Positions 1 to 64,000 of a DNA stretch of 64,000 nucleotides are shown one piece after another (position 1 is the first letter of the stretch; every line of letters begins with the position of its first letter). Source of the DNA: Acidobacteriota bacterium (GTDB taxonomy: Bacteria; Acidobacteriota; Vicinamibacteria; Vicinamibacterales; JAFNAJ01). Made by a program: the position numbers and the translations under genes. The notes below the pieces were generated by a model. It had not been told where the DNA came from. It saw only the letters and a list, made by a program, of their open reading frames with translations, and ran no database searches. Location of the stretch: contig JAHDVP010000002.1 of the NCBI GenBank assembly GCA_023384575.1, positions 71,479 through 135,478 on the forward strand, written 5' to 3'.

Positions 1-327
1 CTCTACGCGCTCATCGCCGGTCGTATCGCCCAACGGACGCGCGAGATCGGCATCCGTCGCGCGCTCGGTGCGAGCGGGATCGCGGTGAGCCGATCGGTCC
101 TCCGGCAGGTGACCGGGCCGCTCGGCGTCGGCGTGACGGTGGGGCTTTTCTGTGCGTGGCCGGTCGGACGCGCACTCGTGGCCGTCGAACCCACGGTCCT
201 CGGTGCCGGCTCGGGGACCTACGCGCTCGCTCTCGTCACGCTCGGCGCGGCCGCCGCGCTCGCGGTCGCCGCCCCGCTGGCGCGTGCGCTCGTCATCAAC
301 CCCGTCGACGCGTTGCGCTGCGACTAA
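1..327 (+). CDS. MacB/FtsX-type ABC permease, C-terminal fragment
   Basis: The reading frame enters from the left edge, so only about 108 C-terminal residues are visible. It opens with RTREIGIRRALGAS, the cytoplasmic signature that follows a transmembrane helix in MacB/FtsX permeases. Two hydrophobic helices follow, around residues 40-60 and 75-97, and the end NPVDALRCD resembles the usual DP..ALR tail of the family. MacB-type permeases work with an ATPase and a periplasmic adaptor in efflux or envelope mechanotransmission. Acidobacteria carry many stand-alone copies (ADOP family), and this may be one, but the N-terminal half is outside the window. The substrate is unknown. Confidence 0.9.
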   Translation, partial: LYALIAGRIAQRTREIGIRRALGASGIAVSRSVLRQVTGPLGVGVTVGLFCAWPVGRALVAVEPTVLGAGSGTYALALVTLGAAAALAVAAPLARALVINPVDALRCD

Positions 328-383
328 TCGCGAACGAGAGTCGGCGCCACCGTGTCACCGGGTGGATTCCCCAGGGAGGGCAC

Positions 384-845
384 GTGCCCGCCACGTCACG
401 GTTCCGACCCGCGACCCCAGGTGATGCCGACGGCGTGCTCGCGTTGATGCGCGAGTACTATGCGGAAGACGGGTACTCGTTCGTCGGGGCCAGTGCGCGC
501 GACGTCATCCTGCGTCTCACGCGCGACGCCTCGCTCGGCCGCCTGTGGGTCGCGCCTCGCGAGGGCCGCGTCGTCGGCTACCTGGCGGTGACCCTCGGCT
601 TCAGCCTCGAGTATGGCGGCCGCGACGCCTTCCTCGACGAGCTGTACATCGAGGACACCGCACGCGGGGTGGGCCTGGGCCGCGAGGCCCTCGAGATCGC
701 CGAGGCCTATTGCCGAGAAACCGGCGTCAGGGCGCTGCACCTCGAGGTGGAGGAACGTCGCGAGTCGGCTCGGGCGCTGTATCGACGCTCCGGCTTCGAG
801 GCGCACGGCCGTGAGCTCATGACCAAGTGGCTGGCGCGACCCTGA
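384..845 (+). CDS. GNAT-family N-acetyltransferase
   Basis: 153 residues from a GTG start preceded by GGGAGG at ideal distance. An upstream in-frame extension has no ribosome site and looks non-coding. The acetyl-CoA pyrophosphate-binding loop (motif A) is RGVGLG at residues 94-99, after the beta strand FLDELYIED (83-91). The C-terminal ALYRRSGFEAHG is the usual GNAT motif B. The family transfers acetyl from acetyl-CoA to an amine of a small molecule or protein N-terminus, and nothing here identifies the acceptor. It is a single gene followed by a hairpin and the convergent yceI. Confidence 0.88.
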   Translation: MPATSRFRPATPGDADGVLALMREYYAEDGYSFVGASARDVILRLTRDASLGRLWVAPREGRVVGYLAVTLGFSLEYGGRDAFLDELYIEDTARGVGLGREALEIAEAYCRETGVRALHLEVEERRESARALYRRSGFEAHGRELMTKWLARP

Positions 846-910
846 TCCACGGCCGGTGCGCCACGTGGCGGCTGGCGTTCCACTTGGGCCGACCACCGGC
901 GCGGGGCGCA

Positions 911-934
911 GCACCTGCCCGTCATGGCAGGTGC
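911..934. terminator. hairpin between convergent genes
   Basis: Perfect 9-bp stem GCACCTGCC / GGCAGGTGC with a 6-nt loop, between the ends of the acetyltransferase (+) and yceI (-). There is no T-tract, so intrinsic termination is plausible but not certain. Confidence 0.5.
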
Positions 935-954
935 CCGCCGCGCCGGCGCAGGTG

Positions 955-1503
955 TCAGGCCGCGGGAGCGGCCTGCAGCGACAGCGTGACCTTCACCTCG
1001 TCGCCCACGAGGAAGCCGCCGGTCTCGAGGACGGCGTTCCAGGCCAGGCCGAAGTCCTTGCGATTGAGCGTGGTTTCGGCCTCGAAGCCCAGTTTCTCGT
1101 TGCCCCAGGGGTCGCGGGCCATGCCTAGAAACGTCACGGGCAGGGCGATGGTCTTCGTGACGTCGCGCATGGTGAGATCGCCGTGCACGAGGAACGTCTC
1201 GTCGCCGGTCTTCTCGATGCGGCGGCTCGCGAAGGTCATGGCGGGGAATCTCTCGACCTCGAAGAAGTCGGCGGAGCGCAGGTGCTCGTCGCGCTTCGGC
1301 TCGTTCGTGTCGATGCTGGCGGTCTTCACCGAGAAGGCCACCGACGATCGTTCGGGCGCGACGGCGTCGAAGTCGATGGTCCCTCCGAAGTCGGAGAAGC
1401 GTCCGCGGACTTTCGTGACGAGATGACGCACCTGGAACATCACCTCGGAGTGCGACTTGTCGAGCGAGAACGTGCGGGTCGTGGTGGCGGCTGCGGTGGA
1501 CAT
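955..1503 (-). CDS. YceI-family lipocalin-like protein
   Basis: 182 residues, the usual length of the YceI domain, which fills the protein. Typical features are the N-terminal FSLDKSHSEVMFQVRH, the FGGTIDFD strand, the AMTFASRRIE segment near the middle and the DFGLAWN segment late in the chain. YceI proteins form an extended beta-barrel that binds polyisoprenoid or amphiphilic ligands. Many are periplasmic, but no signal peptide is seen here, so a cytoplasmic form is likely. The start ATG follows AGGAAGG. A palindrome (1545-1556) about 42 bp upstream matches the operator in the promoter of the adjacent marR gene, so MarR repression is the likely control. Confidence 0.9.
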   Translation of the reverse strand: MSTAAATTTRTFSLDKSHSEVMFQVRHLVTKVRGRFSDFGGTIDFDAVAPERSSVAFSVKTASIDTNEPKRDEHLRSADFFEVERFPAMTFASRRIEKTGDETFLVHGDLTMRDVTKTIALPVTFLGMARDPWGNEKLGFEAETTLNRKDFGLAWNAVLETGGFLVGDEVKVTLSLQAAPAA

Positions 1504-1544
1504 GAGCGTGTACCCTTCCTTTGTCGTTGTGCGTTGGCGTGTGC

Positions 1545-1556
1545 GTGTTTAAACAC
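1545..1556. promoter_or_regulatory. candidate MarR operator upstream of yceI
   Basis: Perfect 12-bp palindrome GTGTTTAAACAC, 42-53 bp upstream of the yceI start. It shares the arms GTGTT / AACAC with the site in the marR promoter (2069-2082). I see no clear -35/-10 pair around it. Confidence 0.6.
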
Positions 1557-1579
1557 ATGTATGACGTAACGAACGGCCG

Positions 1580-2056
1580 TCAGGATGCGGACTGGCCCTC
1601 CCTGACGACATCGAGCAGGTCGATCAGGTGACGTAACCTGGCCTCACCCAGGTGGCCGAGCAGCGAGTCGTGCAACGCGGTCACCCGCGCGTCGAGGCCA
1701 TCGAGCAAGGCCAAGCCCTTCTTCGTGATGCGCGTCGTCACGTAGCGCCGGTCCTGACCCTCGCGATCCCGGCGAACGAGACCGGCCTCCTCGAGCCGGT
1801 CGATCAACCGCGTGACGTCGGGCACGCGGCGAATCATGCGCGCCGCGATCTCGGCGCGACACAGCCCGGTGTCGCCCGCTCCCCGGAGGATGCGCAGCAC
1901 GTTGAACTGCGTCGGCGTGATGCGCTCGTCGCGAAAGACCTCGTCGACGGCGTGGTCGAGCACGGCGGCGGTCCTGGCGATGCCGAGGTGCGCCTCCTGC
2001 GCGAGGCTCGCGAACGGGCGCGTCATCTTGAGTTCGCGCTGGAGCGCCGAGGTCAT
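1580..2056 (-). CDS. MarR-family transcriptional regulator
   Basis: 158 residues. The winged helix runs from about residue 35 to 110: TPTQFNVLRILRG, CRAEIAARMIRRVPDVTRLIDRLE (recognition helix) and the wing DRRYVTTRITKKGLALL. The ATG at 2056 is chosen because the predicted transcription start of a near-consensus promoter falls exactly on it. The longer frame to 2185 would begin upstream of that promoter. Family members are dimers that release DNA on binding phenolic or lipophilic ligands or on oxidation. It sits immediately upstream of yceI on the same strand, and both genes carry the same inverted repeat, so autorepression plus control of yceI is the simplest reading. Confidence 0.9.
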   Translation of the reverse strand: MTSALQRELKMTRPFASLAQEAHLGIARTAAVLDHAVDEVFRDERITPTQFNVLRILRGAGDTGLCRAEIAARMIRRVPDVTRLIDRLEEAGLVRRDREGQDRRYVTTRITKKGLALLDGLDARVTALHDSLLGHLGEARLRHLIDLLDVVREGQSAS

Positions 2057-2062
2057 GCGAGC

Positions 2063-2091
2063 ACTATACGTGTTCAAACACGCATTGTCAA
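2063..2091 (-). promoter_or_regulatory. marR promoter with operator in the spacer
   Basis: On the minus strand: -35 TTGACA (2086-2091), 17-bp spacer, -10 TATAGT (2063-2068). The inverted repeat CGTGTT-N2-AACACG (2069-2082) fills most of the spacer, so a bound repressor would block RNA polymerase. The predicted +1 is base 2056, the A of the start codon. Confidence 0.75.
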
Positions 2092-2157
2092 GTCCCCTCC
2101 CCCCGGCGCCTTCCACGGGTCGGCCCTGCGGCGCAGGAGGTGCGTGCTTACACGACA

Positions 2158-2182
2158 ACGGCCCGGCTGGGGGCCGGGCCGT
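2158..2182 (-). terminator. terminator hairpin after tRNA-Pro
   Basis: Perfect 10-bp stem ACGGCCCGGC / GCCGGGCCGT with a 5-nt loop, starting 16 bp beyond the tRNA 3' end. It is followed only by TGTCGTG, a weak U-run. Confidence 0.55.
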
Positions 2183-2198
2183 CACCTACGGATTCTAT

Positions 2199-2275
<77 letters not shown>

Positions 2276-2352
2276 ACCAGAAGCTCGATTCTACCTCAAT
2301 TCTCTCGCCCGCACAGGCCGCGCCGCGGGGCCCGCCACCGCAGCGAACCCTC

Positions 2353-2421
2353 CGCCGGGGCTGAAGCCCCGGCGCTCCGGAAGGCAAAACCCACCCTCCG
2401 CCGGGGCCAAGAACCCCGGCG
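2353..2421. repeat. two GC-rich REP-like palindromes
   Basis: CGCCGGGGCT-GA-AGCCCCGGCG at 2353-2374 and a related pair CGCCGGGG / CCCCGGCG at 2399-2421. They occupy the gap between the tRNA and the merR-type gene. The same core recurs at 10235-10255. Confidence 0.7.
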
Positions 2422-2469
2422 TGACGCGGGCGACAGCCCCGGCGCCACCAAAGGCACCGCCCAACCGAC

Positions 2470-3021
2470 TCAGTTCGCCGCGTCCGGCCGACGACGCCGC
2501 GGGACTCGCGCCTCAGGCACGGCGGGCACGGTCTCGCCCGTCGCGCGCGGCGGCTCGAGCACGAACTCACCGGGGTCTGCGGGCGCCGGCGGGGACGCCG
2601 GCGGGAGGGTGGACGACAGCCGCTGCAGGAGGTCGCGCAACCCCGCCCGCACGGCATCGACCCGCTGGCGCAGGCGCACGTCCGCCACGCAGACCGCACC
2701 GCGCGATGGCGCCTCGTCGGCAGCCTCGTCTTCATCGGGTGCCTCGACCTGAGCCGCAGGCAGCTCCAGCTCGAGGCGCCGCCTGACGCCCGCGAGCGTC
2801 AGGCCCTCGCCGAATACGTACTGCTTGATCCGGGCGACGCGCTCCACGTCCCGCCGCCGGTACACGCGTGGGCCGCCCGGCGTCTTCGCCACACCGAGAT
2901 CCTTGAACTCGCTCTCCCACGAGCGCAGCACGTACGGCTGCACCTTCAGCAACTCGCACACCTCGGTGGCCTTGAAGCTCGCGCGATCGGGAATCACGAT
3001 GTCGGGCGGGCGATCGCTCAT
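2470..3021 (-). CDS. MerR-family transcriptional regulator
   Basis: 183 residues. The N-terminal MerR helix-turn-helix covers about residues 14-75: KATEVCELLKVQPYVLRSWE, then GPRVYRRRDVERVARIKQ and the family phrase EGLTLAGVRRRLE. The rest is an acidic stretch (DEDEAADEA), a short helix resembling a dimerisation coil and a proline/arginine-rich tail. No cysteine pair or ligand domain is seen, so it resembles the minimal MerR proteins encoded beside ihf genes rather than metal sensors. The frame continues upstream, but this ATG is chosen because it lies 7 nt after the start predicted from an extended -10. Targets are unknown. Confidence 0.88.
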   Translation of the reverse strand: MSDRPPDIVIPDRASFKATEVCELLKVQPYVLRSWESEFKDLGVAKTPGGPRVYRRRDVERVARIKQYVFGEGLTLAGVRRRLELELPAAQVEAPDEDEAADEAPSRGAVCVADVRLRQRVDAVRAGLRDLLQRLSSTLPPASPPAPADPGEFVLEPPRATGETVPAVPEARVPRRRRPDAAN

Positions 3022-3034
3022 AGAGGAAGTACGG

Positions 3035-3043
3035 AGTATATCA
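3035..3043 (-). promoter_or_regulatory. extended -10 of the merR-type gene
   Basis: On the minus strand TGA-TATACT, an extended -10 element. The predicted +1 is 3028, giving a 7-nt leader (TTCCTCT) without a Shine-Dalgarno site. No convincing -35 is seen. Confidence 0.5.
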
Positions 3044-3128
3044 CCGCGAATCGAAGCCTCCGGCGGAGCCACGCGATGACGGAGCCGCTGCGCTCGCGCG
3101 GCCGAGGCGACGCGTGCGCCACCAGACG

Positions 3129-4508
3129 TTAGCGCCCCTTCCGCTCCTGGCCGCGCCGGCGGACCTGGAGCCGGATGGGCGTGCCCACGAAGCCGTACGC
3201 GTCCCGCAGCCGATTCACGAGGAACCGCTCGTACGAGAAGTGGAACTTCGTCGCCACGTTCGTGAAGAACACGAACGTCGGCGGGGCCACCCCGGTCTGC
3301 GCCGCGTAGAGCACGCGCACTTCCCGCCTTCCAGGACTCGCGGGAGGGTGCGTGGCCGTCACGACCTCGATGAACCGGTTCAGCTCGCTCGTCGCGACCC
3401 GCTTTACGCGGCTCGTCGCCACGGCGTCGATGGTCTCGAGCAGCTTCGGCGTGCGCTCGCCGGTGAGCGCCGAGATGTGCAAGAGGGGCGCGAAGTCGAG
3501 GAACTTCAGCTGCCGGCGCACCGACTCGTCGAAGGCCTTCGCGACCTCGGCTCCGCTCCCCTTCACCAGATCCCACTTGTTCGCGACGACGACCACACCG
3601 CACCCCGCGCCCTCGGCCTCGCCGGCGATGGCCGCATCCTGATCGGTCGGGCCCTCGGCCGCGTCGATGACGAGCACGGCCACGTCGGCCCGCTCGATCG
3701 CCCGGCGCGCCACGAGCACGCTCACCGCCTCGATCTGCCCCGACTTCGCCACGCGGCCCGGACGCCTGATGCCCGCCGTGTCGACGATGCGAAACGTCTT
3801 GCGGTGCCAGCGCAGCAGCGTGTCGATGGCATCGCGTGTCGTCCCGGGCATGTCGCTGACGAGCACGCGCTCCTCGCGGAGCAGGCGGTTGACGAGCGAC
3901 GACTTCCCGACGTTCGGGCGGCCAATGATGGCCACGCGGATCTCGGCGGCGGTCTCGGCTCCGGGCTCGTCGGCAACCGGCCTTGCGCGGGCTCTCCGTC
4001 CGATCCGCCCGACGATCTCGTCGAGCAGCTCCGCCACGCCCTCGCCGTGCTCGGCCGCCACCTCGAAGACCGGCTCGAAGCCCAACTGGTAGAACTCCAT
4101 GGCTCGATCGCGCGCGCGCCGGTCGTCGATCTTATTGAGCGCCACGATCACCGGGCGACCCGCCTGCCGGAGTGCCTGGGCGATGTCTCGATCCCCAGGG
4201 ACGAGGCCCTCGCGGCCGTCGACCAGGAACACCACCAGGTCGGCGGTTTCGACCGCCCGCTTCCCGTGCTCGAACACCAACGCGTGGAGCGGGTCGGTGC
4301 TGGCCCCGAACATCCCGCCGGTGTCCACGAGGTCGAAGTCGACATCGTTCCACGACGCAGGCTGCACGAGGGCATCGCGGGTCGTCCCGGCCACCGAAGC
4401 CACGATGGCCCGCCGCGTGTTGGTGATGCGGTTGAACAGGGTCGACTTGCCCACGTTCGGCCGGCCAACCAGAACGACGCTCGGGGTGCCGTGACGTCGC
4501 GTGCCCAT
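3129..4508 (-). CDS. der: ribosome-biogenesis GTPase Der (EngA)
   Basis: 459 residues, full length for the family. There are two GTPase domains in tandem: G1 GRPNVGKST at 15-23 with DTGG at 63-66 and NKID at 125-128, then a second GRPNVGKSS at 196-204. A KH-like C-terminal domain ends in a basic RRRGQERKGR. Der acts in late assembly of the 50S subunit and is usually essential. The ATG at 4508 coincides with the +1 predicted from a GAGACA-17-GATAAT promoter, so translation is probably leaderless. That promoter shares a 14-bp inverted repeat with a divergent promoter. Confidence 0.97.
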   Translation of the reverse strand: MGTRRHGTPSVVLVGRPNVGKSTLFNRITNTRRAIVASVAGTTRDALVQPASWNDVDFDLVDTGGMFGASTDPLHALVFEHGKRAVETADLVVFLVDGREGLVPGDRDIAQALRQAGRPVIVALNKIDDRRARDRAMEFYQLGFEPVFEVAAEHGEGVAELLDEIVGRIGRRARARPVADEPGAETAAEIRVAIIGRPNVGKSSLVNRLLREERVLVSDMPGTTRDAIDTLLRWHRKTFRIVDTAGIRRPGRVAKSGQIEAVSVLVARRAIERADVAVLVIDAAEGPTDQDAAIAGEAEGAGCGVVVVANKWDLVKGSGAEVAKAFDESVRRQLKFLDFAPLLHISALTGERTPKLLETIDAVATSRVKRVATSELNRFIEVVTATHPPASPGRREVRVLYAAQTGVAPPTFVFFTNVATKFHFSYERFLVNRLRDAYGFVGTPIRLQVRRRGQERKGR

Positions 4509-4514
4509 GCCGAG

Positions 4515-4543
4515 ATTATCCCGCAGAACACTTACGCTGTCTC
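4515..4543 (-). promoter_or_regulatory. der promoter
   Basis: Minus strand: -35 GAGACA (4538-4543), 17-bp spacer, -10 GATAAT (4515-4520). The predicted +1 is 4508, the A of the der start codon. The -35 lies in the left arm and loop of the palindrome 4528-4559. Confidence 0.6.
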
Positions 4544-4559
4544 TTGACAGCGTAAGTGT
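4528..4559. promoter_or_regulatory. perfect 14-bp inverted repeat, likely operator
   Basis: ACACTTACGCTGTC and its exact complement GACAGCGTAAGTGT are separated by TCTT. It covers both -35 hexamers of two back-to-back promoters, so one bound protein could control der and the rightward transcript. It is not followed by a T-run in either gene's direction that would make it a terminator for an upstream gene. It does not fit the CTGT-N8-ACAG spacing of the enterobacterial LexA box. Confidence 0.65.
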
Positions 4560-4572
4560 CTGTTTTTATGAT
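4544..4572 (+). promoter_or_regulatory. near-consensus sigma-70 promoter reading into the HU leader
   Basis: -35 TTGACA (4544-4549), spacer exactly 17 bp, -10 TATGAT (4567-4572), predicted +1 about 4579. The first good gene downstream is the HU/IHF gene 409 bp away. The intervening RNA would contain the inverted repeat element at 4594-4788. Confidence 0.75.
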
Positions 4573-4593
4573 AGTTACCAGACGTGCTGTGCG

Positions 4594-4680
4594 GCTAAGC
4601 CTGATCCGACAATCTGGCTGGCGGCTACAGGCTGGTGGCCTGGTTGGAGAAATCAGCGACTGAACGACTGGCATGCGCTT
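4594..4680 (+). repeat. diverged partial copy of the dispersed element (left arm)
   Basis: GGCTAAGCCTGATCCGACA and the following GGCTGGCGGCTA read in the same direction as the element copy at 32770-32884, with roughly three quarters identity over about 30 bases by eye. It faces the copy at 4686-4787, so the two could pair into a long imperfect hairpin if transcribed. The similarity fades after about 4645. Confidence 0.45.
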
Positions 4681-4685
4681 CACTG

Positions 4686-4787
4686 CCAGTGAGGTGACCG
4701 ATCACGGAGAAGACGGCGATCGTCATCGTGCTGGCCGGTAGCCGCTGGGCCGGTCGTCGCGAGCCGAATGTCGGATCGGGGCTAAGC
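4686..4787 (-). repeat. dispersed non-coding element, full copy A
   Basis: Read on the minus strand this matches the copy at 32770-32884 from CCGATCCGACATTCGGCT to GGTCACCTCACTGG. By hand there are about 12 differences over about 95 aligned bases, apart from a 14-bp duplication in the other copy. No credible reading frame covers it. The short palindrome CACTGCCAGTG (4681-4691) marks its end. Confidence 0.7.
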
Positions 4788-4987
4788 CCTTCGACTCACA
4801 GGTGCGGGACACATCGTTCGCTCAGAACTCAGTGCAGAGCGAGCGGCACGGCGGCAGGAGACGTCGAGGTCTTCGCAAGTCGAAGCACTAAGCCTCCGGC
4901 AAACAACTTCGCGGCACCAGGGCGCTGCTTCGCGAGCCGCGGAAGCGGGTTGCCGGGCCGTGGCCTGGGGGACATCAGGATTCAGAC
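4788..4987 (+). other. untranslated region before the HU gene
   Basis: 200 bp without a supported gene. It contains a small hairpin around 4867-4889 (CTTCG / CGAAG) and ends in CAGGATTCAGAC before the HU start codon, a weak ribosome site. I see no known riboswitch. It is likely leader of the transcript from 4579. Confidence 0.5.
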
Positions 4988-5260
4988 ATGATCAAAGTCG
5001 ACATCGTCAACGAGGTGTCCAGGGCGGCGGACATCACCAAGGTCAAGGCCGAGGTCGCGGTCGACGCCGTCTTCGACGCCATGCGATTGTCGATGCAGCG
5101 GGGCGAACGCATCGAACTGCGCGGCTTCGGGGTGTTCCAGGTGAAGCCGCGTAAGCGCGGCATCGGCCGGAACCCGCGGACCGGCAAGGAGGTCAGGATT
5201 CCGCCCGGGCGCACGATCCGATTCAAGCCCGGCAAGGACCTGCAGAACATCGGCGGTTGA
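4988..5260 (+). CDS. HU/IHF-family DNA-binding protein
   Basis: 90 residues, standard length. The DNA-wrapping arm shows RNPRTG (61-66) and IPPGRTIRFKPGK (71-83). The hydrophobic core GFGVFQV (47-53) is typical. HU/IHF dimers bend DNA and help shape the nucleoid. IHF-type site preference cannot be judged from sequence alone. It is preceded by a 409-nt potential leader from a strong promoter and overlaps the start of the M50 protease gene by 4 bp, suggesting coupling. An HU/IHF gene, a small MerR gene and tRNA-Pro lie within 3 kb, the trio also linked in pseudomonads as I recall it, though there next to each other. Confidence 0.93.
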   Translation: MIKVDIVNEVSRAADITKVKAEVAVDAVFDAMRLSMQRGERIELRGFGVFQVKPRKRGIGRNPRTGKEVRIPPGRTIRFKPGKDLQNIGG

Positions 5261-6294
5261 CGCCCTTCCCCGTGTCCGATCAGTTCTCGGGTTCGACGCC
5301 ACCGGGTGTTCCCGCACCCGACGACCGCCCAAGGCCTGAGCCCTGGGAGACTCCGCCTCCGACATATCCCGTTCCTGCCGTGCCCCGCACGATCGTGCCC
5401 GTGCCGGGTCCAGACGACCGGGTCTGGCTGCACGTGCTCCTGCTCGCGGCGACGTTCGTCACGACGACGCTCGTCGGCGCGCTCCATTATCGAGGCTTTG
5501 CGTTCGACCCTTCGGGCTCGCCGCCCCTTCCACCGTGGGGCCGCTCGCTCTTCGGCGGCCTCTGGTACAGCGTGTCGATCCTGGCCATTCTTGGCGCCCA
5601 CGAAATGGGCCACTATCTGGCCTGCCGCTACCATCGCGTGGCGGCGTCGCTGCCGTACTTCCTGCCGGTCCCGCTCCCGCTCACCGGCACCATCGGCGCC
5701 TTCATCCGGATCCGCCAGCCCATCCGCACGAAGGCCCAGTTGTTCGACATCGGCGTGGCGGGCCCCATCGCCGGATTCGTGGTCCTCCTGCCGCTCATGG
5801 TAGCCGGCGTGATGATGTCGCGCGTCGTGCCGGTCCCGCCTGAAGCGGATTACTTCGGCGAGCCGCTGATTCTGCAGGCCCTCATCTGGCTCGTCCACGG
5901 GCCGCGGCCCGAAGGGTACGACCTGGTCCTGCACCCGATGGGCTTTGCGGCCTGGTTCGGTCTGCTCGCCACGGCGCTCAACCTGTTCCCGATCGGGCAA
6001 CTCGATGGCGGCCACATCTCGTACGCGGTTGTCGGGCGGCGGTCGATCTGGGTGACGTACGGCGCGGTGGGCATGGCCCTGGCCCTGGCGACCCATTCGA
6101 TGAGCTGGATCGCGTGGACGATCTTGATCGTCGTCATGCTGTTCATCTTCGGCCCGCGGCACCCGAGCACGATGGACGAACACGTGCCGCTCGACCGCAC
6201 GCGGCTGGCGGTGGCGCTTCTCGCGGCCCTGATCTTCGTCGCCTGTTTCACGCCGGCGCCGATTCAGCCGTACGAACTGATCCGGCCCAGGTGA
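5257..6294 (+). CDS. site-2-protease-like M50 membrane metallopeptidase
   Basis: 345 residues from a TTG that overlaps the HU stop codon. A GTG at 5272 is an alternative start. A proline-rich cytoplasmic segment (1-52) precedes about six hydrophobic helices. The zinc motif HEMGH is at 115-119 within a helix, and the third ligand lies in LNLFPIGQLDGG (241-252), the family's NPDG-like motif. Site-2 proteases cut transmembrane anchors, for example anti-sigma factors, inside the membrane. No PDZ domain is present, so it belongs to the short, PDZ-less group. The substrate is not indicated by its neighbours. Confidence 0.88.
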   Translation: MTPFPVSDQFSGSTPPGVPAPDDRPRPEPWETPPPTYPVPAVPRTIVPVPGPDDRVWLHVLLLAATFVTTTLVGALHYRGFAFDPSGSPPLPPWGRSLFGGLWYSVSILAILGAHEMGHYLACRYHRVAASLPYFLPVPLPLTGTIGAFIRIRQPIRTKAQLFDIGVAGPIAGFVVLLPLMVAGVMMSRVVPVPPEADYFGEPLILQALIWLVHGPRPEGYDLVLHPMGFAAWFGLLATALNLFPIGQLDGGHISYAVVGRRSIWVTYGAVGMALALATHSMSWIAWTILIVVMLFIFGPRHPSTMDEHVPLDRTRLAVALLAALIFVACFTPAPIQPYELIRPR

Positions 6295-6336
6295 TAGGGG
6301 CGCAAAGCTGGCCGAGGACGCGGAAGAAGGCAAATC

Positions 6337-6376
6337 GCAAAGGCGCAGAGGCGCGAAGGCGCGAAGACGCGCAGAG
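6337..6376 (+). repeat. five degenerate 8-bp tandem units
   Basis: GCAAAGGC, GCAGAGGC, GCGAAGGC, GCGAAGAC, GCGCAGAG in perfect phase, in the 93-bp gap before the small membrane protein. The last unit (GCAGAGGA) doubles as a possible ribosome site. Confidence 0.7.
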
Positions 6377-6387
6377 GACTTCACGTC

Positions 6388-6828
6388 ATGGGCAACTTGA
6401 CGCAGACTTACACGAACCACCGCCAGTACGTCCCGCTCTATCACGCCGTGCTCTTCGGACTGCTGGTGATCACGTTCATCGGTTCGTGCGTGAACCTGTA
6501 TCAGTCGATCGGCGACCACCAGCGGCTCTACAGCGCGTCGCTGATCGTGGTGCTGACGGCCTCGACGATCATGCTGTTCTTCTTCTGCAGGGTCTTCGCC
6601 CTCAAGGCGCAGGATCGGGCGATCCGGGCTGAAGAGGAGCTGCGCCACTTCGCGCTGACCGGCGCGCGCCTCGACGCACGGCTGACGATGCGCCAGATTG
6701 TCGGGCTGCGCTTCGCGTCCGACGACGAGTTCGTAGCGCTCGCCCGTCGCGCGGCCGAGGAAGGTCTGTCGGAAGACCAGATCAAGCGCGCCGTGCGGTC
6801 GTGGCGGGCGGATACGTACCGGGTCTGA
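6388..6828 (+). CDS. small membrane protein, DUF6526-like
   Basis: 146 residues. There are two hydrophobic helices, about 18-38 and 48-68, then RVFALKAQDRAIRAEEELR (68-86), a phrase I associate with the uncharacterised DUF6526 family. A soluble helical C-terminus follows. The N-terminus begins with a short polar stretch containing NHRQYVPLYH. Function unknown. It is convergent with priA and may be co-transcribed with the M50 protease gene 93 bp upstream. Confidence 0.8.
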   Translation: MGNLTQTYTNHRQYVPLYHAVLFGLLVITFIGSCVNLYQSIGDHQRLYSASLIVVLTASTIMLFFFCRVFALKAQDRAIRAEEELRHFALTGARLDARLTMRQIVGLRFASDDEFVALARRAAEEGLSEDQIKRAVRSWRADTYRV

Positions 6829-6866
6829 CCTGAGTCGGGGTCCGGCCGGCGGCGGTCGCGCTGCCC

Positions 6867-9401
6867 CTACAACACCGAGAGCGGGTCGACGTCGACGACC
6901 GCTCGCCGGCGGATCTCCGGCAGCGCGTCGAGTGCCGCCCCGAGCGCCTCGCGCATTGCGCGACGCTCCTGGCCCTTCATGAAGAACTGGGCGCGGTGCT
7001 CCCCGCGCAGGCGCCCGAGCGGCGCGGCGGCCGGGCCGAGCACCCGGAACCGCCCGCGCGCGGCGCGGACGTGGTCGGCCAGCCGCCGCGCCTCGTCGAT
7101 CGCCCGCGCGGCGGTCGGCGCTCGCACGATCACGTTGACGAGCGATACGACGGGCGGGTACCGCATCGCCTGGCGGTAGGCGATCTCCCGTTCGTAGAAG
7201 GCGACGTAGTCCTGCGTCGTCGCATGGACGATGCTGTAGTGCTCCGGAAAGAGTGTCTGGATGATCGCCTCGCCGGGACGCTCGCCGCGGCCCGCGCGTC
7301 CCGCCACCTGCGTCAGCAGCTGGAACGTGCGCTCCGAGGCGCGGAAGTCGGCGAGTCCGAGGCCCACGTCGGCCGACACCACCCCGACGAGCGTGACGGC
7401 CGGGAAGTCGTGCCCTTTCGCGATCATCTGCGTCCCGACGAGCACGTCGAGGTCGTGCGCGGCGAAGCGCGACAGCAGGCGCGCGATCTCGCCCTTCCGC
7501 CGCATCGTGTCGCGGTCGACCCGCGCGACGCGCAGCCCCTCGACGCTGCCGAGCAGCTCCGACTCGACACGCTCGGTCCCGAAGCCGGTGTACTCGAGGA
7601 ACTCGGCGCCGCACGTGGCGCAGCGGTCGGGCAGCCGGACCGAGTAGTCGCAGTAGTGACAGCGTCCGCGCCCGATCGCCCTGTGCACCGTGAGCGTGAC
7701 GCTGCAGTTGGGGCACTCGAGCGTGCCGCCGCACTGCCGACAGAAGATCGACGTCGCGAAGCCACGCCGGTTGAGCAGCACGATGGCCTGCTCACCGCGG
7801 CCGACGCACGCGACGAGCGATTCCCGCAGGGTGCGGCTCAGCACGACGTCCGGCCCTTCGTCGGCATACTCGTCGCGCATGTTCACGACGCGCACGTCGG
7901 CCAGCGGCCGGTCGAGCACCCGACGCGCCATCACGACCGAACTGTACCGGCCGGCGAGCGCATTGTGGTAGGTCTCGAGCGACGGCGTCGCCGACCCGAG
8001 CACGACGAGCGCCCCCGACGCCCGGCCGCGCACGATCGCCACGTCGCGCCCGTGGTACCGCGGCGCGTCCTCCTGCTTGTACGACGTGTCGTGCTCTTCG
8101 TCGACGATGATGAGGCCCGGGGAGGAGAGCGGGGCGAACACCGCCGAACGCGTACCGACGACGAGGTCGACGTCGCCGCGCCGGATGCGATGCCACTGGT
8201 CGTGGCGCTCACCGTCGGAAAGGCCGCTGTGCTGGATGGCGACGCGATCGCCGAAGGTGTGACGGAACGTCGCTGCGACCGCCGGCGTCAGCGCGATCTC
8301 GGGCACGAGGATCAGTACACGCCGTCCCGCAGCCACGACGGTCTGCGCCAGCCGCCGGTAGACTTCCGTCTTCCCGCTGCCGGTCACCCCGTGGAGCAGG
8401 GCGACGCGGAACTCACCGAGCGCCGAGAGCGCCCTGAGCGTCGCCAGTGCTTCTTCCTGGTCGGCCGTCGCCTCGACCAGCGCCTTCTCGGCCTCCCTCG
8501 CCGCCACTCGCCCTTCATCGACGAAGGGATCGCGGTCGACGTGAGCGGTCGTGAACGCGACCAGCCGCTTCCTCGCGAGGCCGGCCACCGCCGCCGGCGC
8601 GATGCCCCGCGCCGCGAACTCCGGCGTCTCCACGCCATCGGCGGCGACGAGCAGCGCGTGAAGGGCCTCCCGCTGGCGGTCGGGCAGCGCGTCGACGACG
8701 CCGGGCTCGCGCGCCGCGGCCGTCGCATGCGCCACCCGCACGGTCCGGAACGCCGACGATCGCCCCGTCAGCTCGTGCTCGATGCGCACGAGGCCCTCGC
8801 GCTCGAGCGATCGCAGTCGCAGACGGGCCTCGCGCAGCCGTGAAGCGCGCGCCGGCCCGGCTGGTGCGCCGCCCGCCGCTCGCGTCGCCAGCACCGCAGG
8901 GGACATGGCCGCCGCCTCGATCGGATCGAGCAGGGCACGCGTCAGCTCGTCGAGAGTATGGAGAGGCGACCTGGCGAGCTGGCGCCCTGCATCCGTGATG
9001 ACGACACGGGCGCGACTTCGAACCGTCGTGGACGGCGGCAGGGCGGCGGCCATCGCCTCACCCGGCGCGCACATGTAGTAGTCGGCCACCCAGAGCGCGA
9101 GGTCGACGACCGGCCCGGGCAGAAAGGCCTGGTCGTCGAGCAGGCGGTCGACGTGCTTGATCGCCGAAGGCACCACCGGGCGTGAAAGGCCGGCGTCGCT
9201 CACCGGCGCGACGGGACGTCCCGGCCGCCCCTCGCGCTCGACCGAGACGATGACGCCGGTCACGACCCGGCGGCCGACCGTGACGACGGCCCGCGCACCG
9301 CGCACGGGCTCGACCTCGTCGGGAACGCGGTAGGTCAGTGCCGGCAGCGACGGCACCGGAACGGCCACCGACACCAGCCACGGCATGACGCGACTAGCCA
9401 C
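6867..9401 (-). CDS. priA: primosomal protein N' (replication restart helicase PriA)
   Basis: 844 residues from a start that overlaps the upstream uracil-DNA glycosylase gene by 8 bp. A second in-frame ATG at 9386 would remove the overlap. Walker A GVTGSGKTE is at 338-346 and the DEEH box at 434-437. The zinc-binding insertion has eight cysteines: 554, 557, 563, 566, 581, 584, 594 and 597. The N-terminal DNA-binding domain and winged helix precede the helicase core. PriA reloads the replisome at stalled forks. It is the last gene of the long galE-to-priA minus-strand run. Confidence 0.97.
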   Translation of the reverse strand: MASRVMPWLVSVAVPVPSLPALTYRVPDEVEPVRGARAVVTVGRRVVTGVIVSVEREGRPGRPVAPVSDAGLSRPVVPSAIKHVDRLLDDQAFLPGPVVDLALWVADYYMCAPGEAMAAALPPSTTVRSRARVVITDAGRQLARSPLHTLDELTRALLDPIEAAAMSPAVLATRAAGGAPAGPARASRLREARLRLRSLEREGLVRIEHELTGRSSAFRTVRVAHATAAAREPGVVDALPDRQREALHALLVAADGVETPEFAARGIAPAAVAGLARKRLVAFTTAHVDRDPFVDEGRVAAREAEKALVEATADQEEALATLRALSALGEFRVALLHGVTGSGKTEVYRRLAQTVVAAGRRVLILVPEIALTPAVAATFRHTFGDRVAIQHSGLSDGERHDQWHRIRRGDVDLVVGTRSAVFAPLSSPGLIIVDEEHDTSYKQEDAPRYHGRDVAIVRGRASGALVVLGSATPSLETYHNALAGRYSSVVMARRVLDRPLADVRVVNMRDEYADEGPDVVLSRTLRESLVACVGRGEQAIVLLNRRGFATSIFCRQCGGTLECPNCSVTLTVHRAIGRGRCHYCDYSVRLPDRCATCGAEFLEYTGFGTERVESELLGSVEGLRVARVDRDTMRRKGEIARLLSRFAAHDLDVLVGTQMIAKGHDFPAVTLVGVVSADVGLGLADFRASERTFQLLTQVAGRAGRGERPGEAIIQTLFPEHYSIVHATTQDYVAFYEREIAYRQAMRYPPVVSLVNVIVRAPTAARAIDEARRLADHVRAARGRFRVLGPAAAPLGRLRGEHRAQFFMKGQERRAMREALGAALDALPEIRRRAVVDVDPLSVL

Positions 9402-10218
9402 TCGTGGCGAGCAGGACCATGACCTTCTTCATGTCCTCCCAGGTCTCGCGCTTGCGCTCGGGACTGCGCAGCAGGAAGGCCGGGTGGAACGTCGGGACGA
9501 GGCGCGCCCCGCGATACTCGAAGACCTGCCCCCGCAGCCGCGAGATCGGCTCCCTGGTACGGAGCAGCACCTGCGCGGCATACGTGCCGAGCGCCACGAT
9601 CACCGCGGGGCGGATGACGTCAATCTGCCGGAACAGGAACGGCTCGCAGGTGGCCACCTCGTCGGGCTCCGGGTTGCGGTTGCCCGGCGGCCGGCACTTG
9701 ACGACGTTGGCGATGTACACCTGGTCGCGCGTCAGGTTCATGGCCTCGATGATCTTCGTCAGCAACTGCCCCGCGCGGCCGACGAACGGAATTCCCTGGA
9801 CGTCCTCGTCGTACCCCGGTCCCTCGCCGACGAACATCAGCCGGGCCCTGGGGTTGCCCACGCCGAAGACGACCTGCCGGCGCCCCAGCCCGTGCAGCTT
9901 GCACCGCGTGCAGTCGCCGATGTGCGTGCGGAGCTCGTCGAGCCACTGCTGTGGGTCGACGTCGAGCGCGGCAGGGTCGGGGAGATCGGGCAGCGGCGCC
10001 TCGACGGGCGGACGGCTGCGCGCGGCCGCGCGTTCGGTGGCCGGCAGCCCGCCCGGCTGGTCACGCCCGCCCTCGCCGGCAGCGGATCCCTCCAGTACCC
10101 CGGCCGGCGCGGCCTCGCCGGGCCGGCGGCGCCACGTTGCCGATTGGCTGAAGCCCTGAACGCCGAACTCCTCGAGGAGCGTCAGATGGCGGATCAAGTG
10201 GTCGCGTGCGTCGTCCAA
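9394..10218 (-). CDS. family 4 uracil-DNA glycosylase, [4Fe-4S]
   Basis: 274 residues. The catalytic domain starts near 95. Cluster cysteines are C103, C106, C175 and C191. The uracil-pocket motif is GEGPGYDEDVQGIPFVGRAG (131-150), and the second catalytic motif HPAFLL is at 245-250. It removes uracil from DNA after cytosine deamination, important in GC-rich DNA. An extra 90-residue N-terminus has a helix followed by a proline/alanine/glycine-rich linker, longer than in thermophile homologues. It is downstream of coaBC across a 119-bp gap filled by tandem repeats. Confidence 0.93.
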   Translation of the reverse strand: MDDARDHLIRHLTLLEEFGVQGFSQSATWRRRPGEAAPAGVLEGSAAGEGGRDQPGGLPATERAAARSRPPVEAPLPDLPDPAALDVDPQQWLDELRTHIGDCTRCKLHGLGRRQVVFGVGNPRARLMFVGEGPGYDEDVQGIPFVGRAGQLLTKIIEAMNLTRDQVYIANVVKCRPPGNRNPEPDEVATCEPFLFRQIDVIRPAVIVALGTYAAQVLLRTREPISRLRGQVFEYRGARLVPTFHPAFLLRSPERKRETWEDMKKVMVLLATSG

Positions 10219-10234
10219 CGTGAGCGTGTCCCTC

Positions 10235-10363
10235 CGCCGGGGCTGAGCCCCGGCGCTACGGCTAAGAACCCCGGCGCCACGGCGCGCCGTGACGGCTCCG
10301 GCGCTACGGCTAAGAACCTCGGCGCCACGGCGCGCCGCTACGGCCCCGGCGCTGCGGCCCGGC
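10235..10363. repeat. 48-bp tandem repeat, about 2.4 copies, with REP-like palindrome
   Basis: Units start at 10250, 10298 and (partial) 10346, each opening CCGGCGCT. They differ at only a few positions. The left flank is the palindrome CGCCGGGGC / GCCCCGGCG (10235-10255), also found at 2353. The array runs into the coaBC stop codon, so the last CoaBC residues come from repeat sequence. Confidence 0.8.
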
Positions 10364-11561
10364 GCTCGGCCAGCAGGCGCACGACGTGTGCCACGATGCG
10401 CCCGGCGAGCTGGCGCTTGGGGCCGAGCGGCACGGTCTCTTCGGCGTCGGCGCCGATGATCGTGGCGGCGTTTGCGTCGACCTCGAAGCCGGCGTCGACG
10501 CCGGAGACGTCGTTGGCGACGATGAGATCGGCGCGCTTCGCCTCGCGCTTGGCGCGACCTCGTTCGACGACCTGCTCGGTTTCGGCCGCGAACCCGACGA
10601 GCACGGGCAGGGAGCGGCCGCCACGCCAGGCGCCGAGGTCGGCCAGGATGTCGCGCGTCCTCGTCAGCCGAATGACCCAGTCGTCGCCGGTCTTGGCCAC
10701 CTTCTGCGGCCGCGCCCCCTCGGCGGGCGTGTAGTCGGCCACCGCCGCGGCCATGACGATGGCGTCGGCCTCCCCGGCACGCGCCATCACGGCGGTGTGC
10801 ATCTCGGCGGCCGACCGGGTCCGTACCAGTTCGACGCCCGGTCCGACGGGCTGCGACGAGGGTCCGAGCACCAGCACGACGCGCGCGCCTCGGGCCACGG
10901 CTTCATCGACGATGGCGAGTCCCATCTTGCCGCTCGACCGATTGCCGATGAACCGCACGGGATCGAGGTCTTCGAAGGTGGGCCCGGCGGCCACGAGCAG
11001 CGTCCGCCCCGCGAGGTCGCGCTCGACAGGCGCGAGCAGGCCGACGGCCGCGGCGACGACATCGTCAGGTTCGGCCAACCGTCCCTTCCCCACCCAGCCG
11101 CAGGCCAGAAACCCTTCTCCGGGCTCGACGACATGCACGCCTCGGCCTGCCAGCGTCGCGAGATTGGCCTGCGTGGCCGGGTGGTCGAGCATGTGCGTGT
11201 TCATGGCCGGGGCCACGAGCACCGGCGCTTTCGTCGCGAGGTAGAGCGAGGTCAGGAAGTCGTCGGCGAGCCCGTGGGCGAAGCGCGCGAGGGTGTGGGC
11301 CGTGGCCGGGGCCACGACCAGCAAATCGATCGTCGACGCGAGCGAGATGTGTTCGATGTCGGCGTTGGTGCCTGCGGCCCATTGATCGATCACGACCGGG
11401 CGCCTGGTGATGGCCTCGAAGGTGAGCGGGCCGACGAAGTTCTGCGCGCCTCGCGTCAGGACGGCCGCGATGTCGTGTCCGTGCTTCTGCAGCCCGCGCG
11501 CGACCTCGACCGCTTTGTAGGCGCCGATACCGCCAGTCACGCCCAATGCCACGAGAGCCAT
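10338..11561 (-). CDS. coaBC: phosphopantothenoylcysteine synthetase/decarboxylase
   Basis: 407 residues, bifunctional and full length. The CoaC flavodoxin-like part has the catalytic histidine in HIS (71-73), PAMNTHM at 118-124 and the active cysteine C154 in ACGWVGKG. The CoaB part has GPTFEDLDPVRFIGNRSSGK (193-212) and a lysine-containing nucleotide loop. It joins cysteine to 4'-phosphopantothenate with CTP and decarboxylates the product on the way to coenzyme A. It follows rpoZ by 20 bp in an operon order common in many bacteria (gmk-rpoZ-coaBC-priA). The last residues lie inside a tandem repeat. Confidence 0.97.
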   Translation of the reverse strand: MALVALGVTGGIGAYKAVEVARGLQKHGHDIAAVLTRGAQNFVGPLTFEAITRRPVVIDQWAAGTNADIEHISLASTIDLLVVAPATAHTLARFAHGLADDFLTSLYLATKAPVLVAPAMNTHMLDHPATQANLATLAGRGVHVVEPGEGFLACGWVGKGRLAEPDDVVAAAVGLLAPVERDLAGRTLLVAAGPTFEDLDPVRFIGNRSSGKMGLAIVDEAVARGARVVLVLGPSSQPVGPGVELVRTRSAAEMHTAVMARAGEADAIVMAAAVADYTPAEGARPQKVAKTGDDWVIRLTRTRDILADLGAWRGGRSLPVLVGFAAETEQVVERGRAKREAKRADLIVANDVSGVDAGFEVDANAATIIGADAEETVPLGPKRQLAGRIVAHVVRLLAERRAAAPGP

Positions 11562-11581
11562 CGTCCGCTCCTGCCTCGGCG

Positions 11582-11773
11582 CTACTCGGTGGTGTCGTCG
11601 TCGCGCAGGCGCTGCACGGCGCCCGAGAGCACCTCCCTCTGCGCGACGCGGGCGGCCTTGCCACCGCCGTCGACGCGCGGGGTGCAGCCCTTCAGCAACT
11701 GGCGCGCGCGGGCGCCAGCGAGGGTGACGAATTCGAATCGGTTGGGGGACGCACTGCGATCGGTCTGGGTCAT
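11582..11773 (-). CDS. rpoZ: RNA polymerase omega subunit
   Basis: 63 residues, short for the family. The recognisable region is SPNRFEFVTLAGARARQLLKG (9-29), followed by a basic segment and REVLSGAVQRLRDD. Omega helps fold the beta' subunit and contributes to the (p)ppGpp site in some bacteria. The gmk-rpoZ-coaBC neighbourhood strongly supports the call. It is separated from gmk by 86 bp of heptamer repeats. Confidence 0.88.
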   Translation of the reverse strand: MTQTDRSASPNRFEFVTLAGARARQLLKGCTPRVDGGGKAARVAQREVLSGAVQRLRDDDTTE

Positions 11774-11797
11774 GGGTTGTGGGGCTGGAGGTGTTTG

Positions 11798-11859
11798 TTA
11801 TTGGTTGTTGGTTATTGGTTGTTGGTCGTTGGCTTCAGGCCCGCCCTGTAGCCTGTAGC
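11798..11859. repeat. heptamer tandem repeats (TTRTTGG; CTGTAGC)
   Basis: Five in-phase 7-bp units of the TTATTGG/TTGTTGG kind at 11798-11832, then CTGTAGC twice at 11846-11859, between rpoZ and gmk. The same 7-bp periodicity with T/G-rich units occurs at 56254 and 62625. Confidence 0.8.
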
Positions 11860-12483
11860 CTAGTATCTCTGAATTCCAAAGGTCTCGAGCACCGACTCGG
11901 CGACCGGGCGCATGATCGCACACCGCGAGCGCTCGGCGAGCAGGATGCCCTCGAGGCGCTCGACGGCGGCGTCGAGCTCGTCGTTGACGACGACGTAATC
12001 GTACTCCAGGTAGCTCGTCACCTCCTGCCGCGCCGTCTCGAGTCGGCGCCGGATGGCCTCGTCGCTGTCCTGGCTACGGCCCCGCAGCCGCTGCTCGAGG
12101 ACCTCGAACGACGGAGGCAGAACGAAGACCGACGTGAAGCGAAGGCCACGTTCGCGCACCTGCCTCGCCCCGTGCACGTCGATGACGAGCACGACATCCT
12201 TGCCCGCCCGCAGGGCCCGCTCGGTATCGGGAGCGCTCGTGCCGTACAGGTTCCCGAAGACGTCGGCCCACTCCAGAAACTCGTGGCGCGCGATCATTGC
12301 CTCGAACGCCTCACGACTGACGAAGGTGTAGTCGACGCCGTCGACTTCGTCCGGGCGGCGTCCGCGCGACGTGTACGAGCGCGACAGCACCAGGTCGGGC
12401 ACGACGTCGGCGAGGCGCTCGACGAGGGTGGTCTTGCCCGTTCCTGACGGCGCCGACACGATGAAGAGCAGCCCTCTCGCCAT
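11860..12483 (-). CDS. gmk: guanylate kinase
   Basis: 207 residues, normal size. The P-loop is APSGTGKTT (11-19), then SRSYTSRGRRPDEVDGVDY, the GMP-binding region, and the lid RGRSQDSDEAIRRRL. It converts GMP and ATP to GDP and ADP. The start is 8 bp after the yicC stop codon, consistent with co-transcription. The frame extends far upstream in non-coding phase, but the family alignment starts here at MARGLLFIVSAPSG. Confidence 0.97.
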   Translation of the reverse strand: MARGLLFIVSAPSGTGKTTLVERLADVVPDLVLSRSYTSRGRRPDEVDGVDYTFVSREAFEAMIARHEFLEWADVFGNLYGTSAPDTERALRAGKDVVLVIDVHGARQVRERGLRFTSVFVLPPSFEVLEQRLRGRSQDSDEAIRRRLETARQEVTSYLEYDYVVVNDELDAAVERLEGILLAERSRCAIMRPVAESVLETFGIQRY

Positions 12484-12491
12484 CGCTCCCC

Positions 12492-13385
12492 CTATTCGAC
12501 GTTCTGGACCTGCTCGCGCATCCGCTCGAGCTCGGCTTTCGCGTGCACGACCAGCTCGGCGACGGCGGTGCCTTCGGCCTTCGACCCGATCGTGTTGATC
12601 TCGCGATTCATCTCCTGCAGCAGGAAGTCGAGCTTCCGGCCGCACGGTTCCGGCGCGCTCGCAAGGCGCGCCCAGTGATCGAGGTGCGCACGGAAGCGCA
12701 CGATCTCCTCGGCGATGTCCGACCGGGCGGCGAACCGGACGACCTCCTGGGCGATCAGCGCCGGCTCGACCGACGCCTCGACCCTCAGCTCCTCGATCCG
12801 GCGCAGGAGCCGGGCCTCGACGGCCGCCCGTCCTTCGTCGGCGGCCGCGGCGATGCGCTCGATCTGCGCCGCGAGGCCCAGCCGTCTGGCCTCGAGGTCG
12901 GCGCTGAGGAACGTCCCCTCGCGCACTCGCATCTCCTGGAGTCCCGCGACGGCGGCCGCGACGGTCTCTTCGATGAGCGCTCGTGCCGCGTCGCCTGGGG
13001 ACGCGCCCTGATCGGGCCCTGGCTCCCGGATCACGAGCGCCTGAGGGAACCGCAGCAGGTCGCCCGGGGCGAGCTCGCCCGAGACGAGCCCCGACGCGCG
13101 CGCCCGGTCGACCGCGTCGCGCAGGGCGCCGACGAACGCTTCGTTCAGCTCGACGTCCACCTGGGGCATCCGCGCGGCCTGTACGCCGATCTGCATCTCG
13201 ACACGCCCGCGCGCGATCCGCTGCTGGACGAGCGTTCGTATCGCGGGCTCGAGCGCCCCGCAGGTCGAGGGGAGGCGCACCTGCAGGTCGAGGAACCGGT
13301 GGTTCACCGCCCTGACGGTGACCGTCACGCTCCCCATCTCGCTCTCGCGCGTCGCCGCGGCGAACCCGGTCATCGACGTGATCAT
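12492..13385 (-). CDS. yicC: YicC-family endoribonuclease
   Basis: 297 residues. It begins MITSMTGFAAATRE, the hallmark N-terminus, and has NHRFLDLQVRLP near residue 30 and the C-terminal phrase KLDFLLQEMNREINTIGSKA, all family signatures. YicC proteins are oligomeric endoribonucleases that in E. coli start degradation of a small RNA. The start codon overlaps the stop of the upstream ABC exporter gene (ATGA), implying translational coupling. The yicC-gmk-rpoZ order is widely conserved. Confidence 0.94.
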   Translation of the reverse strand: MITSMTGFAAATRESEMGSVTVTVRAVNHRFLDLQVRLPSTCGALEPAIRTLVQQRIARGRVEMQIGVQAARMPQVDVELNEAFVGALRDAVDRARASGLVSGELAPGDLLRFPQALVIREPGPDQGASPGDAARALIEETVAAAVAGLQEMRVREGTFLSADLEARRLGLAAQIERIAAAADEGRAAVEARLLRRIEELRVEASVEPALIAQEVVRFAARSDIAEEIVRFRAHLDHWARLASAPEPCGRKLDFLLQEMNREINTIGSKAEGTAVAELVVHAKAELERMREQVQNVE

Positions 13386-15190
13386 GCAGGCTCCCGTCTC
13401 TCCTCGACCGGCTCGGACGCCGGCGGCGCGTCGCTGCCGATCGGTCCGGCAGGCGCGTCGTCGCGCCGGTCGAACATCTGGAGCGCATAGAGGCGCGCGT
13501 ACACGCCTCCTGGCCGGTCGAGCAGTTCCTCGTGCCGTCCGACCTCCCTCACGTGCCCGTCCTCGAGCACGACGATGGCATCGGCCCGACGCACCGTCGA
13601 CAGACGGTGCGCGATCACGAACGACGTCCGGTTCATCAGCAGGTTGGCCAGCGCATCCTGCACGAGCTGCTCCGACTCGGCATCGAGCGAGGAGGTCGCC
13701 TCGTCGAGGATCAGGATGGGCGAGTTCTTGAAGAGCGCTCGCGCGATCGCGAGGCGCTGCCGCTGCCCGCCAGACAGGCGCTGCCCGCGCTCGCCAATCC
13801 TCGTCTCGTACCCGTCGGGCATCGCCACGATGAAGTCGTGCGCATGGGCGGCGCGGGCGGCGGCCTCGATGTCCTCCATGCGGGCAAACGGCGCTCCGTA
13901 GGCGATGTTGTGCGCCACCGTATCGTCGAAGAGCACCGTCTCCTGCGTGACGATGCCGATCTGCGAGCGAAGCGACGCGAGCGTGACGTCGCGAACGTCG
14001 ACACCGTCGATCAGGATGGCGCCGCCGGTCACGTCGTAGAACCGCGGAATCAGGTTGACGAGCGTCGTCTTGCCCGCGCCGCTCAACCCGACGAGTGCGA
14101 CGATCTGCCCCGCCCCCACCGTGAAGCTCACGTCGTCGATGATGCGCCGGCCGTCGCCGTCGTCGTAGTTGAACGTGACGTGGCGGAACTCGATCCCCTC
14201 GCCGAGCGGTGGCAGGATGACGGCGTCGGCCTTCTCGCGCACCTCGGTGTGCGTGTCGAGCACCTCGAAGATGCGCTGCGACGCGGCGATCGCCTGCTGC
14301 AGGGTGGCGTTCACCCGGCTCAGCTTCTTCGCCGGACCGTACATGAGGAACATGGCCGCGATGAACGACGTGAACTCGCCCGTCGTCAGCTCGCCGGTCG
14401 AGATCTGGCGGCTGCCGTACCACAGCGCCGCCGCGATGCCCAGCCCGCCGAGCAGTTCCATCAGCGGCGGCAGCGCAGCGAGCGCCGAAGTGACCTTCAT
14501 GTAGGTCCGGTACAGCCGATCGGACGCACCGGCGAACCGCCGCGTCTCGAACGGCTCCGCCCCGAAAGCCTTCACGATGCGGTGGCCGCCAAGCACCTCC
14601 ACGGCGATGTGCGCCAGATCCTCGGTCTGCTCCTGGCTGCGGCGCGTCGTCCGCCGCACTCGCTGGCCGAGCAACGTGAGCGGGTAGACGACGACCGGGG
14701 CGCCGGTCATGACGACCAGCGCGAGTCGGGCATCGTAATAGAAGAGCAGCGCCGCGTACCCGATGAGCGCGAGCGACTCGCGCAACAGATCGCCGATGGT
14801 CTCCGACACGGCCTGCTGCACCTGCGCCACGTCGTGCACGACCCGCGACAGCAGCTGCCCGGTCGTGCGGCGCGCGAAGAACCCCGCCGACTGGTCGAGC
14901 AGGTGCGAGAACAGCCGGACGCGCAGGTCGCGCACGACGCGCTGCCCGACGTCGGTCATCAGGTACGAGGAGAAGAACGACCCGAACCCCTTGACCAGGT
15001 AGACCACCAGAATCGCGACCGCGACGAGGCCGACCTGCTCGCGGTTTGGCAGCACGTTGTCGAAGATCGGCTTGATCAGGTAGGCGAGGCAGGCGGACGC
15101 GACCGCGTAGGCCGCCATCGCGCCCACCGCCGCCGTCATGCGGCCGCGATACGGGCGCGCGTAGTGCAGCAACCGCAGGAGGGGGTGCAC
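13382..15190 (-). CDS. MsbA-like ABC exporter (fused permease-ATPase)
   Basis: 602 residues from a GTG that shares one base with the galE stop codon. There are six hydrophobic helices in 1-300, with the coupling stretch GGHRIVKAFG at 201-210. The ATPase domain has Walker A GLSGAGKT (368-375), signature LSGGQ (472-476) and Walker B ILILDEATS (492-500). The half-transporter works as a dimer. MsbA-type members flip lipid A core or other lipids across the inner membrane. Placement next to galE and ahead of the polysaccharide cluster hints at lipid or glycan export, but the substrate is not proved. Confidence 0.93.
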   Translation of the reverse strand: MHPLLRLLHYARPYRGRMTAAVGAMAAYAVASACLAYLIKPIFDNVLPNREQVGLVAVAILVVYLVKGFGSFFSSYLMTDVGQRVVRDLRVRLFSHLLDQSAGFFARRTTGQLLSRVVHDVAQVQQAVSETIGDLLRESLALIGYAALLFYYDARLALVVMTGAPVVVYPLTLLGQRVRRTTRRSQEQTEDLAHIAVEVLGGHRIVKAFGAEPFETRRFAGASDRLYRTYMKVTSALAALPPLMELLGGLGIAAALWYGSRQISTGELTTGEFTSFIAAMFLMYGPAKKLSRVNATLQQAIAASQRIFEVLDTHTEVREKADAVILPPLGEGIEFRHVTFNYDDGDGRRIIDDVSFTVGAGQIVALVGLSGAGKTTLVNLIPRFYDVTGGAILIDGVDVRDVTLASLRSQIGIVTQETVLFDDTVAHNIAYGAPFARMEDIEAAARAAHAHDFIVAMPDGYETRIGERGQRLSGGQRQRLAIARALFKNSPILILDEATSSLDAESEQLVQDALANLLMNRTSFVIAHRLSTVRRADAIVVLEDGHVREVGRHEELLDRPGGVYARLYALQMFDRRDDAPAGPIGSDAPPASEPVEERREPA

Positions 15191-16206
15191 TAGTCCTCGT
15201 ACCCCCGCGGGTGGCGCGCGTGCCATCGCCACGCGGACTCGACGATGGCCGTGAGGTCGGCGAAGCGCGGCGTCCAGCCGAGCGCGCGCCGCACCCGATC
15301 GTTCGACGCGAAGAGCACGGCCGGGTCGCCGGCGCGGCGCCCGGCGACGCTGAACGGCACCGCCCGTCCCACCACCCGCTCCACCGTGCGCACGACCTCG
15401 AGCACGGAATGCGCACGGCCGTTGCCGAGGTTGAAGACCGCCGACGCCTCGCCGGCCTCGAGCGCATCGAGCGCCAGCACGTGCGCCAGGGCGAGATCGG
15501 CCACGTGGATGTAGTCGCGCTGGCACGTGCCGTCGGGCGTCGGGTAGTCGTCGCCGAAGACGACGAGCGGCGCGCCGCCCTGCGACGCCTCGATCGCTCG
15601 CGGGATGAGGTGGATCTCTGGCGTGTGGTCCTCGCCGAGCCACCCCTCCTCGTCGGCGCCCGCCGCGTTGAAGTACCGCAACGACACCGACCGCAACCCG
15701 TACGCGCGCTCGAAGTGCGGCAGCGCCCGCTCGATGGCGAGCTTGGTCTCGCCATAGGCGTTGATCGGTCGGGTCGGGTGGGACTCGGCCATCGGCGTCT
15801 CGACAGGATCGCCGAAGACGGCACAGGTCGACGAGAAGACGAACCGGCCGACGCCGGCGTGGGCCATCGCCTCGAGGACCGACAACGCGCCGACCACGTT
15901 GTTGCGGTAGTACCCCGCCGGGTCGGTGACCGACTCGCTCACGGCGAGCCAGGCCGCGAAGTGCATCACCGCACGCGCCTCCCCGTCCAGGAGGGCCTTC
16001 GTCACCATTGCCGTGTCACGAATGTCGCCGACCACGAGCGAGACGCGGCGGCCGCGACTCGCGGCCCAGGCGGTGAGGCGGTCGACGGCCACGCGATGAC
16101 CGGCCGACAAGTCGTCGTACACGATCACGTCGCGCCCTGCCTCGACGAGTGCCTTGACGGCATGGCTGCCGATGTACCCCGCGCCGCCCGTGACCAGTAC
16201 GTTCAA
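15190..16206 (-). CDS. galE: UDP-glucose 4-epimerase
   Basis: 338 residues from a TTG preceded by GGAGG at good distance. The NAD-binding GGAGYIGSH is at residues 7-15, the active-site SSTCAVFGD and YGETK (Tyr-x3-Lys) follow, and TCQRDYIHVADLALAH near 220 is typical. It interconverts UDP-glucose and UDP-galactose, supplying galactosyl donors for envelope glycans. Divergent from the glycosyltransferase cluster by 117 bp. The longer frame with an ATG at 16266 is less likely because the promoter below sits inside it. Confidence 0.95.
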   Translation of the reverse strand: MNVLVTGGAGYIGSHAVKALVEAGRDVIVYDDLSAGHRVAVDRLTAWAASRGRRVSLVVGDIRDTAMVTKALLDGEARAVMHFAAWLAVSESVTDPAGYYRNNVVGALSVLEAMAHAGVGRFVFSSTCAVFGDPVETPMAESHPTRPINAYGETKLAIERALPHFERAYGLRSVSLRYFNAAGADEEGWLGEDHTPEIHLIPRAIEASQGGAPLVVFGDDYPTPDGTCQRDYIHVADLALAHVLALDALEAGEASAVFNLGNGRAHSVLEVVRTVERVVGRAVPFSVAGRRAGDPAVLFASNDRVRRALGWTPRFADLTAIVESAWRWHARHPRGYED

Positions 16207-16236
16207 GATCCGCCTCCGCCGCGCACGAAACTCCGA

Positions 16237-16266
16237 ACCGTACCACAGGGATGAGACGAGTGTCAA
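16237..16266 (-). promoter_or_regulatory. galE promoter
   Basis: Minus strand: -35 TTGACA (16261-16266), 18-bp spacer, -10 TACGGT (16237-16242). The predicted +1 at about 16230 leaves a 24-nt leader with the GGAGG site. Confidence 0.55.
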
Positions 16267-16323
16267 TCTACTGAGAGAAAAGGAGTTGCGGGATCCGGCC
16301 CGCCATGTTACCTTTCACTCGCC

Positions 16324-17457
16324 GTGCGCATCGTGGTCGATTACCGCCCCGCCCTTCGTCAGCGGTCGGGTGTGGGCGAGTACATCCATCGCCTCGTGAA
16401 CGCGTTCGCGGCCGGGCCAGGCAAGCACCACGACATCGTCCTCTTCTCGAGCTCGCTCAAGCATCAGGTCGACCCGGCCGCCCTGGCCGGCGTGCGCGTG
16501 GCGAACCGACGCGTGCCGGTCAGGGTCCTCAACCGCCTCTGGCATCGCCTCGGCTGGCCGCCGGTCGAGATGCTGGTCCGGGGCCCGTTCGACGTGGCCC
16601 ACTCGCCTCACCCGCTGATGCTGCCCACCCGGTCGGCCGCACGCGTCGTCACGATCCACGACCTCGACTTCCTCACCCACCCCGAGCGCACCCGGGGTGA
16701 AGTCCAGCGCGATTACCCGCGCCTCGTGCGTCAGCACGCCCAGCGCGCCGACCACATCGTCGTCATTTCGGCCTACACCGCTGGCGAGGTCCACCAGCAG
16801 CTCGACGTGCCACACGCCAGCCTCACCGTCTGCCGACCCGGGGCCCCCGACTGGAAGCCACGCGCGTCGGTGCCCGAGGAAGGCCCGATCCTCTTCGTCG
16901 GCACGCTCGAGCCGCGGAAGAACGTCGGCGGCCTCCTCGACGGGTACGCCCGTCTGCTCGAAGGCGGTGAGCCGGCACCCGACCTCGTCCTGGTCGGCGC
17001 GCGTACCTCGGCGGCCAAACCCTGGCTCGACCGCCTCGCGCGGCCGCCACTGGCCGGCCGCGTGCAGTACCTGGGCTATGTGTCGGAAACCGAGCGACGG
17101 CGGTTGTTCGAGGCCGCCCGCCTGCTCGTGCTGCCGTCGTACGACGAGGGCTTCGGTCTGCCGGTCCTCGAAGCGATGACCGTCGGCGTGCCGGTCGTCG
17201 CGTCCGGTCGTGGCGCGCTCCCCGAGGTGCTCGGCGATGCGGGGCTCCTCGTGGAGCCCGACGATGCCGACGGACTCGCCAGCGCGATGGCGCGGCTGTT
17301 GTTCGACCGCGAGGCGGCGACGCGGGCTGCCGCGCGCGGCATCCGGCGGTCGATCGGGTTCGACTGGCGCGCGACGGCGGAAGCCCTGCGCAGCGCCTAC
17401 GAGCACGCCATGGCCCTGAAGCGTCGTCGCGACATGGCGTTCTCCCGACTCCCCTAG
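16324..17457 (+). CDS. family 4 glycosyltransferase (first of cluster)
   Basis: 377 residues from a GTG, beginning MRIVVDYRPALRQRSGVGEY with the acceptor-side GVGEY loop. The GT-B fold donor domain has FVGTLEPRKN (191-200) and the catalytic E-x7-E in EGFGLPVLE (275-283). GT4 enzymes use nucleotide-sugar donors with retention of configuration. The acceptor and sugar cannot be read from sequence. It opens the polysaccharide cluster and is followed after 7 bp by another GT4 of the same architecture. Confidence 0.92.
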   Translation: MRIVVDYRPALRQRSGVGEYIHRLVNAFAAGPGKHHDIVLFSSSLKHQVDPAALAGVRVANRRVPVRVLNRLWHRLGWPPVEMLVRGPFDVAHSPHPLMLPTRSAARVVTIHDLDFLTHPERTRGEVQRDYPRLVRQHAQRADHIVVISAYTAGEVHQQLDVPHASLTVCRPGAPDWKPRASVPEEGPILFVGTLEPRKNVGGLLDGYARLLEGGEPAPDLVLVGARTSAAKPWLDRLARPPLAGRVQYLGYVSETERRRLFEAARLLVLPSYDEGFGLPVLEAMTVGVPVVASGRGALPEVLGDAGLLVEPDDADGLASAMARLLFDREAATRAAARGIRRSIGFDWRATAEALRSAYEHAMALKRRRDMAFSRLP

Positions 17458-17464
17458 CCCACCG

Positions 17465-18580
17465 ATGCGCATCGCGATCGACGCGCGGGAGATCGCCGAC
17501 CGGCCGACCGGCGTGGGGCGGTACCTCGCTGAACTGCTGGCCCGGTGGACGCGCGACCGCGACCTGCGCGACGTCGAGTGTCTGCTGCTGCTTCCGCGCA
17601 GGCCGGACCGACCCAGGACGTACCTCGGCACCGGCGGCGCGTCGGTGCGCGAGGTCATCGTCCCCGGGCGCGTGGCGGGCACGGCCTGGGAGCAGGGGCG
17701 GCTCGCGCTGGCGGTGGCACGGTCGCGCGCCGACGTGCTCTTCGCTCCGGCCTACACCGCGCCGCTCGCCTCGCGCGCGCCGACGGTGGTCGCCGTGCAC
17801 GACGTGAGCTACTGGGCGCATCCCGAATGGTTCCGCTGGCGCGAGGGCCTGCGGCGCCGCTGGGTCAGCCGATGGGCCGCTCGACGCGCCCGGGCGGTGT
17901 TGACGCTCACCGAGACCTCCAAGCTCGACGTCGTCGCGTGGCTCGGCGTCGACGACGCCAGGGTGCACGTCATCAACCCGGCCGTCGACAGTCATCCGTC
18001 GTTCGGCGCGCCGCCCGAGGTCCCAGTGCGCGCGGCCCGGGCACCGCGCGTGTTGTACGTCGGCTCCATCTTCAATCGGCGGCACGTCCCGGCGCTCGTC
18101 GCGGCGGTTGGCCGGCTTCGCAGCCACGGGCGCGAGGTGGGCCTCGACATCGTCGGCGAGAACCGGACCTTTCCCTTCGAGGACATCGACGGGATCGTCG
18201 CGCGGGCCGGGCTCGCCCCGGTGGTTCGGCGACGAGACTACGTGCCGCACGACGAACTGGGTCGCTTGTACGCCGAGGCGAGGGTCTTCGCGTTCCTGTC
18301 GTCGTACGAAGGGTTCGGACTGACGCCGCTCGAGGCGTTGAGGGCCGGAGTCGTGCCGCTGGTGCTCGACACGCCGGTGGCCCGCGAGGCGTACGGCCCG
18401 GCCGCGTTCTACGTGCCAGACGTGTCGCCGGACACCGTGGCCGCCGGCCTCGCCCGGCTGCTCGACGACGACGCGGCGCGCGACGAGGTGTTGTCGGCGG
18501 CCCCGACGACCCTCGGGCGGTACTCCTGGGACCGGGCCGCGCGCGAGACGATGGCCGTCCTGCGCGGGAGCGTGCGGTGA
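17465..18580 (+). CDS. family 4 glycosyltransferase (second of cluster)
   Basis: 371 residues. MRIAIDAREI starts the N-terminal domain with PTGVGRY (14-20). The donor domain has VLYVGSIFNRRH (196-207) and E-x7-E in EGFGLTPLE (282-290). It is paralogous in layout to the preceding gene but clearly divergent. Its stop overlaps the GTG start of the next gene (GTGA), so the three genes look translationally coupled. Role: one sugar-addition step in cell-surface polysaccharide assembly, inferred from context. Confidence 0.92.
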   Translation: MRIAIDAREIADRPTGVGRYLAELLARWTRDRDLRDVECLLLLPRRPDRPRTYLGTGGASVREVIVPGRVAGTAWEQGRLALAVARSRADVLFAPAYTAPLASRAPTVVAVHDVSYWAHPEWFRWREGLRRRWVSRWAARRARAVLTLTETSKLDVVAWLGVDDARVHVINPAVDSHPSFGAPPEVPVRAARAPRVLYVGSIFNRRHVPALVAAVGRLRSHGREVGLDIVGENRTFPFEDIDGIVARAGLAPVVRRRDYVPHDELGRLYAEARVFAFLSSYEGFGLTPLEALRAGVVPLVLDTPVAREAYGPAAFYVPDVSPDTVAAGLARLLDDDAARDEVLSAAPTTLGRYSWDRAARETMAVLRGSVR

Positions 18581-19401
18581 CTCGTCCGGCCTCCCTGGAC
18601 ATCGTCATCGTCACCTTCAACAGCCGGAACGACATCGGAGGCTGCCTGGAATCGCTGCGCACGCACCCGCCCCCCTGCGCCTGGCACGTCGTGGTCGTCG
18701 ACAACGATTCGACCGACGACACCGCCGGCTGGCTGCGCGCGCACGCGCCGGAGGTGACGGTGGTGGCCGCCGGCGAGAACCGCGGGTTCGCCTGGGCCAA
18801 CAACGTGGGCATCCGTCACGGCCAGGCCGACGCCGTGCTCCTGCTGAACCCCGACACCGTGGCTCGCCCCGGCAGCCTCGAGACGCTGCTGCGCGCCCTC
18901 TCGGAAACGCCGCAGGCCGCGGCCGCCGGTCCGCGCCTGGTGGATGCGGCAGCAAGAGCGGAGATCTCGTGGGGGGCGATGATCGGGCCGTTCAACGAGC
19001 TGCGGCAGAAGCTCATCGGCCGCCTGTACGACCGGCGGGTCGGCGGGCTCGAGCGCTGGGTCGACCGGCAGAGTCGCCGCCGGCGGTTCGTCGACTGGGT
19101 GAGCGGCGCGTGCCTGCTCGTGTGGCGCGTCGACGCGGAAGCCGTCGGCCTGCTCGACGAGCGGTACTTCATGTACACGGAGGACGTGGACTTCTGCGCC
19201 GCGCTGCGGGCCCGGGGACGACGGGTGCTGTACGTCGGCGATGCCGACATCACACACCTCCGCGGCCGGTCGCGAGCGACGCGCGCGGCGTTTGCCGAGG
19301 TCGCGTACCGGCGCAGTCAGCTCGCCTTCTACGAGAAGCACCATCCACGGTGGGTCCCGTGGCTGCGACGCTACCTTCGCCTGAGGGGCGTGAGGCCGTA
19401 G
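18577..19401 (+). CDS. family 2 glycosyltransferase, rhamnosyltransferase-like
   Basis: 274 residues from a GTG overlapping the previous stop by 4 bp. GT-A fold: SLDIVIVTFNSRND at the N-terminus, DNDSTDDT near 46, LLNPDTVARPGSLE (the metal-binding stretch) near 90 and YFMYTEDVDFCAALRARG near 200, the family ED motif. Resembles WbbL-type rhamnosyltransferases. dTDP-rhamnose genes rfbA/rfbC occur 24 kb away. Inverting enzyme; the acceptor is unknown. Confidence 0.9.
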   Translation: MTRPASLDIVIVTFNSRNDIGGCLESLRTHPPPCAWHVVVVDNDSTDDTAGWLRAHAPEVTVVAAGENRGFAWANNVGIRHGQADAVLLLNPDTVARPGSLETLLRALSETPQAAAAGPRLVDAAARAEISWGAMIGPFNELRQKLIGRLYDRRVGGLERWVDRQSRRRRFVDWVSGACLLVWRVDAEAVGLLDERYFMYTEDVDFCAALRARGRRVLYVGDADITHLRGRSRATRAAFAEVAYRRSQLAFYEKHHPRWVPWLRRYLRLRGVRP

Positions 19402-19545
19402 ACGGCCCACGACGCTGCCGCGCGGTGCGTGGCCGATGTGCTAAGCTGAGGCCGACCTCGCCACAGGATGCGCGATGCGCGGCCTGCCGGCCCGAGCCAG
19501 TCTCGCCGGGGACACCCGGCGCGCTCCCCAACCGCTGAACGTCTC

Positions 19546-20661
19546 GTGCGCATTGCCATCGACGCCCGGAAGCTCCACGACTTCGGCATCGGAACCTACG
19601 TGCGCAATCTCGTGACGCACCTAGCGCGCCTCGATCGCGACACGGAGTACGTGCTCATCTGCCGGCCCGACGACGTCGGGCTGGCGGGCGAGCTGGGCGA
19701 GAACTTCCGCGGCGTGGCCACTGGAGCGGCCCCCTATTCGGTGGCCGAACAGCTCCTGGTGCCGCGTGTCGTCAGCCGCGAGCGCGTCGACCTGTTCCAC
19801 ACGCCCCACTACGTCCTCCCGCCACTGACGCGGGGGCGGGCGGTCGTGACGATCCACGACTGCATCCACCTGATGTTCCCGCAGTACCTGCCGAACCGGC
19901 TGGCGCACGCCTACGCCCGGACGTTCATGTGGACGGCGGCACATCGATCGGATCGGGTGCTGACGGTCTCGGAGGCCTCCAAGCGCGACATCCTGCGGTT
20001 CTTCGACATCCCCGAGCAGAAGATCAGCGTCATCTACAACGCCATCGACGAGCGCTTCGGCGTCGCGCCGCCCGAGGACGAAGTGCACCGGGTGCGCGAG
20101 CGCTTCCAGTTGCACGACGAGTTCGTGCTCTACGCGGGCAACATCAAGCCGCACAAGAACCTCGAGCGGCTGATCGAGGCATTCCGGCAGGTCCGCGAAG
20201 AGGGGCTCGACCACCTCACGCTGCTCATCATCGGCGACGAGATCTCGAAATACGCGACGCTCAGGCGCGCCGTGCACAAGCACAAGCTGCACAAGCACGT
20301 CAGGTTCTTCGGGTACGTCCCGCACCAGACGCTGGCCGTGCTGTACCGCCTGGCGACGGTGTTCGTGTTCCCGTCGCTGTACGAGGGGTTCGGCCTGCCG
20401 CCGCTCGAAGCGATGGCCAGCGGGACACCCGTCGTCACCTCGAACGTCTCGTCGCTGCCCGAGGTCGTGGGCGAGGCCGCCGTGCTCATCGATCCCCACG
20501 ATCCGGCAGCGATCGCCGCCGGACTGCGGCAGGTCATCACCAACCCCGCGCTGCGCGCCGAGCTCGTCGCCAAGGGGCTCGCGCGGGCCCGCGACTTCTC
20601 GTGGCCCGAGTCGGTCCGCCGGATCCGCGCGATCTACGGCGTCGTGGCTGGCGAGGCATGA
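19546..20661 (+). CDS. family 4 glycosyltransferase (third GT4)
   Basis: 371 residues. The GTG at 19546 is chosen because the product then begins [10 protein letters not shown] exactly like its paralogue; the frame runs back to 19468 without a family match. GIGTYVR at 14-20, [11 protein letters not shown] (195-205) and the catalytic E-x7-E in EGFGLPPLE (280-288). The 144 bp before it hold no gene and no clear promoter. The stop overlaps the next start codon (ATGA). Confidence 0.92.
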
Positions 20662-21779
20662 GCGTTTCCCCCCGCGTTGCCTTCGTTCACGATTGGCTGA
20701 CCGGCATGCGGGGGGGCGAGAAGGTGCTCGACGCCCTTCTGGAGGTCTACCCCGACGCCGACGTCTTCACCCTGGTCCACCTGCCGGGCCAGGTCTCCCC
20801 CGCCATCGAGCGGCGCCCGATCCACCAGGCGTTCGTGGGCCGGCTGCCCGGCGCCGGGCGCCTCTACCGCCACCTCCTCCCGTCGTTCCCCATCGCCGTC
20901 GAGACGTTCGACCTCGACCGGTTCGACCTGGTCGTGAGCACCAGCCACTGCGCGGCCAAGTCGGCCGTGCCCCCCCCGGGGGTGCGGCACCTCTGTTACT
21001 GCCACTCGCCGATGCGGTACGCCTGGGACCAGTACGAGGCCTACTTCGGCTGGCACCGGCTGGGACCGGGGACCCTGGTGATGAGGCCGGTCATGCGGGC
21101 CCTGGCGCGCTGGGACGCCGCCACGGCCTGCCGTCCCGACCGCTATGTGGCCAACTCCCAACACGTTGCCCGACGGATCGCCCGATACTATAATCGGCAG
21201 TCGGCCGTGGTGCACCCGCCCGTCGACGTCGGGTTCTACGAGCCGGCCCCCGTTCAGCGGACGCACGGGTTCCTGGTGGTGTCGGCCTTGGTGCCGTACA
21301 AGCGGATCGACGTCGCGGTCGACGCGTGCGCCCGCGTCGGGGCGCCCCTGACCATCGTCGGGCAGGGTCCGGAGGCCGCGGCGCTGCGGCGTCGGGCCTC
21401 GGCCGACGTTACCTTCCTGGGCCCGAGGACAGACGAGGAGATCAGGCAGTTGTATCGGCAGGCCCGGGCGGTGCTGCTCCCCGGCGAGGAGGACTTCGGC
21501 ATCGTGCCCGTTGAAGCGCAGGCGTGCGGCACCCCGGTGGTGGCCCTGGCGCGAGGGGGAGCCCTCGAGACGGTCGTGCACGGCCAGACGGGCCTGCTCG
21601 TCGAGTCGCCGGCCGTCGAGGCCTTCGCCGAGGCCCTCGCCTCGCTCGACGGCGTCACGTTCGACCCGGCCGTCATTCGTTCGCAGGCCGAGGCGTTCGG
21701 CCGCGAACGGTTCGTCCGGCAGATGCGCGCCGAGTGCGCGGCCCTGCTCGGCGCTCGGCCGGAGGCGGCTCGATGGTGA
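20658..21779 (+). CDS. family 4 glycosyltransferase (fourth GT4)
   Basis: 373 residues of a different GT4 subgroup. It begins VAFVHDWLTGMRGGEKVLD, then HLCYCHSPMRYAWDQYEAYF near 115-134. The donor domain has VSALVPYKRID and the E-x7-E in EEDFGIVPVE. This subgroup is common next to exopolysaccharide phosphoglycosyltransferases and often adds mannose or a similar hexose, but donor assignment is inference. It overlaps the preceding gene by 4 bp and the next by 7 bp. Confidence 0.9.
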   Translation: MSVSPRVAFVHDWLTGMRGGEKVLDALLEVYPDADVFTLVHLPGQVSPAIERRPIHQAFVGRLPGAGRLYRHLLPSFPIAVETFDLDRFDLVVSTSHCAAKSAVPPPGVRHLCYCHSPMRYAWDQYEAYFGWHRLGPGTLVMRPVMRALARWDAATACRPDRYVANSQHVARRIARYYNRQSAVVHPPVDVGFYEPAPVQRTHGFLVVSALVPYKRIDVAVDACARVGAPLTIVGQGPEAAALRRRASADVTFLGPRTDEEIRQLYRQARAVLLPGEEDFGIVPVEAQACGTPVVALARGGALETVVHGQTGLLVESPAVEAFAEALASLDGVTFDPAVIRSQAEAFGRERFVRQMRAECAALLGARPEAARW

Positions 21780-23209
21780 AGCGCTACAACCGGCTGCTCG
21801 TCCTGCTGCACGTATTGAGCGACTCGGCCGGCGGGATGATCGCCTTCCTGCTGGCTTACGTCATCCGGTTCCACGCCGGGCTGATCGAGGTGACGAAGGG
21901 GGTGCCGCCCTTCGTCCAGTACGTCAACGTGCTGCCCTTCATCGGCGTGCTCGTCCCGCTCGCCTTCCACTTCCAGGGCATGTACCGGCTGCGGCGCGGG
22001 CGGTCTCGGGTCGACGACTTCTTCGCCGTGCTCGTCGGCAGCATCCTGGCCGTCGTCTTCGGCGTCGTGAGCACGCTGTACGTCCAGGCCTACTACGTGC
22101 CGGAGGAGCTCAAGGATCGCGGCGCCTTCGAGGTCTCACAGCTCGTGTGGGGCATCTTCCTCCTGCTCAACATCGGGTCCGCGTACGGCTCGCGGGTCGT
22201 CGTCCGCCACCTGCTCGAGCAGCGATGGCGACGCGGCATCGGGCTGAAGCGGGTGCTGATTGCAGGTGCGGGCGACCTCGGCCGGGCCGTGGCCGACAAG
22301 CTGATCGAGCACCGCGAGATGGGGTACCAGCTCGTCGGCTTCGTGGACGACCGCGCCAGCGGCGACCACATCGGGTACCGTGGCCTTCCGCTGATCGGCA
22401 CGCTCGACGAAGCGCCGGAGATCCTGCACCGCGAACGGATCGATCAGCTGTACGTGGCGCTGCCGCTCGACGACCACGTCAAGATGCTCTCGCTCGTCGA
22501 GAGCGCGAACCGCGAGATCGTCGACATCCGGGTCGTGCCCGACTTGCTGCAGGTCATCGCGCTGCGCGCGCAGCTCGAGGACCTCGATGGCATCCCGATC
22601 ATCAACATCCACGGCGTGCCGCTGCGCGGGTTCAACAGCGTGCTGAAGCGCGCCCTCGACGTCGCCCTCTCGGCCGGAGGCCTCGTCGTGCTGGCGCTGC
22701 CGCTTGCCGCCATCGGCGCCGTGATCCGGTTGACGTCGCCGGGCCCGGCGCTCTACCGGCAGGAACGCATGGGCCTGGATGGCAAGCGGTTCTGGGTCTG
22801 GAAGTTCCGGTCGATGTACGTCGACGCGGAACAGGAGACCGGACCGGTGTGGGCCAGCGAGGACGACCCCCGCTGCACGCCGATTGGCCGGTTTCTGCGT
22901 CGCACGAGCCTCGACGAACTGCCGCAGCTCTGGAACGTGATCATCGGCGACATGTCGCTCGTCGGGCCGCGCCCCGAGCGGCCGTTCTTCGTCGAGCAGT
23001 TCAAGCACCGCATTCCCCAGTACATGCTGCGCCACAAGGTGAAGGCCGGCCTGACCGGCTGGGCCCAGGTCAACGGCTGGCGCGGCAACACGTCGCTCGA
23101 GAAGCGCATCGAGTACGACCTCTACTACATCGAGAACTGGTCGGTCACCCTCGACATCAAGATCCTGTGGCTGACGCTCGTGAAGGGCTTCCACCGGCAC
23201 GCCTACTGA
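21773..23209 (+). CDS. polyprenyl-phosphate sugar phosphotransferase (WcaJ-like)
   Basis: 478 residues. Four hydrophobic helices within 1-135, then a Rossmann-like domain with KRVLIAGAGDLGRAV (about 161-175) and a last helix before the catalytic domain. The catalytic part shows KRALDV, SPGPALYRQERMG, WKFRSMY, SLDELPQLWNVIIGDMSLVG and GLTGWAQVNGWRG, the full set for bacterial sugar transferases. It loads the first sugar phosphate onto undecaprenyl phosphate, starting repeat-unit synthesis in the inner membrane. It is therefore probably the initiating enzyme of this cluster. Confidence 0.95.
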   Translation: MVKRYNRLLVLLHVLSDSAGGMIAFLLAYVIRFHAGLIEVTKGVPPFVQYVNVLPFIGVLVPLAFHFQGMYRLRRGRSRVDDFFAVLVGSILAVVFGVVSTLYVQAYYVPEELKDRGAFEVSQLVWGIFLLLNIGSAYGSRVVVRHLLEQRWRRGIGLKRVLIAGAGDLGRAVADKLIEHREMGYQLVGFVDDRASGDHIGYRGLPLIGTLDEAPEILHRERIDQLYVALPLDDHVKMLSLVESANREIVDIRVVPDLLQVIALRAQLEDLDGIPIINIHGVPLRGFNSVLKRALDVALSAGGLVVLALPLAAIGAVIRLTSPGPALYRQERMGLDGKRFWVWKFRSMYVDAEQETGPVWASEDDPRCTPIGRFLRRTSLDELPQLWNVIIGDMSLVGPRPERPFFVEQFKHRIPQYMLRHKVKAGLTGWAQVNGWRGNTSLEKRIEYDLYYIENWSVTLDIKILWLTLVKGFHRHAY

Positions 23210-23248
23210 GGCGCGTCACCTCGTCGTCCACGCCATCGCCCGACGCCC

Positions 23249-24199
23249 ATGCCCCACTCGCCCCGTGTCGTCATCACCGGTGCCGCCGGTTTCATCGGCT
23301 CGCACCTCTGCGACGCCCTGCTCGACCGCGGCTACTCCGTCGTCGGCATCGACAACCTGATCACGGGCGATGTCGCGAACATCGCGCACCTCGTCCATCG
23401 AGACTTCACCTTCCTCAAGCACGACGTCACCAACTACATCTATCTCGATGGCCCGGTCGACTACGTGCTGCACTGGGCGAGCCCCGCGAGCCCGCTCGAC
23501 TACCTCGAACTGCCCATCCAGACGTTGAAGGTGGGCGCGCTCGGCACGCACAACTCGCTCGGCCTCGCGAAGGCCAAGGGCGCGACGTTCGTCCTCGCGT
23601 CGACCTCCGAGGTGTACGGCGACCCGCTCGAGCACCCGCAGCGCGAGACCTACTGGGGCAACGTCAACCCGGTCGGCCCACGCGGTGTCTACGACGAGGC
23701 GAAGCGCTTTGCCGAAGCCATGACGATGGCCTACCACCGGTACCACGGGGTGAACGCCAAGATCGTGCGGATCTTCAACACCTACGGCCCCCGCATGCGC
23801 GTTCACGATGGCCGCGCGGTGCCCGCCTTCGTCAGCCAGGCACTCGCTGGCGAGGACGTGACGGTGTTCGGCGACGGCACGCAGACCCGGAGCTTCACCT
23901 ACATCGCCGATCTCGTCGACGGCATCGTGCGCCTGATGCACTCCGACACGAACGAGCCCGTGAACCTCGGCAACCCGCGCGAGTTGAGCATCGACGAGAT
24001 CGCGCGGACGATCATCCGCATGACGGGCTCGACCAGCCGGATCGTCCATCGGCCGCTGCCCACCGACGACCCGAAGGTACGCCAGCCCGACATCGCCAAG
24101 GCGAGGGCCCTGCTCGGCTGGGAGCCGAGGGTTGCCCTCGAGGACGGGCTCGTCCCCACCATCGACTACTTCCGGCAGAAGCTCGGCTCCTCATCGTAG
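23249..24199 (+). CDS. UDP-glucuronate decarboxylase (UDP-xylose synthase)
   Basis: 316 residues, usual length of bacterial UXS. NAD site GAAGFIGSH near residue 10; [12 protein letters not shown] near 77 and [14 protein letters not shown] near 113 are characteristic; the catalytic YDEAKRFAE (Tyr-x3-Lys) is near 148. RTRSF-type substrate loop appears as [10 protein letters not shown]. It makes UDP-xylose from UDP-glucuronate, a donor for the cluster's glycosyltransferases. The UDP-glucose dehydrogenase that would feed it is not in the window. It lies 39 bp after the phosphoglycosyltransferase gene. Confidence 0.93.
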
Positions 24200-24229
24200 C
24201 GCCGGGTTCCGGGGCCCGGCGCTCGACGC

Positions 24230-24784
24230 TCAGCCGTTCGACGAGAGCCGCGCGCTCTGGTAGAGGTAGTGCAGCCCTGAGGCGATCGTCAGCGCGAGCG
24301 ACGCGTAGATGCCCACGTCGACGATGGCCGACCGCCGCCCGAGGTAGTTGAAGTACAGCGTGACGATGCCCGTCATGACGAAGGTGGCCGTGGCCGCCTT
24401 GCCCAGGAAGGACGGCATGAACGTGCGTCGCCCGACGGCGAGATTCACGATGGCGACGGTCGCGACGATGCCCACGTCGCGGCTGATCATCAGGACCGTC
24501 AGCCACAGCGGGAGCCGGTTGGGCAGGTGCTCGAGCGGCAGCGTGAGCACGACGAACGTCGTGGTCAGCAGCAGCTTGTCGGCCATGGGATCGAGCCACG
24601 CCCCGAGCTCCGTCTTCTGTCCGGTGCGGCGCGCGATGATGCCGTCGAGCGCGTCGGTGATGCCGGCCAGGGTGAAGACGAGCAGCGCCGCGCCCAGGTA
24701 ACCGTAGATCACCTGGATGGCGAAGACCGGAATCAGCAGCATCCTCAGCAGCGTGAGCTGGTTGGCCGTCGTCAGCGCCGACAT
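24230..24784 (-). CDS. pgsA: CDP-diacylglycerol-glycerol-3-phosphate phosphatidyltransferase
   Basis: 184 residues with four to five membrane helices. The CDP-alcohol phosphatidyltransferase motif (DG-x2-AR-x8-G-x3-D-x3-D) is DALDGIIARRTGQKTELG followed by AWLDPMADK, all key aspartates present. It makes phosphatidylglycerol phosphate. The start ATG lies 4 bp after the stop of the TPR/SLH lipoprotein gene, so hflX, lipoprotein and pgsA form one tight minus-strand operon. Confidence 0.93.
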   Translation of the reverse strand: MSALTTANQLTLLRMLLIPVFAIQVIYGYLGAALLVFTLAGITDALDGIIARRTGQKTELGAWLDPMADKLLLTTTFVVLTLPLEHLPNRLPLWLTVLMISRDVGIVATVAIVNLAVGRRTFMPSFLGKAATATFVMTGIVTLYFNYLGRRSAIVDVGIYASLALTIASGLHYLYQSARLSSNG

Positions 24785-24788
24785 CGTT

Positions 24789-26216
24789 TCACCGCCGGGG
24801 GATCCCCGCGCTCCGGGCCAGCGCGTCGAGCCGCTCGACGACCTGCACGGCCTCGGCGCCCGAGACATAGCGCGACGGACCGAAGACGTCGCCCTCGATC
24901 GGCTCCATCACGCCGGCCGCCACCGCCGCCGACGCCGCGGGCAGCAGCAGGTGCCCAGGCCCGAGGTCGGCGAACTGGCGTCGCACACCTGTCCAACCCC
25001 GCGCGGCGACCGGATCGACCCGGGCGACGAGGGTGAGCACGCGGCTGGCCGCCTGCGCCAGGTCGCTTCGTCTGACCGGGGTCCGGGGCTGGAACGTGTG
25101 GTTGGCGTAAGGCTCCATCACGCCCGCCTGGGCCACGCTCGCGATCCACGCCTGCGCCCAGTGGTTCCGCGTGTCGGTGATGAGCGCGCCGCCACGTCGG
25201 GGCGCCGCGCGAAGCAGCCCGTCGAGCCGGATGCCGAGCAGCGCCGCCAGGTCGCCCCGCGTCACGCGCTCGAGGCCGGGAATCGCGCGCGCCTGTTCCG
25301 GCAGCCGGGCAAAGGCGGCCCGTTCGCGCAGCGAGGCGAGCCGGTCGTCGATGTCGCCGCCGGCGCCGAGGCGGCGAGCCTGCTCGTAGGCGGCGAGCGC
25401 GGCCTCGTCGTCTCCTCGGCGCTCGTGCAGGCGGGCGATCAGCACGAGGGCGGCCGTGTCGGCCGGGTCGAGCGCGAACGCCCGCTGCGCGTGCTCGAGC
25501 GCCGCGTCGACCTCGCCGACTGCCGCCTCGACCTCGGCCAGCTCGCGGTAGAGGAAGCCGCTCTGCGGTGATCCGGCGATGGCCTGATCGTACCAGCGCC
25601 GGGCCTCGTCGGGGCGCTTCGCGGCGGCCGCCTCTCTCGCCGACGCCAGGGCGCCCTGCGCCACCCGGAATCGCAGGACCTCGATTCGTTGCCGGATGCC
25701 GCCCAGCGAGGCATCGGCCGTGAGGGCGGCCTCGAACGTCTCGAGGGCCTCGACCTCGCGATTGGCGGCGAGTAACGCCTCGCCGCGGCCGAGGAGCGCC
25801 GGCACGTACTGTGGATTGGCCTCGATGGCGCGGTCGAAGCGTTCAACGGCGCGCGCCGCTTCGCGGCGCGCCAGCTCGACGAAGCCCAGTCCGGCCTGGG
25901 CCGGGTAGAAGCCGGGCGCGCGTCGGATCACGTCGGCGAAGGCGCGCTCGGCCCGCCGGAGGTCACCCGACTGCAGCATCTGCCAGGCGGCCTCGTGAGG
26001 CGCGACCGCCCGGCCGAACGCCCGGGCCACGTCCGGCCCGACCGCCGGGAACGGGAAGTCGGGATACGCGGGCGCTGAAGGCGCCACGACCGGAACCGGC
26101 CGCCCGCACGCCGTGACGAGCACGGCGATGGCGGCGGCGATGACCACCCCGAACCGACACCGCCAGGGTCCACGTCGCGCCCGCACCTCTCCTCTCCTCT
26201 CCCGACCCGCGTTCAC
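24789..26216 (-). CDS. TPR lipoprotein with C-terminal SLH-like repeats
   Basis: 475 residues. Basic N-terminus, hydrophobic stretch and lipobox LVTAC with Cys37 indicate a lipoprotein. About six TPR units span 75-300, for example GDLRRAERAFADVIRRAPGF. The C-terminal part (about 340-470) has two segments resembling S-layer homology repeats: HWAQAWIASVAQAGVMEPY and QFADLGPGHLLLPAASAAVA with GVMEP. Such an arrangement suggests an outer-envelope scaffold that binds cell wall or surface polysaccharide. No specific function is known to me. Its start overlaps the hflX stop by 4 bp. Confidence 0.8.
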   Translation of the reverse strand: MNAGRERRGEVRARRGPWRCRFGVVIAAAIAVLVTACGRPVPVVAPSAPAYPDFPFPAVGPDVARAFGRAVAPHEAAWQMLQSGDLRRAERAFADVIRRAPGFYPAQAGLGFVELARREAARAVERFDRAIEANPQYVPALLGRGEALLAANREVEALETFEAALTADASLGGIRQRIEVLRFRVAQGALASAREAAAAKRPDEARRWYDQAIAGSPQSGFLYRELAEVEAAVGEVDAALEHAQRAFALDPADTAALVLIARLHERRGDDEAALAAYEQARRLGAGGDIDDRLASLRERAAFARLPEQARAIPGLERVTRGDLAALLGIRLDGLLRAAPRRGGALITDTRNHWAQAWIASVAQAGVMEPYANHTFQPRTPVRRSDLAQAASRVLTLVARVDPVAARGWTGVRRQFADLGPGHLLLPAASAAVAAGVMEPIEGDVFGPSRYVSGAEAVQVVERLDALARSAGIPRR

Positions 26217-27508
26217 GGCCGGCTGCCGGCCGCCGGCGCCAGTCGATCGAGGAACCGCCGGGGAATGTCCGCCTCGACCGTGACGCGGCCGCGGGCGGCC
26301 TCGTGACTGACGACCCGCGCCTCGCGGTAGAGCCTCGCGATTCGGGCTCGATCGTCGGCGCTCGCGGCGTCGAACTCGAGCCTGACGCGCGCCGTATCGA
26401 GCCCGAGACGCGCGGCCACCGCGGCGAGCAGTGCCTCGCGCCCCTCGGTCGTGCGCGCCGAGAACAGCAGCGCGCCGGGCGCCACCCGCGCGAGGCGTTC
26501 GCGGTCGACGGCGTCGAGCAGGTCGACCTTGTTCCAGACGAGCACGGCAGGCACGTCAATCGCCCCGACTTCCTCGAGCACAGTGGTCACGGCCCGCACG
26601 TGACGCTCGCGTTCGCCGCTCGACGCATCGACCACGTGCAGGAGCAGATCGGCCTCGGCGACCTCCTCGAGCGTGGCGCGGAACGCCGCGACCAGGGTGT
26701 GGGGCAGTCGATCGATGAACCCCACGGTGTCCGACAGCAGCGCCGACCGCCGATCGGCGAGCCGGATCTGGCGCACGAGCGGGTCGAGCGTCACGAAGAG
26801 CGCGTCGGAGACGACGCTCTGCTGACCGGCCAGCAGGTTGAAGATGGTCGTCTTTCCGGCGTTCGTGTACCCGACGAGCGCGATGGTCGGCATCTCGCTG
26901 CGGCGCCGGCGTTCACGCAGTTGCTGGCGCCGCTGCCGGATGCCAGCGATGTCGCGCTGGAGCGTCGCGATGCGCTGACGGATCTTCCGGCGGTCGGTCT
27001 CGAGCTGTGTTTCGCCGGGTCCGCGCGTGCCGATCCCGCCGCCAAGCCTCGACAGCTCGGCACCCGCGCCGACGAGGCGAGGCAGCAGGTACTTGAGCTG
27101 GGCGAGCTCGACCTGGAGCTTGCCCTCGCGCGTGCGGGCGCGCCTCGCGAAGATGTCGAGAATGAGCTGCGTCCGGTCGATGACGCGACACGAGAGCGCC
27201 CGCTCGAGGTTGCGCGACTGGGCCGGCGTCAGCTCGTCATCGAAGATGACGAGCGAGATGCCGCTCTCCGCGGCCGCGGCGGCCAGCCACTCGACCTTGC
27301 CGGCCCCGAGACACGTGGCCGGGTCGGGCCTGGCCTTGTCCTGCACGAGCCTGAGCGCCACCTCGGCGCCTGCCGCGCGCGCGAGCCCGGCCAGTTCCTC
27401 GAGCGATCGCTCCGCGGCATCGCGCTTGGGCGCCCCCGAAGCCAGCCCCACCAGGGCGGCCCGCTCGACGGCGCCGTGCTGGTTCGGCGTGGGCGACGTA
27501 CGCACCAT
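26213..27508 (-). CDS. hflX: GTPase HflX
   Basis: 431 residues. The HflX-specific glycine-rich segment GGGIGTRGPGETQLETDRRK (157-176) precedes a coiled region. G1 is GYTNAGKTT (213-221), with DTVGF and NKVD following. HflX binds 50S subunits and rescues or splits stalled ribosomes under stress. The ATG at 27508 is chosen because the region upstream has a TACAAT -10 (27519-27524) placing +1 four bases before it. No good -35 is seen. Overlaps the lipoprotein gene start by 4 bp. Confidence 0.95.
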   Translation of the reverse strand: MVRTSPTPNQHGAVERAALVGLASGAPKRDAAERSLEELAGLARAAGAEVALRLVQDKARPDPATCLGAGKVEWLAAAAAESGISLVIFDDELTPAQSRNLERALSCRVIDRTQLILDIFARRARTREGKLQVELAQLKYLLPRLVGAGAELSRLGGGIGTRGPGETQLETDRRKIRQRIATLQRDIAGIRQRRQQLRERRRRSEMPTIALVGYTNAGKTTIFNLLAGQQSVVSDALFVTLDPLVRQIRLADRRSALLSDTVGFIDRLPHTLVAAFRATLEEVAEADLLLHVVDASSGERERHVRAVTTVLEEVGAIDVPAVLVWNKVDLLDAVDRERLARVAPGALLFSARTTEGREALLAAVAARLGLDTARVRLEFDAASADDRARIARLYREARVVSHEAARGRVTVEADIPRRFLDRLAPAAGSRP

Positions 27509-27687
27509 GATCTGTGCGATTGTACACTGCCGGCCCGCCGAACGACCCGCCAACGCTTCCCCTCGGCGAGACCTCTCAACGCTCCCTGGGAATACCGGGC
27601 CCGAGAGGCGTATCATCTGGGGAAACTCGAGACCGGGCGTGTGCACGAGTCGACGTCCGGCGCCACCCACCCGTCGGGCACGCCCGT

Positions 27688-28974
27688 ATGAACCACCTGC
27701 TCCAGCTCCTCCTGCTGCTCGCCCTCGTCGTCGTCGCCGCCAAACTCGCCGGGGCCGCCGCCAACCGCATCGGCCAGCCTGCCGTCTTCGGCGAGATCCT
27801 CGCGGGCCTGCTGCTCGGACCCACGCTCTTCAACATCCTCGGCTGGAACATCTTCCTGCCCGGCAGGGACCCGACGCACGGGGTGGCGCCGGCCTCGCTG
27901 CTCGCCATCATCCGCGACCTGGCCGAGATCGGCGTCGTGCTGCTGATGTTCGTCGCGGGCATGGAGACGAATCTGCGCGAGGTGCGCCGGGTCGGGCGCG
28001 TCGCGCTCTCGGCGGCCGTTGGCGGCGTGCTGCTCCCCCTGTGTGCGGGCGCCGGCATCGCCGCCGCATTCGGACTCCCGCTCTGGTGGGAGGGCATCTT
28101 CATCGGGACCATCCTGACGGCGACGAGCGTCAGCATCTCGGCCCAGACGCTGCTCGAGCTCGGGGCGCTGAAGTCGAAGGAAGGGTCGACCATCCTGGGG
28201 GCGGCGGTCATCGACGACGTCCTCGGGATCCTCGTGCTGTCGCTCGTCGTCGCGTTCGCGCGCAACGAAGGCCCCGCAAATCCCGGCGAGATCGGCCTGG
28301 TCGTCGCCCGGATGGCAGGCTTCTTCGGTCTCGTCCTGCTGTCGCGGCGCTGGGTCACGCCACTGGCCGCCTGGGCCGACCGTCTCGGCGTCAGCCAGGG
28401 GCTGCTCGCCGTGGTGATTGCCGTCGCCCTGCTCTACGCCTGGGCCGCTGAGGCGCTCGGCGGCGTCGCCGCCATCACGGGGTCGTACGTCGCCGGATTG
28501 CTCTTCGCTCAGACGCCGTACAAGGAACGGATCGACGAAGGCATCCACCCCGTCACCTACTCGATCCTCGTCCCGGTGTTCTTCATCTCCATCGGCCTTC
28601 AGGCCAACGGGCGCGAGCTCGGGGATCAGGTGGGTCTGACCGTGGCCCTGGTGTTCGTGGCCATCGTCTCGAAGCTCGTCGGCTGCGGCCTCTTCGCACG
28701 CGCGGCGGGCTTCACCGCGCGCGAGTCGCTCCGCGTGGGGGTCGGCATGATCTCGCGCGGCGAGGTCGGTCTCATCGTGGCCGGCTATGGCCTCGACAAC
28801 GGCATCATCGGGTCGGAGACCTTCTCGGCGTCGGTCGTGATGGTGCTGGCCACGACCATGGTGACGCCGCCGCTGCTCAGGATGGTCTTTCCCCGGACGC
28901 CGGAGGCCATGCACCGCATTGTCGAAGAGACTGTGGCCGGTCCTCCTGAGGAGACCGACGGCGCGCGGCTCTGA
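27688..28974 (+). CDS. Kef-type cation:proton antiporter (CPA2)
   Basis: 428 residues with about 12 hydrophobic helices. It contains FGEILAGLLLGPTLFN (26-41), the helix with DLAEIGVVLLMFVAGMETNL, and VIDDVLGILVL, the CPA2 ion-site aspartate pair. No C-terminal TrkA-N domain is present, so it is the short form. It likely exchanges K+ or Na+ for protons. Divergent from hflX by 179 bp. A TATCAT hexamer near 27613 is a possible -10. The end converges on the MFS gene with 24 bp between. Confidence 0.9.
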   Translation: MNHLLQLLLLLALVVVAAKLAGAAANRIGQPAVFGEILAGLLLGPTLFNILGWNIFLPGRDPTHGVAPASLLAIIRDLAEIGVVLLMFVAGMETNLREVRRVGRVALSAAVGGVLLPLCAGAGIAAAFGLPLWWEGIFIGTILTATSVSISAQTLLELGALKSKEGSTILGAAVIDDVLGILVLSLVVAFARNEGPANPGEIGLVVARMAGFFGLVLLSRRWVTPLAAWADRLGVSQGLLAVVIAVALLYAWAAEALGGVAAITGSYVAGLLFAQTPYKERIDEGIHPVTYSILVPVFFISIGLQANGRELGDQVGLTVALVFVAIVSKLVGCGLFARAAGFTARESLRVGVGMISRGEVGLIVAGYGLDNGIIGSETFSASVVMVLATTMVTPPLLRMVFPRTPEAMHRIVEETVAGPPEETDGARL

Positions 28975-28998
28975 CGTCCGGTTCGCCTGAGTACCTCC

Positions 28999-30228
28999 TC
29001 AGGGATCGTCGGTGGCGGTCGCCGGCCGCCGCGACCCCACCATGAGACGCTTGACACCGATCGCGAGCGCGACGAGCACCACCGCGTCGATGGCGAAGAC
29101 GGCGACCAGGCTCGCGGTCGCAAGCAGCCCACTCAGCATGGGGCTGATGGCCAGCCCGACGAGCGACGCGCTCGTGAGGAAACCGAAGCCGGTGCCCCGA
29201 ACGGGTGCCGGAATGACGCCGGCGGCTGCCGTGTAGGTCGCCGTCATGGCGGCGCCCATCGCGGCGCCGAACACGACGAGCGCCGGCCCGACCACCACGA
29301 GGCGCGGCACGACGGCACAGGCGACCATGGCTGCGGCGCCCGACGCCGCACTGATGACGATGACGTCGCGCGCCGCGGCGCGCTTCAGCCACCAGGCGCA
29401 TGCGGTATTGCCGATCGCCCCGGCGCCGGCGACCACCGAGAACAGCAGCCCGGCGACGAGGGGCGCTCGGGCCAGCGGCGTGCCGATGTCGGTCACGTAG
29501 AGCGGCAGGATCGGTCCCAGGCTGCGATCGACGAGCTGCAGCGCGAAGATGATCCCCATGAGCAGCACGAAGTGCTCGAAGGCGCGCACGCTGCGGAACG
29601 ACACGCGCCCGGGCCGTCGGCCGTCGATGGCGGGATCGCCGGCCGGCACCCTGGACACCTCGCGATACAGGACCTGCACGAGCGCGAAGCCGACCACGTA
29701 GAAGAGCGCTGCCACGAGGAACGCGCGGCGCAGGCCGACCACCTGCGCGATGACGCCGCCGATGGCTGGCCCGAGTGCCGGCCCGAGGCGCTGGGCCGTC
29801 TGCACGGTCCCAATGGCCCGCGCCAGTCGCCCGGGCGGGGCCGAGTCGGCCGCCATCGTCAGCGCAAGCGCACCGTAGCCGGCAAACAGGCCCTGGATGG
29901 CCCGCAGCGCCAGGACCTGCCAGGGCGCGGTCACGTACGCCATCGCCACCATGACGACGACGAAGCTCGCAATCGACCGCTGGATCATGATCTTGCGGCC
30001 GAAGCGGTCGCCCAGGCGTCCCCAGAGCGGGGCCAGCACGGCCGTCAGCGCCGGCGTCGCCCCCAGGCTGAGGCCGGTCCACAGGGCCACGGCTCCGACA
30101 TCGTCGACCCCGAGCTCGTGGAAGTAGAGAGGCAGGAACGGCATCACCAGCGTGAAGCCGGCAAAGCCGAGGAAGCTGGCGGAGGACACCGCGACGAGGT
30201 TCCGCCGCCAGCCCGGCAGGATGGTCAT
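28999..30228 (-). CDS. MFS drug-efflux-like transporter
   Basis: 409 residues, 12 predicted helices. The loop 2-3 motif GRLGDRFGRKIM (about 70-81) is the MFS signature, and a second related GATPALTA.. helix supports the 12-TM drug/H+ antiporter layout. The substrate is unknown; TetA-like multidrug efflux is the usual annotation. It starts 18 bp after glpX on the same strand and may be co-transcribed with it, although no functional link is evident. Confidence 0.9.
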   Translation of the reverse strand: MTILPGWRRNLVAVSSASFLGFAGFTLVMPFLPLYFHELGVDDVGAVALWTGLSLGATPALTAVLAPLWGRLGDRFGRKIMIQRSIASFVVVMVAMAYVTAPWQVLALRAIQGLFAGYGALALTMAADSAPPGRLARAIGTVQTAQRLGPALGPAIGGVIAQVVGLRRAFLVAALFYVVGFALVQVLYREVSRVPAGDPAIDGRRPGRVSFRSVRAFEHFVLLMGIIFALQLVDRSLGPILPLYVTDIGTPLARAPLVAGLLFSVVAGAGAIGNTACAWWLKRAAARDVIVISAASGAAAMVACAVVPRLVVVGPALVVFGAAMGAAMTATYTAAAGVIPAPVRGTGFGFLTSASLVGLAISPMLSGLLATASLVAVFAIDAVVLVALAIGVKRLMVGSRRPATATDDP

Positions 30229-30246
30229 GAGCCTCGCGGCCCCGGG

Positions 30247-31230
30247 TCAGAACCGGATGCGCACGTCCGAACCGTCACGCACGTGAATGGTCTCGACGAA
30301 GCGGATCCGGTGCGGGTTCGACTGCATGACGATCGAGCTCGTACGCGTGCCGTCGCCGAAGAAGCGGACGCCCTTCATCAGCGAACCGTCGGTGACGCCC
30401 GTCGCGGCGAAGATGATCTTCTTGCCGGAGGCGAGTTCCTCGGACGTGTAGATCTTCTTCAAGTCCGTGATGCCCATCGCCCTGCACCGCTCCTCGTGCT
30501 CGGGCTTGGTGACGACGAGGCGCGCGAAGATCTCGCCGTTCAGGCAGCGCATCGCCGCCGCGGTCAGCACCCCCTCCGGCGCGCCGCCGATGCCCATCAC
30601 CACGTGCACGCCCGTTCCGGCCACGGCCGCGGCGATCCCGGCAGAGAGGTCGCCGTCGCCGATGAGCACGATGCGCGCCCCGGTGGCGCGGATGTCGGCC
30701 ACGAGCTGCTCGTGGCGCGGCCGATCGAGCAGCACCACGACGAGCTCCTCGACCTTTCGCCCGTACGCCTTGGCGATGCCCCGCAGGTTGTGCGCAACGG
30801 GCGCGTCGAGGAAGACCGCGTGCTTGGCGCTCGGGCCAACGACGATCTTCTCCATGTAGACGTCGGGGGCGTGCAGCAGCCCCCCGCCCTCGGAGGCTGC
30901 CAGCACCGCGATGGCATTCGGGGCCCCCGTGGCACACAGGTTCGTCCCCTCGAGCGGGTCGACCGCGATGTCCACGGCCGGGTATGCGGCGGCAGGCTCC
31001 CGGGCCGCGCGGCCGACCCTCTCGCCGATGTAGAGCATCGGCGCTTCGTCGCGCTCGCCCTCGCCGATGACGATCGTGCCGTCGATCGGCACCGAGTCGA
31101 GCGTCTGGCGCATCGCTTCGACCGCGACGTGGTCGGACTTCTCACGGTTGCCCTGGCCCATCGTGTGAGCGCACGCAATCGCGGCCTGCTCGACGACGCG
31201 CAGGAAGTGGAGTGACAGATCGGCGTCCAT
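30247..31230 (-). CDS. glpX: class II fructose-1,6-bisphosphatase
   Basis: 327 residues from an ATG with GGAGGTG 6 bp upstream. The Li+-sensitive phosphatase motifs are present: [20 protein letters not shown] (about 51-70) and [17 protein letters not shown] (about 81-97), giving the metal-binding Glu and Asp residues. [11 protein letters not shown] near 190 is typical. It hydrolyses fructose-1,6-bisphosphate in gluconeogenesis and sometimes sedoheptulose-1,7-bisphosphate. The 163 bp upstream hold its promoter region, in which I see no clear hexamers. Confidence 0.95.
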
Positions 31231-31393
31231 GCGGTGCACCTCCGGTGGACACCCTACCACAACTGTGCGGGCTGGACCGCGGGTCGGCGGCAGCGCCAGG
31301 TCCGCGGCGACCCCGAGGCCGCCCGCGACGCGAGCCACGCGAGGCCGTGATCGGTTCACAGAGCTGGACGCGACCGACCGTGGCGCGAGCGCG

Positions 31394-32080
31394 CTACGGC
31401 GATGCGGGTGGCGCGATGTCCGGCCGGCGATACAGCACGTCGCGCGTTCCGCTCAGGAGGAGGACCGACTCCGCTACCCGCAGGCCGTCGAAGAGCCGGT
31501 CGATGTCGCGCCCCTGGTAGGCCTGGACGCGGCCGCGTGAGCCCACGTGCCCACGCGGCTGCAGCGTCCGATCGTCGAGAATCACGAAGCGCAGATACTG
31601 ATGGTCGTCGGGCGACGGCTTCGTCCCGAAGAACCCGTGGAGCACCCCGCCCGGTCGAAGGACCCGTGCCAGATGCCGGCCGAGGACCGGCGCCGACGCT
31701 CGATCGAGATAGTCGAACACGTCCCAGCAGAGGATCGCGTCGACGCTGGCTTCGGCCCGCGTGAGGCGGCTCTCGAGATGCGCGGGGAACTCGGGGAACG
31801 ACCTCGCGCGCGCCGCGCGCTCGATGTCGGCGTAGAGATCCTCGACGTAGATCTTGCAGGCCAGCCGGTCGCCCAGGAAGCTGATGTTCGAGCCGACGAC
31901 GGTGCCGAGGTCGAGCACGGTCGGACTCTCGACCTGCGCCACGGTCGACAGGAAACGGGGGAATACCTTCGAGACGACCGCGGGCAGATCGGTCCCGGCG
32001 AGCGACGGCGCGCCGACCTCGCGCCGCGCGCCCCACCCGAACAGCCGTTCACCGAGCGTGCGCCCCGTGCTCCCGGCCAC
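31394..32080 (-). CDS. class I SAM-dependent methyltransferase-like protein
   Basis: 228 residues. SAM-binding motif I appears as [17 protein letters not shown] (about 54-70), weaker than the usual DxGxGx[17 protein letters not shown] (motif IV) and [16 protein letters not shown] (motif V/VI) are clear. The substrate is unknown. It lies 18 bp downstream of the bactofilin gene on the same strand, so both may belong to one cell-envelope or cytoskeleton operon. Confidence 0.82.
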
Positions 32081-32098
32081 CCCGCTCTCCAGCTATCC

Positions 32099-32647
32099 TC
32101 AGGACTTCGCGACCGGACCCGCGGCGGGCACTGCGGCCGGCTTGGCCTCCGGCTTCGGCGGTTCCGGCTTCGGCGCCTCTGCCTTCGGCGCGTCGGGCTT
32201 CGCCGGCGCGTTCCGCTGCATGTCGATGCTGCCCCGGAAGTGCGCACCCTCCGCAATCGCCACTCTCGGAGACGCGATGTCACCCTCGACCGACCCGTTG
32301 TCGCGGATGTCGACCTTCTCGGAAGCCGCGATGTTGCCCACCACCTCGCCCTGGACGATCACGGCTTTGGCGAACACCTGCGCCTTGATCTTGCCGTTCG
32401 GCCCGATGGTCAGCACGTTCTGCCGCAGTTCGATCTTGCCTTCGACCTGGCCTTCGATGGTCAGGTCTTCGCTGCCGCTCAGTTCGCCCTTGATGACGAC
32501 GGATTTGCCGATGTTCACCATGTCTCTCTCATGCGTCGTGGATCGGGGAGTCGGACCCGCCGCCGGGTCGGCGGCAGGCACGGGGGCGGCAGTGGACGGC
32601 TGAGCCGGCGGTGCCGCGGGTCGAACACCTTCATCGCGCTTCCACAT
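32099..32647 (-). CDS. bactofilin
   Basis: 182 residues. A proline/alanine-rich N-terminal tail (1-40) precedes the right-handed beta-helix, from IGKSVVIKGELSGSEDLTIE to about residue 150, with repeated hydrophobic rungs such as GQVEGKIE and VVGNIAA. The C-terminal tail is a run of PKPEAPKPE-like repeats. Bactofilins polymerise without nucleotides and position cell-wall or polarity factors. In many Acidobacteria they are abundant. Divergent from the cysteine desulfurase gene across 332 bp. Confidence 0.93.
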   Translation of the reverse strand: MWKRDEGVRPAAPPAQPSTAAPVPAADPAAGPTPRSTTHERDMVNIGKSVVIKGELSGSEDLTIEGQVEGKIELRQNVLTIGPNGKIKAQVFAKAVIVQGEVVGNIAASEKVDIRDNGSVEGDIASPRVAIAEGAHFRGSIDMQRNAPAKPDAPKAEAPKPEPPKPEAKPAAVPAAGPVAKS

Positions 32648-32979
32648 CAGGGCGTCTCCAGTGACGGGCCTTCGCAGGGCGGTCCAGACACCTTGCCGTC
32701 GACCGAGCCGACAGCCGGGTCAGTATACGGGAGGCCCCTGTGAGTGTCTACCCCTCGATATTGCTGAGAGTTAGGCCCGATACGACATTCGGCTTGCGAT
32801 GACCGGCTGGCGGCGACCGGCTGGCGGCGACCGGCCAGCCCGGATGAAGATCGCCGTCCTCTCCCTGATCGGTGACCTCACTGGGAGGCTTGGAGCGGTC
32901 GTGACGGTGGCGCGGGTGCCGGGGCGGTGAGACACCCGGATGCTATGATCGGGGGGCCGGGTGGCTGGCCCGGATTCCC
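32648..32979. other. 332-bp divergent intergenic region
   Basis: Between bactofilin (-) and cysteine desulfurase (+). It holds the second full copy of the dispersed element (32770-32884). A TATGAT at 32944-32949 is a possible -10 for the desulfurase gene without a good -35. A GATATT near 32759 precedes the element. No gene is supported. Confidence 0.6.
32770..32884 (+). repeat. dispersed non-coding element, full copy B
   Basis: Runs from GTTAGGCCCGATACGACATT to GGTGACCTCACTGG. Matches copy A (4686-4787, inverted) at about 85-87% by hand alignment. It contains a perfect 14-bp tandem duplication (GACCGGCTGGCGGC at 32801 and 32815) absent from copy A. The partial copy at 63665 shares GACATTCGGCTTGCG exactly. 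Confidence 0.75.
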
Positions 32980-34149
32980 ATGCGGATCTATCTCGATCAC
33001 AACGCGACGACCCCGGTCGCTCCGGAGGTGGCGTCGGCCGTGGCGGCAGCGCTCGTCGACGAATTCGGGAACCCGTCGAGCGTGCACCATTTCGGCCAGC
33101 GGGCGAAAGCCGCCCTCGATGTGGCCCGACAGGCCGTCGCCGACCTCATTGGCGCGCAGCCGGCGGAGATCGTCTTCACCGGGGGCGGCACGGAAGCCGA
33201 CAACCTCGCGGTGCGCGGCAGCGTCGACGCCCTGGCCGCCGCGGGCCGCCGGCACGTCGTGGTCTCGGCCATCGAACACGAAGCCGTCCTTGCGACCTTG
33301 AAGGCCCTCGGCCGCCGCGGCATCGAGTCGACGCGCGTCGAGGTCGGCGTCGACGGCATCGTGTCGCCCGAAGCCGTCGCCGCCGCGATCAGGCCCGACA
33401 CGGCCCTCGTCTCGATCATGCATGCCAACAACGAGGTCGGCACCCTGCAGCCCGTCGCCGAGATCGCCGCTCTGGCGCACGCCCGGGACGTGGCCGTTCA
33501 CACCGACGCCGTGCAGACCGCGGGCCGGATCCCCGTCGACGTCGGGGCCCTGGGTGTGGACCTGCTGACGCTCTCGGCACACAAGTTCTCGGGGCCGAAG
33601 GGCGTGGGGGCCCTGTACGTGCGCCGCGGGACGCGGCTCGCCGCCACGACGACCGGCGGTCGCCAGGAGCGCAACCGTCGCGCCGGAACCGAGAACGTGC
33701 CCGGCATCGTCGGCCTGGGCGTGGCCGCGGCCCTGGCACGGCGCCGCATGGCCGATGAAGGCCCGCGACTGGCGTGCCTGCGCGACCGGCTCGAGCAGGG
33801 CATCCTCGCGACGATCCCTGGGACGGCCATCAACGGCGCCGTCGACCCGAGGATCCCGAACACGACCAATCTCAGCTTCGAGGGCGTCGAAGCCGAATCA
33901 CTCTTGATTGCCCTTGACCTCGAGGGCATCGCGGTCTCCACCGGGTCGGCGTGCTCGTCGGGCACGCTCGAGCCGTCGCACGTGCTCCGGGCCATGGGCC
34001 TCGGCACGCATCGCACCCAGAGCTCGCTGCGCTTCAGCCTGGGAGCGACCACCGACACCACGCACATCGATCGCACGCTCGACGTGCTTGCCGGCCTCGT
34101 GGCCCGGCTCCGGCGGCTGGCCGGGAGCGGCGCCCGCCCGGCGAGGTGA
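32980..34149 (+). CDS. cysteine desulfurase (NifS/IscS family)
   Basis: 389 residues. PLP-binding Lys202 sits in [10 protein letters not shown], His100 stacks on the cofactor, Asp176 is in HTDAVQ, and the catalytic Cys325 is in TGSACSSGT. That Cys loop length fits group I (IscS/NifS) enzymes. It takes sulfur from cysteine as a persulfide for iron-sulfur clusters and tRNA thiolation. mnmA follows 61 bp downstream, so delivery of sulfur to tRNA 2-thiouridine is the obvious partnership. No iscU or iscA is beside it. Confidence 0.95.
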
Positions 34150-34210
34150 ACCACACGATGACCCGGACTCCCCACGCCCGGGCCGGGCAGCGGCCCGGAG
34201 ATGCCACGCC

Positions 34211-35284
34211 ATGACGATCGTCGTCGCGATGTCGGGCGGAGTGGACTCGACGGTCGCCGCGGCGCTGCTCGTCGAGGAGGGCTACGACGTCGTCGGCCTG
34301 TCGATGCAGGTGTACGACCAGCGAGAGGGCGAGGCCAGGTTCGGCAGCTGCTGCACGCTCGACGACCTGCACGATGCGCGGCGCGCGGCGCACCGCCTCG
34401 GCATCCCCCACTACATCGTCAACTTCGAGCGGCCGTTCGAGACGCACGTCATCGACCGTTTCGTCGCGGAGTACCTGGCCGGCCGGACACCCATTCCCTG
34501 CACCCGCTGCAACAGCGACGTCAAGTTCGCCACGCTCGTCGAGCGGGCGGCGGGCCTCGGCGCCGACGCGCTCGCCACCGGGCACTACGCGCGCGTCGCC
34601 TTCGACCAGGCCCGCGGCCGCTACGTGCTGCGGCGCGGCACAGACCCTGCCAAGGACCAGGCGTACTTCCTGTTCTCGCTGACGCAGGCCCAGCTGGCCG
34701 GCACGCGCTTTCCCGTGGGCCATCTGCGCAAGGCCGACGTGAGGGCGCTCGCACGAGCGCGGGGGCTGCCCGTCGCCGACAAGCCCGACAGCCACGAAAT
34801 CTGTTTCGTCCCCGACGGCGACTACGCCGCGTTCGTCGAGCGGCGTGCAGGAAGACGCCCCCCCGCCGGCCCCTTCGTCGACGCGGCCGGCTCGGTCGTC
34901 GGCACGCACGAGGGCCTGCACCGCTACACCGTCGGTCAGCGAAAGGGTCTCGGCCTGGCGGCCGGACGCCCCCTCTACGTCGTCGAGCTTCGACCCGACA
35001 CGAACACCGTGGTGGTCGGCGAACGCGCGGCGCTCGAGCGGACTCGACTCGTGGCGCGCGACGTCAGCTGGGTCGCGGGCGCGGCCCCAGCGGGGCCGAT
35101 GCCGGCGTCGGTGCAGATTCGTCATCGTCACGCCGCCGCGGCGGCGACGGTCCGCGTGGTCGGCGACGGTGTCGCCGAGGTGGAGTTCGAGCACCCACAG
35201 GCGGCCATCGCGCCCGGCCAGGCGGCGGTGTTCTTCGATGGCGACGAGGTGCTCGGCGGCGGGTGGATCGAGTCGAGCGGTTGA
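34211..35284 (+). CDS. mnmA: tRNA-specific 2-thiouridylase
   Basis: 357 residues. The PP-loop AMSGGVDS is at 6-13. The two catalytic cysteines are C97 (in IPCTRCN) and C198 (in SHEICFV). C100 adds an extra CxxC pair beside C97, unlike the common CVLCN spacing only in residue identity. The C-terminal beta domain is complete. It thiolates U34 of tRNA Lys/Glu/Gln using sulfur passed from the desulfurase encoded just upstream. Ends at a strong convergent hairpin shared with trxB. Confidence 0.96.
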
Positions 35285-35307
35285 GGGCCAGACCATCGTC
35301 TGGCCCT
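35284..35307. terminator. bidirectional terminator between mnmA and trxB
   Basis: Perfect stem AGGGCCAGAC / GTCTGGCCCT with a CATC loop, directly after the mnmA stop codon. It ends in TT CC in the plus direction. It probably serves both convergent genes. Confidence 0.7.
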
Positions 35308-35318
35308 TCCGCGTCGGG

Positions 35319-36290
35319 TCAGTGGGAGGCGGTCGGGGCGTCAGCCGACGCTGGCACGGCGGCGCGGTCCGACGCGTGCTCGAGGAACCGTTCCGCGTCG
35401 ATGGCCGCCATGCAGCCGCTGCCGGCCGCCGTGATGGCCTGGCGGTACACGTGGTCCTGGACGTCGCCACAGGCGAACACCCCGGGCACGTTCGTCCGGG
35501 TTCCCTCGCGGGTGACCAGGTACCCGTTCTGGTCCATGTCGAGCGTGCCCTTGAACAACGAGGTATTCGGGGTGTGGCCAATGGCCACGAACAGCCCGTC
35601 GACGGCGAGCTCGCGCTGCTGGCCGCTCACGGTATCGCGGAGGCGCAGCCCCGACACCTCGCCTTTCGAGACGTCGCGCACCTCGTCGACGATGGTGTTC
35701 CACAGGAGCTCGATCTTGGGATGGGCCAGGACCTTGTCCTGCATGATCTTCGAGGCGCGCAGCCGGTCGCGCCGGTGAATCAGTGAAACCTTCGAGGCGA
35801 ACTTGGTGAGGAAGATGGCCTCTTCGGCTGCCGAGTCGCCTCCGCCCACGACCGCCACCGGCCGGCCCCGGTAGAAGTAGCCATCGCAGGTGGCGCACGT
35901 GGTGACGCCGCGGCCCATGAGCTTCGCTTCCGACTCGAGGCCCAGCAGCCGGGCCGACGCCCCGGTGGCCACAATCAGCGCCTGCGCTTGCACCGGATCG
36001 CCCTCGTTCAGGCGGACCGTGAAGGGACGGGTGGCGAGATCGACGGCCTCGACGTGCCCGGTGACGATCTCGGCGCCGAACCGCTCGGCCTGGCGCCGCA
36101 ACTCGGCGATCAGGTCGGGGCCCATGATGCCGTCACGGTAGCCGGGCCAGTTCTCGACCATCGTGGTCAGCATCAGCTGACCGCCGGCGGTGAGCCCCTC
36201 GATGACGAGGGGGCGCAGGTTCGCCCGCGCGGCGTAGAGGGCGGCGGTCAGTCCCGCCGGCCCGGACCCGATGATGACGACATCCCGCAT
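35319..36290 (-). CDS. trxB: thioredoxin reductase
   Basis: 323 residues. FAD-binding IIGSGPAGLTAALYAAR (6-22), redox pair CATC with C132 and C135, NADPH site VVGGGDSAAEEA and the C-terminal FACGDVQD. It reduces thioredoxin with NADPH. Starts 2 bp after trxA on the same strand, so the two are co-transcribed as a thioredoxin system. The C-terminal tail ASDRAAVPASADAPTASH is slightly longer than usual. Confidence 0.96.
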   Translation of the reverse strand: MRDVVIIGSGPAGLTAALYAARANLRPLVIEGLTAGGQLMLTTMVENWPGYRDGIMGPDLIAELRRQAERFGAEIVTGHVEAVDLATRPFTVRLNEGDPVQAQALIVATGASARLLGLESEAKLMGRGVTTCATCDGYFYRGRPVAVVGGGDSAAEEAIFLTKFASKVSLIHRRDRLRASKIMQDKVLAHPKIELLWNTIVDEVRDVSKGEVSGLRLRDTVSGQQRELAVDGLFVAIGHTPNTSLFKGTLDMDQNGYLVTREGTRTNVPGVFACGDVQDHVYRQAITAAGSGCMAAIDAERFLEHASDRAAVPASADAPTASH

Positions 36291-36292
36291 GA

Positions 36293-36622
36293 TCAGGCGT
36301 GCCTCTCGAGCATCTTCTTGAGGTGGTTCTTGTCGGCCACGCCCACCATCGAATCGACGACCGAGCCGTTCTTGAAGACGAGCAGCGTGGGAATGCTGCG
36401 CACGCCGTAGCGCGTCGAGATCTCGGGATAGTCGTCGACGTTGAGCTTGCCCACCACGGCCTTGCCCTCGAGCTCGCTCGCGAGCGCGTCGATCGCCGGC
36501 GCGATCATGCGGCACGGGCCGCACCACTCCGCCCAGAAATCGACCAGCACCGGAGCCGCCGCCTTGAGGACTGCGCTGTCGAAGTTGCCATCGGTGAACG
36601 TCTGGACCTTCTCGGATGCCAT
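36293..36622 (-). CDS. trxA: thioredoxin
   Basis: 109 residues, standard. Active site WCGPC with C34 and C37, cis-proline in SIPTLLVFKNG. It is the disulfide reductase partner of the adjacent trxB product. The start ATG has GGGGAGAG upstream. The frame continues upstream to 36766 without family similarity, so the longer form is rejected. The 180 bp upstream, up to glgA, hold only a possible -10 (TATCAT near 36728). Confidence 0.96.
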   Translation of the reverse strand: MASEKVQTFTDGNFDSAVLKAAAPVLVDFWAEWCGPCRMIAPAIDALASELEGKAVVGKLNVDDYPEISTRYGVRSIPTLLVFKNGSVVDSMVGVADKNHLKKMLERHA

Positions 36623-36802
36623 ACTCTCCCCTTCGAACGATTCGTCTCCCCGCCGGGCCGCGCACCTGCGCACGTCCGAACGCCCGGTTACCGCCTCGCC
36701 CGGCCCCGGCGGCCGAGGCTGCGGTTCATGATACCCGCCTGCCGGCCCGGCAACGAGCCGACCCACTCGTCACCCTCTAGGATGCGGCCGGCCCGGCTGG
36801 CG

Positions 36803-38656
36803 TTACACGCTGGCGTGCGCCACCGCCGCCTGGCGCGCCCGCTCGTAGGCCCGTTCGTAGCTCCGGGCGGCCGCTTCCCACGAGAAGTCGCGTCCCATCC
36901 CGTTCTGCTGGAGCAGGCGCCAGGCATCACGGTCGTGGTAGGTCGCGAGCGCGTACTTGAGCATGCCGAGCAGCGCCGCGGGGGAGTACTCGTGAAACTT
37001 GAACCCGGTCCCCCGTCCCGACGCGGCGTCGAAGTGGTCGACGCTGTCGTCGAGCCCTCCCGTGGCCCGGACGACCGGAACCGTGCCGTATCGCTGAGCG
37101 TACATCTGGCTCAGGCCACACGGCTCGAAGCGCGACGGCAGCAGGAACAGGTCGCTGCCGGCGTGCACGAGGTGCGCGGTCTGTTCGTCGTAGCCGATCC
37201 GAACGGCGATCCGGTCGGCCGCCAGGGCCGAGAGCGCTCGCCACATGTCCTCGTATCGAGCCTCGCCCGTGCCGAGGACGACGAACGAGGCGTCGAGTTG
37301 TGCGAATTCCGCCTGCGCGGCGGCAATCAGATCGAGGCCCTTCTGGTCGATCATCCGGGCGATCATCCCGACGAGCGGCCGCGACAAGGTGACGGGGTCG
37401 ACCGGCAGGCCGTACGCGCCGAGCAGTGCCCGCTTGTTCAGTTCCTTGCCAGCCAGGTCGCCAGGCGAATACCGCGCGGGAATCAACGGGTCGGACGACG
37501 GATCCCAGCATGCAGTATCGATGCCGTTCAGGATCCCGACGAGGTCGCGCCGACGGCTCGCCACGATTCCCTCGAAGCCGAGCCCGGCCTCGGGGGTGAG
37601 CAGTTCCTCAGCGTACCGCGGACTGACCGTCGTCAGGAGGTCGGCACAGGTGAGTCCCCCCTTGAGCAGGCTCATTCTCCCCCAGTACTCCACGCCGTGC
37701 ACCGTGTAGAGCTCGGGGGGCAGACCGAGCGCCTCGATCCAGTAATGCCCGTCGCACAACCCCTTGTACGCGACGTTGTGGATGGTGAACACGGTCGGCA
37801 CGCCTCCGAACACGGGATGGTCGGCGTACAGCGTGCGCAGGAATACCGGGACGAGCGCCGCCTGCCAGTCGTGCGCGTGCACGATGTCGGGACGAAGGCC
37901 GGTCGCGAGGGCAAACTCGATCGCGGCGCGCGACAACAGGCCGAACCGGCGAGGGTTGTCGTCGTAGTCGTCGTTGCCGACACCGTACAGACCCTCGCGG
38001 TCGAACATCGCGGGGCAGTCGACGAGGATGGCCCGGGCACCGGGCGCCAGAGCTGCCTCGTGACACGTGACCTCGATCACCTCTCGGCCGAGGGGCACGG
38101 CGACCGCCGTCGATCGGGTGCCGGCGACATCAATCCCGCGATAACGGGGGACGACGAGCGTCACGTCGTGGCCGGCCCGGCCAAGCGCGACGGGGAGGGC
38201 TCCGGCAACGTCACCAAGCCCTCCGGTCTTCGCAAACGGCAACGCCTCGGAGGCGACCATCAGGATGGACAGCCCGCGCGGCCGGGACGCCGGCTTCGCG
38301 GGCGACGTGCCGACCGCCCGCCGCGGACGAGCCGTCGTCGACTTGGGGCGGGTCGGGACGCTTGCCGCTCTGGTCTTCGTGGGCAACGCCTGTCCTTCCG
38401 GCGGCGTGGCGATCGGAGAAGCTTCGGTGGACGGCTTCGGCGCGCGACGCCGGGGCGCCGCAGGCGTCGGGGCGCTGGCCGCCCCCGCCTTGCCGGCAGC
38501 CGAGGGCGATCGACGCCCCTTCGGCGGTGCCTCGGCACTGGGCGACGGCACCTCGACCGTGGTCGGGATCGGGGCGGGATCGGTGCCCTCGACAACCTTC
38601 TTGGCTCGAGGGCGGGGCGAGGAAACACGACGGGTGGACGCGGTCTTCTTGGACAT
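36803..38656 (-). CDS. glgA: glycogen synthase with long basic N-terminal tail
   Basis: 617 residues. The GT5 domain starts at about 128: ILMVASEALPFAKTGGLGD (131-149) carries the ADP-glucose-binding KTGGL, and the C-terminal half has SRFEPCGLSQMYAQRYG and the conserved GTGFKF segment. It elongates alpha-1,4-glucan from ADP-glucose. Residues 1-127 are unusual: low complexity, rich in Pro, Ala, Ser, Lys and Arg, with PRPRAKK, PKGRRSPSAAGKAG and APRRRAPKPS, like histone-H1 or AlgP tails. The tail is in the same frame with its own MSKK start, so it is probably real. A TATAAT (rc at 38820-38825) lies 164 bp upstream. Confidence 0.9.
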   Translation of the reverse strand: MSKKTASTRRVSSPRPRAKKVVEGTDPAPIPTTVEVPSPSAEAPPKGRRSPSAAGKAGAASAPTPAAPRRRAPKPSTEASPIATPPEGQALPTKTRAASVPTRPKSTTARPRRAVGTSPAKPASRPRGLSILMVASEALPFAKTGGLGDVAGALPVALGRAGHDVTLVVPRYRGIDVAGTRSTAVAVPLGREVIEVTCHEAALAPGARAILVDCPAMFDREGLYGVGNDDYDDNPRRFGLLSRAAIEFALATGLRPDIVHAHDWQAALVPVFLRTLYADHPVFGGVPTVFTIHNVAYKGLCDGHYWIEALGLPPELYTVHGVEYWGRMSLLKGGLTCADLLTTVSPRYAEELLTPEAGLGFEGIVASRRRDLVGILNGIDTACWDPSSDPLIPARYSPGDLAGKELNKRALLGAYGLPVDPVTLSRPLVGMIARMIDQKGLDLIAAAQAEFAQLDASFVVLGTGEARYEDMWRALSALAADRIAVRIGYDEQTAHLVHAGSDLFLLPSRFEPCGLSQMYAQRYGTVPVVRATGGLDDSVDHFDAASGRGTGFKFHEYSPAALLGMLKYALATYHDRDAWRLLQQNGMGRDFSWEAAARSYERAYERARQAAVAHASV

Positions 38657-38906
38657 CACTTCCCTGGTTCGCGAAAGGTTGGCTTGCGCCGGTTCGACAG
38701 GACCGGGCACCTCCGGCTGAGTTCGCCGGACCAGGACACGCAGGTGCCAAGGCGTGCGGCGGGGAACGGGCCGGCTCCTCATGAGCCGACCTCGAGGGTG
38801 TCGACGCCCTCGTTCGTCAATTATACGTCCCGCCGGGCTCTGCGGGTGTCCGGGATCCGGCGCCGCGTGCGCGCCCCCCGAAGCGTGTAGAATCGGGCCG
38901 TCTATC

Positions 38907-39779
38907 ATGTCGACGCGGTCACCCGGACATCGCCAGGCCGAGTCGCCGGAAACCAGCGAGTTGCGCCGCCTGGCGAGCGCGCAGCCCGAGCTGGCTCCGG
39001 CCATCGATCTGCAACTGGGTCTCGTCACCCTCCAGCGCCGGCTCGCGCCTCGGATTCCGCTGCCGACTCGCGTGATGGCCGACGATCGCCTCACGACGCT
39101 GCCCGCCGATGGCACCCCGCTGCTGCGGTTCTCCGACCTGCCGGTCGACTGGAGCGATGTGAGGTTCGCCCTCAGGGAAACGCTGGACCTGCTGCACCGG
39201 GCTGAAGTCATCGAGCCGTCCGACTACCGCCGCCTGTCGGCCCTGCTGCGCGACGGCCAGACGCTGCCTGTCGTGGTCGGCGACTGGTTCGAAGCGACTC
39301 GAACCCACGCCGCCCGGTGGCCGATCCTCGACGAGGCCCCGACGACCGACGCGGCGCTCGACCACCTGCTCGTCACCGGGCTCAAGCCGTTCCTGGCGCG
39401 GTGCGCCGAAGCCATCGGCCCGCGGCTCGACCTCGAACAGTGGCAGCGGGGTGTCTGCCCGATGTGCGGCGGCGAGCCCGAGATCGGGGTCCTGCCGGCC
39501 GACGGCCGCGGGCGGCAGGTCGCCTGCGGCCGGTGCGGGTTGCGCTGGCCCTTCGATCTGGGACGCTGCCACGTGTGCGGAAACGACGACGCGAGGCACC
39601 TCGTGTCGTTCAAGAGCCGCGATGGGCACTACCGGCTCGATGCGTGCGAGCGGTGCCGGCGGTACCTGAAGTCGGTCGACGAACGCGCGGCCGGCCGGCA
39701 GGTCGTGCCGAGCGTCGACACCATCGCGACCCTGCCGCTCGATGCGGCGGCCGTCAGTCGCGGCTACGGGGGGTCGTAA
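38907..39779 (+). CDS. FdhE-like formate dehydrogenase accessory protein
   Basis: 290 residues. The C-terminal half carries four CxxC pairs: C184/187 (CPMCGG), C207/210 (CGRCGLRW), C221/224 (CHVCG) and C247/250 (CERCRRYLK), the rubredoxin-like knuckles of FdhE. The N-terminal helical part is weakly conserved. FdhE binds iron and helps mature the catalytic subunit of membrane formate dehydrogenases. No formate dehydrogenase is in this window, although a molybdate transporter lies 17 kb away. The gene has its own TAGAAT -10-like hexamer at 38888-38893. Confidence 0.82.
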   Translation: MSTRSPGHRQAESPETSELRRLASAQPELAPAIDLQLGLVTLQRRLAPRIPLPTRVMADDRLTTLPADGTPLLRFSDLPVDWSDVRFALRETLDLLHRAEVIEPSDYRRLSALLRDGQTLPVVVGDWFEATRTHAARWPILDEAPTTDAALDHLLVTGLKPFLARCAEAIGPRLDLEQWQRGVCPMCGGEPEIGVLPADGRGRQVACGRCGLRWPFDLGRCHVCGNDDARHLVSFKSRDGHYRLDACERCRRYLKSVDERAAGRQVVPSVDTIATLPLDAAAVSRGYGGS

Positions 39780-39802
39780 GGGCCGGGCGCCCTGGCTGAG
39801 GC

Positions 39803-40840
39803 CTACTCGGGCTGCTCGGTGCCGATGTCGCCCGCCATCAGGCCTTGCGCCTTGCTGACGAGCCAGTTCATGAGGTGCCGCGCCTCCATGAAGCGGCTGG
39901 CGCTCGACCTCGCACCGAGGATGACGACCGCCACCTGGCCGCCCTGGGGCGTCTGCAGCAGCGTGGCGAGGCAATACCCCGCGCTCCGAATGAACCCGGT
40001 CTTGCCCCCCCGGACCTCGACGTCCGAGCCGAGCAGCTTGTTCGTGTTCCGCACCGTGATGCTGCGCAGGCTGGTCCGGACCTCGTAATCGGCTTTGCGC
40101 ATGATCGGCGCGATGCGCTCGTCGTTGGCGGCAAACGCGATGAGCCTCGCCATGTCATACGCCGACGACACGTTGTCGCCGTGCAGACCCGAGGGGTCGG
40201 CGTAGCGCGTGTGCTCGAGCCCGAGTTCGACGGCTTTCTGGTTCATCCGCTCGATGAATCCTTCCGGGCCGAAGATCGATGCACGAGCCAGCGTGCGCGC
40301 GGCAAGGTTGTCGGAGGCGATGAGGAGCAGGTGCAGCAGGGTGTCGACGGTCACCCGCTCGCGCGGCCGCAGGTACGTAATCGACGCTCCCCGGGCATCG
40401 GCGGGGCTGACCACGACCTCGCGATCCAGGTCGAACTCGTGCTCCAGGAAGACGACCGCCGTCATCACCTTCGTGATGCTGGCGATCGAGCGCGCGTCCT
40501 GCGAGTTCGCGTCGTAGAGGACCTCGTGGGTCACCGGGTTGTAGATGATGGCGGCGGCCGCTCGGACGTCGGGAATCAGGTCGCCGGCCTCATCACGTTT
40601 GAACCGCGGGATGGCGGCCTCGCGCGCCTCGCGCGCCCGCTGCGCCTGTCTCTGCCGGGCAAGGCGGGCTCTGCGCGCCGCCGCGGTGCTCTTGGTCGTC
40701 GGCTTCTTGACCGCCGTGCCGCCCGACGACGTCGCGGGCTTCGCCTGGGTGCGGGACGTCGCGGCCTCGACGGCGAGCGTCGGGCAGACGAGCGAGACGC
40801 TCAGCAGCGCAAACCACAGACGGCGGCGGAATCTGGACAT
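39803..40840 (-). CDS. D-alanyl-D-alanine carboxypeptidase (S11 family)
   Basis: 345 residues. Signal peptide at 1-27, then an Ala/Lys/Arg-rich linker (28-80). Catalytic motifs: SITK at 121-124 (nucleophile Ser121), SDN at 176-178 and KTG at 280-282. It trims the terminal D-Ala of peptidoglycan pentapeptides in the periplasm. There is no C-terminal amphipathic anchor domain as in PBP5, so it may be soluble or held by the basic linker. Resembles PBP7/DacD-type short enzymes. It is convergent with the fdhE-like gene, 23 bp apart. Confidence 0.93.
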   Translation of the reverse strand: MSRFRRRLWFALLSVSLVCPTLAVEAATSRTQAKPATSSGGTAVKKPTTKSTAAARRARLARQRQAQRAREAREAAIPRFKRDEAGDLIPDVRAAAAIIYNPVTHEVLYDANSQDARSIASITKVMTAVVFLEHEFDLDREVVVSPADARGASITYLRPRERVTVDTLLHLLLIASDNLAARTLARASIFGPEGFIERMNQKAVELGLEHTRYADPSGLHGDNVSSAYDMARLIAFAANDERIAPIMRKADYEVRTSLRSITVRNTNKLLGSDVEVRGGKTGFIRSAGYCLATLLQTPQGGQVAVVILGARSSASRFMEARHLMNWLVSKAQGLMAGDIGTEQPE

Positions 40841-40979
40841 CAGACGACGCTCCGGGCGAAGACACGAACGACTATGGAAGTCTTCGGCATTGTAGCCAAC
40901 GATCTTTAGGATGCCAACCATCCCGGTCTGGCTTCTCAAGGTCTGGCTCTCCCCGGGCGGCTCCGAGCCGCCGTGCCCG

Positions 40980-42269
40980 TCACGGTTCGGCGAGCGCCAG
41001 GGTGACGAGCAGCGCCCGCTGCGTGCCGAGCCACGAGTTCGTCGTCTCGAAGGCCTCGGCCAGCGAGTGCACCCCGGTGGCCGAGCCGCCGCCGCCAATC
41101 GTGATGGCGGGAATCCCGAGCGCCATGGGGGCGTTGGCGTCGGTCGACCCCTCGCCGAGGCCCGCCTGCAGGCCGAGGGCCTGGCTGACGGCCAACGCCG
41201 CCCGCACGATCGGCGAGGTGGCCGGCGTGCTCCCGGCAGGCCGGTCGCCGACGACCGCGGGATCGACCGACAGGCGGCCACGGCTGTCCCATCGCGCGTT
41301 CTCGTCGGCCAGTGCCGCGTCGACGGCATCGAGGAACCGCGCGTCGAGGGCCTTGAGCGCGGCGGCGTCGGCCGACCGCATGTCGACTTCCATCCACGCG
41401 TCGTAGGCAATCGCGTTCACCGACGTACCGCCGCCGACCCGGCCGACGTTGAACGTCGTCTTCGGCTGGGTGGGCACGTCGAAGTCGGCGACCCGCGCGA
41501 TCGCGCGCCCGAGCGCGTGCACGGGATTCGCGAGGCCGAACGCCCCGAAGCTGTGTCCGCCAGGTCCGGTGAACGTCACGCGATACCGGCGGCTGCCCAC
41601 ACCGACGTGCGTGATGCCGTGGCCGGTCCCGTCGACCGACACGAACCGGTCGACCCGCCCCTTCAGCTCCTCCGCGAACAGGTGCTTGACACCGCGAAGG
41701 TCGCCCAGACCCTCCTCGCCCACCGTCCCGACGAACGTGATCGTGCCCGGAGTCTCGAGGTCGAGGCGGACGATGGCCCGCGCGACCCCCAGCACGACGG
41801 CGAGGCCCCGACAGTCGTCGGCGATCCCGGGCCCTCTGAGCACGCTCCCGTCGCGCTTCACCCTGACGTCGGTGCCTTCCGTAAAGACGGTATCGAGATG
41901 GGCGCTGACGACAACGTGCGGGCGCGGGGCCCGGCCCGGTCGCTCGCCGAGCACGTTGCCCTCACGATCGATGCGCACGTTGACGAGGCCGATCTCCCGA
42001 AACAGGTCACGATAACGCTCGGCCCGGGCCTGCTCCTTGAAGGGCGGCGCGGGGATCTCGCAAATCGCGATCTGATCCTCGATCAGACGGGGCTCGTCGA
42101 CGCGCAGCGCGTCGAGCGCCGCCGTCACGTCGGGGCGCCCCGTCAACTCGCGCCCGAGGTGGTCGGCGCGCTGCTGGCCCGCAGCCGGAAGGGTCGCCGC
42201 GACCCCCAGCACCAGCCCCAGCGCGGCCACGCCGCGCCCCCGTCCCTGCCTCCACCCTGCTCGTCCCAC
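40980..42269 (-). CDS. secreted M20-family zinc peptidase
   Basis: 429 residues from a GTG with GAGAGGG upstream. An earlier ATG at 42392 is excluded because it lies in the -35 of the promoter below. Signal peptide GVAALGLVLGVAATLPAAGQ near the start. Zinc ligands: VVVSAHLDTVF (His/Asp), ADDCRG (bridging Asp) and VGTVGEEGLGD (Glu). The dimerisation domain GPGGHSFGAFG is present. M20 enzymes release amino acids from peptides or N-acyl derivatives; PepT/CPG2-like. It probably acts outside the cytoplasm. Confidence 0.9.
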   Translation of the reverse strand: MGRAGWRQGRGRGVAALGLVLGVAATLPAAGQQRADHLGRELTGRPDVTAALDALRVDEPRLIEDQIAICEIPAPPFKEQARAERYRDLFREIGLVNVRIDREGNVLGERPGRAPRPHVVVSAHLDTVFTEGTDVRVKRDGSVLRGPGIADDCRGLAVVLGVARAIVRLDLETPGTITFVGTVGEEGLGDLRGVKHLFAEELKGRVDRFVSVDGTGHGITHVGVGSRRYRVTFTGPGGHSFGAFGLANPVHALGRAIARVADFDVPTQPKTTFNVGRVGGGTSVNAIAYDAWMEVDMRSADAAALKALDARFLDAVDAALADENARWDSRGRLSVDPAVVGDRPAGSTPATSPIVRAALAVSQALGLQAGLGEGSTDANAPMALGIPAITIGGGGSATGVHSLAEAFETTNSWLGTQRALLVTLALAEP

Positions 42270-42362
42270 CGGTGCCCTCTCTCGCTGCGAGCCGTCAGCC
42301 GGATGGTCACGCCGAGGGTGTCCTTGGCCTTGTCCCCGTGATGACGCTCCGACGCGAGGCCG

Positions 42363-42392
42363 ACTATGGGGCGAGCGGCTGCGGTCTGTCAA
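42363..42392 (-). promoter_or_regulatory. promoter of the secreted M20 peptidase
   Basis: Minus strand: -35 TTGACA (42387-42392), 18-bp spacer, -10 CATAGT (42363-42368). The predicted +1 at about 42356 gives an 87-nt leader to the GTG at 42269. Confidence 0.6.
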
Positions 42393-42570
42393 GACGCAAC
42401 GGCCCGCTCATCCAAGGATTTGGAGTCGGCATCCAAGAACCGAGCGGGCTGCCGCCACGCCAGACCGCCCCCCGGACGACTGCACCTCCCGTACGCGTTG
42501 CCGATTCTAAGGGCAGGCCGCCTGCGCGCGACCGGAACGGCGTTTGCTTGTCGAAGGTCCAAGGGGGGCG
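42393..42570. other. intergenic region with inverted repeat
   Basis: Between the M20 promoter and a doubtful small reading frame. GCCCGCTC (42402-42409) and GAGCGGGC (42442-42449) can pair around a 32-nt loop containing CATCCAAG-like direct repeats (ATCCAAGGA and ATCCAAGAA). No gene or known RNA is recognised. Confidence 0.35.
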
Positions 42571-42789
42571 ATGATGAGCGTCGTGCGGTTGATCGGCTTC
42601 ACCACTCTCGCCTGCGGTTGCGTCGTCGGGCGCTACCGGGAAACGGCCACCGCGCGCGACATCTCGTACATCGAAGAGAAGGGCGTCGGCTGCCCGGAGT
42701 CGACACACCGGCGCAACCAGGTGCTGCCGCGGCGCTGGACGGCCCATGTCGGAAGCTCGGCAGCGTTGTCGCAAGCCCGCGCCTCATAG
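42571..42789 (+). CDS. doubtful small protein
   Basis: 72 residues. The only support is a strong AAGGGGGG ribosome site 4 bp before an ATGATG pair and a short hydrophobic N-terminus (LIGFTTLACGC). The rest is polar and resembles nothing I know. The lipobox is imperfect (Thr at -3). It could be a small secreted protein or chance. Confidence 0.3.
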   Translation: MMSVVRLIGFTTLACGCVVGRYRETATARDISYIEEKGVGCPESTHRRNQVLPRRWTAHVGSSAALSQARAS

Positions 42790-42923
42790 ACCTTCAGTCT
42801 TCTCCAGCGCGCCCTCTTGGCACTCCACCCAGCCAGGCCGCCGTCCGCACGTGTTGCGTGTGATACCCTCAACGGTCGATCGCCGGCCATGACGGCCGGC
42901 GCCCCCCGGGAGATCGCGACACC

Positions 42924-43814
42924 GTGAAGGGCATCATTCTCGCCGGCGGTTCGGGCACGCGGCTTTATCCCCTCACCAGAGCGGTGTGCAAGCAGCTCGT
43001 CCCCGTCTACAACAAGCCGATGATCTACTATCCCCTCTCCACGCTCATGCTGGCGGGGATCCGGGACATCCTGATCATCACGACCCCCGAAGACCAGGAC
43101 GGCTTTCGTCGCCTGCTCGGCGACGGCGGTTCGCTCGGCCTGTCGGTGGCCTACACGGTCCAACCGTCGCCGGACGGGCTGGCCCAGGCCTTCATCCTCG
43201 GCCGGCAGTTCGTGGGACGCGACCGCGTCGCGCTGGCCCTTGGCGACAACATCTTCTACGGCCACGGGTTCCCGGAGGTGCTTCGCGCCGCCGCGGGGCG
43301 CGAAGCCGGAGCGACGGTGTTCGGCTACCTGGTCCGCGACCCCTGGCGATACGGGGTCGTGGAGTTCGACGACCAGGGTCGCGCCATCAGCCTGGAAGAG
43401 AAGCCAACGCAGCCGCGGTCGTCGTATGCCGTCACCGGGCTCTACTTCTACGACAATGCCGTGCTCGACATCGCCGCGGGCCTCGCACCGTCCCCGCGGG
43501 GCGAGCTCGAGATCACCGATGTCAACCTGCACTACCTCGAACGAGGCACGCTGACGGTCGAGCGGCTCGGGCGGGGCATCGCGTGGCTCGATACGGGGAC
43601 CCACGAGTCGCTGCTCCAGGCTTCGCTCTTCGTGCAGACCATCGAGGAGCGACAGGGGCTGATGATGGCCTGTGTCGAGGAAATCGCTTACCGCATGGGG
43701 TACATCGGGGCCGACGAGGTCGCCCGGATCGCGGCGCCGATGCGGTCGAACGCGTACGGGCAGTACCTGCTGCGCATGATCGAGCAGGAGGTCGGATCGC
43801 ATGCAGGTGTCTGA
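42924..43814 (+). CDS. rfbA: glucose-1-phosphate thymidylyltransferase
   Basis: 296 residues from a GTG. The nucleotide-binding loop [13 protein letters not shown] (6-18), the lysine in [12 protein letters not shown], and [27 protein letters not shown] and [12 protein letters not shown] are all standard. It makes dTDP-glucose from dTTP and glucose-1-phosphate, the first step to dTDP-L-rhamnose. It overlaps rfbC by 14 bp. rfbB and rfbD are not in the window. The product would feed the rhamnosyltransferase-like GT2 of the polysaccharide cluster. Confidence 0.96.
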
Positions 43815-44361
43815 GACCGCGATCCCGGGCGTGGTGCTCATCGAGCCGCGTGTCTTCCGCGATGCGCGCGGGTTCTTCGTCGAGACCTACCACGCCGAGC
43901 GCTATCGGTCGATGGGCATCGACCTCCCCTTCGTCCAGGACAATCACTCACGCTCGACACGGGGAACGCTGCGCGGCCTCCACTGGCAATGGCGGCGCCC
44001 TCAGGGCAAGCTCGTCCGGGTCATCGAAGGCGAGATCTTCGACGTCGCGGTCGACATCCGCCCCGAGTCCCCCACGTTCGGACAATGGGTCGGGGCCACG
44101 CTCTCTGCCGAGAACTTCCTGCAGATCTACGTCCCACCCGGGTTCGCGCACGGCTTCTGTGTGACGAGCGACGTGGCCCAGGTCGAGTACAAGTGCACGG
44201 ACGTCTACGACCCCGAGGGCGAAGGCGGCCTGACGTGGAACGACCCGGACCTCGCCATCGCCTGGCCGGTGACCGACCCGTTCCTGTCGGCGCGCGATCA
44301 GGCGCACCCGACGCTTCGGGAACGGTTCCCTGGGAGTCGGCCGGCCGTCAGGATACGCTGA
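43801..44361 (+). CDS. rfbC: dTDP-4-dehydrorhamnose 3,5-epimerase
   Basis: 186 residues, full length cupin. [21 protein letters not shown] near the N-terminus, the catalytic His in RGLHWQ (near 61), [18 protein letters not shown] and the [10 protein letters not shown] strand are characteristic. It epimerises C3 and C5 of dTDP-4-keto-6-deoxyglucose. The start lies within the end of rfbA. The end overlaps the 3' end of a small convergent zinc-ribbon gene by 14 bp. Confidence 0.95.
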
Positions 44362-44617
44362 CGCGCTGGGATGAGTCGACGACGGCCTGTCGGATTTCCG
44401 TCGACCGGGATGGTATCGGGAGTGCCGGATCGTGATCGTCGGGATGTTCGGATGCCGGCGTCCCGCCGCCGGGCGAGACCAGTTCCAGCCAGCCCGCCCA
44501 GCCACAGTGCCAGCACTCGTGTGGCCGTTTGGTCGTGAAGCGCATGAGCAGCCGCTGCCAGAAGGTCGGCGGAATGGGCCTGACGAACGAAGACGTGCAG
44601 ACGGGACAACGAGACAT
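44348..44617 (-). CDS. small zinc-ribbon protein
   Basis: 89 residues. Two cysteine pairs, C4/C7 (CPVC) and C35/C38 (CWHC), with aromatic and basic residues between them ([17 protein letters not shown]), make a compact zinc ribbon; the remaining half is polar and disordered. I recall similar small proteins with a FWERL..RPYRC pattern in Acidobacteria but no function. The stop lies inside rfbC on the opposite strand. It follows fahA after 65 bp, so it may share the tyrosine-operon transcript. Confidence 0.65.
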
Positions 44618-44682
44618 GGTGGCGTTCGGCACAAGCGTCACCACCCATTGTAAGCAAGAATCGTGACGGGCGGACGGGCCGG

Positions 44683-46011
44683 TCAGTTCCCGCGAACGAT
44701 CCGCCCCACGCAGCGCCCGAAGCCCAACCCGACCATCCCGGCCCGCTCGCACCGGGCCGTCATCGTCACCTCGTCGCCGTCCTCGAGGAAGCGCCGCACC
44801 TCGCCGGTCGGCAGGGTGATGGGATCCTGTCCGCGCCAGGTGAGCTCGAGCAGGCATCCGCGTGCGTTCTTCTCGGCACCAGACACGGTGCCGCTGGCGA
44901 GCAGATCGCCCGGCCGCAGGTTGCAGCCGTTGCTCGTGTGGTGCGCGATCATCTGCGCGAAGGTCCAGTACATGTCCCGAAGACCGCTCTCGCTGAGCCG
45001 GAGGGGCTCGAGGCCTTCGTCGCGCATCCGGGCGGACTGCAGCCACACTTCGAGCCTGACGTCGATGCCGCCTCGCGTGCGGTGCAGGGGGTGGTCGAGG
45101 TACGGCAGCGGGGCCGGGTCGCCCGCTGGGCGCTCGAAGGGTGCCACGCGAAACGGCTCGAGGGCTTCGAGCGTGACCACCCAGGGCGAGATGGTCGTGG
45201 CGAAGCTCTTGGCCAGAAACGGTCCCAGAGGCTGGTACTCCCACGCCTGCACGTCGCGCGCCGACCAGTCGTTCAGCAGGCAGAGACCCACGGCGTGGTC
45301 CTCCGCTTCGGCAAGCGGCACCGGGTGGCCCAAGGCGTTGCCTGGGCCGACGAACAGCCCGACCTCGAGCTCGTAGTCGAGGCGCTCGGTCGGCCCGAAC
45401 ACGGGCCGGTCGGCGCCGTCGGGCCGCGTCTGGCCGAAGGGGCGCCGGATAGGCGTCCCGCTCGGCACGATGGACGAGGCCCGTCCGTGGTAGCCAATCG
45501 GCACGTACTTGTAGTTGGGCAACAGCGGGTTGTCGGGGCGCATCATGCGGCCGACGTTGGTGGCGTGGAACACCGACGCGTAGAAGTCGGTGTAGTCGCC
45601 GATTGACGCGGGTAGCCCGACCTCGACGTCGACCAGCGCCAGCAGCGACGCCGCCGCCCGCTCGGCGGCCGGGCTGCCGTCGACCAGCAGGCCGTGCAGG
45701 CGCCGCCGGAGCGCGACCCGATGCCGCCGCTCGAGTGCCATGAACGGACCGAGGTCGCTCGCCGCGCACGCCCGCCTCACCTCGTCGGGCACGCGGTCGA
45801 TCAACCCGGCGGCGGCGGCGGCACCGAGGTCGAGCACCTGGCTGCCGATGGCCACGCCGACACGCCACGGGCCCTCGCGTCGCGCCGGTCGGATTCGGCC
45901 GAACGGCAGGTTCTGCAGGGGAAAGTCGGCGTCGTCCTGGTTCGCCGATCCCACCCAGCTGCGACGGGTCGGGTCGTGGGTCTCGTCGAGGACGATGGTC
46001 GGAAGCGTCAT
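44683..46011 (-). CDS. fahA: fumarylacetoacetase
   Basis: 442 residues. N-terminal SH3-like domain and a C-terminal FAH fold. Metal-site and catalytic features include YTDFYASVFHATNVGRMM (with the catalytic His), LDYELEVGLFVGPGN (Glu ligands) and LNDWSARDVQAWEYQPLGPF (Asp ligand). It hydrolyses fumarylacetoacetate to fumarate and acetoacetate, the last step of tyrosine breakdown. Last main gene of the hppD operon, 24 bp after the unknown gene. Confidence 0.96.
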   Translation of the reverse strand: MTLPTIVLDETHDPTRRSWVGSANQDDADFPLQNLPFGRIRPARREGPWRVGVAIGSQVLDLGAAAAAGLIDRVPDEVRRACAASDLGPFMALERRHRVALRRRLHGLLVDGSPAAERAAASLLALVDVEVGLPASIGDYTDFYASVFHATNVGRMMRPDNPLLPNYKYVPIGYHGRASSIVPSGTPIRRPFGQTRPDGADRPVFGPTERLDYELEVGLFVGPGNALGHPVPLAEAEDHAVGLCLLNDWSARDVQAWEYQPLGPFLAKSFATTISPWVVTLEALEPFRVAPFERPAGDPAPLPYLDHPLHRTRGGIDVRLEVWLQSARMRDEGLEPLRLSESGLRDMYWTFAQMIAHHTSNGCNLRPGDLLASGTVSGAEKNARGCLLELTWRGQDPITLPTGEVRRFLEDGDEVTMTARCERAGMVGLGFGRCVGRIVRGN

Positions 46012-46035
46012 GAGGACTGGCCGCCGCGTGGAGCG

Positions 46036-46986
46036 TCAGAGGGTGAAACCGAGGGCGGTCAACTCGTCGACCGGCTCGTCAAACGAGCACGACCCGAACG
46101 AAAGGGCGAAATCCCGGCGTGCCGCCGTGATCTCGGCGATGCCGATCCGGCCGCCGCGCCAGGCGAGCGCCTCGCCGGTATCGAGAAACGCCGCCGGATC
46201 GCGTTCGTCGAGCATCGCCACGAGCCTCGAGACGAGCCGCTCGCGTCCGGCGGCCCCGAGGCCGTCGCCCCCCGCCGCCGCGAGCGTGGCGTGAGCGAGC
46301 GCAGCGCCCGCGAAGAGGTTCACGAACCCGTGCATCGGCACGATCGGGCTGTCGGGCGCCGCGCTCGTGCGCGCCTCGCGCCTGACCGGGTGATGGAGTC
46401 CGGCGGTGGCCTTGAACGCGACGCCTGCCAGCAGGGTGCCGGCCACCGCATCGGCGAGCACCGCCGACGACGGGAACGCGTCGGCGGTGAGACCTCCCGT
46501 GCGGAACTTCACCCCCGCTCCGGCGGCTCGGGCGGCGGCGAGCAGCGAGTCGAACGGCCCCGTCAGCGGGAGCTCGCAGGCGAGCGCCAGCGCCGGCGGC
46601 GCGGCCGCCCCGAGCGCCGCGACATCAGCGGCCGTCGTCACCTTCACTTCGAACGCGTCGACGACCGCGTGCGTGCCATGACGTACGTTGAACGTGCGGA
46701 TGCGTTCGACGTCGGCGGCAGGCTCACCGCCGCCGAGGGCGGCGATCCGCCAGCGCGGCCCTTCGTCCCGGGTCGACCACTGGGCGGCCGCCGTGGCGAC
46801 GAGCTCGTCGAGACGCGCCACTGGCACGACGAATCGCCCGAGCATCCAGGCCGCCGCCTCGCGTCGATGCCGGGCGTACTGTTCGACGGCCCCGGCCATG
46901 TCGAGCCCCGCGGGAGGAAACAAGCCGGCGTAGTCGACGATGCCGGCAAGCAGCGCGCGGAGCGCGCGACCTGACCCCCGGCTCAC
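46036..46986 (-). CDS. unknown protein of the homogentisate operon
   Basis: 316 residues from a GTG overlapping the hmgA stop codon (GTGA). I do not recognise the family. Alternating hydrophobic strands and helices such as ALALACELPL, GAGVKFRTGG, GVAFKATAGLHH and MHGFVNLFAGA look like a beta/alpha barrel: K-F-R-T-G at one strand and K-A-T-A-G-L-H-H at another resemble phosphate- or carboxylate-binding ends. No signal peptide. Position between hmgA and fahA, where maleylacetoacetate isomerase (maiA) is expected, makes an isomerase role an attractive guess, but nothing in the sequence resembles the glutathione-transferase-type MaiA. Confidence 0.75.
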   Translation of the reverse strand: MSRGSGRALRALLAGIVDYAGLFPPAGLDMAGAVEQYARHRREAAAWMLGRFVVPVARLDELVATAAAQWSTRDEGPRWRIAALGGGEPAADVERIRTFNVRHGTHAVVDAFEVKVTTAADVAALGAAAPPALALACELPLTGPFDSLLAAARAAGAGVKFRTGGLTADAFPSSAVLADAVAGTLLAGVAFKATAGLHHPVRREARTSAAPDSPIVPMHGFVNLFAGAALAHATLAAAGGDGLGAAGRERLVSRLVAMLDERDPAAFLDTGEALAWRGGRIGIAEITAARRDFALSFGSCSFDEPVDELTALGFTL

Positions 46987-48146
46987 CGCGCCGCCTCGGC
47001 CCACGAGCGGTAGTAGTCGGGATCCTCGATGGCGAGCGCGGCCGTGCTGACCCTGAGCGGCCGGAACGTGTCGACCATCACCGCCAGTTCGTCGGTCGCC
47101 TTCTGGCCGAGCGACTGCTCGGTGCGGCCGGGATGCGGCCCGTGGGGGACACCATCCGGGTGAAGCGTGACCGAGCCGTACTCGATACCCTTGCGGCTCA
47201 TGAACTCCGACGACGCGTAGTACAGCACCTCGTCCGACATCACGTTCGAGTGATTGTAGGGCACCGGCACGGCCTCGGGATCGAAGTCGTACGGCCGCGG
47301 GCAGAACGAGCAGACGACGAACCCGTCGCTCTCGAACGTCTGGTGAATCGGTGGCGGCAGGTGCACGCGCCCCACGCGCGGCTCGAAGTCGTGGATGTTG
47401 AAGGCCCACGGGTAGTAGTAGCCGTCCCACCCGACCACGTCGAACGGGTGGTGGTCGAGCACGACCTCCACGAGCTGGTGGTCCTTCTTGACGACGAGCC
47501 GGAACTCCCCCGATTCGTCGACGACGGGCAGCGTCGCCGGACGGCGGATGTCGCGTTCCGAGAAGGGCGCGTTCTCGGTGAGCTGCCCGTGCTCGTTGCG
47601 ATAGCGTTTCGGCGTGCGGACGTACCCCGTGCTCTCGATCACGAGGCACCTGAGCGGCGTCGAGCCGAAGCGGTACCGGTGGAGGATCCCGCGCGGGATC
47701 ACGAGGTAGTCGCCGGCGCGAAACGCCAGCTCGCCGAACTGCGTCTCGAGCACGCCCTCGCCATCGCTGACGTATACGACTTCATCACCCTGAGCATTCC
47801 GGTAGAAGTAGTCGTCTTCCCGTTCGGGCTGGGCAAACGACAGGGCGCAGTCGCCGTTGAACAGGAGCGGGATGCGGTCGGCCGTCAGGCTCCCCCCCGG
47901 CGCGAGGCGTCCCGTCCGGAAATGGCGGTGCCGGAATGCCGGGGTGGTGTCGACCTGCCAATCGAGGGCCTTGAGCAACCGCACGTGACGAACCTGCGTC
48001 GGGTGTCGCAGGTGATACACGAGCGACGAGGGGCCGACGAAGCCCTTGTTGCCGACGAGCTCCTCGTAATAGAGCTTGCCGTCGGAACGTCGGAAGACGA
48101 TGTGGCGCTTTCTCGGGATCGAGCCGAGCTGATGGTAGATGGGCAT
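46983..48146 (-). CDS. hmgA: homogentisate 1,2-dioxygenase (short bacterial form)
   Basis: 387 residues, shorter than the eukaryotic enzyme of about 445. Cupin strands include GDEVVYVSDGEGVLETQFGE and DYLVIPRGILHRYRF. The iron site region is YNHSNVMSDE (297-306) with His299, and a later LHPDGVPHGPHPG matches the second histidine ligand region. It opens homogentisate to maleylacetoacetate with oxygen. Starts 35 bp after hppD. The acidic position after MS is Asp-Glu rather than Glu-Phe as in the human enzyme, typical I think of this shorter group. Confidence 0.92.
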   Translation of the reverse strand: MPIYHQLGSIPRKRHIVFRRSDGKLYYEELVGNKGFVGPSSLVYHLRHPTQVRHVRLLKALDWQVDTTPAFRHRHFRTGRLAPGGSLTADRIPLLFNGDCALSFAQPEREDDYFYRNAQGDEVVYVSDGEGVLETQFGELAFRAGDYLVIPRGILHRYRFGSTPLRCLVIESTGYVRTPKRYRNEHGQLTENAPFSERDIRRPATLPVVDESGEFRLVVKKDHQLVEVVLDHHPFDVVGWDGYYYPWAFNIHDFEPRVGRVHLPPPIHQTFESDGFVVCSFCPRPYDFDPEAVPVPYNHSNVMSDEVLYYASSEFMSRKGIEYGSVTLHPDGVPHGPHPGRTEQSLGQKATDELAVMVDTFRPLRVSTAALAIEDPDYYRSWAEAAR

Positions 48147-48181
48147 GGTCGTCCGCCTCGGGTGAATCGTTGCGCGCGGGG

Positions 48182-49270
48182 TCAGAGGTTGCCGCGGAGG
48201 GCCTGCTCGCGTTCGATGGCTTCGAAGAGCGCCTTGAAATTGCCCTTGCCGAACCCGCGGCTGCCCTTGCGCTGGATGATCTCGAAGAACACGGTCGGCC
48301 GGTCCTGCACGGGCTTCGTGAACAGCTGCAGGAGATAGCCCTCCTCGTCGCGGTCGACGAGGATGCCGAGCGACCGGATCGTCTCGATGGCCTCGTCAAT
48401 CTCGCCCACCCGGCCGGGCAGCAGGTCGTAGTAGCTGTCGGGCACCGCCAGGAACTCGACGCCGTTGGCGCGGAGGGTGCGAATCGTGGTCTCGATGTCG
48501 GCCGTCAGCATGGCGACGTGCTGCACGCCCGCTCCGCGGTAGTACTCGAGGTACTCGTCGATCTGGCTCTTGCGGCGTCCGGCCGCCGGCTCGTTGATGG
48601 GGAACTTGATGGCATACGCGTTGTCGGACATGACAATCGACATGAGCGCGCTGTACTCGGTCGAGATGTCCTTGTCGTCGAAGCTGATGAAGCGCGAGAA
48701 CCCCAGCACGCGGCTGTACCATTCCGCCCACTCGTTCATGCGGCCGAGCTCGACGTTGCCGACCATGTGGTCGATGCGCAGCAGGCCGGCCTCGCGTCCC
48801 GGCACGACCCGCGCCTGATACCCGGGCAGAAACGGCCCGCGGTACCCGGCATCGGCAATGAACGAGTGGATGGTGTCGCCGTAGGTCCCGACGGCCGAAC
48901 GGCGCACCGTGCCGTGGGTATCGGTGAGGTCGTGGGGCTCGACGACCCCCACCGCACCCCGGGCCACCGCCTCATGGAAGGCGGCGTCGGCGTCATCGAC
49001 GAGAAACGCGATGTCACGCACCCCGTCGCCGTGCCGCAGGACGTGTTCCGCCATCGGCCCCTCCGGGCCGAGCGGCGTCGTCAAGACGATTCGGGCCTTC
49101 CCCTGCTCGAGGGCATACGAGGTGCGGTCGCGCCACCCGGTCTCGAGGCCGGCATAGGCGAACTGCGAGAACCCGAACGCCTGCCGGTAGTAGTAGGCCG
49201 CCTGCTTGGCGTTGCCCACCCAGAACTCGACGTGGTGGATGCTCCGCAACCTGAGGGGATTGTCCGGCAT
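48182..49270 (-). CDS. hppD: 4-hydroxyphenylpyruvate dioxygenase
   Basis: 362 residues. Two vicinal-oxygen-chelate domains; iron ligands H168 (RIDHMV), H251 (GVQHVAM) and E330 (VFFEII). The C-terminal helix [20 protein letters not shown] gates the active site. It converts 4-hydroxyphenylpyruvate to homogentisate. First gene of the operon, with AAGGAG 5 bp upstream of the ATG and a direct repeat GTCATA at one-turn spacing at 49287-49302, a probable regulator site. Confidence 0.97.
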
Positions 49271-49590
49271 CGATGCTCCTTATGTCGTCATAACTTGTCA
49301 TACCGGACGACGGGCGGCAAGGGGGAGGCGCGCGCCCGGTTGCAGGCCCCGGAGGAAGGTGATACTTTCGTCCAGCCTCGGTGGACAACCCGCTTGAATC
49401 GCCTGCTTGCTGAAGAGCCATCTCGCGTCGCCGCCAGACGCTCCTCGAGTGAACGGGGCCTGTGAGCGAGTCGCCGTAACTCCACCATCCGTTGGCGAGG
49501 CGGTCGTGTCGTCCTGCCGGTCTGCCCACTGCCACGGCCAGGGGCGCCGGTCCCGCCAGGGATGCGCCTGGCAGCAGAGGAGTCAGCGAG
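49271..49590. other. 320-bp divergent region between hppD and the RRM gene
   Basis: Holds the hppD ribosome site, a direct repeat of GTCATA at 49287 and 49297 (10-bp spacing), a weak promoter candidate for the RRM gene (TTGCAG 49340, GATACT 49361, only 15 bp apart) and about 220 bp of possible untranslated leader ending in GAGGAGTCAGCGAG before the ATG. No further gene is supported. Confidence 0.5.
49287..49302. promoter_or_regulatory. direct repeat upstream of hppD
   Basis: GTCATA at 49287-49292 and 49297-49302, spaced 10 bp so that both lie on the same DNA face, 17-32 bp before the hppD start. Candidate binding site for a tyrosine-pathway regulator, which is not encoded nearby. Confidence 0.4.
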
Positions 49591-49944
49591 ATGGGGCGGA
49601 AACTGTTCGTGGGCAACCTTCCCTACTCGGTCAGCGAGGACGAGCTGACCGAGCTCTTCGGCCGGTGTGGCGAGGTCGAATCGGTGCAGATCGTGCGTGA
49701 TATGGCCACGGGCCGGCCTCGGGGCTTCGCCTTCGTCGAGATGACCACCGACGAAGGCGCCGCGCAGGCCACCTCCGAGCTGCACGACTACCAGCTGCAG
49801 GGGCGCAACCTCGCCGTCAACGAGGCCCGGCCGAAGGCGCCGCGGCCCGGCGGCGGCGGCGTCGGCGGGGGCGGTGGCGGCCGCGGCCGCGGGCCCGGGG
49901 GCGGGGGCGGCGGCGGCTCCCGCCGCCGCGAACCCCGCTGGTAG
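49591..49944 (+). CDS. RRM-type RNA-binding protein with glycine-rich tail
   Basis: 117 residues. One RNA-recognition motif: RNP2 LFVGNL (5-10) and RNP1 RGFAFVEM (44-51). The tail from about 86 is almost all Gly and Arg (GGGGVGGGGGGRGRG), like cyanobacterial cold-induced Rbp proteins. These bind RNA and are usually cold-regulated through long 5' leaders, which fits the 220-bp untranslated stretch upstream. A 17-bp hairpin follows the gene. Confidence 0.93.
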   Translation: MGRKLFVGNLPYSVSEDELTELFGRCGEVESVQIVRDMATGRPRGFAFVEMTTDEGAAQATSELHDYQLQGRNLAVNEARPKAPRPGGGGVGGGGGGRGRGPGGGGGGGSRRREPRW

Positions 49945-49954
49945 ACACCTCGCG

Positions 49955-49992
49955 TGCCAGAACCTCGGCGGCCCGCCGCCGGGGTTCTGGCA
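49955..49992 (+). terminator. strong hairpin after the RRM gene
   Basis: 17-bp stem from TGCCAGAACC to GGTTCTGGCA with one G-U pair and a 4-nt loop. There is no U-run after it, so it could be a terminator or an mRNA-stabilising structure. Confidence 0.6.
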
Positions 49993-50068
49993 GGTTGACT
50001 CCACTCTCGCCTGATTCCCGCCATATTCCCTGAAAATCAGCCCGGCAGCAGACTTGCATGAGGAGTAG

Positions 50069-50377
<309 letters not shown>

Positions 50378-50402
50378 GACGTGGCACCCCTCGGGTGCAG
50401 AG

Positions 50403-50432
50403 CGAAGGGGACGTGTGACGACGTCCCCTTCG
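50403..50432. terminator. bidirectional terminator
   Basis: Perfect 12-bp stem CGAAGGGGACGT / ACGTCCCCTTCG with a 6-nt loop between the convergent ferredoxin and SDR genes. Confidence 0.8.
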
Positions 50433-50448
50433 TGCGTACGCGCGGGCG

Positions 50449-51243
50449 CTACATGCCTGGCGGCTGGAACCGTCCGTCGGCGGCGAGCCAGCCGCCGTCG
50501 ACGACGAGCAGCGTGCCGGTGACGTAACTGGCGGCATCCGACAGCAGGAACACGGTCGGCCCGGCCATCTCGTCGGCCCGGGCCCAGCGGTTCAGCACGC
50601 TCTTGGCCGCGTACGCCGAATACCACGCTTCGTTGTTCTTGATCGGCGCCGTCAACGGCGTCTCGGTGACGCCCGGTCCCACCGCGTTCACCCGCACGCC
50701 GGCCCGACCGAACTCCGAAGCCGCGCCCCGGGCGAGCTGCAGGATGCCCGCCTTGGTCGCGGCATAGACCGCCTGTCCCGGCTCGACCACCTGAGATCGG
50801 ATCGACGAGAAGAGCACGATGCTGCCGCGGCCTCGCGCCGTCATGACACGTCCGGCCGCTCGCAGCACGTTGAAGTTGCCCTTGAGGTTCACCCGCAGCA
50901 CCCGGTCGAATTCGTCGTCGAGGTACTGGGCGATGGGCTTGCGCACGTTGATGCTCGGCGTGCAGGCCACACCGTCGAGCGTGCCGTGCTCGCCGACGAT
51001 GGCGTCGACGCACGCGTCGACCTGGCGGCTGTCCGCGATGTCGACGGTCATTGCCGAACCCGCGCCCTCCTCTGCGCCGATCGCCGCCGCGGTGGCATCG
51101 GCGCCGGCCCGGTTCAGGTCGAGACATACGACGCGTGCGCCCTGGCGGGCGCACGCGAGGGCGACGGCCTCGCCGATGCCCGAGCCCGCCCCGACGACCG
51201 CGACCACTTTCCCATCCAGTCTGAACAACCCCACGTCCTTCAT
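50449..51243 (-). CDS. short-chain dehydrogenase/reductase
   Basis: 264 residues. Cofactor loop GAGSGIG (18-24) followed by CLDLN (40-44), where the Asp favours NAD(H). Catalytic Asn119, Ser146, Tyr160 and Lys164. The common NNAG segment is replaced by CTPS (94-97). The C-terminus VTGTLLVVDGGWLA is standard. Oxidises or reduces an alcohol/keto group on an unknown substrate. Start ATG just after GGGAGAGTGGCG. Confidence 0.92.
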   Translation of the reverse strand: MKDVGLFRLDGKVVAVVGAGSGIGEAVALACARQGARVVCLDLNRAGADATAAAIGAEEGAGSAMTVDIADSRQVDACVDAIVGEHGTLDGVACTPSINVRKPIAQYLDDEFDRVLRVNLKGNFNVLRAAGRVMTARGRGSIVLFSSIRSQVVEPGQAVYAATKAGILQLARGAASEFGRAGVRVNAVGPGVTETPLTAPIKNNEAWYSAYAAKSVLNRWARADEMAGPTVFLLSDAASYVTGTLLVVDGGWLAADGRFQPPGM

Positions 51244-51367
51244 CGCCACTCTCCCTGAGGCCAACGATCTCTCCGCGGTCCGCGGCCGGTTGCGCGCACG
51301 ACGACAGCAACCGTACGGTCCCGCGTCGACGCCAATCACGCAGCGTCGCAGCCGCCCGAGCCCGCCA

Positions 51368-52756
51368 TCACCGCCCGGCCCGCCCGAGCGCGACGAACGC
51401 GAAAGCCACGGCCGACGTCAGTAACCCCACCATCGCCGGCGTCAGCCCCCAGAGGCCCGTTCCTCCCGTGAACAGCTGCGCGGCCACCATCAGGCTCACG
51501 CCAGTGCCGATGGCGGCCAGCGCTTCCGGCGTGCCGCCGCGCCCGGTGTTGAGCCCGACGACGATTGGCACGAACAGGCTGACGCTGAGCAGCCCGTAGA
51601 AGATGCTGAGCGCGCCGATGACGCTCGGCGAGACGATGGCGAGCAACACGCCGAGGCTGCCAGCGACGAACGCCGTGATGCGGGCGACCCTCAGCACGCG
51701 GGCGTCGCTGGCCTCGGGATTGACGTACCGCCGATACAGATCCTGCGACAGCGACGTCGACAGCATGAAGAGGATCGCGTCCGCGGAGCTGACCTCCGCC
51801 GAGAACAGCGCGGCGAGGCCGAGACTGCCGACGAGCGGCGGCACGTCGTGCATGAGCAGCGTGGGCAACGCCAGCTCGTGGTTGCCGAGCCCCGGATGCG
51901 CCGTGCGCGCGATCATCCCGAGCAACGCGGGCATGAAGGCGAAGACGAGCAGGACACCGCCGTTGGCCGCCACGCCGATCCGCACGGTGCGGTCGTCGCG
52001 CGCCCCGTAAATCTTCTGCAACAGCCCGGGCGAGACGATGAAGGCCGGCCCGAGCAACGCCAGGTACATCCACCCCGAGCGGCCCCCCTCGACGAACTGC
52101 CAGTAGTCGGGCGCTGGCAGCGTGCCGGCCCGGAACGCTTCCCACCCGCCCACCGAACCGAGGGCGAGCGGCAGGGCGAGCGAGAACCCCACCACGAGCA
52201 CGACGAGCTGCACCATGTTGACCCAGGCCGAGGTCAGGAGGCCGCCGGCCACGAAGTACGTGGTCATCACGGCCCCGCCAATCAGGCAACCCAGGTACTT
52301 CGGCACACCGGCGACGACGTCGAGCACCCAGGCCAGCGCAATCAGTTGCCCGGCGAGGATCGAGAGCGTGCCCAGCCAGAGCAGCAGCGAGATCACGCCG
52401 CGCACGCTCCGGCCGTACCGGTGCTCGAGGAAGTCGCCGACCGTACGCAGGTCGTGGCTCGCGGCGACCCGACGGATGAGCGGCCCGATCCAGAACGCGA
52501 GCACCAGCGACCCGAGCCCCGCCGACCCGACCCACCACCACGCGGAGAGGCCGTCGCGGTACCCGAGCCCCGCGGCTCCCACGGTCGACCCCGCCCCGAT
52601 GTTGGCCGCGAGCATCGTCGAGAACAGGAGCCCGGGGCCGAGACGGCGTCCGGCCACGAAGAAGTCGCCTGCGCTCTTCACCCGGCGGCCGATCCACAGG
52701 CCGAGGGCCACGAGGACGACCGAGTAGACGAGCAGCAGCGGGAGGTGGATGCTCAC
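51368..52756 (-). CDS. sodium:solute symporter (SSS family)
   Basis: 462 residues from a GTG overlapping the upstream peptidase stop (GTGA). About 13 hydrophobic helices. The family's N-terminal RRVKSAGDFFVAGRRLG with TMLAANIGAGSTVGAAGLGY (Na+-site helix) and RYVNPEASDARVLRVAR are typical. Transports an amino acid, sugar or carboxylate with Na+. Coupled to a P1-family aminopeptidase gene, so uptake of an amino acid or small peptide is a reasonable guess. Confidence 0.92.
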   Translation of the reverse strand: MSIHLPLLLVYSVVLVALGLWIGRRVKSAGDFFVAGRRLGPGLLFSTMLAANIGAGSTVGAAGLGYRDGLSAWWWVGSAGLGSLVLAFWIGPLIRRVAASHDLRTVGDFLEHRYGRSVRGVISLLLWLGTLSILAGQLIALAWVLDVVAGVPKYLGCLIGGAVMTTYFVAGGLLTSAWVNMVQLVVLVVGFSLALPLALGSVGGWEAFRAGTLPAPDYWQFVEGGRSGWMYLALLGPAFIVSPGLLQKIYGARDDRTVRIGVAANGGVLLVFAFMPALLGMIARTAHPGLGNHELALPTLLMHDVPPLVGSLGLAALFSAEVSSADAILFMLSTSLSQDLYRRYVNPEASDARVLRVARITAFVAGSLGVLLAIVSPSVIGALSIFYGLLSVSLFVPIVVGLNTGRGGTPEALAAIGTGVSLMVAAQLFTGGTGLWGLTPAMVGLLTSAVAFAFVALGRAGR

Positions 52757-53805
52757 TGGCCGGCGGCAAGTGACGAGGCCGACGGGATGCTCGGCAGCCC
52801 CTTCGAGGTGAGAGCCGCCCGGACGATGGCGTCGGCCATCGCCTCGGCGGCGAGCGCGCCCACAGTGGTCGTGTTGACCTCGCCGTCGAACGTCCCCGTC
52901 GCCACGGCGAAGATGACGTCGCCGTCGCCGGCGGTGTGGACTGGGTTGATGGCGCGGGCGAAGCCGTCGTGCGCCATCTGCGCCATCTTGTTCACCTGGG
53001 CCTTCGTGAGCCTCGCGTTCGTGGCCACGATGCCGATCGTGGTGTTCTCGCCGGCGCGCGGCGGCTGGCGCAACGCGCCCGATCGCATCAGGACGCGCGC
53101 GTCGGCCAGCCCCTTGCCGTCTGGCGTGCGCACGCCGGCGATGACCTTGCCGGTGGCGGGATCGATCACGTCGCCCACCGCGTTGACGGCGACGAGCGCG
53201 GCGACGACGAGACCGTCGGGGTGACGGATCGACGCGCTGCCGATGCCGGCCTTCATCGACCGCCCCTGCCCCAGCTTGCCCACCGTGGCCCCGGCGCCCG
53301 CCCCGATGTCGCCCTGCTCGACGGGACCGTCGGTGGCCACCTGCGCGGCACGGTACCCGCAGTCGGCGGTTGGACGGATCTTCGCGTCGCCGATGCCGAG
53401 GTCGAAGAGAATGGCCGCGGGTACGATGGGCACCCTGGCGACCCGAGTGTCGTACCCGATGCCCTTCTCTTCGAGGTACTTCACGACGCCGCTCGCGGTA
53501 TCGAGGCCGAAGGCGCTTCCGCCCGACAGCACGACGGCGTGGACCACCGACACGGTGTTGACCGGGTCGAGCAGGTCGGTCTCGCGCGTGCCGGGCGCGG
53601 CACCCCGGACGTCGACACCGCCGACGGCCCCCGCCTCGGTCAGGATGACCGTGCACCCGGTCGGCCGCTCGCTGAGCGTGAAGTGCCCGACCTTGATGCC
53701 GGCCACGGCGGTGAGGCCCCTGTCGTCGGGAACCGGAGTCTGCGCCGCGACCGTCAACCCGGCGGCCATTGCCACGCTCGTTCCCACCACCCACATCCGT
53801 CGCAT
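52753..53805 (-). CDS. P1-family (S58, DmpA-like) aminopeptidase, exported
   Basis: 350 residues from the ATG at 53805; an ATG at 53826 adds seven. Signal peptide WVVGTSVAMAAGLTVAAQ. GIKVGHFTLSERPTGCTVIL and LSGGSAFGLDTASGV are family signatures. The predicted self-cleavage site is GEN-TTIG with the nucleophile Thr255 exposed at the new N-terminus. Such enzymes release N-terminal residues, including D- or beta-amino acids, from peptides. Translationally coupled to the SSS symporter. It shares a divergent promoter region with an M20 peptidase. Confidence 0.9.
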   Translation of the reverse strand: MRRMWVVGTSVAMAAGLTVAAQTPVPDDRGLTAVAGIKVGHFTLSERPTGCTVILTEAGAVGGVDVRGAAPGTRETDLLDPVNTVSVVHAVVLSGGSAFGLDTASGVVKYLEEKGIGYDTRVARVPIVPAAILFDLGIGDAKIRPTADCGYRAAQVATDGPVEQGDIGAGAGATVGKLGQGRSMKAGIGSASIRHPDGLVVAALVAVNAVGDVIDPATGKVIAGVRTPDGKGLADARVLMRSGALRQPPRAGENTTIGIVATNARLTKAQVNKMAQMAHDGFARAINPVHTAGDGDVIFAVATGTFDGEVNTTTVGALAAEAMADAIVRAALTSKGLPSIPSASSLAAGQ

Positions 53806-53891
53806 GGCCCGTCGCCTCCCCGGCACGACCTGGGCGGGCCGAGCGCCTGCCCCTCCGGTCGATTCGCTGTCGTGAGAATCCGCGCGGGCGG

Positions 53892-53942
53892 ATCGTATCC
53901 GATGGCCGACAGGTTGACAACGCCAGGGTCATCCGATAAACA
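53892..53942. promoter_or_regulatory. divergent promoters with overlapping -35 elements
   Basis: Plus strand: TTGACA (53914-53919), 17 bp, TAAACA (53937-53942), +1 about 53949, five bases before the M20 start. Minus strand: TTGTCA (53915-53920), 17 bp, TACGAT (53892-53897), +1 about 53885. The two -35 hexamers overlap by five bases, so the promoters should exclude each other. Confidence 0.65.
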
Positions 53943-53953
53943 CGAGGCGCGAC

Positions 53954-55228
53954 ATGACCCCCGCCCTTCGCGATCGGCTCCTGGCCGCGGTCGACGACGC
54001 GACCGACGAACTCGTCGACTTCACCGCCGCGCTGATTCGCCAGCCGACCGTCAACCCTCCGGGCGAGGGGTACGTCGACTGCGCTCATCTCATCGGAGAC
54101 CGCCTCGCCGCGTCCGGGTTCGAGGTCGAGTACCACGACGCCGACGGGCGGCCGGAACACACGCCCACGCACCCACGGCGCAACGTGATCGGCCGGCGTC
54201 GCGGTCGCACCGATCGGCCGCTCGTCCACCTGAACGGTCACTTCGACGTGGTGCCGGTCGGCGACGGGTGGACCGTGGATCCTTTCGGCGGCCTCGTGCG
54301 CGAGGGCCGCATCTACGGGCGCGGCGCCTGCGACATGAAGGCGGGCCTCGCGGCGGCCGTGTACGCCGCGGAGTCGATCCGGCGGGCAGGCGTGCCGCTC
54401 GAGGGCACCGTCGAGGTGAGCGGCACGGTCGACGAAGAGAGCGGCGGCTGGGCGGGGGCGGCGCTGCTCGCCTCACGTGGACGCGTCTCGTCACGCGAGA
54501 CCGACTACGTCATCATTCCCGAGCCGCTCAATGTCGACCGCATCTGCGTCGGTCACCGCGGGGTGTACTGGTTCGAGGTGACGACGCACGGTCACATCGG
54601 CCATGGCAGCATGCCATTTCTCGGGGTGAGCGCCATCAGCCACATGGGGACGATCCTCGAAGCGATCCGCACCGAGCTCGAGCCGGCGCTCACCACGCGG
54701 CTCACCGAGGTGCCCGTCGTTCCGCCGGCCGCACGGCACCCGACGATCAACGTCAACACGATCGCCGGCGGCCAGGTCGGGCAGGCGGTGCAGACCCCGT
54801 GCGTCGCCGATCGCTGCACGGCGATCGTCGACCGGCGGTTCATCCTCGAGGAAGGTTTCGACGCGACACGCGCGGAGATCTTCGCCCTGCTCGAGCGGAC
54901 ACGCGCGCGGGTGCCGCACCTGCGCTACGAGGTCACCGACCTCATGGTCGTCGACCCCGTGCGCACGCCCGACGGGTCGCCGCTCGTCACGACGCTGCGC
55001 CACGGCATCGCCGACGTGCTCGGCCGCGATGCGGCGCTCGTCGCCAGCCCCGGCACCTACGACCACAAGCACTTCGCCCGCCTGGGCGGGATCGAGCACT
55101 GCGTGGCGTACGGTCCGGGCATCCTCGACCTCGCGCACCAGCCCGACGAGTGGTGCGGCATCGACGACCTCGTGAACGCGACGAAGGTGATCGCGCTCGC
55201 CATTGCCGACCTGGTAGGGACACGATGA
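53954..55228 (+). CDS. M20-family deacylase (ArgE/DapE-like)
   Basis: 424 residues. Metal ligands in LNGHFDVVPVG (His/Asp), YGRGACDMKAG (bridging Asp), GTVDEESGG (Glu pair), later SPGTYDHKHFAR and LDLAHQPDEW with the last His. The dimer domain has GHIGHGSMPFLG. No signal peptide, so cytoplasmic. Hydrolyses an N-acyl amino acid or similar amide. Opposite to the exported peptidase and symporter, it may complete a peptide or amino-acid-derivative scavenging route. Confidence 0.9.
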   Translation: MTPALRDRLLAAVDDATDELVDFTAALIRQPTVNPPGEGYVDCAHLIGDRLAASGFEVEYHDADGRPEHTPTHPRRNVIGRRRGRTDRPLVHLNGHFDVVPVGDGWTVDPFGGLVREGRIYGRGACDMKAGLAAAVYAAESIRRAGVPLEGTVEVSGTVDEESGGWAGAALLASRGRVSSRETDYVIIPEPLNVDRICVGHRGVYWFEVTTHGHIGHGSMPFLGVSAISHMGTILEAIRTELEPALTTRLTEVPVVPPAARHPTINVNTIAGGQVGQAVQTPCVADRCTAIVDRRFILEEGFDATRAEIFALLERTRARVPHLRYEVTDLMVVDPVRTPDGSPLVTTLRHGIADVLGRDAALVASPGTYDHKHFARLGGIEHCVAYGPGILDLAHQPDEWCGIDDLVNATKVIALAIADLVGTR

Positions 55229-56232
55229 CCACAAGCCCCCTGGCCTCCCTCCTCCCCGTGCTTCGTCCGTCACCCGCGCGACGCCTCCGCGTCGCTGTGG
55301 GTGTCCTTGTCGTCCTGTGCGCGGCCGCTTCACCGCTGGCCGGCCAGTCGACCGAACGCCCCACGCGGCCGCTGCCCGAGGGGGCCGAAGCCTGGTCGCT
55401 CTTCGGCGAGCCGCTCGTGCCGCCGACGCCCTCCGCCGAGGCGCTCGCCAGCATGCACGCCCAGCTTCACGAGGCCAGAGCGGCGCTCGAGCGCGAGCCA
55501 GGCAATCCGGACGCGCTCATCTGGGTCGGCCGTCGCCTCGCCTACCTCGGGCGCTACCGGGAAGCCATCGCCACGTTCAGCGACGGCGTCGCGCGCCACC
55601 CGAACGACGCGCGCATGCTGCGTCACCGCGGTCATCGCTACCTGACGATCCGAAGGTTCGACCTCGCGAAGGCCGACCTCGCGCGCGCGGCGGCGATGGT
55701 CGAGGGGCGCGCCGACGAGGTCGAGCCCGACGGTCAGCCGAACGCACGCAATCAGCCGACGAGCACGCTGCAGTCGAACATCTGGTATCACCTGGCCCTC
55801 GCACGCTACGTCAGCGGCGAGTTCGACGCCGCCGCCGACGCGTACCGCGCCTGCTTCGGGGTCTCGAAGAACCCCGACATGCAGGTGGCCACCACCTACT
55901 GGTGGTACCTGACGTTGCGGCGGCTCGGGCGCGACGAGGAGGCCGCGCGGTTGCTCGAGCCGATCACGGAAGGCCTCGACGTCATCGAAAACCACACGTA
56001 CCACCGCCTGCTGCTCGCGTACAAGCGCGGCGCCGGCGTCGACGACCTGCTGAAGTCGGCACCGGCCGGACTGGAGCGCGCGACCACCGCCTACGGCGTG
56101 GGCGCGTGGCACTTCGTGTCGGGCCGCCACGACCAGGCGGCGAAGACCTGGCGGGCCGCCCGCGAGGCCGGTTGGGCGTCGTTTGGTGCGCTCGCCGCGG
56201 AGGCCGATCTCTTCCGGCTGGAGCGCCGGTAG
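55225..56232 (+). CDS. exported TPR-repeat protein
   Basis: 335 residues. The start overlaps the M20 stop (ATGA). Signal peptide about 1-41 ending LAGQS. TPR-like units include PDALIWVGRRLAYLGRYREA and WYHLALARYVSGEFDAAADAYRA. No enzymatic motif. Probably a periplasmic scaffold or binding protein linked with the M20 enzyme by translational coupling. Function unknown. Confidence 0.85.
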   Translation: MTTSPLASLLPVLRPSPARRLRVAVGVLVVLCAAASPLAGQSTERPTRPLPEGAEAWSLFGEPLVPPTPSAEALASMHAQLHEARAALEREPGNPDALIWVGRRLAYLGRYREAIATFSDGVARHPNDARMLRHRGHRYLTIRRFDLAKADLARAAAMVEGRADEVEPDGQPNARNQPTSTLQSNIWYHLALARYVSGEFDAAADAYRACFGVSKNPDMQVATTYWWYLTLRRLGRDEEAARLLEPITEGLDVIENHTYHRLLLAYKRGAGVDDLLKSAPAGLERATTAYGVGAWHFVSGRHDQAAKTWRAAREAGWASFGALAAEADLFRLERR

Positions 56233-56253
56233 GGGCGGGCGGGGGTGGGAGGC

Positions 56254-56295
56254 TTGGTTGTTGGTTATTGGGTTCTTGGTTGTGGTTGGTGATTG
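56254..56295. repeat. heptamer-phased T/G repeat
   Basis: Six degenerate units (TTGGTTG, TTGGTTA, TTGGGTT, CTTGGTT, GTGGTTG, GTGATTG) in the 84-bp gap before modA, related to the arrays at 11798 and 62625. Confidence 0.7.
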
Positions 56296-56316
56296 GCTGA
56301 TGACTGGTGAGCGGCA

Positions 56317-57117
56317 GTGGCGGCAGAACGGGTCGTGACGGCACGTCGGCGGCGGCCATGGCTCGAGGCGGCCGCCTTCGTGGCGCTCGCGCTCGGGCCA
56401 CCAGGGTGCGCCGAGCGACCAACGCTCGTCGCCGCGGCGTCCGACCTCGCGTTCGCGCTCGACGAGATCGCCGTCGCCTTCGAGCGTCACGAGGGGCATC
56501 GCGTCGCGATCACCTACGGCTCGTCCGGCACGCTCACCCGGCAGATTCAGGACGGCGCGCCGTTTGAGGTCTTCCTGTCGGCCGACGAAGCCTTCGTCGA
56601 GCGGCTGGTCGAGGCCGACCTGACGCGTGACGGGGGGACACTCTACGCCGTGGGCCGCATCGTGCTCTTCGTGCCGACTGGATCGCCGCTCTCGGCCGAC
56701 GAAGGATTCGATGGGCTGCACCGGTTGCTCGCGGCCGGCGGGGTCCAGCGGTTTGCCATCGCCAACCCGGAGCACGCGCCGTACGGGCGGGCTGCCGAGG
56801 AGGCCCTGCGCAGGCACGGGTTGTGGGAGACGCTCCGGCCGGCGCTGGTCCTGGGCGAGAACGTGTCACAGGCAGCGCAGTTCGCCACGACGGGCAACGC
56901 CGTCGGGGGCATCATCGCCTACTCGCTCGCCCTGGCGCCGGCCCTGTCCGGACGCGGCAGCTTCGCCCTGATTGACGAGGCCGACCATGCTCCGCTCAGG
57001 CAGCGCATGGTCCGGCTCGCAAGGGCCGGCCCCGTGGCCGACCGGTTCTACGCCTACCTGCAGGAGCCCGCGGCACGCGCGACGCTCACGCGCTACGGCT
57101 TCGTGCTGCCCGACTGA
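56317..57117 (+). CDS. modA: molybdate ABC transporter substrate-binding protein
   Basis: 266 residues from a GTG; a second GTG at 56335 is possible. Export signal around 14-30 ending GPPGCAE, a poor lipobox. AASDLAFALDEIAVAFERHEG and GSSGTLTRQIQDGAPFEVFLSAD supply the oxyanion-binding serines. The C-terminus has the usual VGGIIAYSLAL region. It captures molybdate (or tungstate) in the periplasm. First gene of modABC; modB starts 5 bp on. Confidence 0.93.
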   Translation: MAAERVVTARRRRPWLEAAAFVALALGPPGCAERPTLVAAASDLAFALDEIAVAFERHEGHRVAITYGSSGTLTRQIQDGAPFEVFLSADEAFVERLVEADLTRDGGTLYAVGRIVLFVPTGSPLSADEGFDGLHRLLAAGGVQRFAIANPEHAPYGRAAEEALRRHGLWETLRPALVLGENVSQAAQFATTGNAVGGIIAYSLALAPALSGRGSFALIDEADHAPLRQRMVRLARAGPVADRFYAYLQEPAARATLTRYGFVLPD

Positions 57118-57122
57118 TCGCC

Positions 57123-57791
57123 ATGGACCTCGAGGCCCTCCAGGTCTCGGTGCGGCTGGCGCTCGCGACCCTCGCCGTGCTGCTGCCGCTCGGCCTTCTG
57201 GCCGGCCACGCGCTCGCCGTCCGTGAGTTTCGAGGGAAGGCGCTCGTCGAATCGCTCGCGGCGCTGCCGCTCGTCCTTCCCCCCACCGTGCTCGGCTTCT
57301 ACCTGCTCGCGGGCTTCGGTGCGCGCTCACCCCTGGGCACGGCCTTCGAGGCCGTCATGGGACATTCCCTGGCCTTCTCGTTCCCCGGGCTGCTGCTCGC
57401 GTCGGTCATCGTCAACGTTCCCTTCGTCCTGCAGCCGATTCAGCGCGCGTTCGAGTCGGTGCCGCGCGACGTGCGCGAGGCGGCGGCATGCTGCGGCCTG
57501 ACGCCGCTGCAGGCCTTCGTCCAGGTCGAGGCCCCCCTCGCGTGGCCCGGCATCCTCACGGCCGCCGTCCTGACCTTCGCGCACACCCTCGGCGAATTCG
57601 GCGTCGTGCTCATGGTCGGGGGCAGCATTCCGGGCGAGACTCGCACGCTCAGCATCGCGATCTACGACCGCGTGCAGGCATTCGACGATCGGAGCGCCGG
57701 CATCATGGCCGCGTCGCTGCTCGCGATTGCCGTCGCGACGTTGACGCTCACGACCATGCTCGGACGACGGGTGGAGCCGGATCGTGGCTGA
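57123..57791 (+). CDS. modB: molybdate ABC transporter permease
   Basis: 222 residues, five to six helices. The EAA loop that docks on the ATPase is DVREAAACCGLTPLQAFVQV, and AHTLGEFGVVLMVGGSIPGE is the ModB C-terminal signature. Overlaps modC by 8 bp. Confidence 0.94.
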   Translation: MDLEALQVSVRLALATLAVLLPLGLLAGHALAVREFRGKALVESLAALPLVLPPTVLGFYLLAGFGARSPLGTAFEAVMGHSLAFSFPGLLLASVIVNVPFVLQPIQRAFESVPRDVREAAACCGLTPLQAFVQVEAPLAWPGILTAAVLTFAHTLGEFGVVLMVGGSIPGETRTLSIAIYDRVQAFDDRSAGIMAASLLAIAVATLTLTTMLGRRVEPDRG

Positions 57792-58914
57792 CGGCGCGCT
57801 GACGGCGGCGTTCCACCAGGCGGGACCGATCCCGCTCGACGTGTCGCTCGCGTGCGGACCCGGGCAGGTGCTGGCCGTGTTCGGGCCATCGGGCAGCGGC
57901 AAGACGACCGTCCTTCGGAGCATCGCCGGGCTCTACACGCCGGCCAGCGCCGAAGTGCGCGCTGGATCGGACGTGTGGACCGACACGGCGCGCGGCATCG
58001 CGCTCGCCCCGCATCGGCGGGCCGTCGGACTGGTGTTTCAGGAGTACGCGCTCTTTCCCCACCTCACGGCGCTCGGCAACGTGATGACGGCCCTCGGGCA
58101 CCGGCCACGTGACGAGCGCCTGGCACGCGCCCGCCAGTTGCTCGGTCTCGTGCACCTCGACGAACACGCCGACCGTCGCCCGTCCGGGCTCTCGGGCGGC
58201 GAGCGCCAGCGCGTCGCGCTGGCCAGGGCCCTGGCTCGAGACCCGGCCGTGCTGCTGCTCGACGAGCCCTTCGCCGCCGTCGATCGGCGAATCCGTCGGC
58301 GCCTGCGCGACGAGGTCGACGAGGTCCGGCGGCAGCTCGACATCCCCGTCGTCCTGGTCACGCACGACGTCGACGACGTCCTGCGTCTGGCGAGCGACTT
58401 GCTCGTGCTGGAGCGCGGCAAGGCAGTGGCCTCCGGCGCCCTGACCGATCTGACCAGTCGACCGGATCTCGCGTGGCTTCGTGAGGGTCTGGGACTCGGC
58501 AGCGTCTTCGACGCCGGCGTCGGCCGCGTGGACACGGCTCGCGGACTCGCCGAGCTCACCTTCGATGGCGGTACCCTGCTCGCCGCCGAACGGGCGCTCG
58601 CAACAGGCATGCGCGTCCGCCTCCGCATTCCTGCCCGCGAGATCGTCCTGGCCCGTGACGCCCCTCAGGGCCTGAGCCTGCACAACGCGCTCGAAGGCAC
58701 CGTGTCGGCGATCTCGGTCGATCCGGCAACCGACCACGCGATCGTCCAGCTGACGGTGGGTGCCGTGCGCCTGCTCGCCGAAGTCACCCGCGATGCGGTC
58801 TCGCGGCTCGACATCACGCCGGGCCGGCGGCTCTTCGCTCTCGTGAAGTCGGTGTCGCTCGACCTGCGGGTCGTGGGTGAAACGAACCCCCGAGAGCGGC
58901 CGTCCGGACATTGA
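57784..58914 (+). CDS. modC: molybdate ABC transporter ATPase
   Basis: 376 residues from a GTG. Walker A GPSGSGKTT (34-42), signature LSGGE (136-140), Walker B LLLDEP (157-162) and the switch His in VTHD. C-terminal part has a TOBE/Mop domain (about 295-360) with NALEGTVSAISVD, the molybdate-binding regulatory domain. Its stop codon lies within the -35 of the following fluoride-riboswitch promoter. Confidence 0.95.
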   Translation: MADGALTAAFHQAGPIPLDVSLACGPGQVLAVFGPSGSGKTTVLRSIAGLYTPASAEVRAGSDVWTDTARGIALAPHRRAVGLVFQEYALFPHLTALGNVMTALGHRPRDERLARARQLLGLVHLDEHADRRPSGLSGGERQRVALARALARDPAVLLLDEPFAAVDRRIRRRLRDEVDEVRRQLDIPVVLVTHDVDDVLRLASDLLVLERGKAVASGALTDLTSRPDLAWLREGLGLGSVFDAGVGRVDTARGLAELTFDGGTLLAAERALATGMRVRLRIPAREIVLARDAPQGLSLHNALEGTVSAISVDPATDHAIVQLTVGAVRLLAEVTRDAVSRLDITPGRRLFALVKSVSLDLRVVGETNPRERPSGH

Positions 58915-58940
58915 CCGGAGCAACCCGCACTGACCATAAT
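58911..58940 (+). promoter_or_regulatory. promoter of the fluoride operon
   Basis: -35 TTGACC (58911-58916), 18-bp spacer, -10 CATAAT (58935-58940), predicted +1 at 58947, exactly at the beginning of the riboswitch. The -35 overlaps the modC stop codon. Confidence 0.65.
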
Positions 58941-58948
58941 GCCCTTGA

Positions 58949-59006
58949 CGGCGGTGGGGTTCGCCGACAACCGTCGCTTCCTCCGAAGCGGCCAATGACT
59001 CCTGTG
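58949..59006 (+). promoter_or_regulatory. fluoride riboswitch (crcB motif)
   Basis: GGCG-GTGGGGTT-CGCC makes the first stem, AACCG follows, CGCTTC / GAAGCG makes the second hairpin, and CAATGACTCCTGTGG supplies the AATGACTCC strand that pairs back to GGGGTT. All parts of the published fluoride aptamer are present in order. It lies about 150 bp before crcB, the usual target. Fluoride binding normally turns expression on. Confidence 0.88.
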
Positions 59007-59155
59007 GCACTCAGTCTGCCCGTGGGAGTCGAAGGGCTTCCAGGGCGCTTGCGAGACACCCTGGACATGGCCCATGACGTACCCGTCGCGCCTTCCTCTT
59101 CCATCCGTACCGGCAGCGCGCGCCAGCCTGTCCCAGGGCGCATGATGAGCGCACG

Positions 59156-59551
59156 ATGACCTCGTGGCTGTGGCCGTACCTGCTGGTCGGCGCCGGCGGC
59201 TTCCTCGGCGCGAACGCCCGGTTCATCCTGGCCCGCGGGATCGGCACGATGATCGACACCCGCTTCCCCCTCGGCACCCTCGTCGTCAACATCAGCGGCT
59301 CGTTCCTGATGGGGATTCTCGGCGCGGTGCTCGCCGACCGTGTGCTGCCCGACGCCCCTGGTGTCAGGATGGCGTTGGCCATCGGGTTTCTCGGCGGGTT
59401 CACGACGTTCTCGACCTTCGAGTTCGAGACCCATGCCCTGCTCGAAGAGGGCTCGTGGCTGCTCGCGACGGCCAACGTGCTCGTGAGCGTGCTGGTCGGG
59501 TTGCTGGCCGTGCGGGCGGGCATCGTCGCGGCGCGATCGTGGCCCGGCTGA
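59156..59551 (+). CDS. crcB: fluoride ion channel (CrcB/Fluc)
   Basis: 131 residues, four helices. GGFLGANARF (14-23), the pore Asn in GTLVVNISGSFLMG (39-52), and GFLGGFTTFSTFEFET with the Phe-box and Na+-site residues. Dual-topology dimer that exports fluoride. Second in line after the riboswitch; ATG overlaps no other gene. The leader between aptamer and ATG (59007-59155) should hold the expression platform, but I see no clear terminator. Confidence 0.96.
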   Translation: MTSWLWPYLLVGAGGFLGANARFILARGIGTMIDTRFPLGTLVVNISGSFLMGILGAVLADRVLPDAPGVRMALAIGFLGGFTTFSTFEFETHALLEEGSWLLATANVLVSVLVGLLAVRAGIVAARSWPG

Positions 59552-59558
59552 GGCGCAC

Positions 59559-60311
59559 ATGAAGACTGACGCGGAACAGGTGCTCTGCCGTTTCCAGTTC
59601 TCGAGCAAGGCGAGGCACGGCCACCAGCCGCTCGACGAGTGGATCGTCCGTACGGCCAGACGAGAGGGCCTGGAAGGCGCCACGGTCCTGCACGGCTTCT
59701 TCGGCCTGCGGTCCGATGGCTCGATCCTCGAAGAACGAGCGTGGGCGCTCGCGCAGGAGGTGCCTGTCGTCGTAGAGGTCGTGGACCGCACGGCCCGGAT
59801 CGAGCATCTGCTCGCCCTGGTCGAACCCGTCTTTTCCAAGGGCACGATCACGCTCGAACGCGCGAGGGTGCTGCTCTACCGAGCGGGGGATTCGACCCCC
59901 TCACCCAGGATGCCGGTGGTCGCGGCGGTAAATCGAAGCGCCGCTCACGAGGTGAAGACCATGAAGGTGCCGGAGGCGGGCGTGTTGCTCCGTGTGTTCA
60001 TCGGCGAGAGCGACCGTGAACCCGGACGCGACCGGCCGCTCTACGAGGCCATCGTGCGGCGCGCGCGCGAGGCGCATCTGGCCGGTGCCACCGTGCTCCG
60101 AGGCCCCATGGGGTTCGGCCGCCACTCGCGCGTGCACAGCGCGAAGCTCCTCGAGTTGTCGACCGACCTGCCCATCGTCATCGAGATCGTCGATTCGGAG
60201 GAGAAGATCGAGGCGTTCCTGCCGGTCGTCGACGACATGGTGACCGAGGGGCTCGTCACCATCGAAGCCGTGCGGGTGCTGAAGTACGTGTCACCCGACT
60301 CGAGGCAGTGA
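59559..60311 (+). CDS. tandem DUF190 protein of the fluoride operon
   Basis: 250 residues with two DUF190 domains. First: about 5-110 with LEGATVLHGFFGLRSDGS and VPVVVEVVDRTARIEHLL. Second: about 137-247 with LAGATVLRGPMGFGRHSRVH and LPIVIEIVDSEEKIEAFLP. DUF190 proteins have a ferredoxin-like, PII-related fold and are often next to crcB. Usually single-domain, so the fusion is notable. The linker (around 115-135) has no special motif. Role in fluoride resistance inferred from the operon. Confidence 0.9.
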   Translation: MKTDAEQVLCRFQFSSKARHGHQPLDEWIVRTARREGLEGATVLHGFFGLRSDGSILEERAWALAQEVPVVVEVVDRTARIEHLLALVEPVFSKGTITLERARVLLYRAGDSTPSPRMPVVAAVNRSAAHEVKTMKVPEAGVLLRVFIGESDREPGRDRPLYEAIVRRAREAHLAGATVLRGPMGFGRHSRVHSAKLLELSTDLPIVIEIVDSEEKIEAFLPVVDDMVTEGLVTIEAVRVLKYVSPDSRQ

Positions 60312-60441
60312 CACGAAGAGCCGGGCGGGGCTGAAGCGCCGCCGGCTGGAGATCCGCAGCGCCGGGGCTCCAGGGCCGGCGGAGGCGTCAGGACCTGAAG
60401 CCCCTGCCGCTCCAGCGACAGGGACCCCGGTGCGCCGGCGA
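60312..60441. other. GC-rich convergent gap with degenerate palindromes
   Basis: Contains CGGGGCTGAAGC and CGCCGGGGCTCCAGG-like segments related to the REP-like palindromes at 2353 and 10235, but degenerate. No gene or clear terminator. Confidence 0.5.
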
Positions 60442-61563
60442 TCAGCGCTCCCAGCTCAACCCAGGCTTGCCGAAGTGGCCGTAGTTGGTGGTCGTCCTGT
60501 AGATCGGCCGAAGCAGGTCGAGCGACTCGATGATGGCGCCCGGGCGGAAGTCGAACGTCTCGGTCACGAACGCCTCGGCCCGTGCCTCGTCGCCCGTGCC
60601 GAAGGTGTCGACCTTCACCGACATCGGCTTCGCCATGCCGATCGCGTACGACACCTGCACCTCGGCCTTCCTGGCGAGACCCGCTTTGACGATCTCGCGG
60701 GCCACGTATCGGCAGTAATAGGCGCCGCTCCGGTCGACCTTCGACGGGTCCTTGCCGCTGAAGGCGCCGCCGCCGTGCCGCCCGGCGCCGCCGTAGCTGT
60801 CGACGATGATCTTGCGGCCGGTGACGCCGCAATCGGCCGTCGGGCCACCCAGCACGAAACTGCCAGTCGGGTTCACCTGGAACGCGATGCCGTCGTGGTA
60901 CCAGCCGCCGAGCACGCGCGGCCCGAGCACGTTGGCGACGTACTGGTGAATCTCGTCGCGCGTCACGCTGGCCGCGTGCTGCGTCGACACGAGCACATCG
61001 GTGACCTGCTTCGGCGTGTTGCCCTCGTAGAGCACGGTGACCTGCGATTTCGAGTCGGGGCGGATCCACCCGTACCTCCCGCTGCGCCGGTCGTCGGCGA
61101 GCCCCGCCGTCAGCCGGTGGGCCAGCAGGATGGGCAGCGGCATCAGTTCCGGAGTCTCGTCGGACGCGTAGCCGAACATGATCCCCTGGTCGCCGGCGCC
61201 CTGCTCGCCCGCCAGACTCTGCGCCTCGTCGACGCCCTGGTTGATCTCGTTCGACTGCTTCGTAATGGAGATGAGCACCTGCACGGCGTCGGCGTTGAAG
61301 GCCTCCCCGGGCTCCGTGTAGCCGATCGTGCGGATCGCCTCGCGGGCGATGTGCTCGAAGCTCAGCGTCGCGTTGGTCGTGATCTCGCCGGCGAGCACCA
61401 CGGTGCCGCACTTGCACAGCACCTCGCAGGCGACGTGGCTCTTCCTGTCCTGTTCGAGGCAGGCATCGAGAATCGAGTCGGCGATGAAGTCGCACACCTT
61501 GTCGGGGTGGCCCTCGGACACGGACTCGGACGTGAAGCGATAGGCGATCTGATCACCGGCCAT
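60442..61563 (-). CDS. metK: S-adenosylmethionine synthetase
   Basis: 373 residues. SVSEGHPDKVCDFIADSILD near the start, the ATP-binding GEQGAGDQGIMFGYA, the GGGAFSGKDPSKVDRSGAY (P-loop-like) signature with catalytic Lys residues. Makes SAM from methionine and ATP. I found no SAM or SAH riboswitch in the 128-bp upstream gap. It lies downstream of the ROK kinase gene on the same strand. Confidence 0.97.
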   Translation of the reverse strand: MAGDQIAYRFTSESVSEGHPDKVCDFIADSILDACLEQDRKSHVACEVLCKCGTVVLAGEITTNATLSFEHIAREAIRTIGYTEPGEAFNADAVQVLISITKQSNEINQGVDEAQSLAGEQGAGDQGIMFGYASDETPELMPLPILLAHRLTAGLADDRRSGRYGWIRPDSKSQVTVLYEGNTPKQVTDVLVSTQHAASVTRDEIHQYVANVLGPRVLGGWYHDGIAFQVNPTGSFVLGGPTADCGVTGRKIIVDSYGGAGRHGGGAFSGKDPSKVDRSGAYYCRYVAREIVKAGLARKAEVQVSYAIGMAKPMSVKVDTFGTGDEARAEAFVTETFDFRPGAIIESLDLLRPIYRTTTNYGHFGKPGLSWER

Positions 61564-61691
61564 TCAACGAGACTCCTGTGGCGTGAACGGGAAGACGACA
61601 GCGGTGGAACGTCGGGCGGGCACGTGCAAATCCTGACGAGCATAGCACAGCCCGCCAACCCCGGCCCAGCCGCCGCAGCCGCTCCATTGCG

Positions 61692-62606
61692 TCATACCCG
61701 CGGCTGGCCTTCGCCGTCGGCCCAGAGCCAGGCCGCCCCCCTGACGCCGCTCGAATCGCCGTGCCGGGGGCGCAGCAGGCGCGTGGCCACGTGGTCGGAA
61801 AACACGAACGGGCGCCACAGGCGAGGGACCGAATCGTACAGCCGCTCGAGGTTCGACAATCCGCCGCCGAGCACGACGACGTCGGGGTCGACGACGTTGA
61901 TGATCGAGGCCAGGGCCTTCGCCATGCGGCGCTCGTAGCGCTGGAGCGTGGCCTCCGCGTCCCCATCGCCCCGATGGGCCCGTTCGACCACCGCGGGCAC
62001 GGTCAGCCGCTCTCCGGTCACCACCTCGTGATCGCGGGCGAGGCCCGGCCCCGAGAGGAACGTCTCGATGCATCCGGAGCGACCGCAGTAGCACCGCGCC
62101 CCGGGTCGCTCGTCGTCGTCCGGCCAGGGGAGCGGATTGTGGCCCCACTCGCCGGCGATGGCGTTCAGCCCGGTCAGGACGTGTCTCCTGACCACGAGCC
62201 CACCCCCGGTGCCGGTCCCCACGATGACGCCGAAGACCACCTCTGCGCCGGCCCCCGCGCCGTCCATCGCCTCCGACAGCGCGAAGCAGTTCGCGTCGTT
62301 GGCCAGGCGGACCTCCCGGCCCAGCACGCTCGAGAGATCCGTCGAGAGGGGCCGCCCGATCAACCACGTCGAGTTCGCGTTCTTGACGAGCCCCGTGGCG
62401 GGCGACACGGTTCCGGGAATGCCGACGCCGACCGAACCCGCGCCGTGCTCCGCCTCGACCGCCCGCACCAGGCCGGCGATGGCCTGAACTGTCGCATCGT
62501 AGTCGTCCCGAGGTGTCGGCACGCGCCGACGGCCGACCTCACGGCCGGAGGCATCGATGGCCACCACCTCGATCTTCGAGCCGCCCAGGTCGATGCCGAT
62601 GCGCAT
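61692..62606 (-). CDS. ROK-family sugar kinase
   Basis: 304 residues. MRIGIDLGGSKIE at the N-terminus (phosphate 1), GVIVGTGTGGGLV (phosphate 2), the catalytic Asp in LANDANCFAL, the zinc motif CYCGRSGCIE and SGPGL, and GGGLSNL near the C-terminus. Matches fructokinase/glucokinase-type ROK members without a DNA-binding domain. It phosphorylates a hexose or amino sugar with ATP. Divergent from the Nudix gene, with a heptamer repeat in between. Confidence 0.93.
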   Translation of the reverse strand: MRIGIDLGGSKIEVVAIDASGREVGRRRVPTPRDDYDATVQAIAGLVRAVEAEHGAGSVGVGIPGTVSPATGLVKNANSTWLIGRPLSTDLSSVLGREVRLANDANCFALSEAMDGAGAGAEVVFGVIVGTGTGGGLVVRRHVLTGLNAIAGEWGHNPLPWPDDDERPGARCYCGRSGCIETFLSGPGLARDHEVVTGERLTVPAVVERAHRGDGDAEATLQRYERRMAKALASIINVVDPDVVVLGGGLSNLERLYDSVPRLWRPFVFSDHVATRLLRPRHGDSSGVRGAAWLWADGEGQPRV

Positions 62607-62624
62607 GGATGCGGGATCCTTGAA

Positions 62625-62694
62625 GTTCTTGGTTCTGGGTTCTGGGTTCTGGGTTCTTGGTTCTTGGTTCTTGGTGCTTGGTGCTTGGTGCTTG
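62625..62694. repeat. ten perfect-phase heptamer repeats
   Basis: GTTCTTG, three GTTCTGG, three GTTCTTG and three GTGCTTG in a row without a phase break, just upstream of the ROK start. Blocks of identical variants suggest stepwise duplication. Confidence 0.9.
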
Positions 62695-62748
62695 GTCTCT
62701 TCGTGTTTCGCACGCGCCAACCGCCAGCCGGCGGACGGCAACCGCCGT

Positions 62749-62754
62749 TATAAT
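62749..62754 (+). promoter_or_regulatory. consensus -10 of the Nudix gene
   Basis: TATAAT with predicted +1 at 62761, four bases before the ATG at 62765. No convincing -35 at 16-18 bp upstream. Confidence 0.4.
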
Positions 62755-62764
62755 GCCTCCATCC

Positions 62765-63676
62765 ATGGTGCCGGCAGCCGCGTCGACGGTCGTCGTGATG
62801 CGCGATCGCGCGGACACGTCCCGGGGAGGCGGCCTCGAAGTGTACTTGCTCCGGCGTGCGGCCGGGGCGGCATTCCTGGCCGATGCGTGTGTCTTCCCGG
62901 GCGGACGCGTCGATGCCGCGCTCGACGCCGCGCTGGCCGAATCGCTGGCCGGCGCGATGGCCTCGCTCCCCGTTCCGTCGCTGGCCCGTCCCGGAGAGTA
63001 TGCCCTGCACCTTGCCGCCGGGCTGCGCGAGTTGTTCGAGGAAGCCGGCCTGCTGCTGGCCGACACATCCGACGGCACCGACATCGCGCTCGATGCCGGC
63101 ACCCTGCCGCTTGCCGCGCTCCGCCACGCGGTGGCGTCGGGTCGCACCCCTCTCGAGCAGGCCTGCACCAGCCTCGGCGGCCGGCTGAGGCCCGAACGAC
63201 TCGTGCCCCAGTCGCGGTGGATCACCCCGCCGGGCGAGGCCCGACGCTTCGACACGTGGGTGTTCCTCGCCCAGGCGCCAGCCGGGCAAACGCCGTCGCC
63301 CGACGGCGGGGAGACCTCCGCCGGCCGGTGGGTGGCGCCAGCTGACGCCCTCGCCCGCGCTGAAGCCGGCGAGATGATCCTGGCGCCGCCAACCTCCCGC
63401 ACGCTCGAGCACCTGCTGCCGTTCCGGTCGGTCGCCGAGGCCCTCGAGGCGGCCAGACGCGTGGCGCCCGCCACCTATGCCCCGATGCCGGTGCGCACGC
63501 CGGATGGCGACTGCATGGTGCTGCCCGGCGACCCGCTCTACCCGGTCGAGGGGCCGGGTGCCCCGCTGGGGATCCCCGTTCCAGGCGCCACCCGGTTCCA
63601 GCGGATCGGCGGGCGCTGGCGATCGGTCGACGCTGTTACGATCGCGCCCCGTTTCACCACTACGTCTTCACCGTGA
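62765..63676 (+). CDS. Nudix hydrolase with split Nudix box
   Basis: 303 residues from the ATG at 62765. The ATG at 62753 falls inside the -10, so it is unlikely. VYLLRRAAGAAFLADACVFPGG opens the Nudix fold. The REUxEExGU part is RELFEEAGLL, but it lies about 50 residues after the first glycine, so the box is interrupted by an insertion, as in mammalian NUDT19. Catalytic glutamates are kept. NUDT19 cleaves CoA and similar diphosphates. The substrate here is not known. The stop is followed at once by a partial copy of the dispersed element. Confidence 0.85.
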   Translation: MVPAAASTVVVMRDRADTSRGGGLEVYLLRRAAGAAFLADACVFPGGRVDAALDAALAESLAGAMASLPVPSLARPGEYALHLAAGLRELFEEAGLLLADTSDGTDIALDAGTLPLAALRHAVASGRTPLEQACTSLGGRLRPERLVPQSRWITPPGEARRFDTWVFLAQAPAGQTPSPDGGETSAGRWVAPADALARAEAGEMILAPPTSRTLEHLLPFRSVAEALEAARRVAPATYAPMPVRTPDGDCMVLPGDPLYPVEGPGAPLGIPVPGATRFQRIGGRWRSVDAVTIAPRFTTTSSP

Positions 63677-63730
63677 TGGGACATTCGGCTTGCGGCGAAC
63701 GGCCTGTGGCAACCGACCGGCACGCTGCGG
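63665..63730 (+). repeat. dispersed non-coding element, partial copy C
   Basis: GACATTCGGCTTGCG (63680-63694) is identical to copy B and the next 30 bases are related (CGAACGGCC...AACCGACCGG). The similarity then stops. It begins inside the last codons of the Nudix gene, in the same orientation as copy B. Confidence 0.55.
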
Positions 63731-63812
63731 ACTGGGGTCCCCGACCCGACGCCCGGGATCGCCAGCCGGCTCGTCGTCTCGAGAAGGTTGCGCGCGAGGG
63801 GGCGATCCAACC

Positions 63813-64000
63813 ATGAACCCGTTCGACGCCGGTCCCTCGTCGGCACCATCGCCCGGGTGGCTGCGCCAGGTTGTCGGTCAGGCCCCGTTGCTGGCGGGGT
63901 GGCTCCTGGTCCTGGCCCTGCTCCCGGCGACCCCCGCCGCCAGGCAAAGCCCTGGAGCCGCCGGCAGGCTGGCCGAGGCCATGGCCGCGTATCAGGCCCA
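63813..64000 (+). CDS. exported protein, N-terminal fragment
   Basis: The gene runs off the right edge after about 62 residues. A hydrophobic stretch LLAGWLLVLALLPATPAA (about 28-45) followed by small residues looks like a signal peptide or anchor. The following GRLAEAMAAYQAQ could be the start of a helical (perhaps TPR) domain. No family can be named. Confidence 0.6.
   Translation, partial: MNPFDAGPSSAPSPGWLRQVVGQAPLLAGWLLVLALLPATPAARQSPGAAGRLAEAMAAYQA

What the first reader, a model, noticed from the sequence alone, without database searches (positions are those of the whole stretch)
4594..4788. A dispersed, transcribed-looking non-coding element with an inverted partner
A roughly 100-bp element occurs as copy A (4686-4787, minus), copy B (32770-32884, plus) and partial copy C (63665-63730, plus). 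A diverged fourth piece (4594 to about 4645) faces copy A, so 4594-4788 could fold into one long hairpin. A and B are about 85-87% alike by hand, conserved at both ends, with no reading frame. Copy A starts 15 bp after the predicted start of a near-consensus promoter. This may be a structured RNA, a MITE/REP-like mobile element, or both. I do not recognise it as a known family.
Basis: seen in the sequence. Interest (0 to 1): 0.72.

Follow-up and report, generated by a model that had tools for sequence, protein, structure and literature searches.

The report
Orphan miniature transposon family
The repeat is a short non-coding jumping-DNA element, present in about 60 copies in this bacterial genome, and one copy has landed between the conserved promoter and the start of a DNA-packing protein gene; it is a new family of a well-known kind of element, not a structured RNA.

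Summary
Copy A and the "diverged piece facing it" are the two terminal inverted repeats of one 183-bp element (4599-4781). Its genome has at least 63 places matching it, 44 with both ends, mostly 182-191 bp. Ends are CCCCAATCCGACATTCGGC...GCCGGATTGTCACATTGGGG; the arms contain 7-bp repeats.

Forty-four copies show a 4-bp CTAG-like (YTRR) direct flank duplication (9 exact versus 1.5 expected, 0 of 20,000 shuffles). In five order relatives the der/HU promoter is conserved without the insert (leader 23-34 nt versus 415 nt). Copy B is also absent from seven relatives. Copies avoid genes (46 of 50).

Terminal pairing does not covary, so the long hairpin follows from the inverted repeats; a conserved RNA is not supported. 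The genome's one Y1 transposase gene has different ends, against REP/RAYT. No DDE_Tnp_1, DDE_Tnp_1_4 or DDE_5 transposase was found, so the family looks orphaned or its driver is unassembled. Apparent copies in a sister genus come from a contig matching this genome at 100%.

Verdict: a new, lineage-restricted MITE family. Ordinary in kind; the insertion in the HU leader is the interesting detail.

The parts
4595..4598 (.). CTAA, left copy of the 4-bp target duplication of copy A
   Evidence: matches 4782-4785; family-wide direct flank identity above shuffles
4599..4781 (-). Copy A: full-length element (both terminal inverted repeats)
   Evidence: profile 2-187 of 188, E = 3e-53
4782..4785 (.). 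CTAA, right copy of the 4-bp target duplication of copy A
4544..4572 (+). Conserved sigma-70-type promoter of the HU gene (TTGACA-17-TATGAT), not part of the element
   Evidence: 11 of 12; same position and closely similar sequence upstream of HU in five relatives
4988..5257 (+). HU/IHF-type DNA-binding protein gene whose leader carries copy A
   Evidence: Pfam PF00216, E = 1.6e-26
32775..32896 (+). Copy B: left half of the element with a two-heptamer expansion; flanked outside by TTAG; lies between divergent bactofilin and cysteine desulfurase genes
   Evidence: profile 1-103, E = 8e-23; absent from seven relatives
63675..63734 (+). Copy C: decayed left-end fragment
   Evidence: profile 4-63, E = 9e-7

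Best explanation
It is a miniature inverted-repeat transposable element (MITE): a non-coding DNA of about 183-190 bp whose imperfect terminal inverted repeats were recognised in trans by a DDE-type transposase. The transposase cut it out or copied it and joined it to a 4-bp staggered cut at CTAG-like (YTRR) sites, mostly between genes. Shown here: anatomy, copy number, target duplication, intergenic bias, absence at the orthologous sites of relatives, lack of covariation. Inferred: the DDE mechanism and the lost or unassembled driver. Copy A landed between the HU promoter and the HU gene, so it is probably transcribed in the HU leader as a passive stable hairpin; an effect on HU expression is possible but untested.
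For: 63 places, 44 with both ends. Conserved ends and no conserved frame: copies differ by exact 7-bp indels. 4-bp direct flank identity 9/44 exact vs 1.48 expected, 0/20,000 shuffles; at least 3 of 4 matching in 19 vs 8.6, P = 0.00015; inverted control not significant. Empty sites: HU leader 23-34 nt in five relatives vs 415 nt here with the same promoter; bactofilin/cysteine desulfurase gap about 163-215 bp in six relatives vs 333 bp here, no element. 46 of 50 copies outside predicted genes. Copies up to 100% identical (outside a 7-bp gap) at different sites imply fairly recent movement. Further subfamilies share ends and flank type.
Against: No autonomous partner was found: no PF01609, PF13701 or PF13546 match in the genome. 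Many copies no longer have matching flanks, so the duplication is statistical rather than universal. Numerous half elements (left-only, right-only) are less typical of MITEs. The five smallest contigs are masked.
Confidence: 0.9

Rival explanations
1. A structured non-coding RNA (family) kept by selection, with the long hairpin as its functional fold.
For: Copy A folds far better than shuffles on both strands (z = -5.9 and -4.1) and lies behind a strong conserved promoter.
Against: Terminal pairing covaries less than shuffled columns; consensus folding has 1 of 27 pairs with a double change, covariation term -0.48; no Rfam match; the promoter belongs to HU and exists in relatives without the element.
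Confidence: 0.04
2. REPIN/REP-type element moved by a RAYT or TIR-associated Y1 tyrosine transposase.
For: Inverted arrangement, extragenic placement, presence of solo halves; the genome has one Y1 transposase gene.
Against: That gene's flanking repeat is AAAAGGGGACACTCATCTTT / AAAGATGAGTGTCCCCTTT, unrelated to these ends; flanks are direct 4-bp repeats, not expected for Y1 transposition; arms are long and no REP-like GTAG-tagged short palindrome was seen.
Confidence: 0.04
3. Copy A is a MITE that has been co-opted as a regulatory 5' leader (for example RNase III-processed) of the HU mRNA.
For: It sits between the conserved promoter and HU, in a leader extended to 415 nt, with a hairpin of about -98 kcal/mol; transcripts carrying Correia elements are cut by RNase III (PMC10969869).
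Against: No evidence of selection on the fold; the insertion is unique to this genome among those compared; no expression data.
Confidence: 0.1

Closest known systems
Bacterial MITEs (NEMIS/Correia, ERIC, RUP, Nezha)
   Same: 70-300 bp, no coding capacity, 15-30 bp terminal inverted repeats, dozens of intergenic copies, strong hairpin if transcribed (description in PMC3733652, PMC10969869)
   Different: 4-bp CTAG-like target duplication; arms built of variable 7-bp repeats; no autonomous partner found. Sequence relatedness to these families was not compared directly
IS5-family IS427-group elements such as IS711 (YTAR targets)
   Same: YTAR-like target preference (PMC2266754 for IS711; the group assignment is from general knowledge)
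   Different: IS711 duplicates only TA; no PF01609-type transposase was found in this genome; the end sequence was not compared with an IS library
REPINs / GTAG-tagged REPs with RAYT, and TIR-type Y1 transposons (TIRtrons, PMC3733652)
   Same: Short extragenic inverted repeats with solo halves; a Y1 transposase gene is present
   Different: The Y1 gene's ends differ; direct flank duplication; longer element

Membership tests
MITE | Short (about 70-300 bp), non-coding, multicopy | tested here: met
   170-192 bp; 63 places; 7-bp indels break any frame
MITE | Terminal inverted repeats | tested here: met
   CCCCRATCCGACATTCGGC / CCC(C/T)RATNNGACAATCYGGC
MITE | Target-site duplication | tested here: met
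   4 bp, 9/44 exact vs 1.5 expected, 0/20,000 shuffles; inverted control negative
MITE | Mobility: site occupied here, empty in relatives | tested here: met
   Copies A and B
MITE | Related autonomous transposon with the same ends | tested here: inconclusive
   PF01609, PF13701, PF13546 without a match; other transposase families untested; five smallest contigs masked
REPIN / RAYT-mobilised REP | Ends match the repeats flanking the genome's Y1 transposase | tested here: not met
Structured RNA family | Compensatory base changes in the proposed helix | tested here: not met
Structured RNA family | Match to a curated RNA family | tested here: not met
IS5/IS427-derived MITE | DDE_Tnp_1 partner in the genome | tested here: not met

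The most novel reading that the evidence does not exclude
The arms of variable 7-bp repeats are multiple binding sites for an undescribed CTAG-targeting transposase, part of an order-wide system of heptamer-armed miniature elements with no known driver.
Probability: 0.12. Interest if true: 0.5.

Novelty: new member of a known kind. Interest (0 to 1): 0.3.

Why it matters
It adds a high-copy, apparently lineage-restricted MITE family and gives two clean occupied/empty site pairs, one of which rebuilt the 5' leader of the HU gene. It is a usable test of whether a MITE hairpin alters expression of a core nucleoid protein. It also shows that a convincing hairpin behind a strong promoter can be an insertion rather than a functional RNA.

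Tried and rejected
Structured RNA: rejected on covariation and Rfam. REP/RAYT: the Y1 gene has other ends. Parent transposase: PF13701, PF01609 and PF13546 gave nothing; small contigs were fetched to find the body of a repeat at two contig ends, without success, and the five smallest are masked. One-ended sites examined for a larger element run into ordinary sequence or other subfamilies. Sister-genus copies in G003: rejected as a cross-binned contig (100% identity over 3 kb at two loci). The exact end pattern in 84,980 genomes gave one hit in a Phycisphaerae contig with no transposase evident nearby, which is chance level. Viral contigs and plasmids gave nothing. Most weak order-wide model hits look like heptamer-rich or coding sequence.

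Full report
What is there. The finding's copy A and the 'diverged fourth piece' are the two ends of one element, 4599-4781 on the minus strand. It has imperfect terminal inverted repeats and is flanked by CTAA at 4595-4598 and 4782-4785. Copy B (32775-32896) is a left half with two extra heptamers, and copy C (63675-63734) is a decayed left-end fragment.

Copy number. The window lies in G000, a 5.89-Mb assembly of 112 contigs. A profile built from 11 full copies, run over the fetched loci, gives 63 independent places, 44 with both ends. This is a lower bound, because only fetched loci were scanned. A 20-base core with up to three mismatches occurs 59 times against one for the reversed control.

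Anatomy. Forty aligned copies average 82.6% pairwise identity, with a maximum of 100%, and measure 170-192 bp. The arms contain 7-bp repeats (CGGCTNG / GCCGCCA type), and copies differ by exact 7-bp gaps, so no reading frame is kept. Other subfamilies share the ends and flank type but have different interiors.

Target duplication. The best-fitting offset is 4 bp directly outside CCCC...GGGG. Left and right 4-mers are identical in 9 of 44 copies (mean 1.48 in 20,000 shuffles, none as high). They match at 3 or more positions in 19 (mean 8.6, P = 0.00015). The inverted control is not significant. The target consensus is Y-T-R-R, a CTAG-like palindrome. The offset was chosen as the best of 25 tried for each length, so the P values are somewhat optimistic.

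Empty sites. The divergent der/HU pair is conserved in G001-G005. So is the HU promoter, TTGACAGCGTAAGT...TATGAT or close to it. Counted by eye, the HU start codon follows the -10 box by 23-34 nt in the five relatives and by 415 nt in the window. None of the five loci has the element. G003 has a run of N upstream of its promoter, not between promoter and HU. The insert comprises copy A, a second short inverted-repeat element (4789-4887, flanked by CTAAGCC on both sides) and about 90 further bases. For copy B, the bactofilin/cysteine desulfurase gap is 333 bp here and about 163-215 bp in the six relatives where both gene starts align, with no element in any of seven.

Placement. With a simple codon-composition gene caller (conservative: 73% coding in the window), 46 of 50 copies have their midpoint outside genes. 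No strand arrangement dominates.

Structure. Copy A is a strong hairpin on both strands. Across 40 copies, however, the terminal helix covaries less than shuffled letters and the consensus fold is weak. The fold is a by-product of inverted repeats.

Distribution. Of the four genomes held for the family, only G000 has the element. G003's two copies lie on contig C57, where the two tested 3-kb stretches are 100% identical to G000 contig C7; C57 is therefore probably cross-binned. A sequence model over 149 genomes of the order finds distant full-length relatives in G033 (best E = 4e-16). One site is shared by G033 and G051, which suggests inheritance within that genus. The exact end pattern is otherwise absent from genome and viral collections beyond chance, and a full copy has no match in plasmids; the window's own genome may be left out of those.

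Driver. No DDE_Tnp_1, DDE_Tnp_1_4 or DDE_5 gene was found. The only Y1 transposase gene carries unrelated ends. Two contigs (C46, C102) end in the same repeat, inserted at CTAG, once inside an element copy. It could be a current CTAG-targeting transposon, but its body is not assembled. The driver is therefore unknown.

Function. The element most likely has no dedicated function. Copy A may be transcribed in the HU leader; comparable MITE hairpins can be processed by RNase III (PMC10969869). That effect is untested here.

Noticed in passing
window 4789-4887: A second short inverted-repeat element (CTTCGACT...AGTCGAAG) flanked by CTAAGCC direct repeats (4782-4788, 4888-4894), next to copy A in the HU leader; 4783-4987 has a 70% match over 127 bp elsewhere in the genome (L141).
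   Followed up: partly
L025 about 1342-1500 (G000:C65): A different MITE (TCCCCTGGAATCGTGA ends, about 160 bp, CTAG duplication) is nested inside a copy of this element.
   Followed up: partly
G000 contigs C46 and C102, first 53 bases: Both contigs start in the same repeat, inserted at CTAG (once inside an element copy): probable unassembled CTAG-targeting transposon.
   Followed up: partly
window 4528-4572: The HU promoter overlaps a 14-bp perfect palindrome (ACACTTACGCTGTC/GACAGCGTAAGTGT); the -35 with GCGTAAGT-like sequence is conserved across the order, possibly an operator.
   Followed up: partly
L217 1240-2165 (G000:C28): Single Y1 transposase gene flanked by inverted GGGGACACTCATCTTT repeats.
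   Followed up: yes
G003:C57 (L176-L178): Two tested stretches of about 3 kb are 100% identical to G000:C7: likely cross-binned contig in the G003 assembly.
   Followed up: yes
L063, L082-L090 and similar (family f11 genomes): Intergenic inverted arrays of CGGCTNG/CGACTGG-type heptamers without the CCCC ends recur in another family of the order.
   Followed up: no

Follow-up and report, generated by a model that had tools for sequence, protein, structure and literature searches.

Here, we describe a protein family with a predicted TIM-barrel fold, for which FAM serves as working name of both the family and its 316-aa member encoded in the window (the stretch of 64,000 nucleotides of acidobacterial DNA analyzed in this study). 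FAM is rather likely to act as the maleylacetoacetate isomerase of its operon, with an origin different from that of MaiA and independently of glutathione. This reading draws on the position of the gene in the operon, the absence of MaiA, the linkage to fumarylacetoacetase (FAH), a predicted DERA-like barrel, the pairing of its lysines with those of DERA and a conserved face. Counted against it are genomes which encode FAH but neither of the two proteins, a side branch of FAH-bearing genomes whose FAM lacks Cys300, the weak sequence link to DeoC and the weak Foldseek matches to DERA. We consider FAM as a new family of known fold for a known reaction, and the isomerase role as a candidate function for which genomic context and predicted structure provide good support.

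In the window, the genes are arranged in the order hppD-hmgA-FAM-fahA (Table 1). The initial annotation had placed a 316-residue protein of unknown function at these positions, without naming a strand, ahead of fahA and translationally coupled to hmgA; positions, length and gene order hold. The GTG start codon (46986-46984) overlaps the TGA stop codon of hmgA (46985-46983), so that translational coupling is plausible, and fahA follows downstream after a gap of 24 bases. The three neighboring pathway genes had been named as well, of which two stand without qualification: HPPD exceeds the cut-off of TIGR01263 with 443.9 bits and FAH that of TIGR01266 with 533.5 bits. The hmgA product, however, reaches 71 bits versus a TIGR01015 cut-off of 510.75, while lying above the Pfam HgmA_N cut-off, and is regarded as a putative homogentisate dioxygenase (HGD; 387 aa) of a short, divergent type. 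Similar short dioxygenases in Streptomyces and Rhodococcus carry the labels homogentisate 1,2-dioxygenase or cupin protein.

Table 1. Genes of the operon and codons of conserved FAM residues (window coordinates).
Feature	Position	Strand	Remarks
FAM (candidate maleylacetoacetate isomerase, predicted TIM barrel)	46036..46986 (incl. stop)	minus	GTG start, 316 aa
GTGA overlap of hmgA stop and FAM start	46983..46986	minus	read from sequence
hmgA-like, short divergent homogentisate dioxygenase	46983..48146	minus	Pfam and NCBIfam scans
fahA, fumarylacetoacetase (FAH)	44683..46011	minus	Pfam and NCBIfam scans
hppD, 4-hydroxyphenylpyruvate dioxygenase	48182..49270	minus	Pfam and NCBIfam scans
Lys160 codon (strand 6)	46507..46509	minus	K in 109/109; aligns with DERA Lys167
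Lys192 codon (strand 7)	46411..46413	minus	K in 109/109; aligns with DERA Lys201
Glu113 codon (strand 4)	46648..46650	minus	E in 109/109; place of DERA Asp102 by strand order
Cys300 codon (end of strand 8)	46087..46089	minus	C in 103/109; missing in six FAH-remote relatives

Searches with the FAM protein gave no match in Pfam or among PDB sequences, and nothing beyond noise in NCBIfam. A hit to NF042971 (electron-transfer subunit) in the NCBIfam scan was discarded as noise (E 0.14, far under the cut-off), and the best PDB hits were weak and unrelated, with E 0.18 for the single protein and 0.23 for an 81-member profile. A single scan of 84,980 species genomes yielded at least 522 relatives, the best 80 of which were kept, excluding the window's own locus (L001), and aligned with the window protein to a family alignment of 81 rows; no Pfam family was matched by more than one of these 81 members. 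The identity of 34–48% between the window protein and these best 80 of at least 522 relatives, extending over nearly the full length, rules out a chance open frame. A phage or mobile gene was likewise rejected, as the set of viral_contigs contained no FAM relative; a DeoC scan of the same set gave no match.

By record names, the family spans eight phyla, namely Acidobacteriota, Gemmatimonadota, Planctomycetota, Chloroflexota, Bacteroidota, Cyanobacteriota, Actinomycetota and Bacillota, and the record titles of the scan relatives include Bacteroidota/Chlorobi/Ignavibacteria and Cyanobacteria. Further members are found on plasmid records of Streptomyces, Pseudonocardia, Nonomuraea, Priestia and Kovacikia, and a divergent one, detected by profile, in Rhodococcus. 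Annotated plasmid records of Streptomyces, Pseudonocardia, Rhodococcus and Priestia label FAM as ‘hypothetical protein’. The excerpts available from the open-licence literature, including those of PMC10950700, PMC11012174 and PMC6822483, contain no description of this family or of a glutathione-independent maleylacetoacetate isomerase.

The operon had been noted to lack a recognizable maiA, and the gene is missing from the remainder of the genome as well: a TIGR01262 search of the window's genome, which is rated 100% complete, found nothing at E ≤ 0.001. Based on these profile scans, we rejected the idea that the operon or another part of the genome conceals a MaiA of the GST type, and the FAM protein itself did not match TIGR01262 in the NCBIfam scan. 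Among 38 family-bearing genomes, chosen from the loci of the best 80 of at least 522 relatives, none encodes MaiA over the TIGR01262 cut-off; 34 show no match at E ≤ 0.001, and the remaining four, three of them cyanobacterial, contain lower-scoring GST-like matches. Such sub-cut-off matches (4/38, and 32/197 in the survey of the window's phylum) were scored as not MaiA. In the latter survey, MaiA exceeded the cut-off in a single one of 197 genomes, which carries neither FAM nor FAH over the cut-off. A second survey comprised 296 genomes of the phylum of genome G028, assigned by title (hereafter Bacteroidota) and also holding the Chlorobi member G021; MaiA was found in none of them by a search which listed matches at E ≤ 1e-30 only. 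FAM is hence encoded together with hppD, hmgA and fahA in genomes without MaiA, MaiA being the only isomerase type searched.

A similar picture emerged from 17 plasmid FAH loci, a non-random set with one locus per genus chosen from 119 FAH plasmid records. In the 11 proteobacterial loci, maiA lies beside fahA in five and FAM in none; among six other loci, FAM adjoins fahA in Streptomyces, Priestia, Rhodococcus, Pseudonocardia and Kovacikia, and a Nocardia locus has neither gene nearby. In none of the 17 is fahA adjoined by both. Five proteobacterial plasmids (L160-L163, L168) carry fahA without adjoining maiA or hmgA and with cyclase, VOC or transport genes as neighbors; these fahA genes probably encode paralogues of FAH that belong to different degradation pathways.

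The linkage of FAM to FAH is pronounced. For 63 of the best 80 of at least 522 relatives, FAH is encoded within the fetched locus, and in 61 of these 80 it follows FAM in the same orientation at a distance of up to 807 bp; HGD is present in 18 and HPPD in 17 of the same 80 loci. The HGD co-located with FAM can be of the canonical or the short type (24–28% or 51–75% identity to the window HGD, respectively). FAH is encoded in all 38 chosen FAM genomes, passing the cut-off in 37 and being divided into two fragments in the remaining one. In the sample of the window's phylum (n = 197), FAM occurs in 37 and FAH over the cut-off in 45 genomes (both in 36, FAM only in one, FAH only in nine, neither in 151), and the two genes lie within 5 kb of each other in 30 of the 36 genomes carrying both. 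The corresponding counts for Bacteroidota (n = 296) are 43 and 107 genomes (both in 43, FAM only in none, FAH only in 64, neither in 189), with a distance within 5 kb in 35 of 43. Co-occurrence gave Fisher p values of 9e-30 (window's phylum) and 1e-22 (Bacteroidota), which ignore kinship.

The position of FAM directly before fahA is also found on plasmids of Streptomyces, Pseudonocardia, Rhodococcus and Priestia, the gene of the Priestia megaterium plasmid lying at L108:1186-2199. In two Nostoc loci (L042, L066), hppD and hmgA are divergent to FAM at a distance of approximately 1.1 and 2.2 kb, and FAH is encoded elsewhere in these genomes. Genes for subunits A and B of a CoA-transferase lie behind FAM and fahA in Streptomyces (L107:5658-7039), neighbors which fit the use of acetoacetate released by FAH.

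An AlphaFold2 model based on the 81-row alignment (mean pLDDT 95.7, pTM 0.93) predicts FAM to be a TIM barrel with strands at residues 17-19, 49-55, 79-84, 107-115, 134-138, 158-162, 191-194 and 294-299, where strands 7 and 8 are separated by an additional stretch of about 100 residues. Conservation was assessed in 109 sequences, namely the window protein, the best 80 of at least 522 relatives and 28 more distant ones. Lys160, Lys192, Glu113, Gly220, Asn223 and Pro25 are unchanged throughout, and Cys300, His199 and Arg162 (103/109 each) as well as His198 (102/109) are nearly so. At 28 positions, the residue is conserved in 103 sequences or more; 22 of these positions fall at the C-terminal strand ends, which comprise 88 of the 316 residues (hypergeometric 6e-9), and five at the N-terminal strand ends, which also comprise 88 residues. 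In TIM barrels, the C-terminal strand ends form the face that bears the active site. The initial annotation had suspected an enzyme from barrel-like strands ending in KFRTGG and KATAGLHH; both motifs are among the best-conserved stretches of the family, and the predicted barrel indeed presents a plausible active site.

Structural comparison of the model points to DERA. Foldseek by itself gave weak matches: the best row was a designed barrel (E 4.6e-4), and two such designs ranked above the best DERA, which came third (E 3.1e-3). With VIA-align (999 chains), ranks 1-46 of the best 50 were DERA, DERA-like proteins or designs, these 46 rows showing Z scores of 15.4 to 13.7 and rmsd values of 2.8–3.7 over 184–221 residues; pyruvate kinase followed next after this group (Z 12.9). 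The predicted fold of FAM is hence closest to DERA, although a shared fold shows no function. In DERA, Lys167 is the Schiff-base lysine, and Lys201, Asp16 and Asp102 are further catalytic residues contributing to tuning and proton relay. The two invariant lysines of FAM are spaced by 32 residues compared to 34 between Lys167 and Lys201, a likeness spotted before the VIA-align ranking. They were also paired (Lys160/Lys167 and Lys192/Lys201) in a profile-profile alignment with ten DeoC sequences, one from E. coli, one from the genome of the window and eight from plasmid records. When the columns of the DeoC alignment were shuffled 200 times, the score of 24.3 obtained for this pairing was never reached (maximum 21.8). 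In terms of sequence, the relation is weak: hhalign gave a probability of 2.9% and E 0.016, the global alignment failed, and PF01791 (DeoC) matched none of the 81 FAM members at E ≤ 1.

By strand order, Asp18 (strand 1), Glu113 (strand 4) and FGSC (strand 8) of FAM would be the counterparts of Asp16, Asp102 and FGAS of DERA. At the same time, the two proteins differ in several respects. FAM is about 60–100 residues longer, with the insert between strands 7 and 8; the DERA motif K-P-A-G-G-V-R reads K-A-T-A-G-L-H-H, the sequence of FAM shows GLHH and SCS where DERA has GGVR and ASS with its phosphate site (GG after Lys201, SS after strand 8), and the genomic context of FAM is aromatic catabolism, unlike that of DeoC.

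The earlier proposal of a non-orthologous isomerase is supported by the absence of MaiA, the tight linkage to FAH across phyla that are not related to each other and the predicted barrel with its conserved face, and we keep it as a candidate role. It has to be weighed, however, against FAH genomes with neither FAM nor MaiA over threshold, which account for 9 of 45 in the window's phylum and 64 of 107 in Bacteroidota. Inspection of the surroundings of FAH in all nine of the former and in 20 of the 64 latter genomes revealed no FAM, and in some genomes of this kind a full canonical hmgA adjoins fahA. FAH consequently does not always depend on either protein; the isomerase step can be solved in another way or proceed on its own, and a missing MaiA alone is no proof that another enzyme must exist. 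FAM is therefore at most one solution among several. Two FAH-only loci of the window's phylum (L092, L093) contain hppD, a gene for a 250-aa protein, which we take to resemble phenylalanine 4-hydroxylase, canonical hmgA and fahA in series, with no isomerase gene. A flavin-reductase-like gene (PF01613) adjoins or lies near FAH in 8 of 20 inspected loci from Bacteroidota (L140-L159; e.g., L146:6351-7274); its product is perhaps a further solution to the isomerase step, or else a helper unconnected with it.

The existence of such genomes in both surveys would also agree with an alternative which we regard as unlikely, namely that isomerization proceeds non-enzymatically with cellular thiols and that FAM handles a dead-end side product, e.g., a succinylacetone-like diketone, via a Schiff base. 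A nonenzymatic, glutathione-dependent (thiol-driven) bypass of the isomerase step has reportedly been described in mice, and a lysine pair of the class I aldolase type suits C–C bond chemistry on beta-diketones. An enzyme of this kind would, however, be expected in MaiA-bearing operons as well, whereas FAM fills the slot left open by MaiA, was found beside maiA in no locus inspected and occurs in 38 genomes devoid of MaiA over the cut-off.

With an aldolase as nearest fold and both catalytic lysines aligned, FAM could further be thought of as a lyase or hydrolase performing a retro-aldol or retro-Claisen reaction on maleylacetoacetate or its products, and thus acting beside FAH and not before it. 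We consider this improbable: cleavage of the diketone by FAM itself would render FAH dispensable, but FAH is kept in 36 of 37 (window's phylum), 43 of 43 (Bacteroidota) and 38 of 38 (chosen) family-bearing genomes, and the DERA lysine motif is altered in FAM. Even less probable is a helper of HGD or FAH in assembly, repair or quality control outside the main route, since, although FAM usually adjoins hmgA and fahA or fahA alone, the charged residues conserved around the mouth of its barrel have a catalytic appearance, it occurs with both HGD types and is lacking in the MaiA-bearing operons inspected; for the pathway-quality-control enzyme initially suggested we found no specific support.

Provided that FAM is an isomerase, the chances that it employs a Schiff base appear evenly balanced. 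In such a mechanism, Lys160 on strand 6 would condense with the ketone adjacent to the maleyl C=C bond to give the Schiff base, and Lys192, Asp18 and Glu113 would take the roles of Lys201, Asp16 and Asp102 of DERA in tuning and proton relay. The iminium would weaken the cis C2=C3 bond, to which Cys300 on strand 8 could add reversibly, or a dienamine form could permit the turn; upon rotation of the bond, the trans product fumarylacetoacetate would be released to FAH. The carboxylates would be held by Arg162, His198/His199 and Arg290, and the protein thiol would replace the glutathione used by MaiA.

Maleate cis-trans isomerase and the mycothiol-dependent maleylpyruvate isomerase are other, unrelated solutions for maleyl cis-trans isomerization, the former working through protein cysteines; folds and substrates of both differ from those of FAM. 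To our knowledge, glutathione is mostly lacking in the phyla concerned. MaiA, a zeta-class glutathione transferase (TIGR01262), resembles FAM in being encoded by one gene beside hmgA and fahA and in the presumed reaction, but is unrelated to it, featuring a GST fold with a glutathione site instead of a TIM barrel predicted at a mean pLDDT of 95.7. According to PMC10950700, MaiA requires glutathione for the isomerization of maleylacetoacetate, whereas FAM has its own cysteine in 103 of 109 members. One might speculate that FAM represents another type of maleylacetoacetate isomerase with a wide distribution, in which a DERA-like barrel combines a lysine iminium with its own cysteine and serves bacteria without glutathione, the cysteine-less branch having changed its substrate; in this full form, we hold the proposal as doubtful.

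If the isomerase role is true, it would close a standing gap in homogentisate degradation for many bacteria from soil and other environments and give a name to a family which plasmid records list as hypothetical. It would also represent an aldolase-type barrel converted to a cis-trans isomerase carrying its own thiol and, in the cysteine version, would allow bacteria without glutathione to finish the breakdown of tyrosine and phenylalanine.

The six sequences without Cys300 are exactly those of the Bacteroidota loci L120-L125, which are not near FAH, although FAH is present elsewhere in these genomes. Arg162 and, in most cases, His198/His199 have been lost from them as well, whereas the two lysines, Glu113 and Asn223 are retained. 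Cys300 and its neighbors hence track the linkage to FAH, whereas the barrel core does not. This side branch may act on another substrate; equally, it shows that these genomes cope with maleylacetoacetate in the absence of a canonical FAM member. Members of the side branch (L120-L125, L170-L175) are located in a conserved block with a HemW-like gene, HU-like genes and a gene for a secreted protein, and at this block position, three further loci (L147, L153, L158) seem to carry fahA instead.
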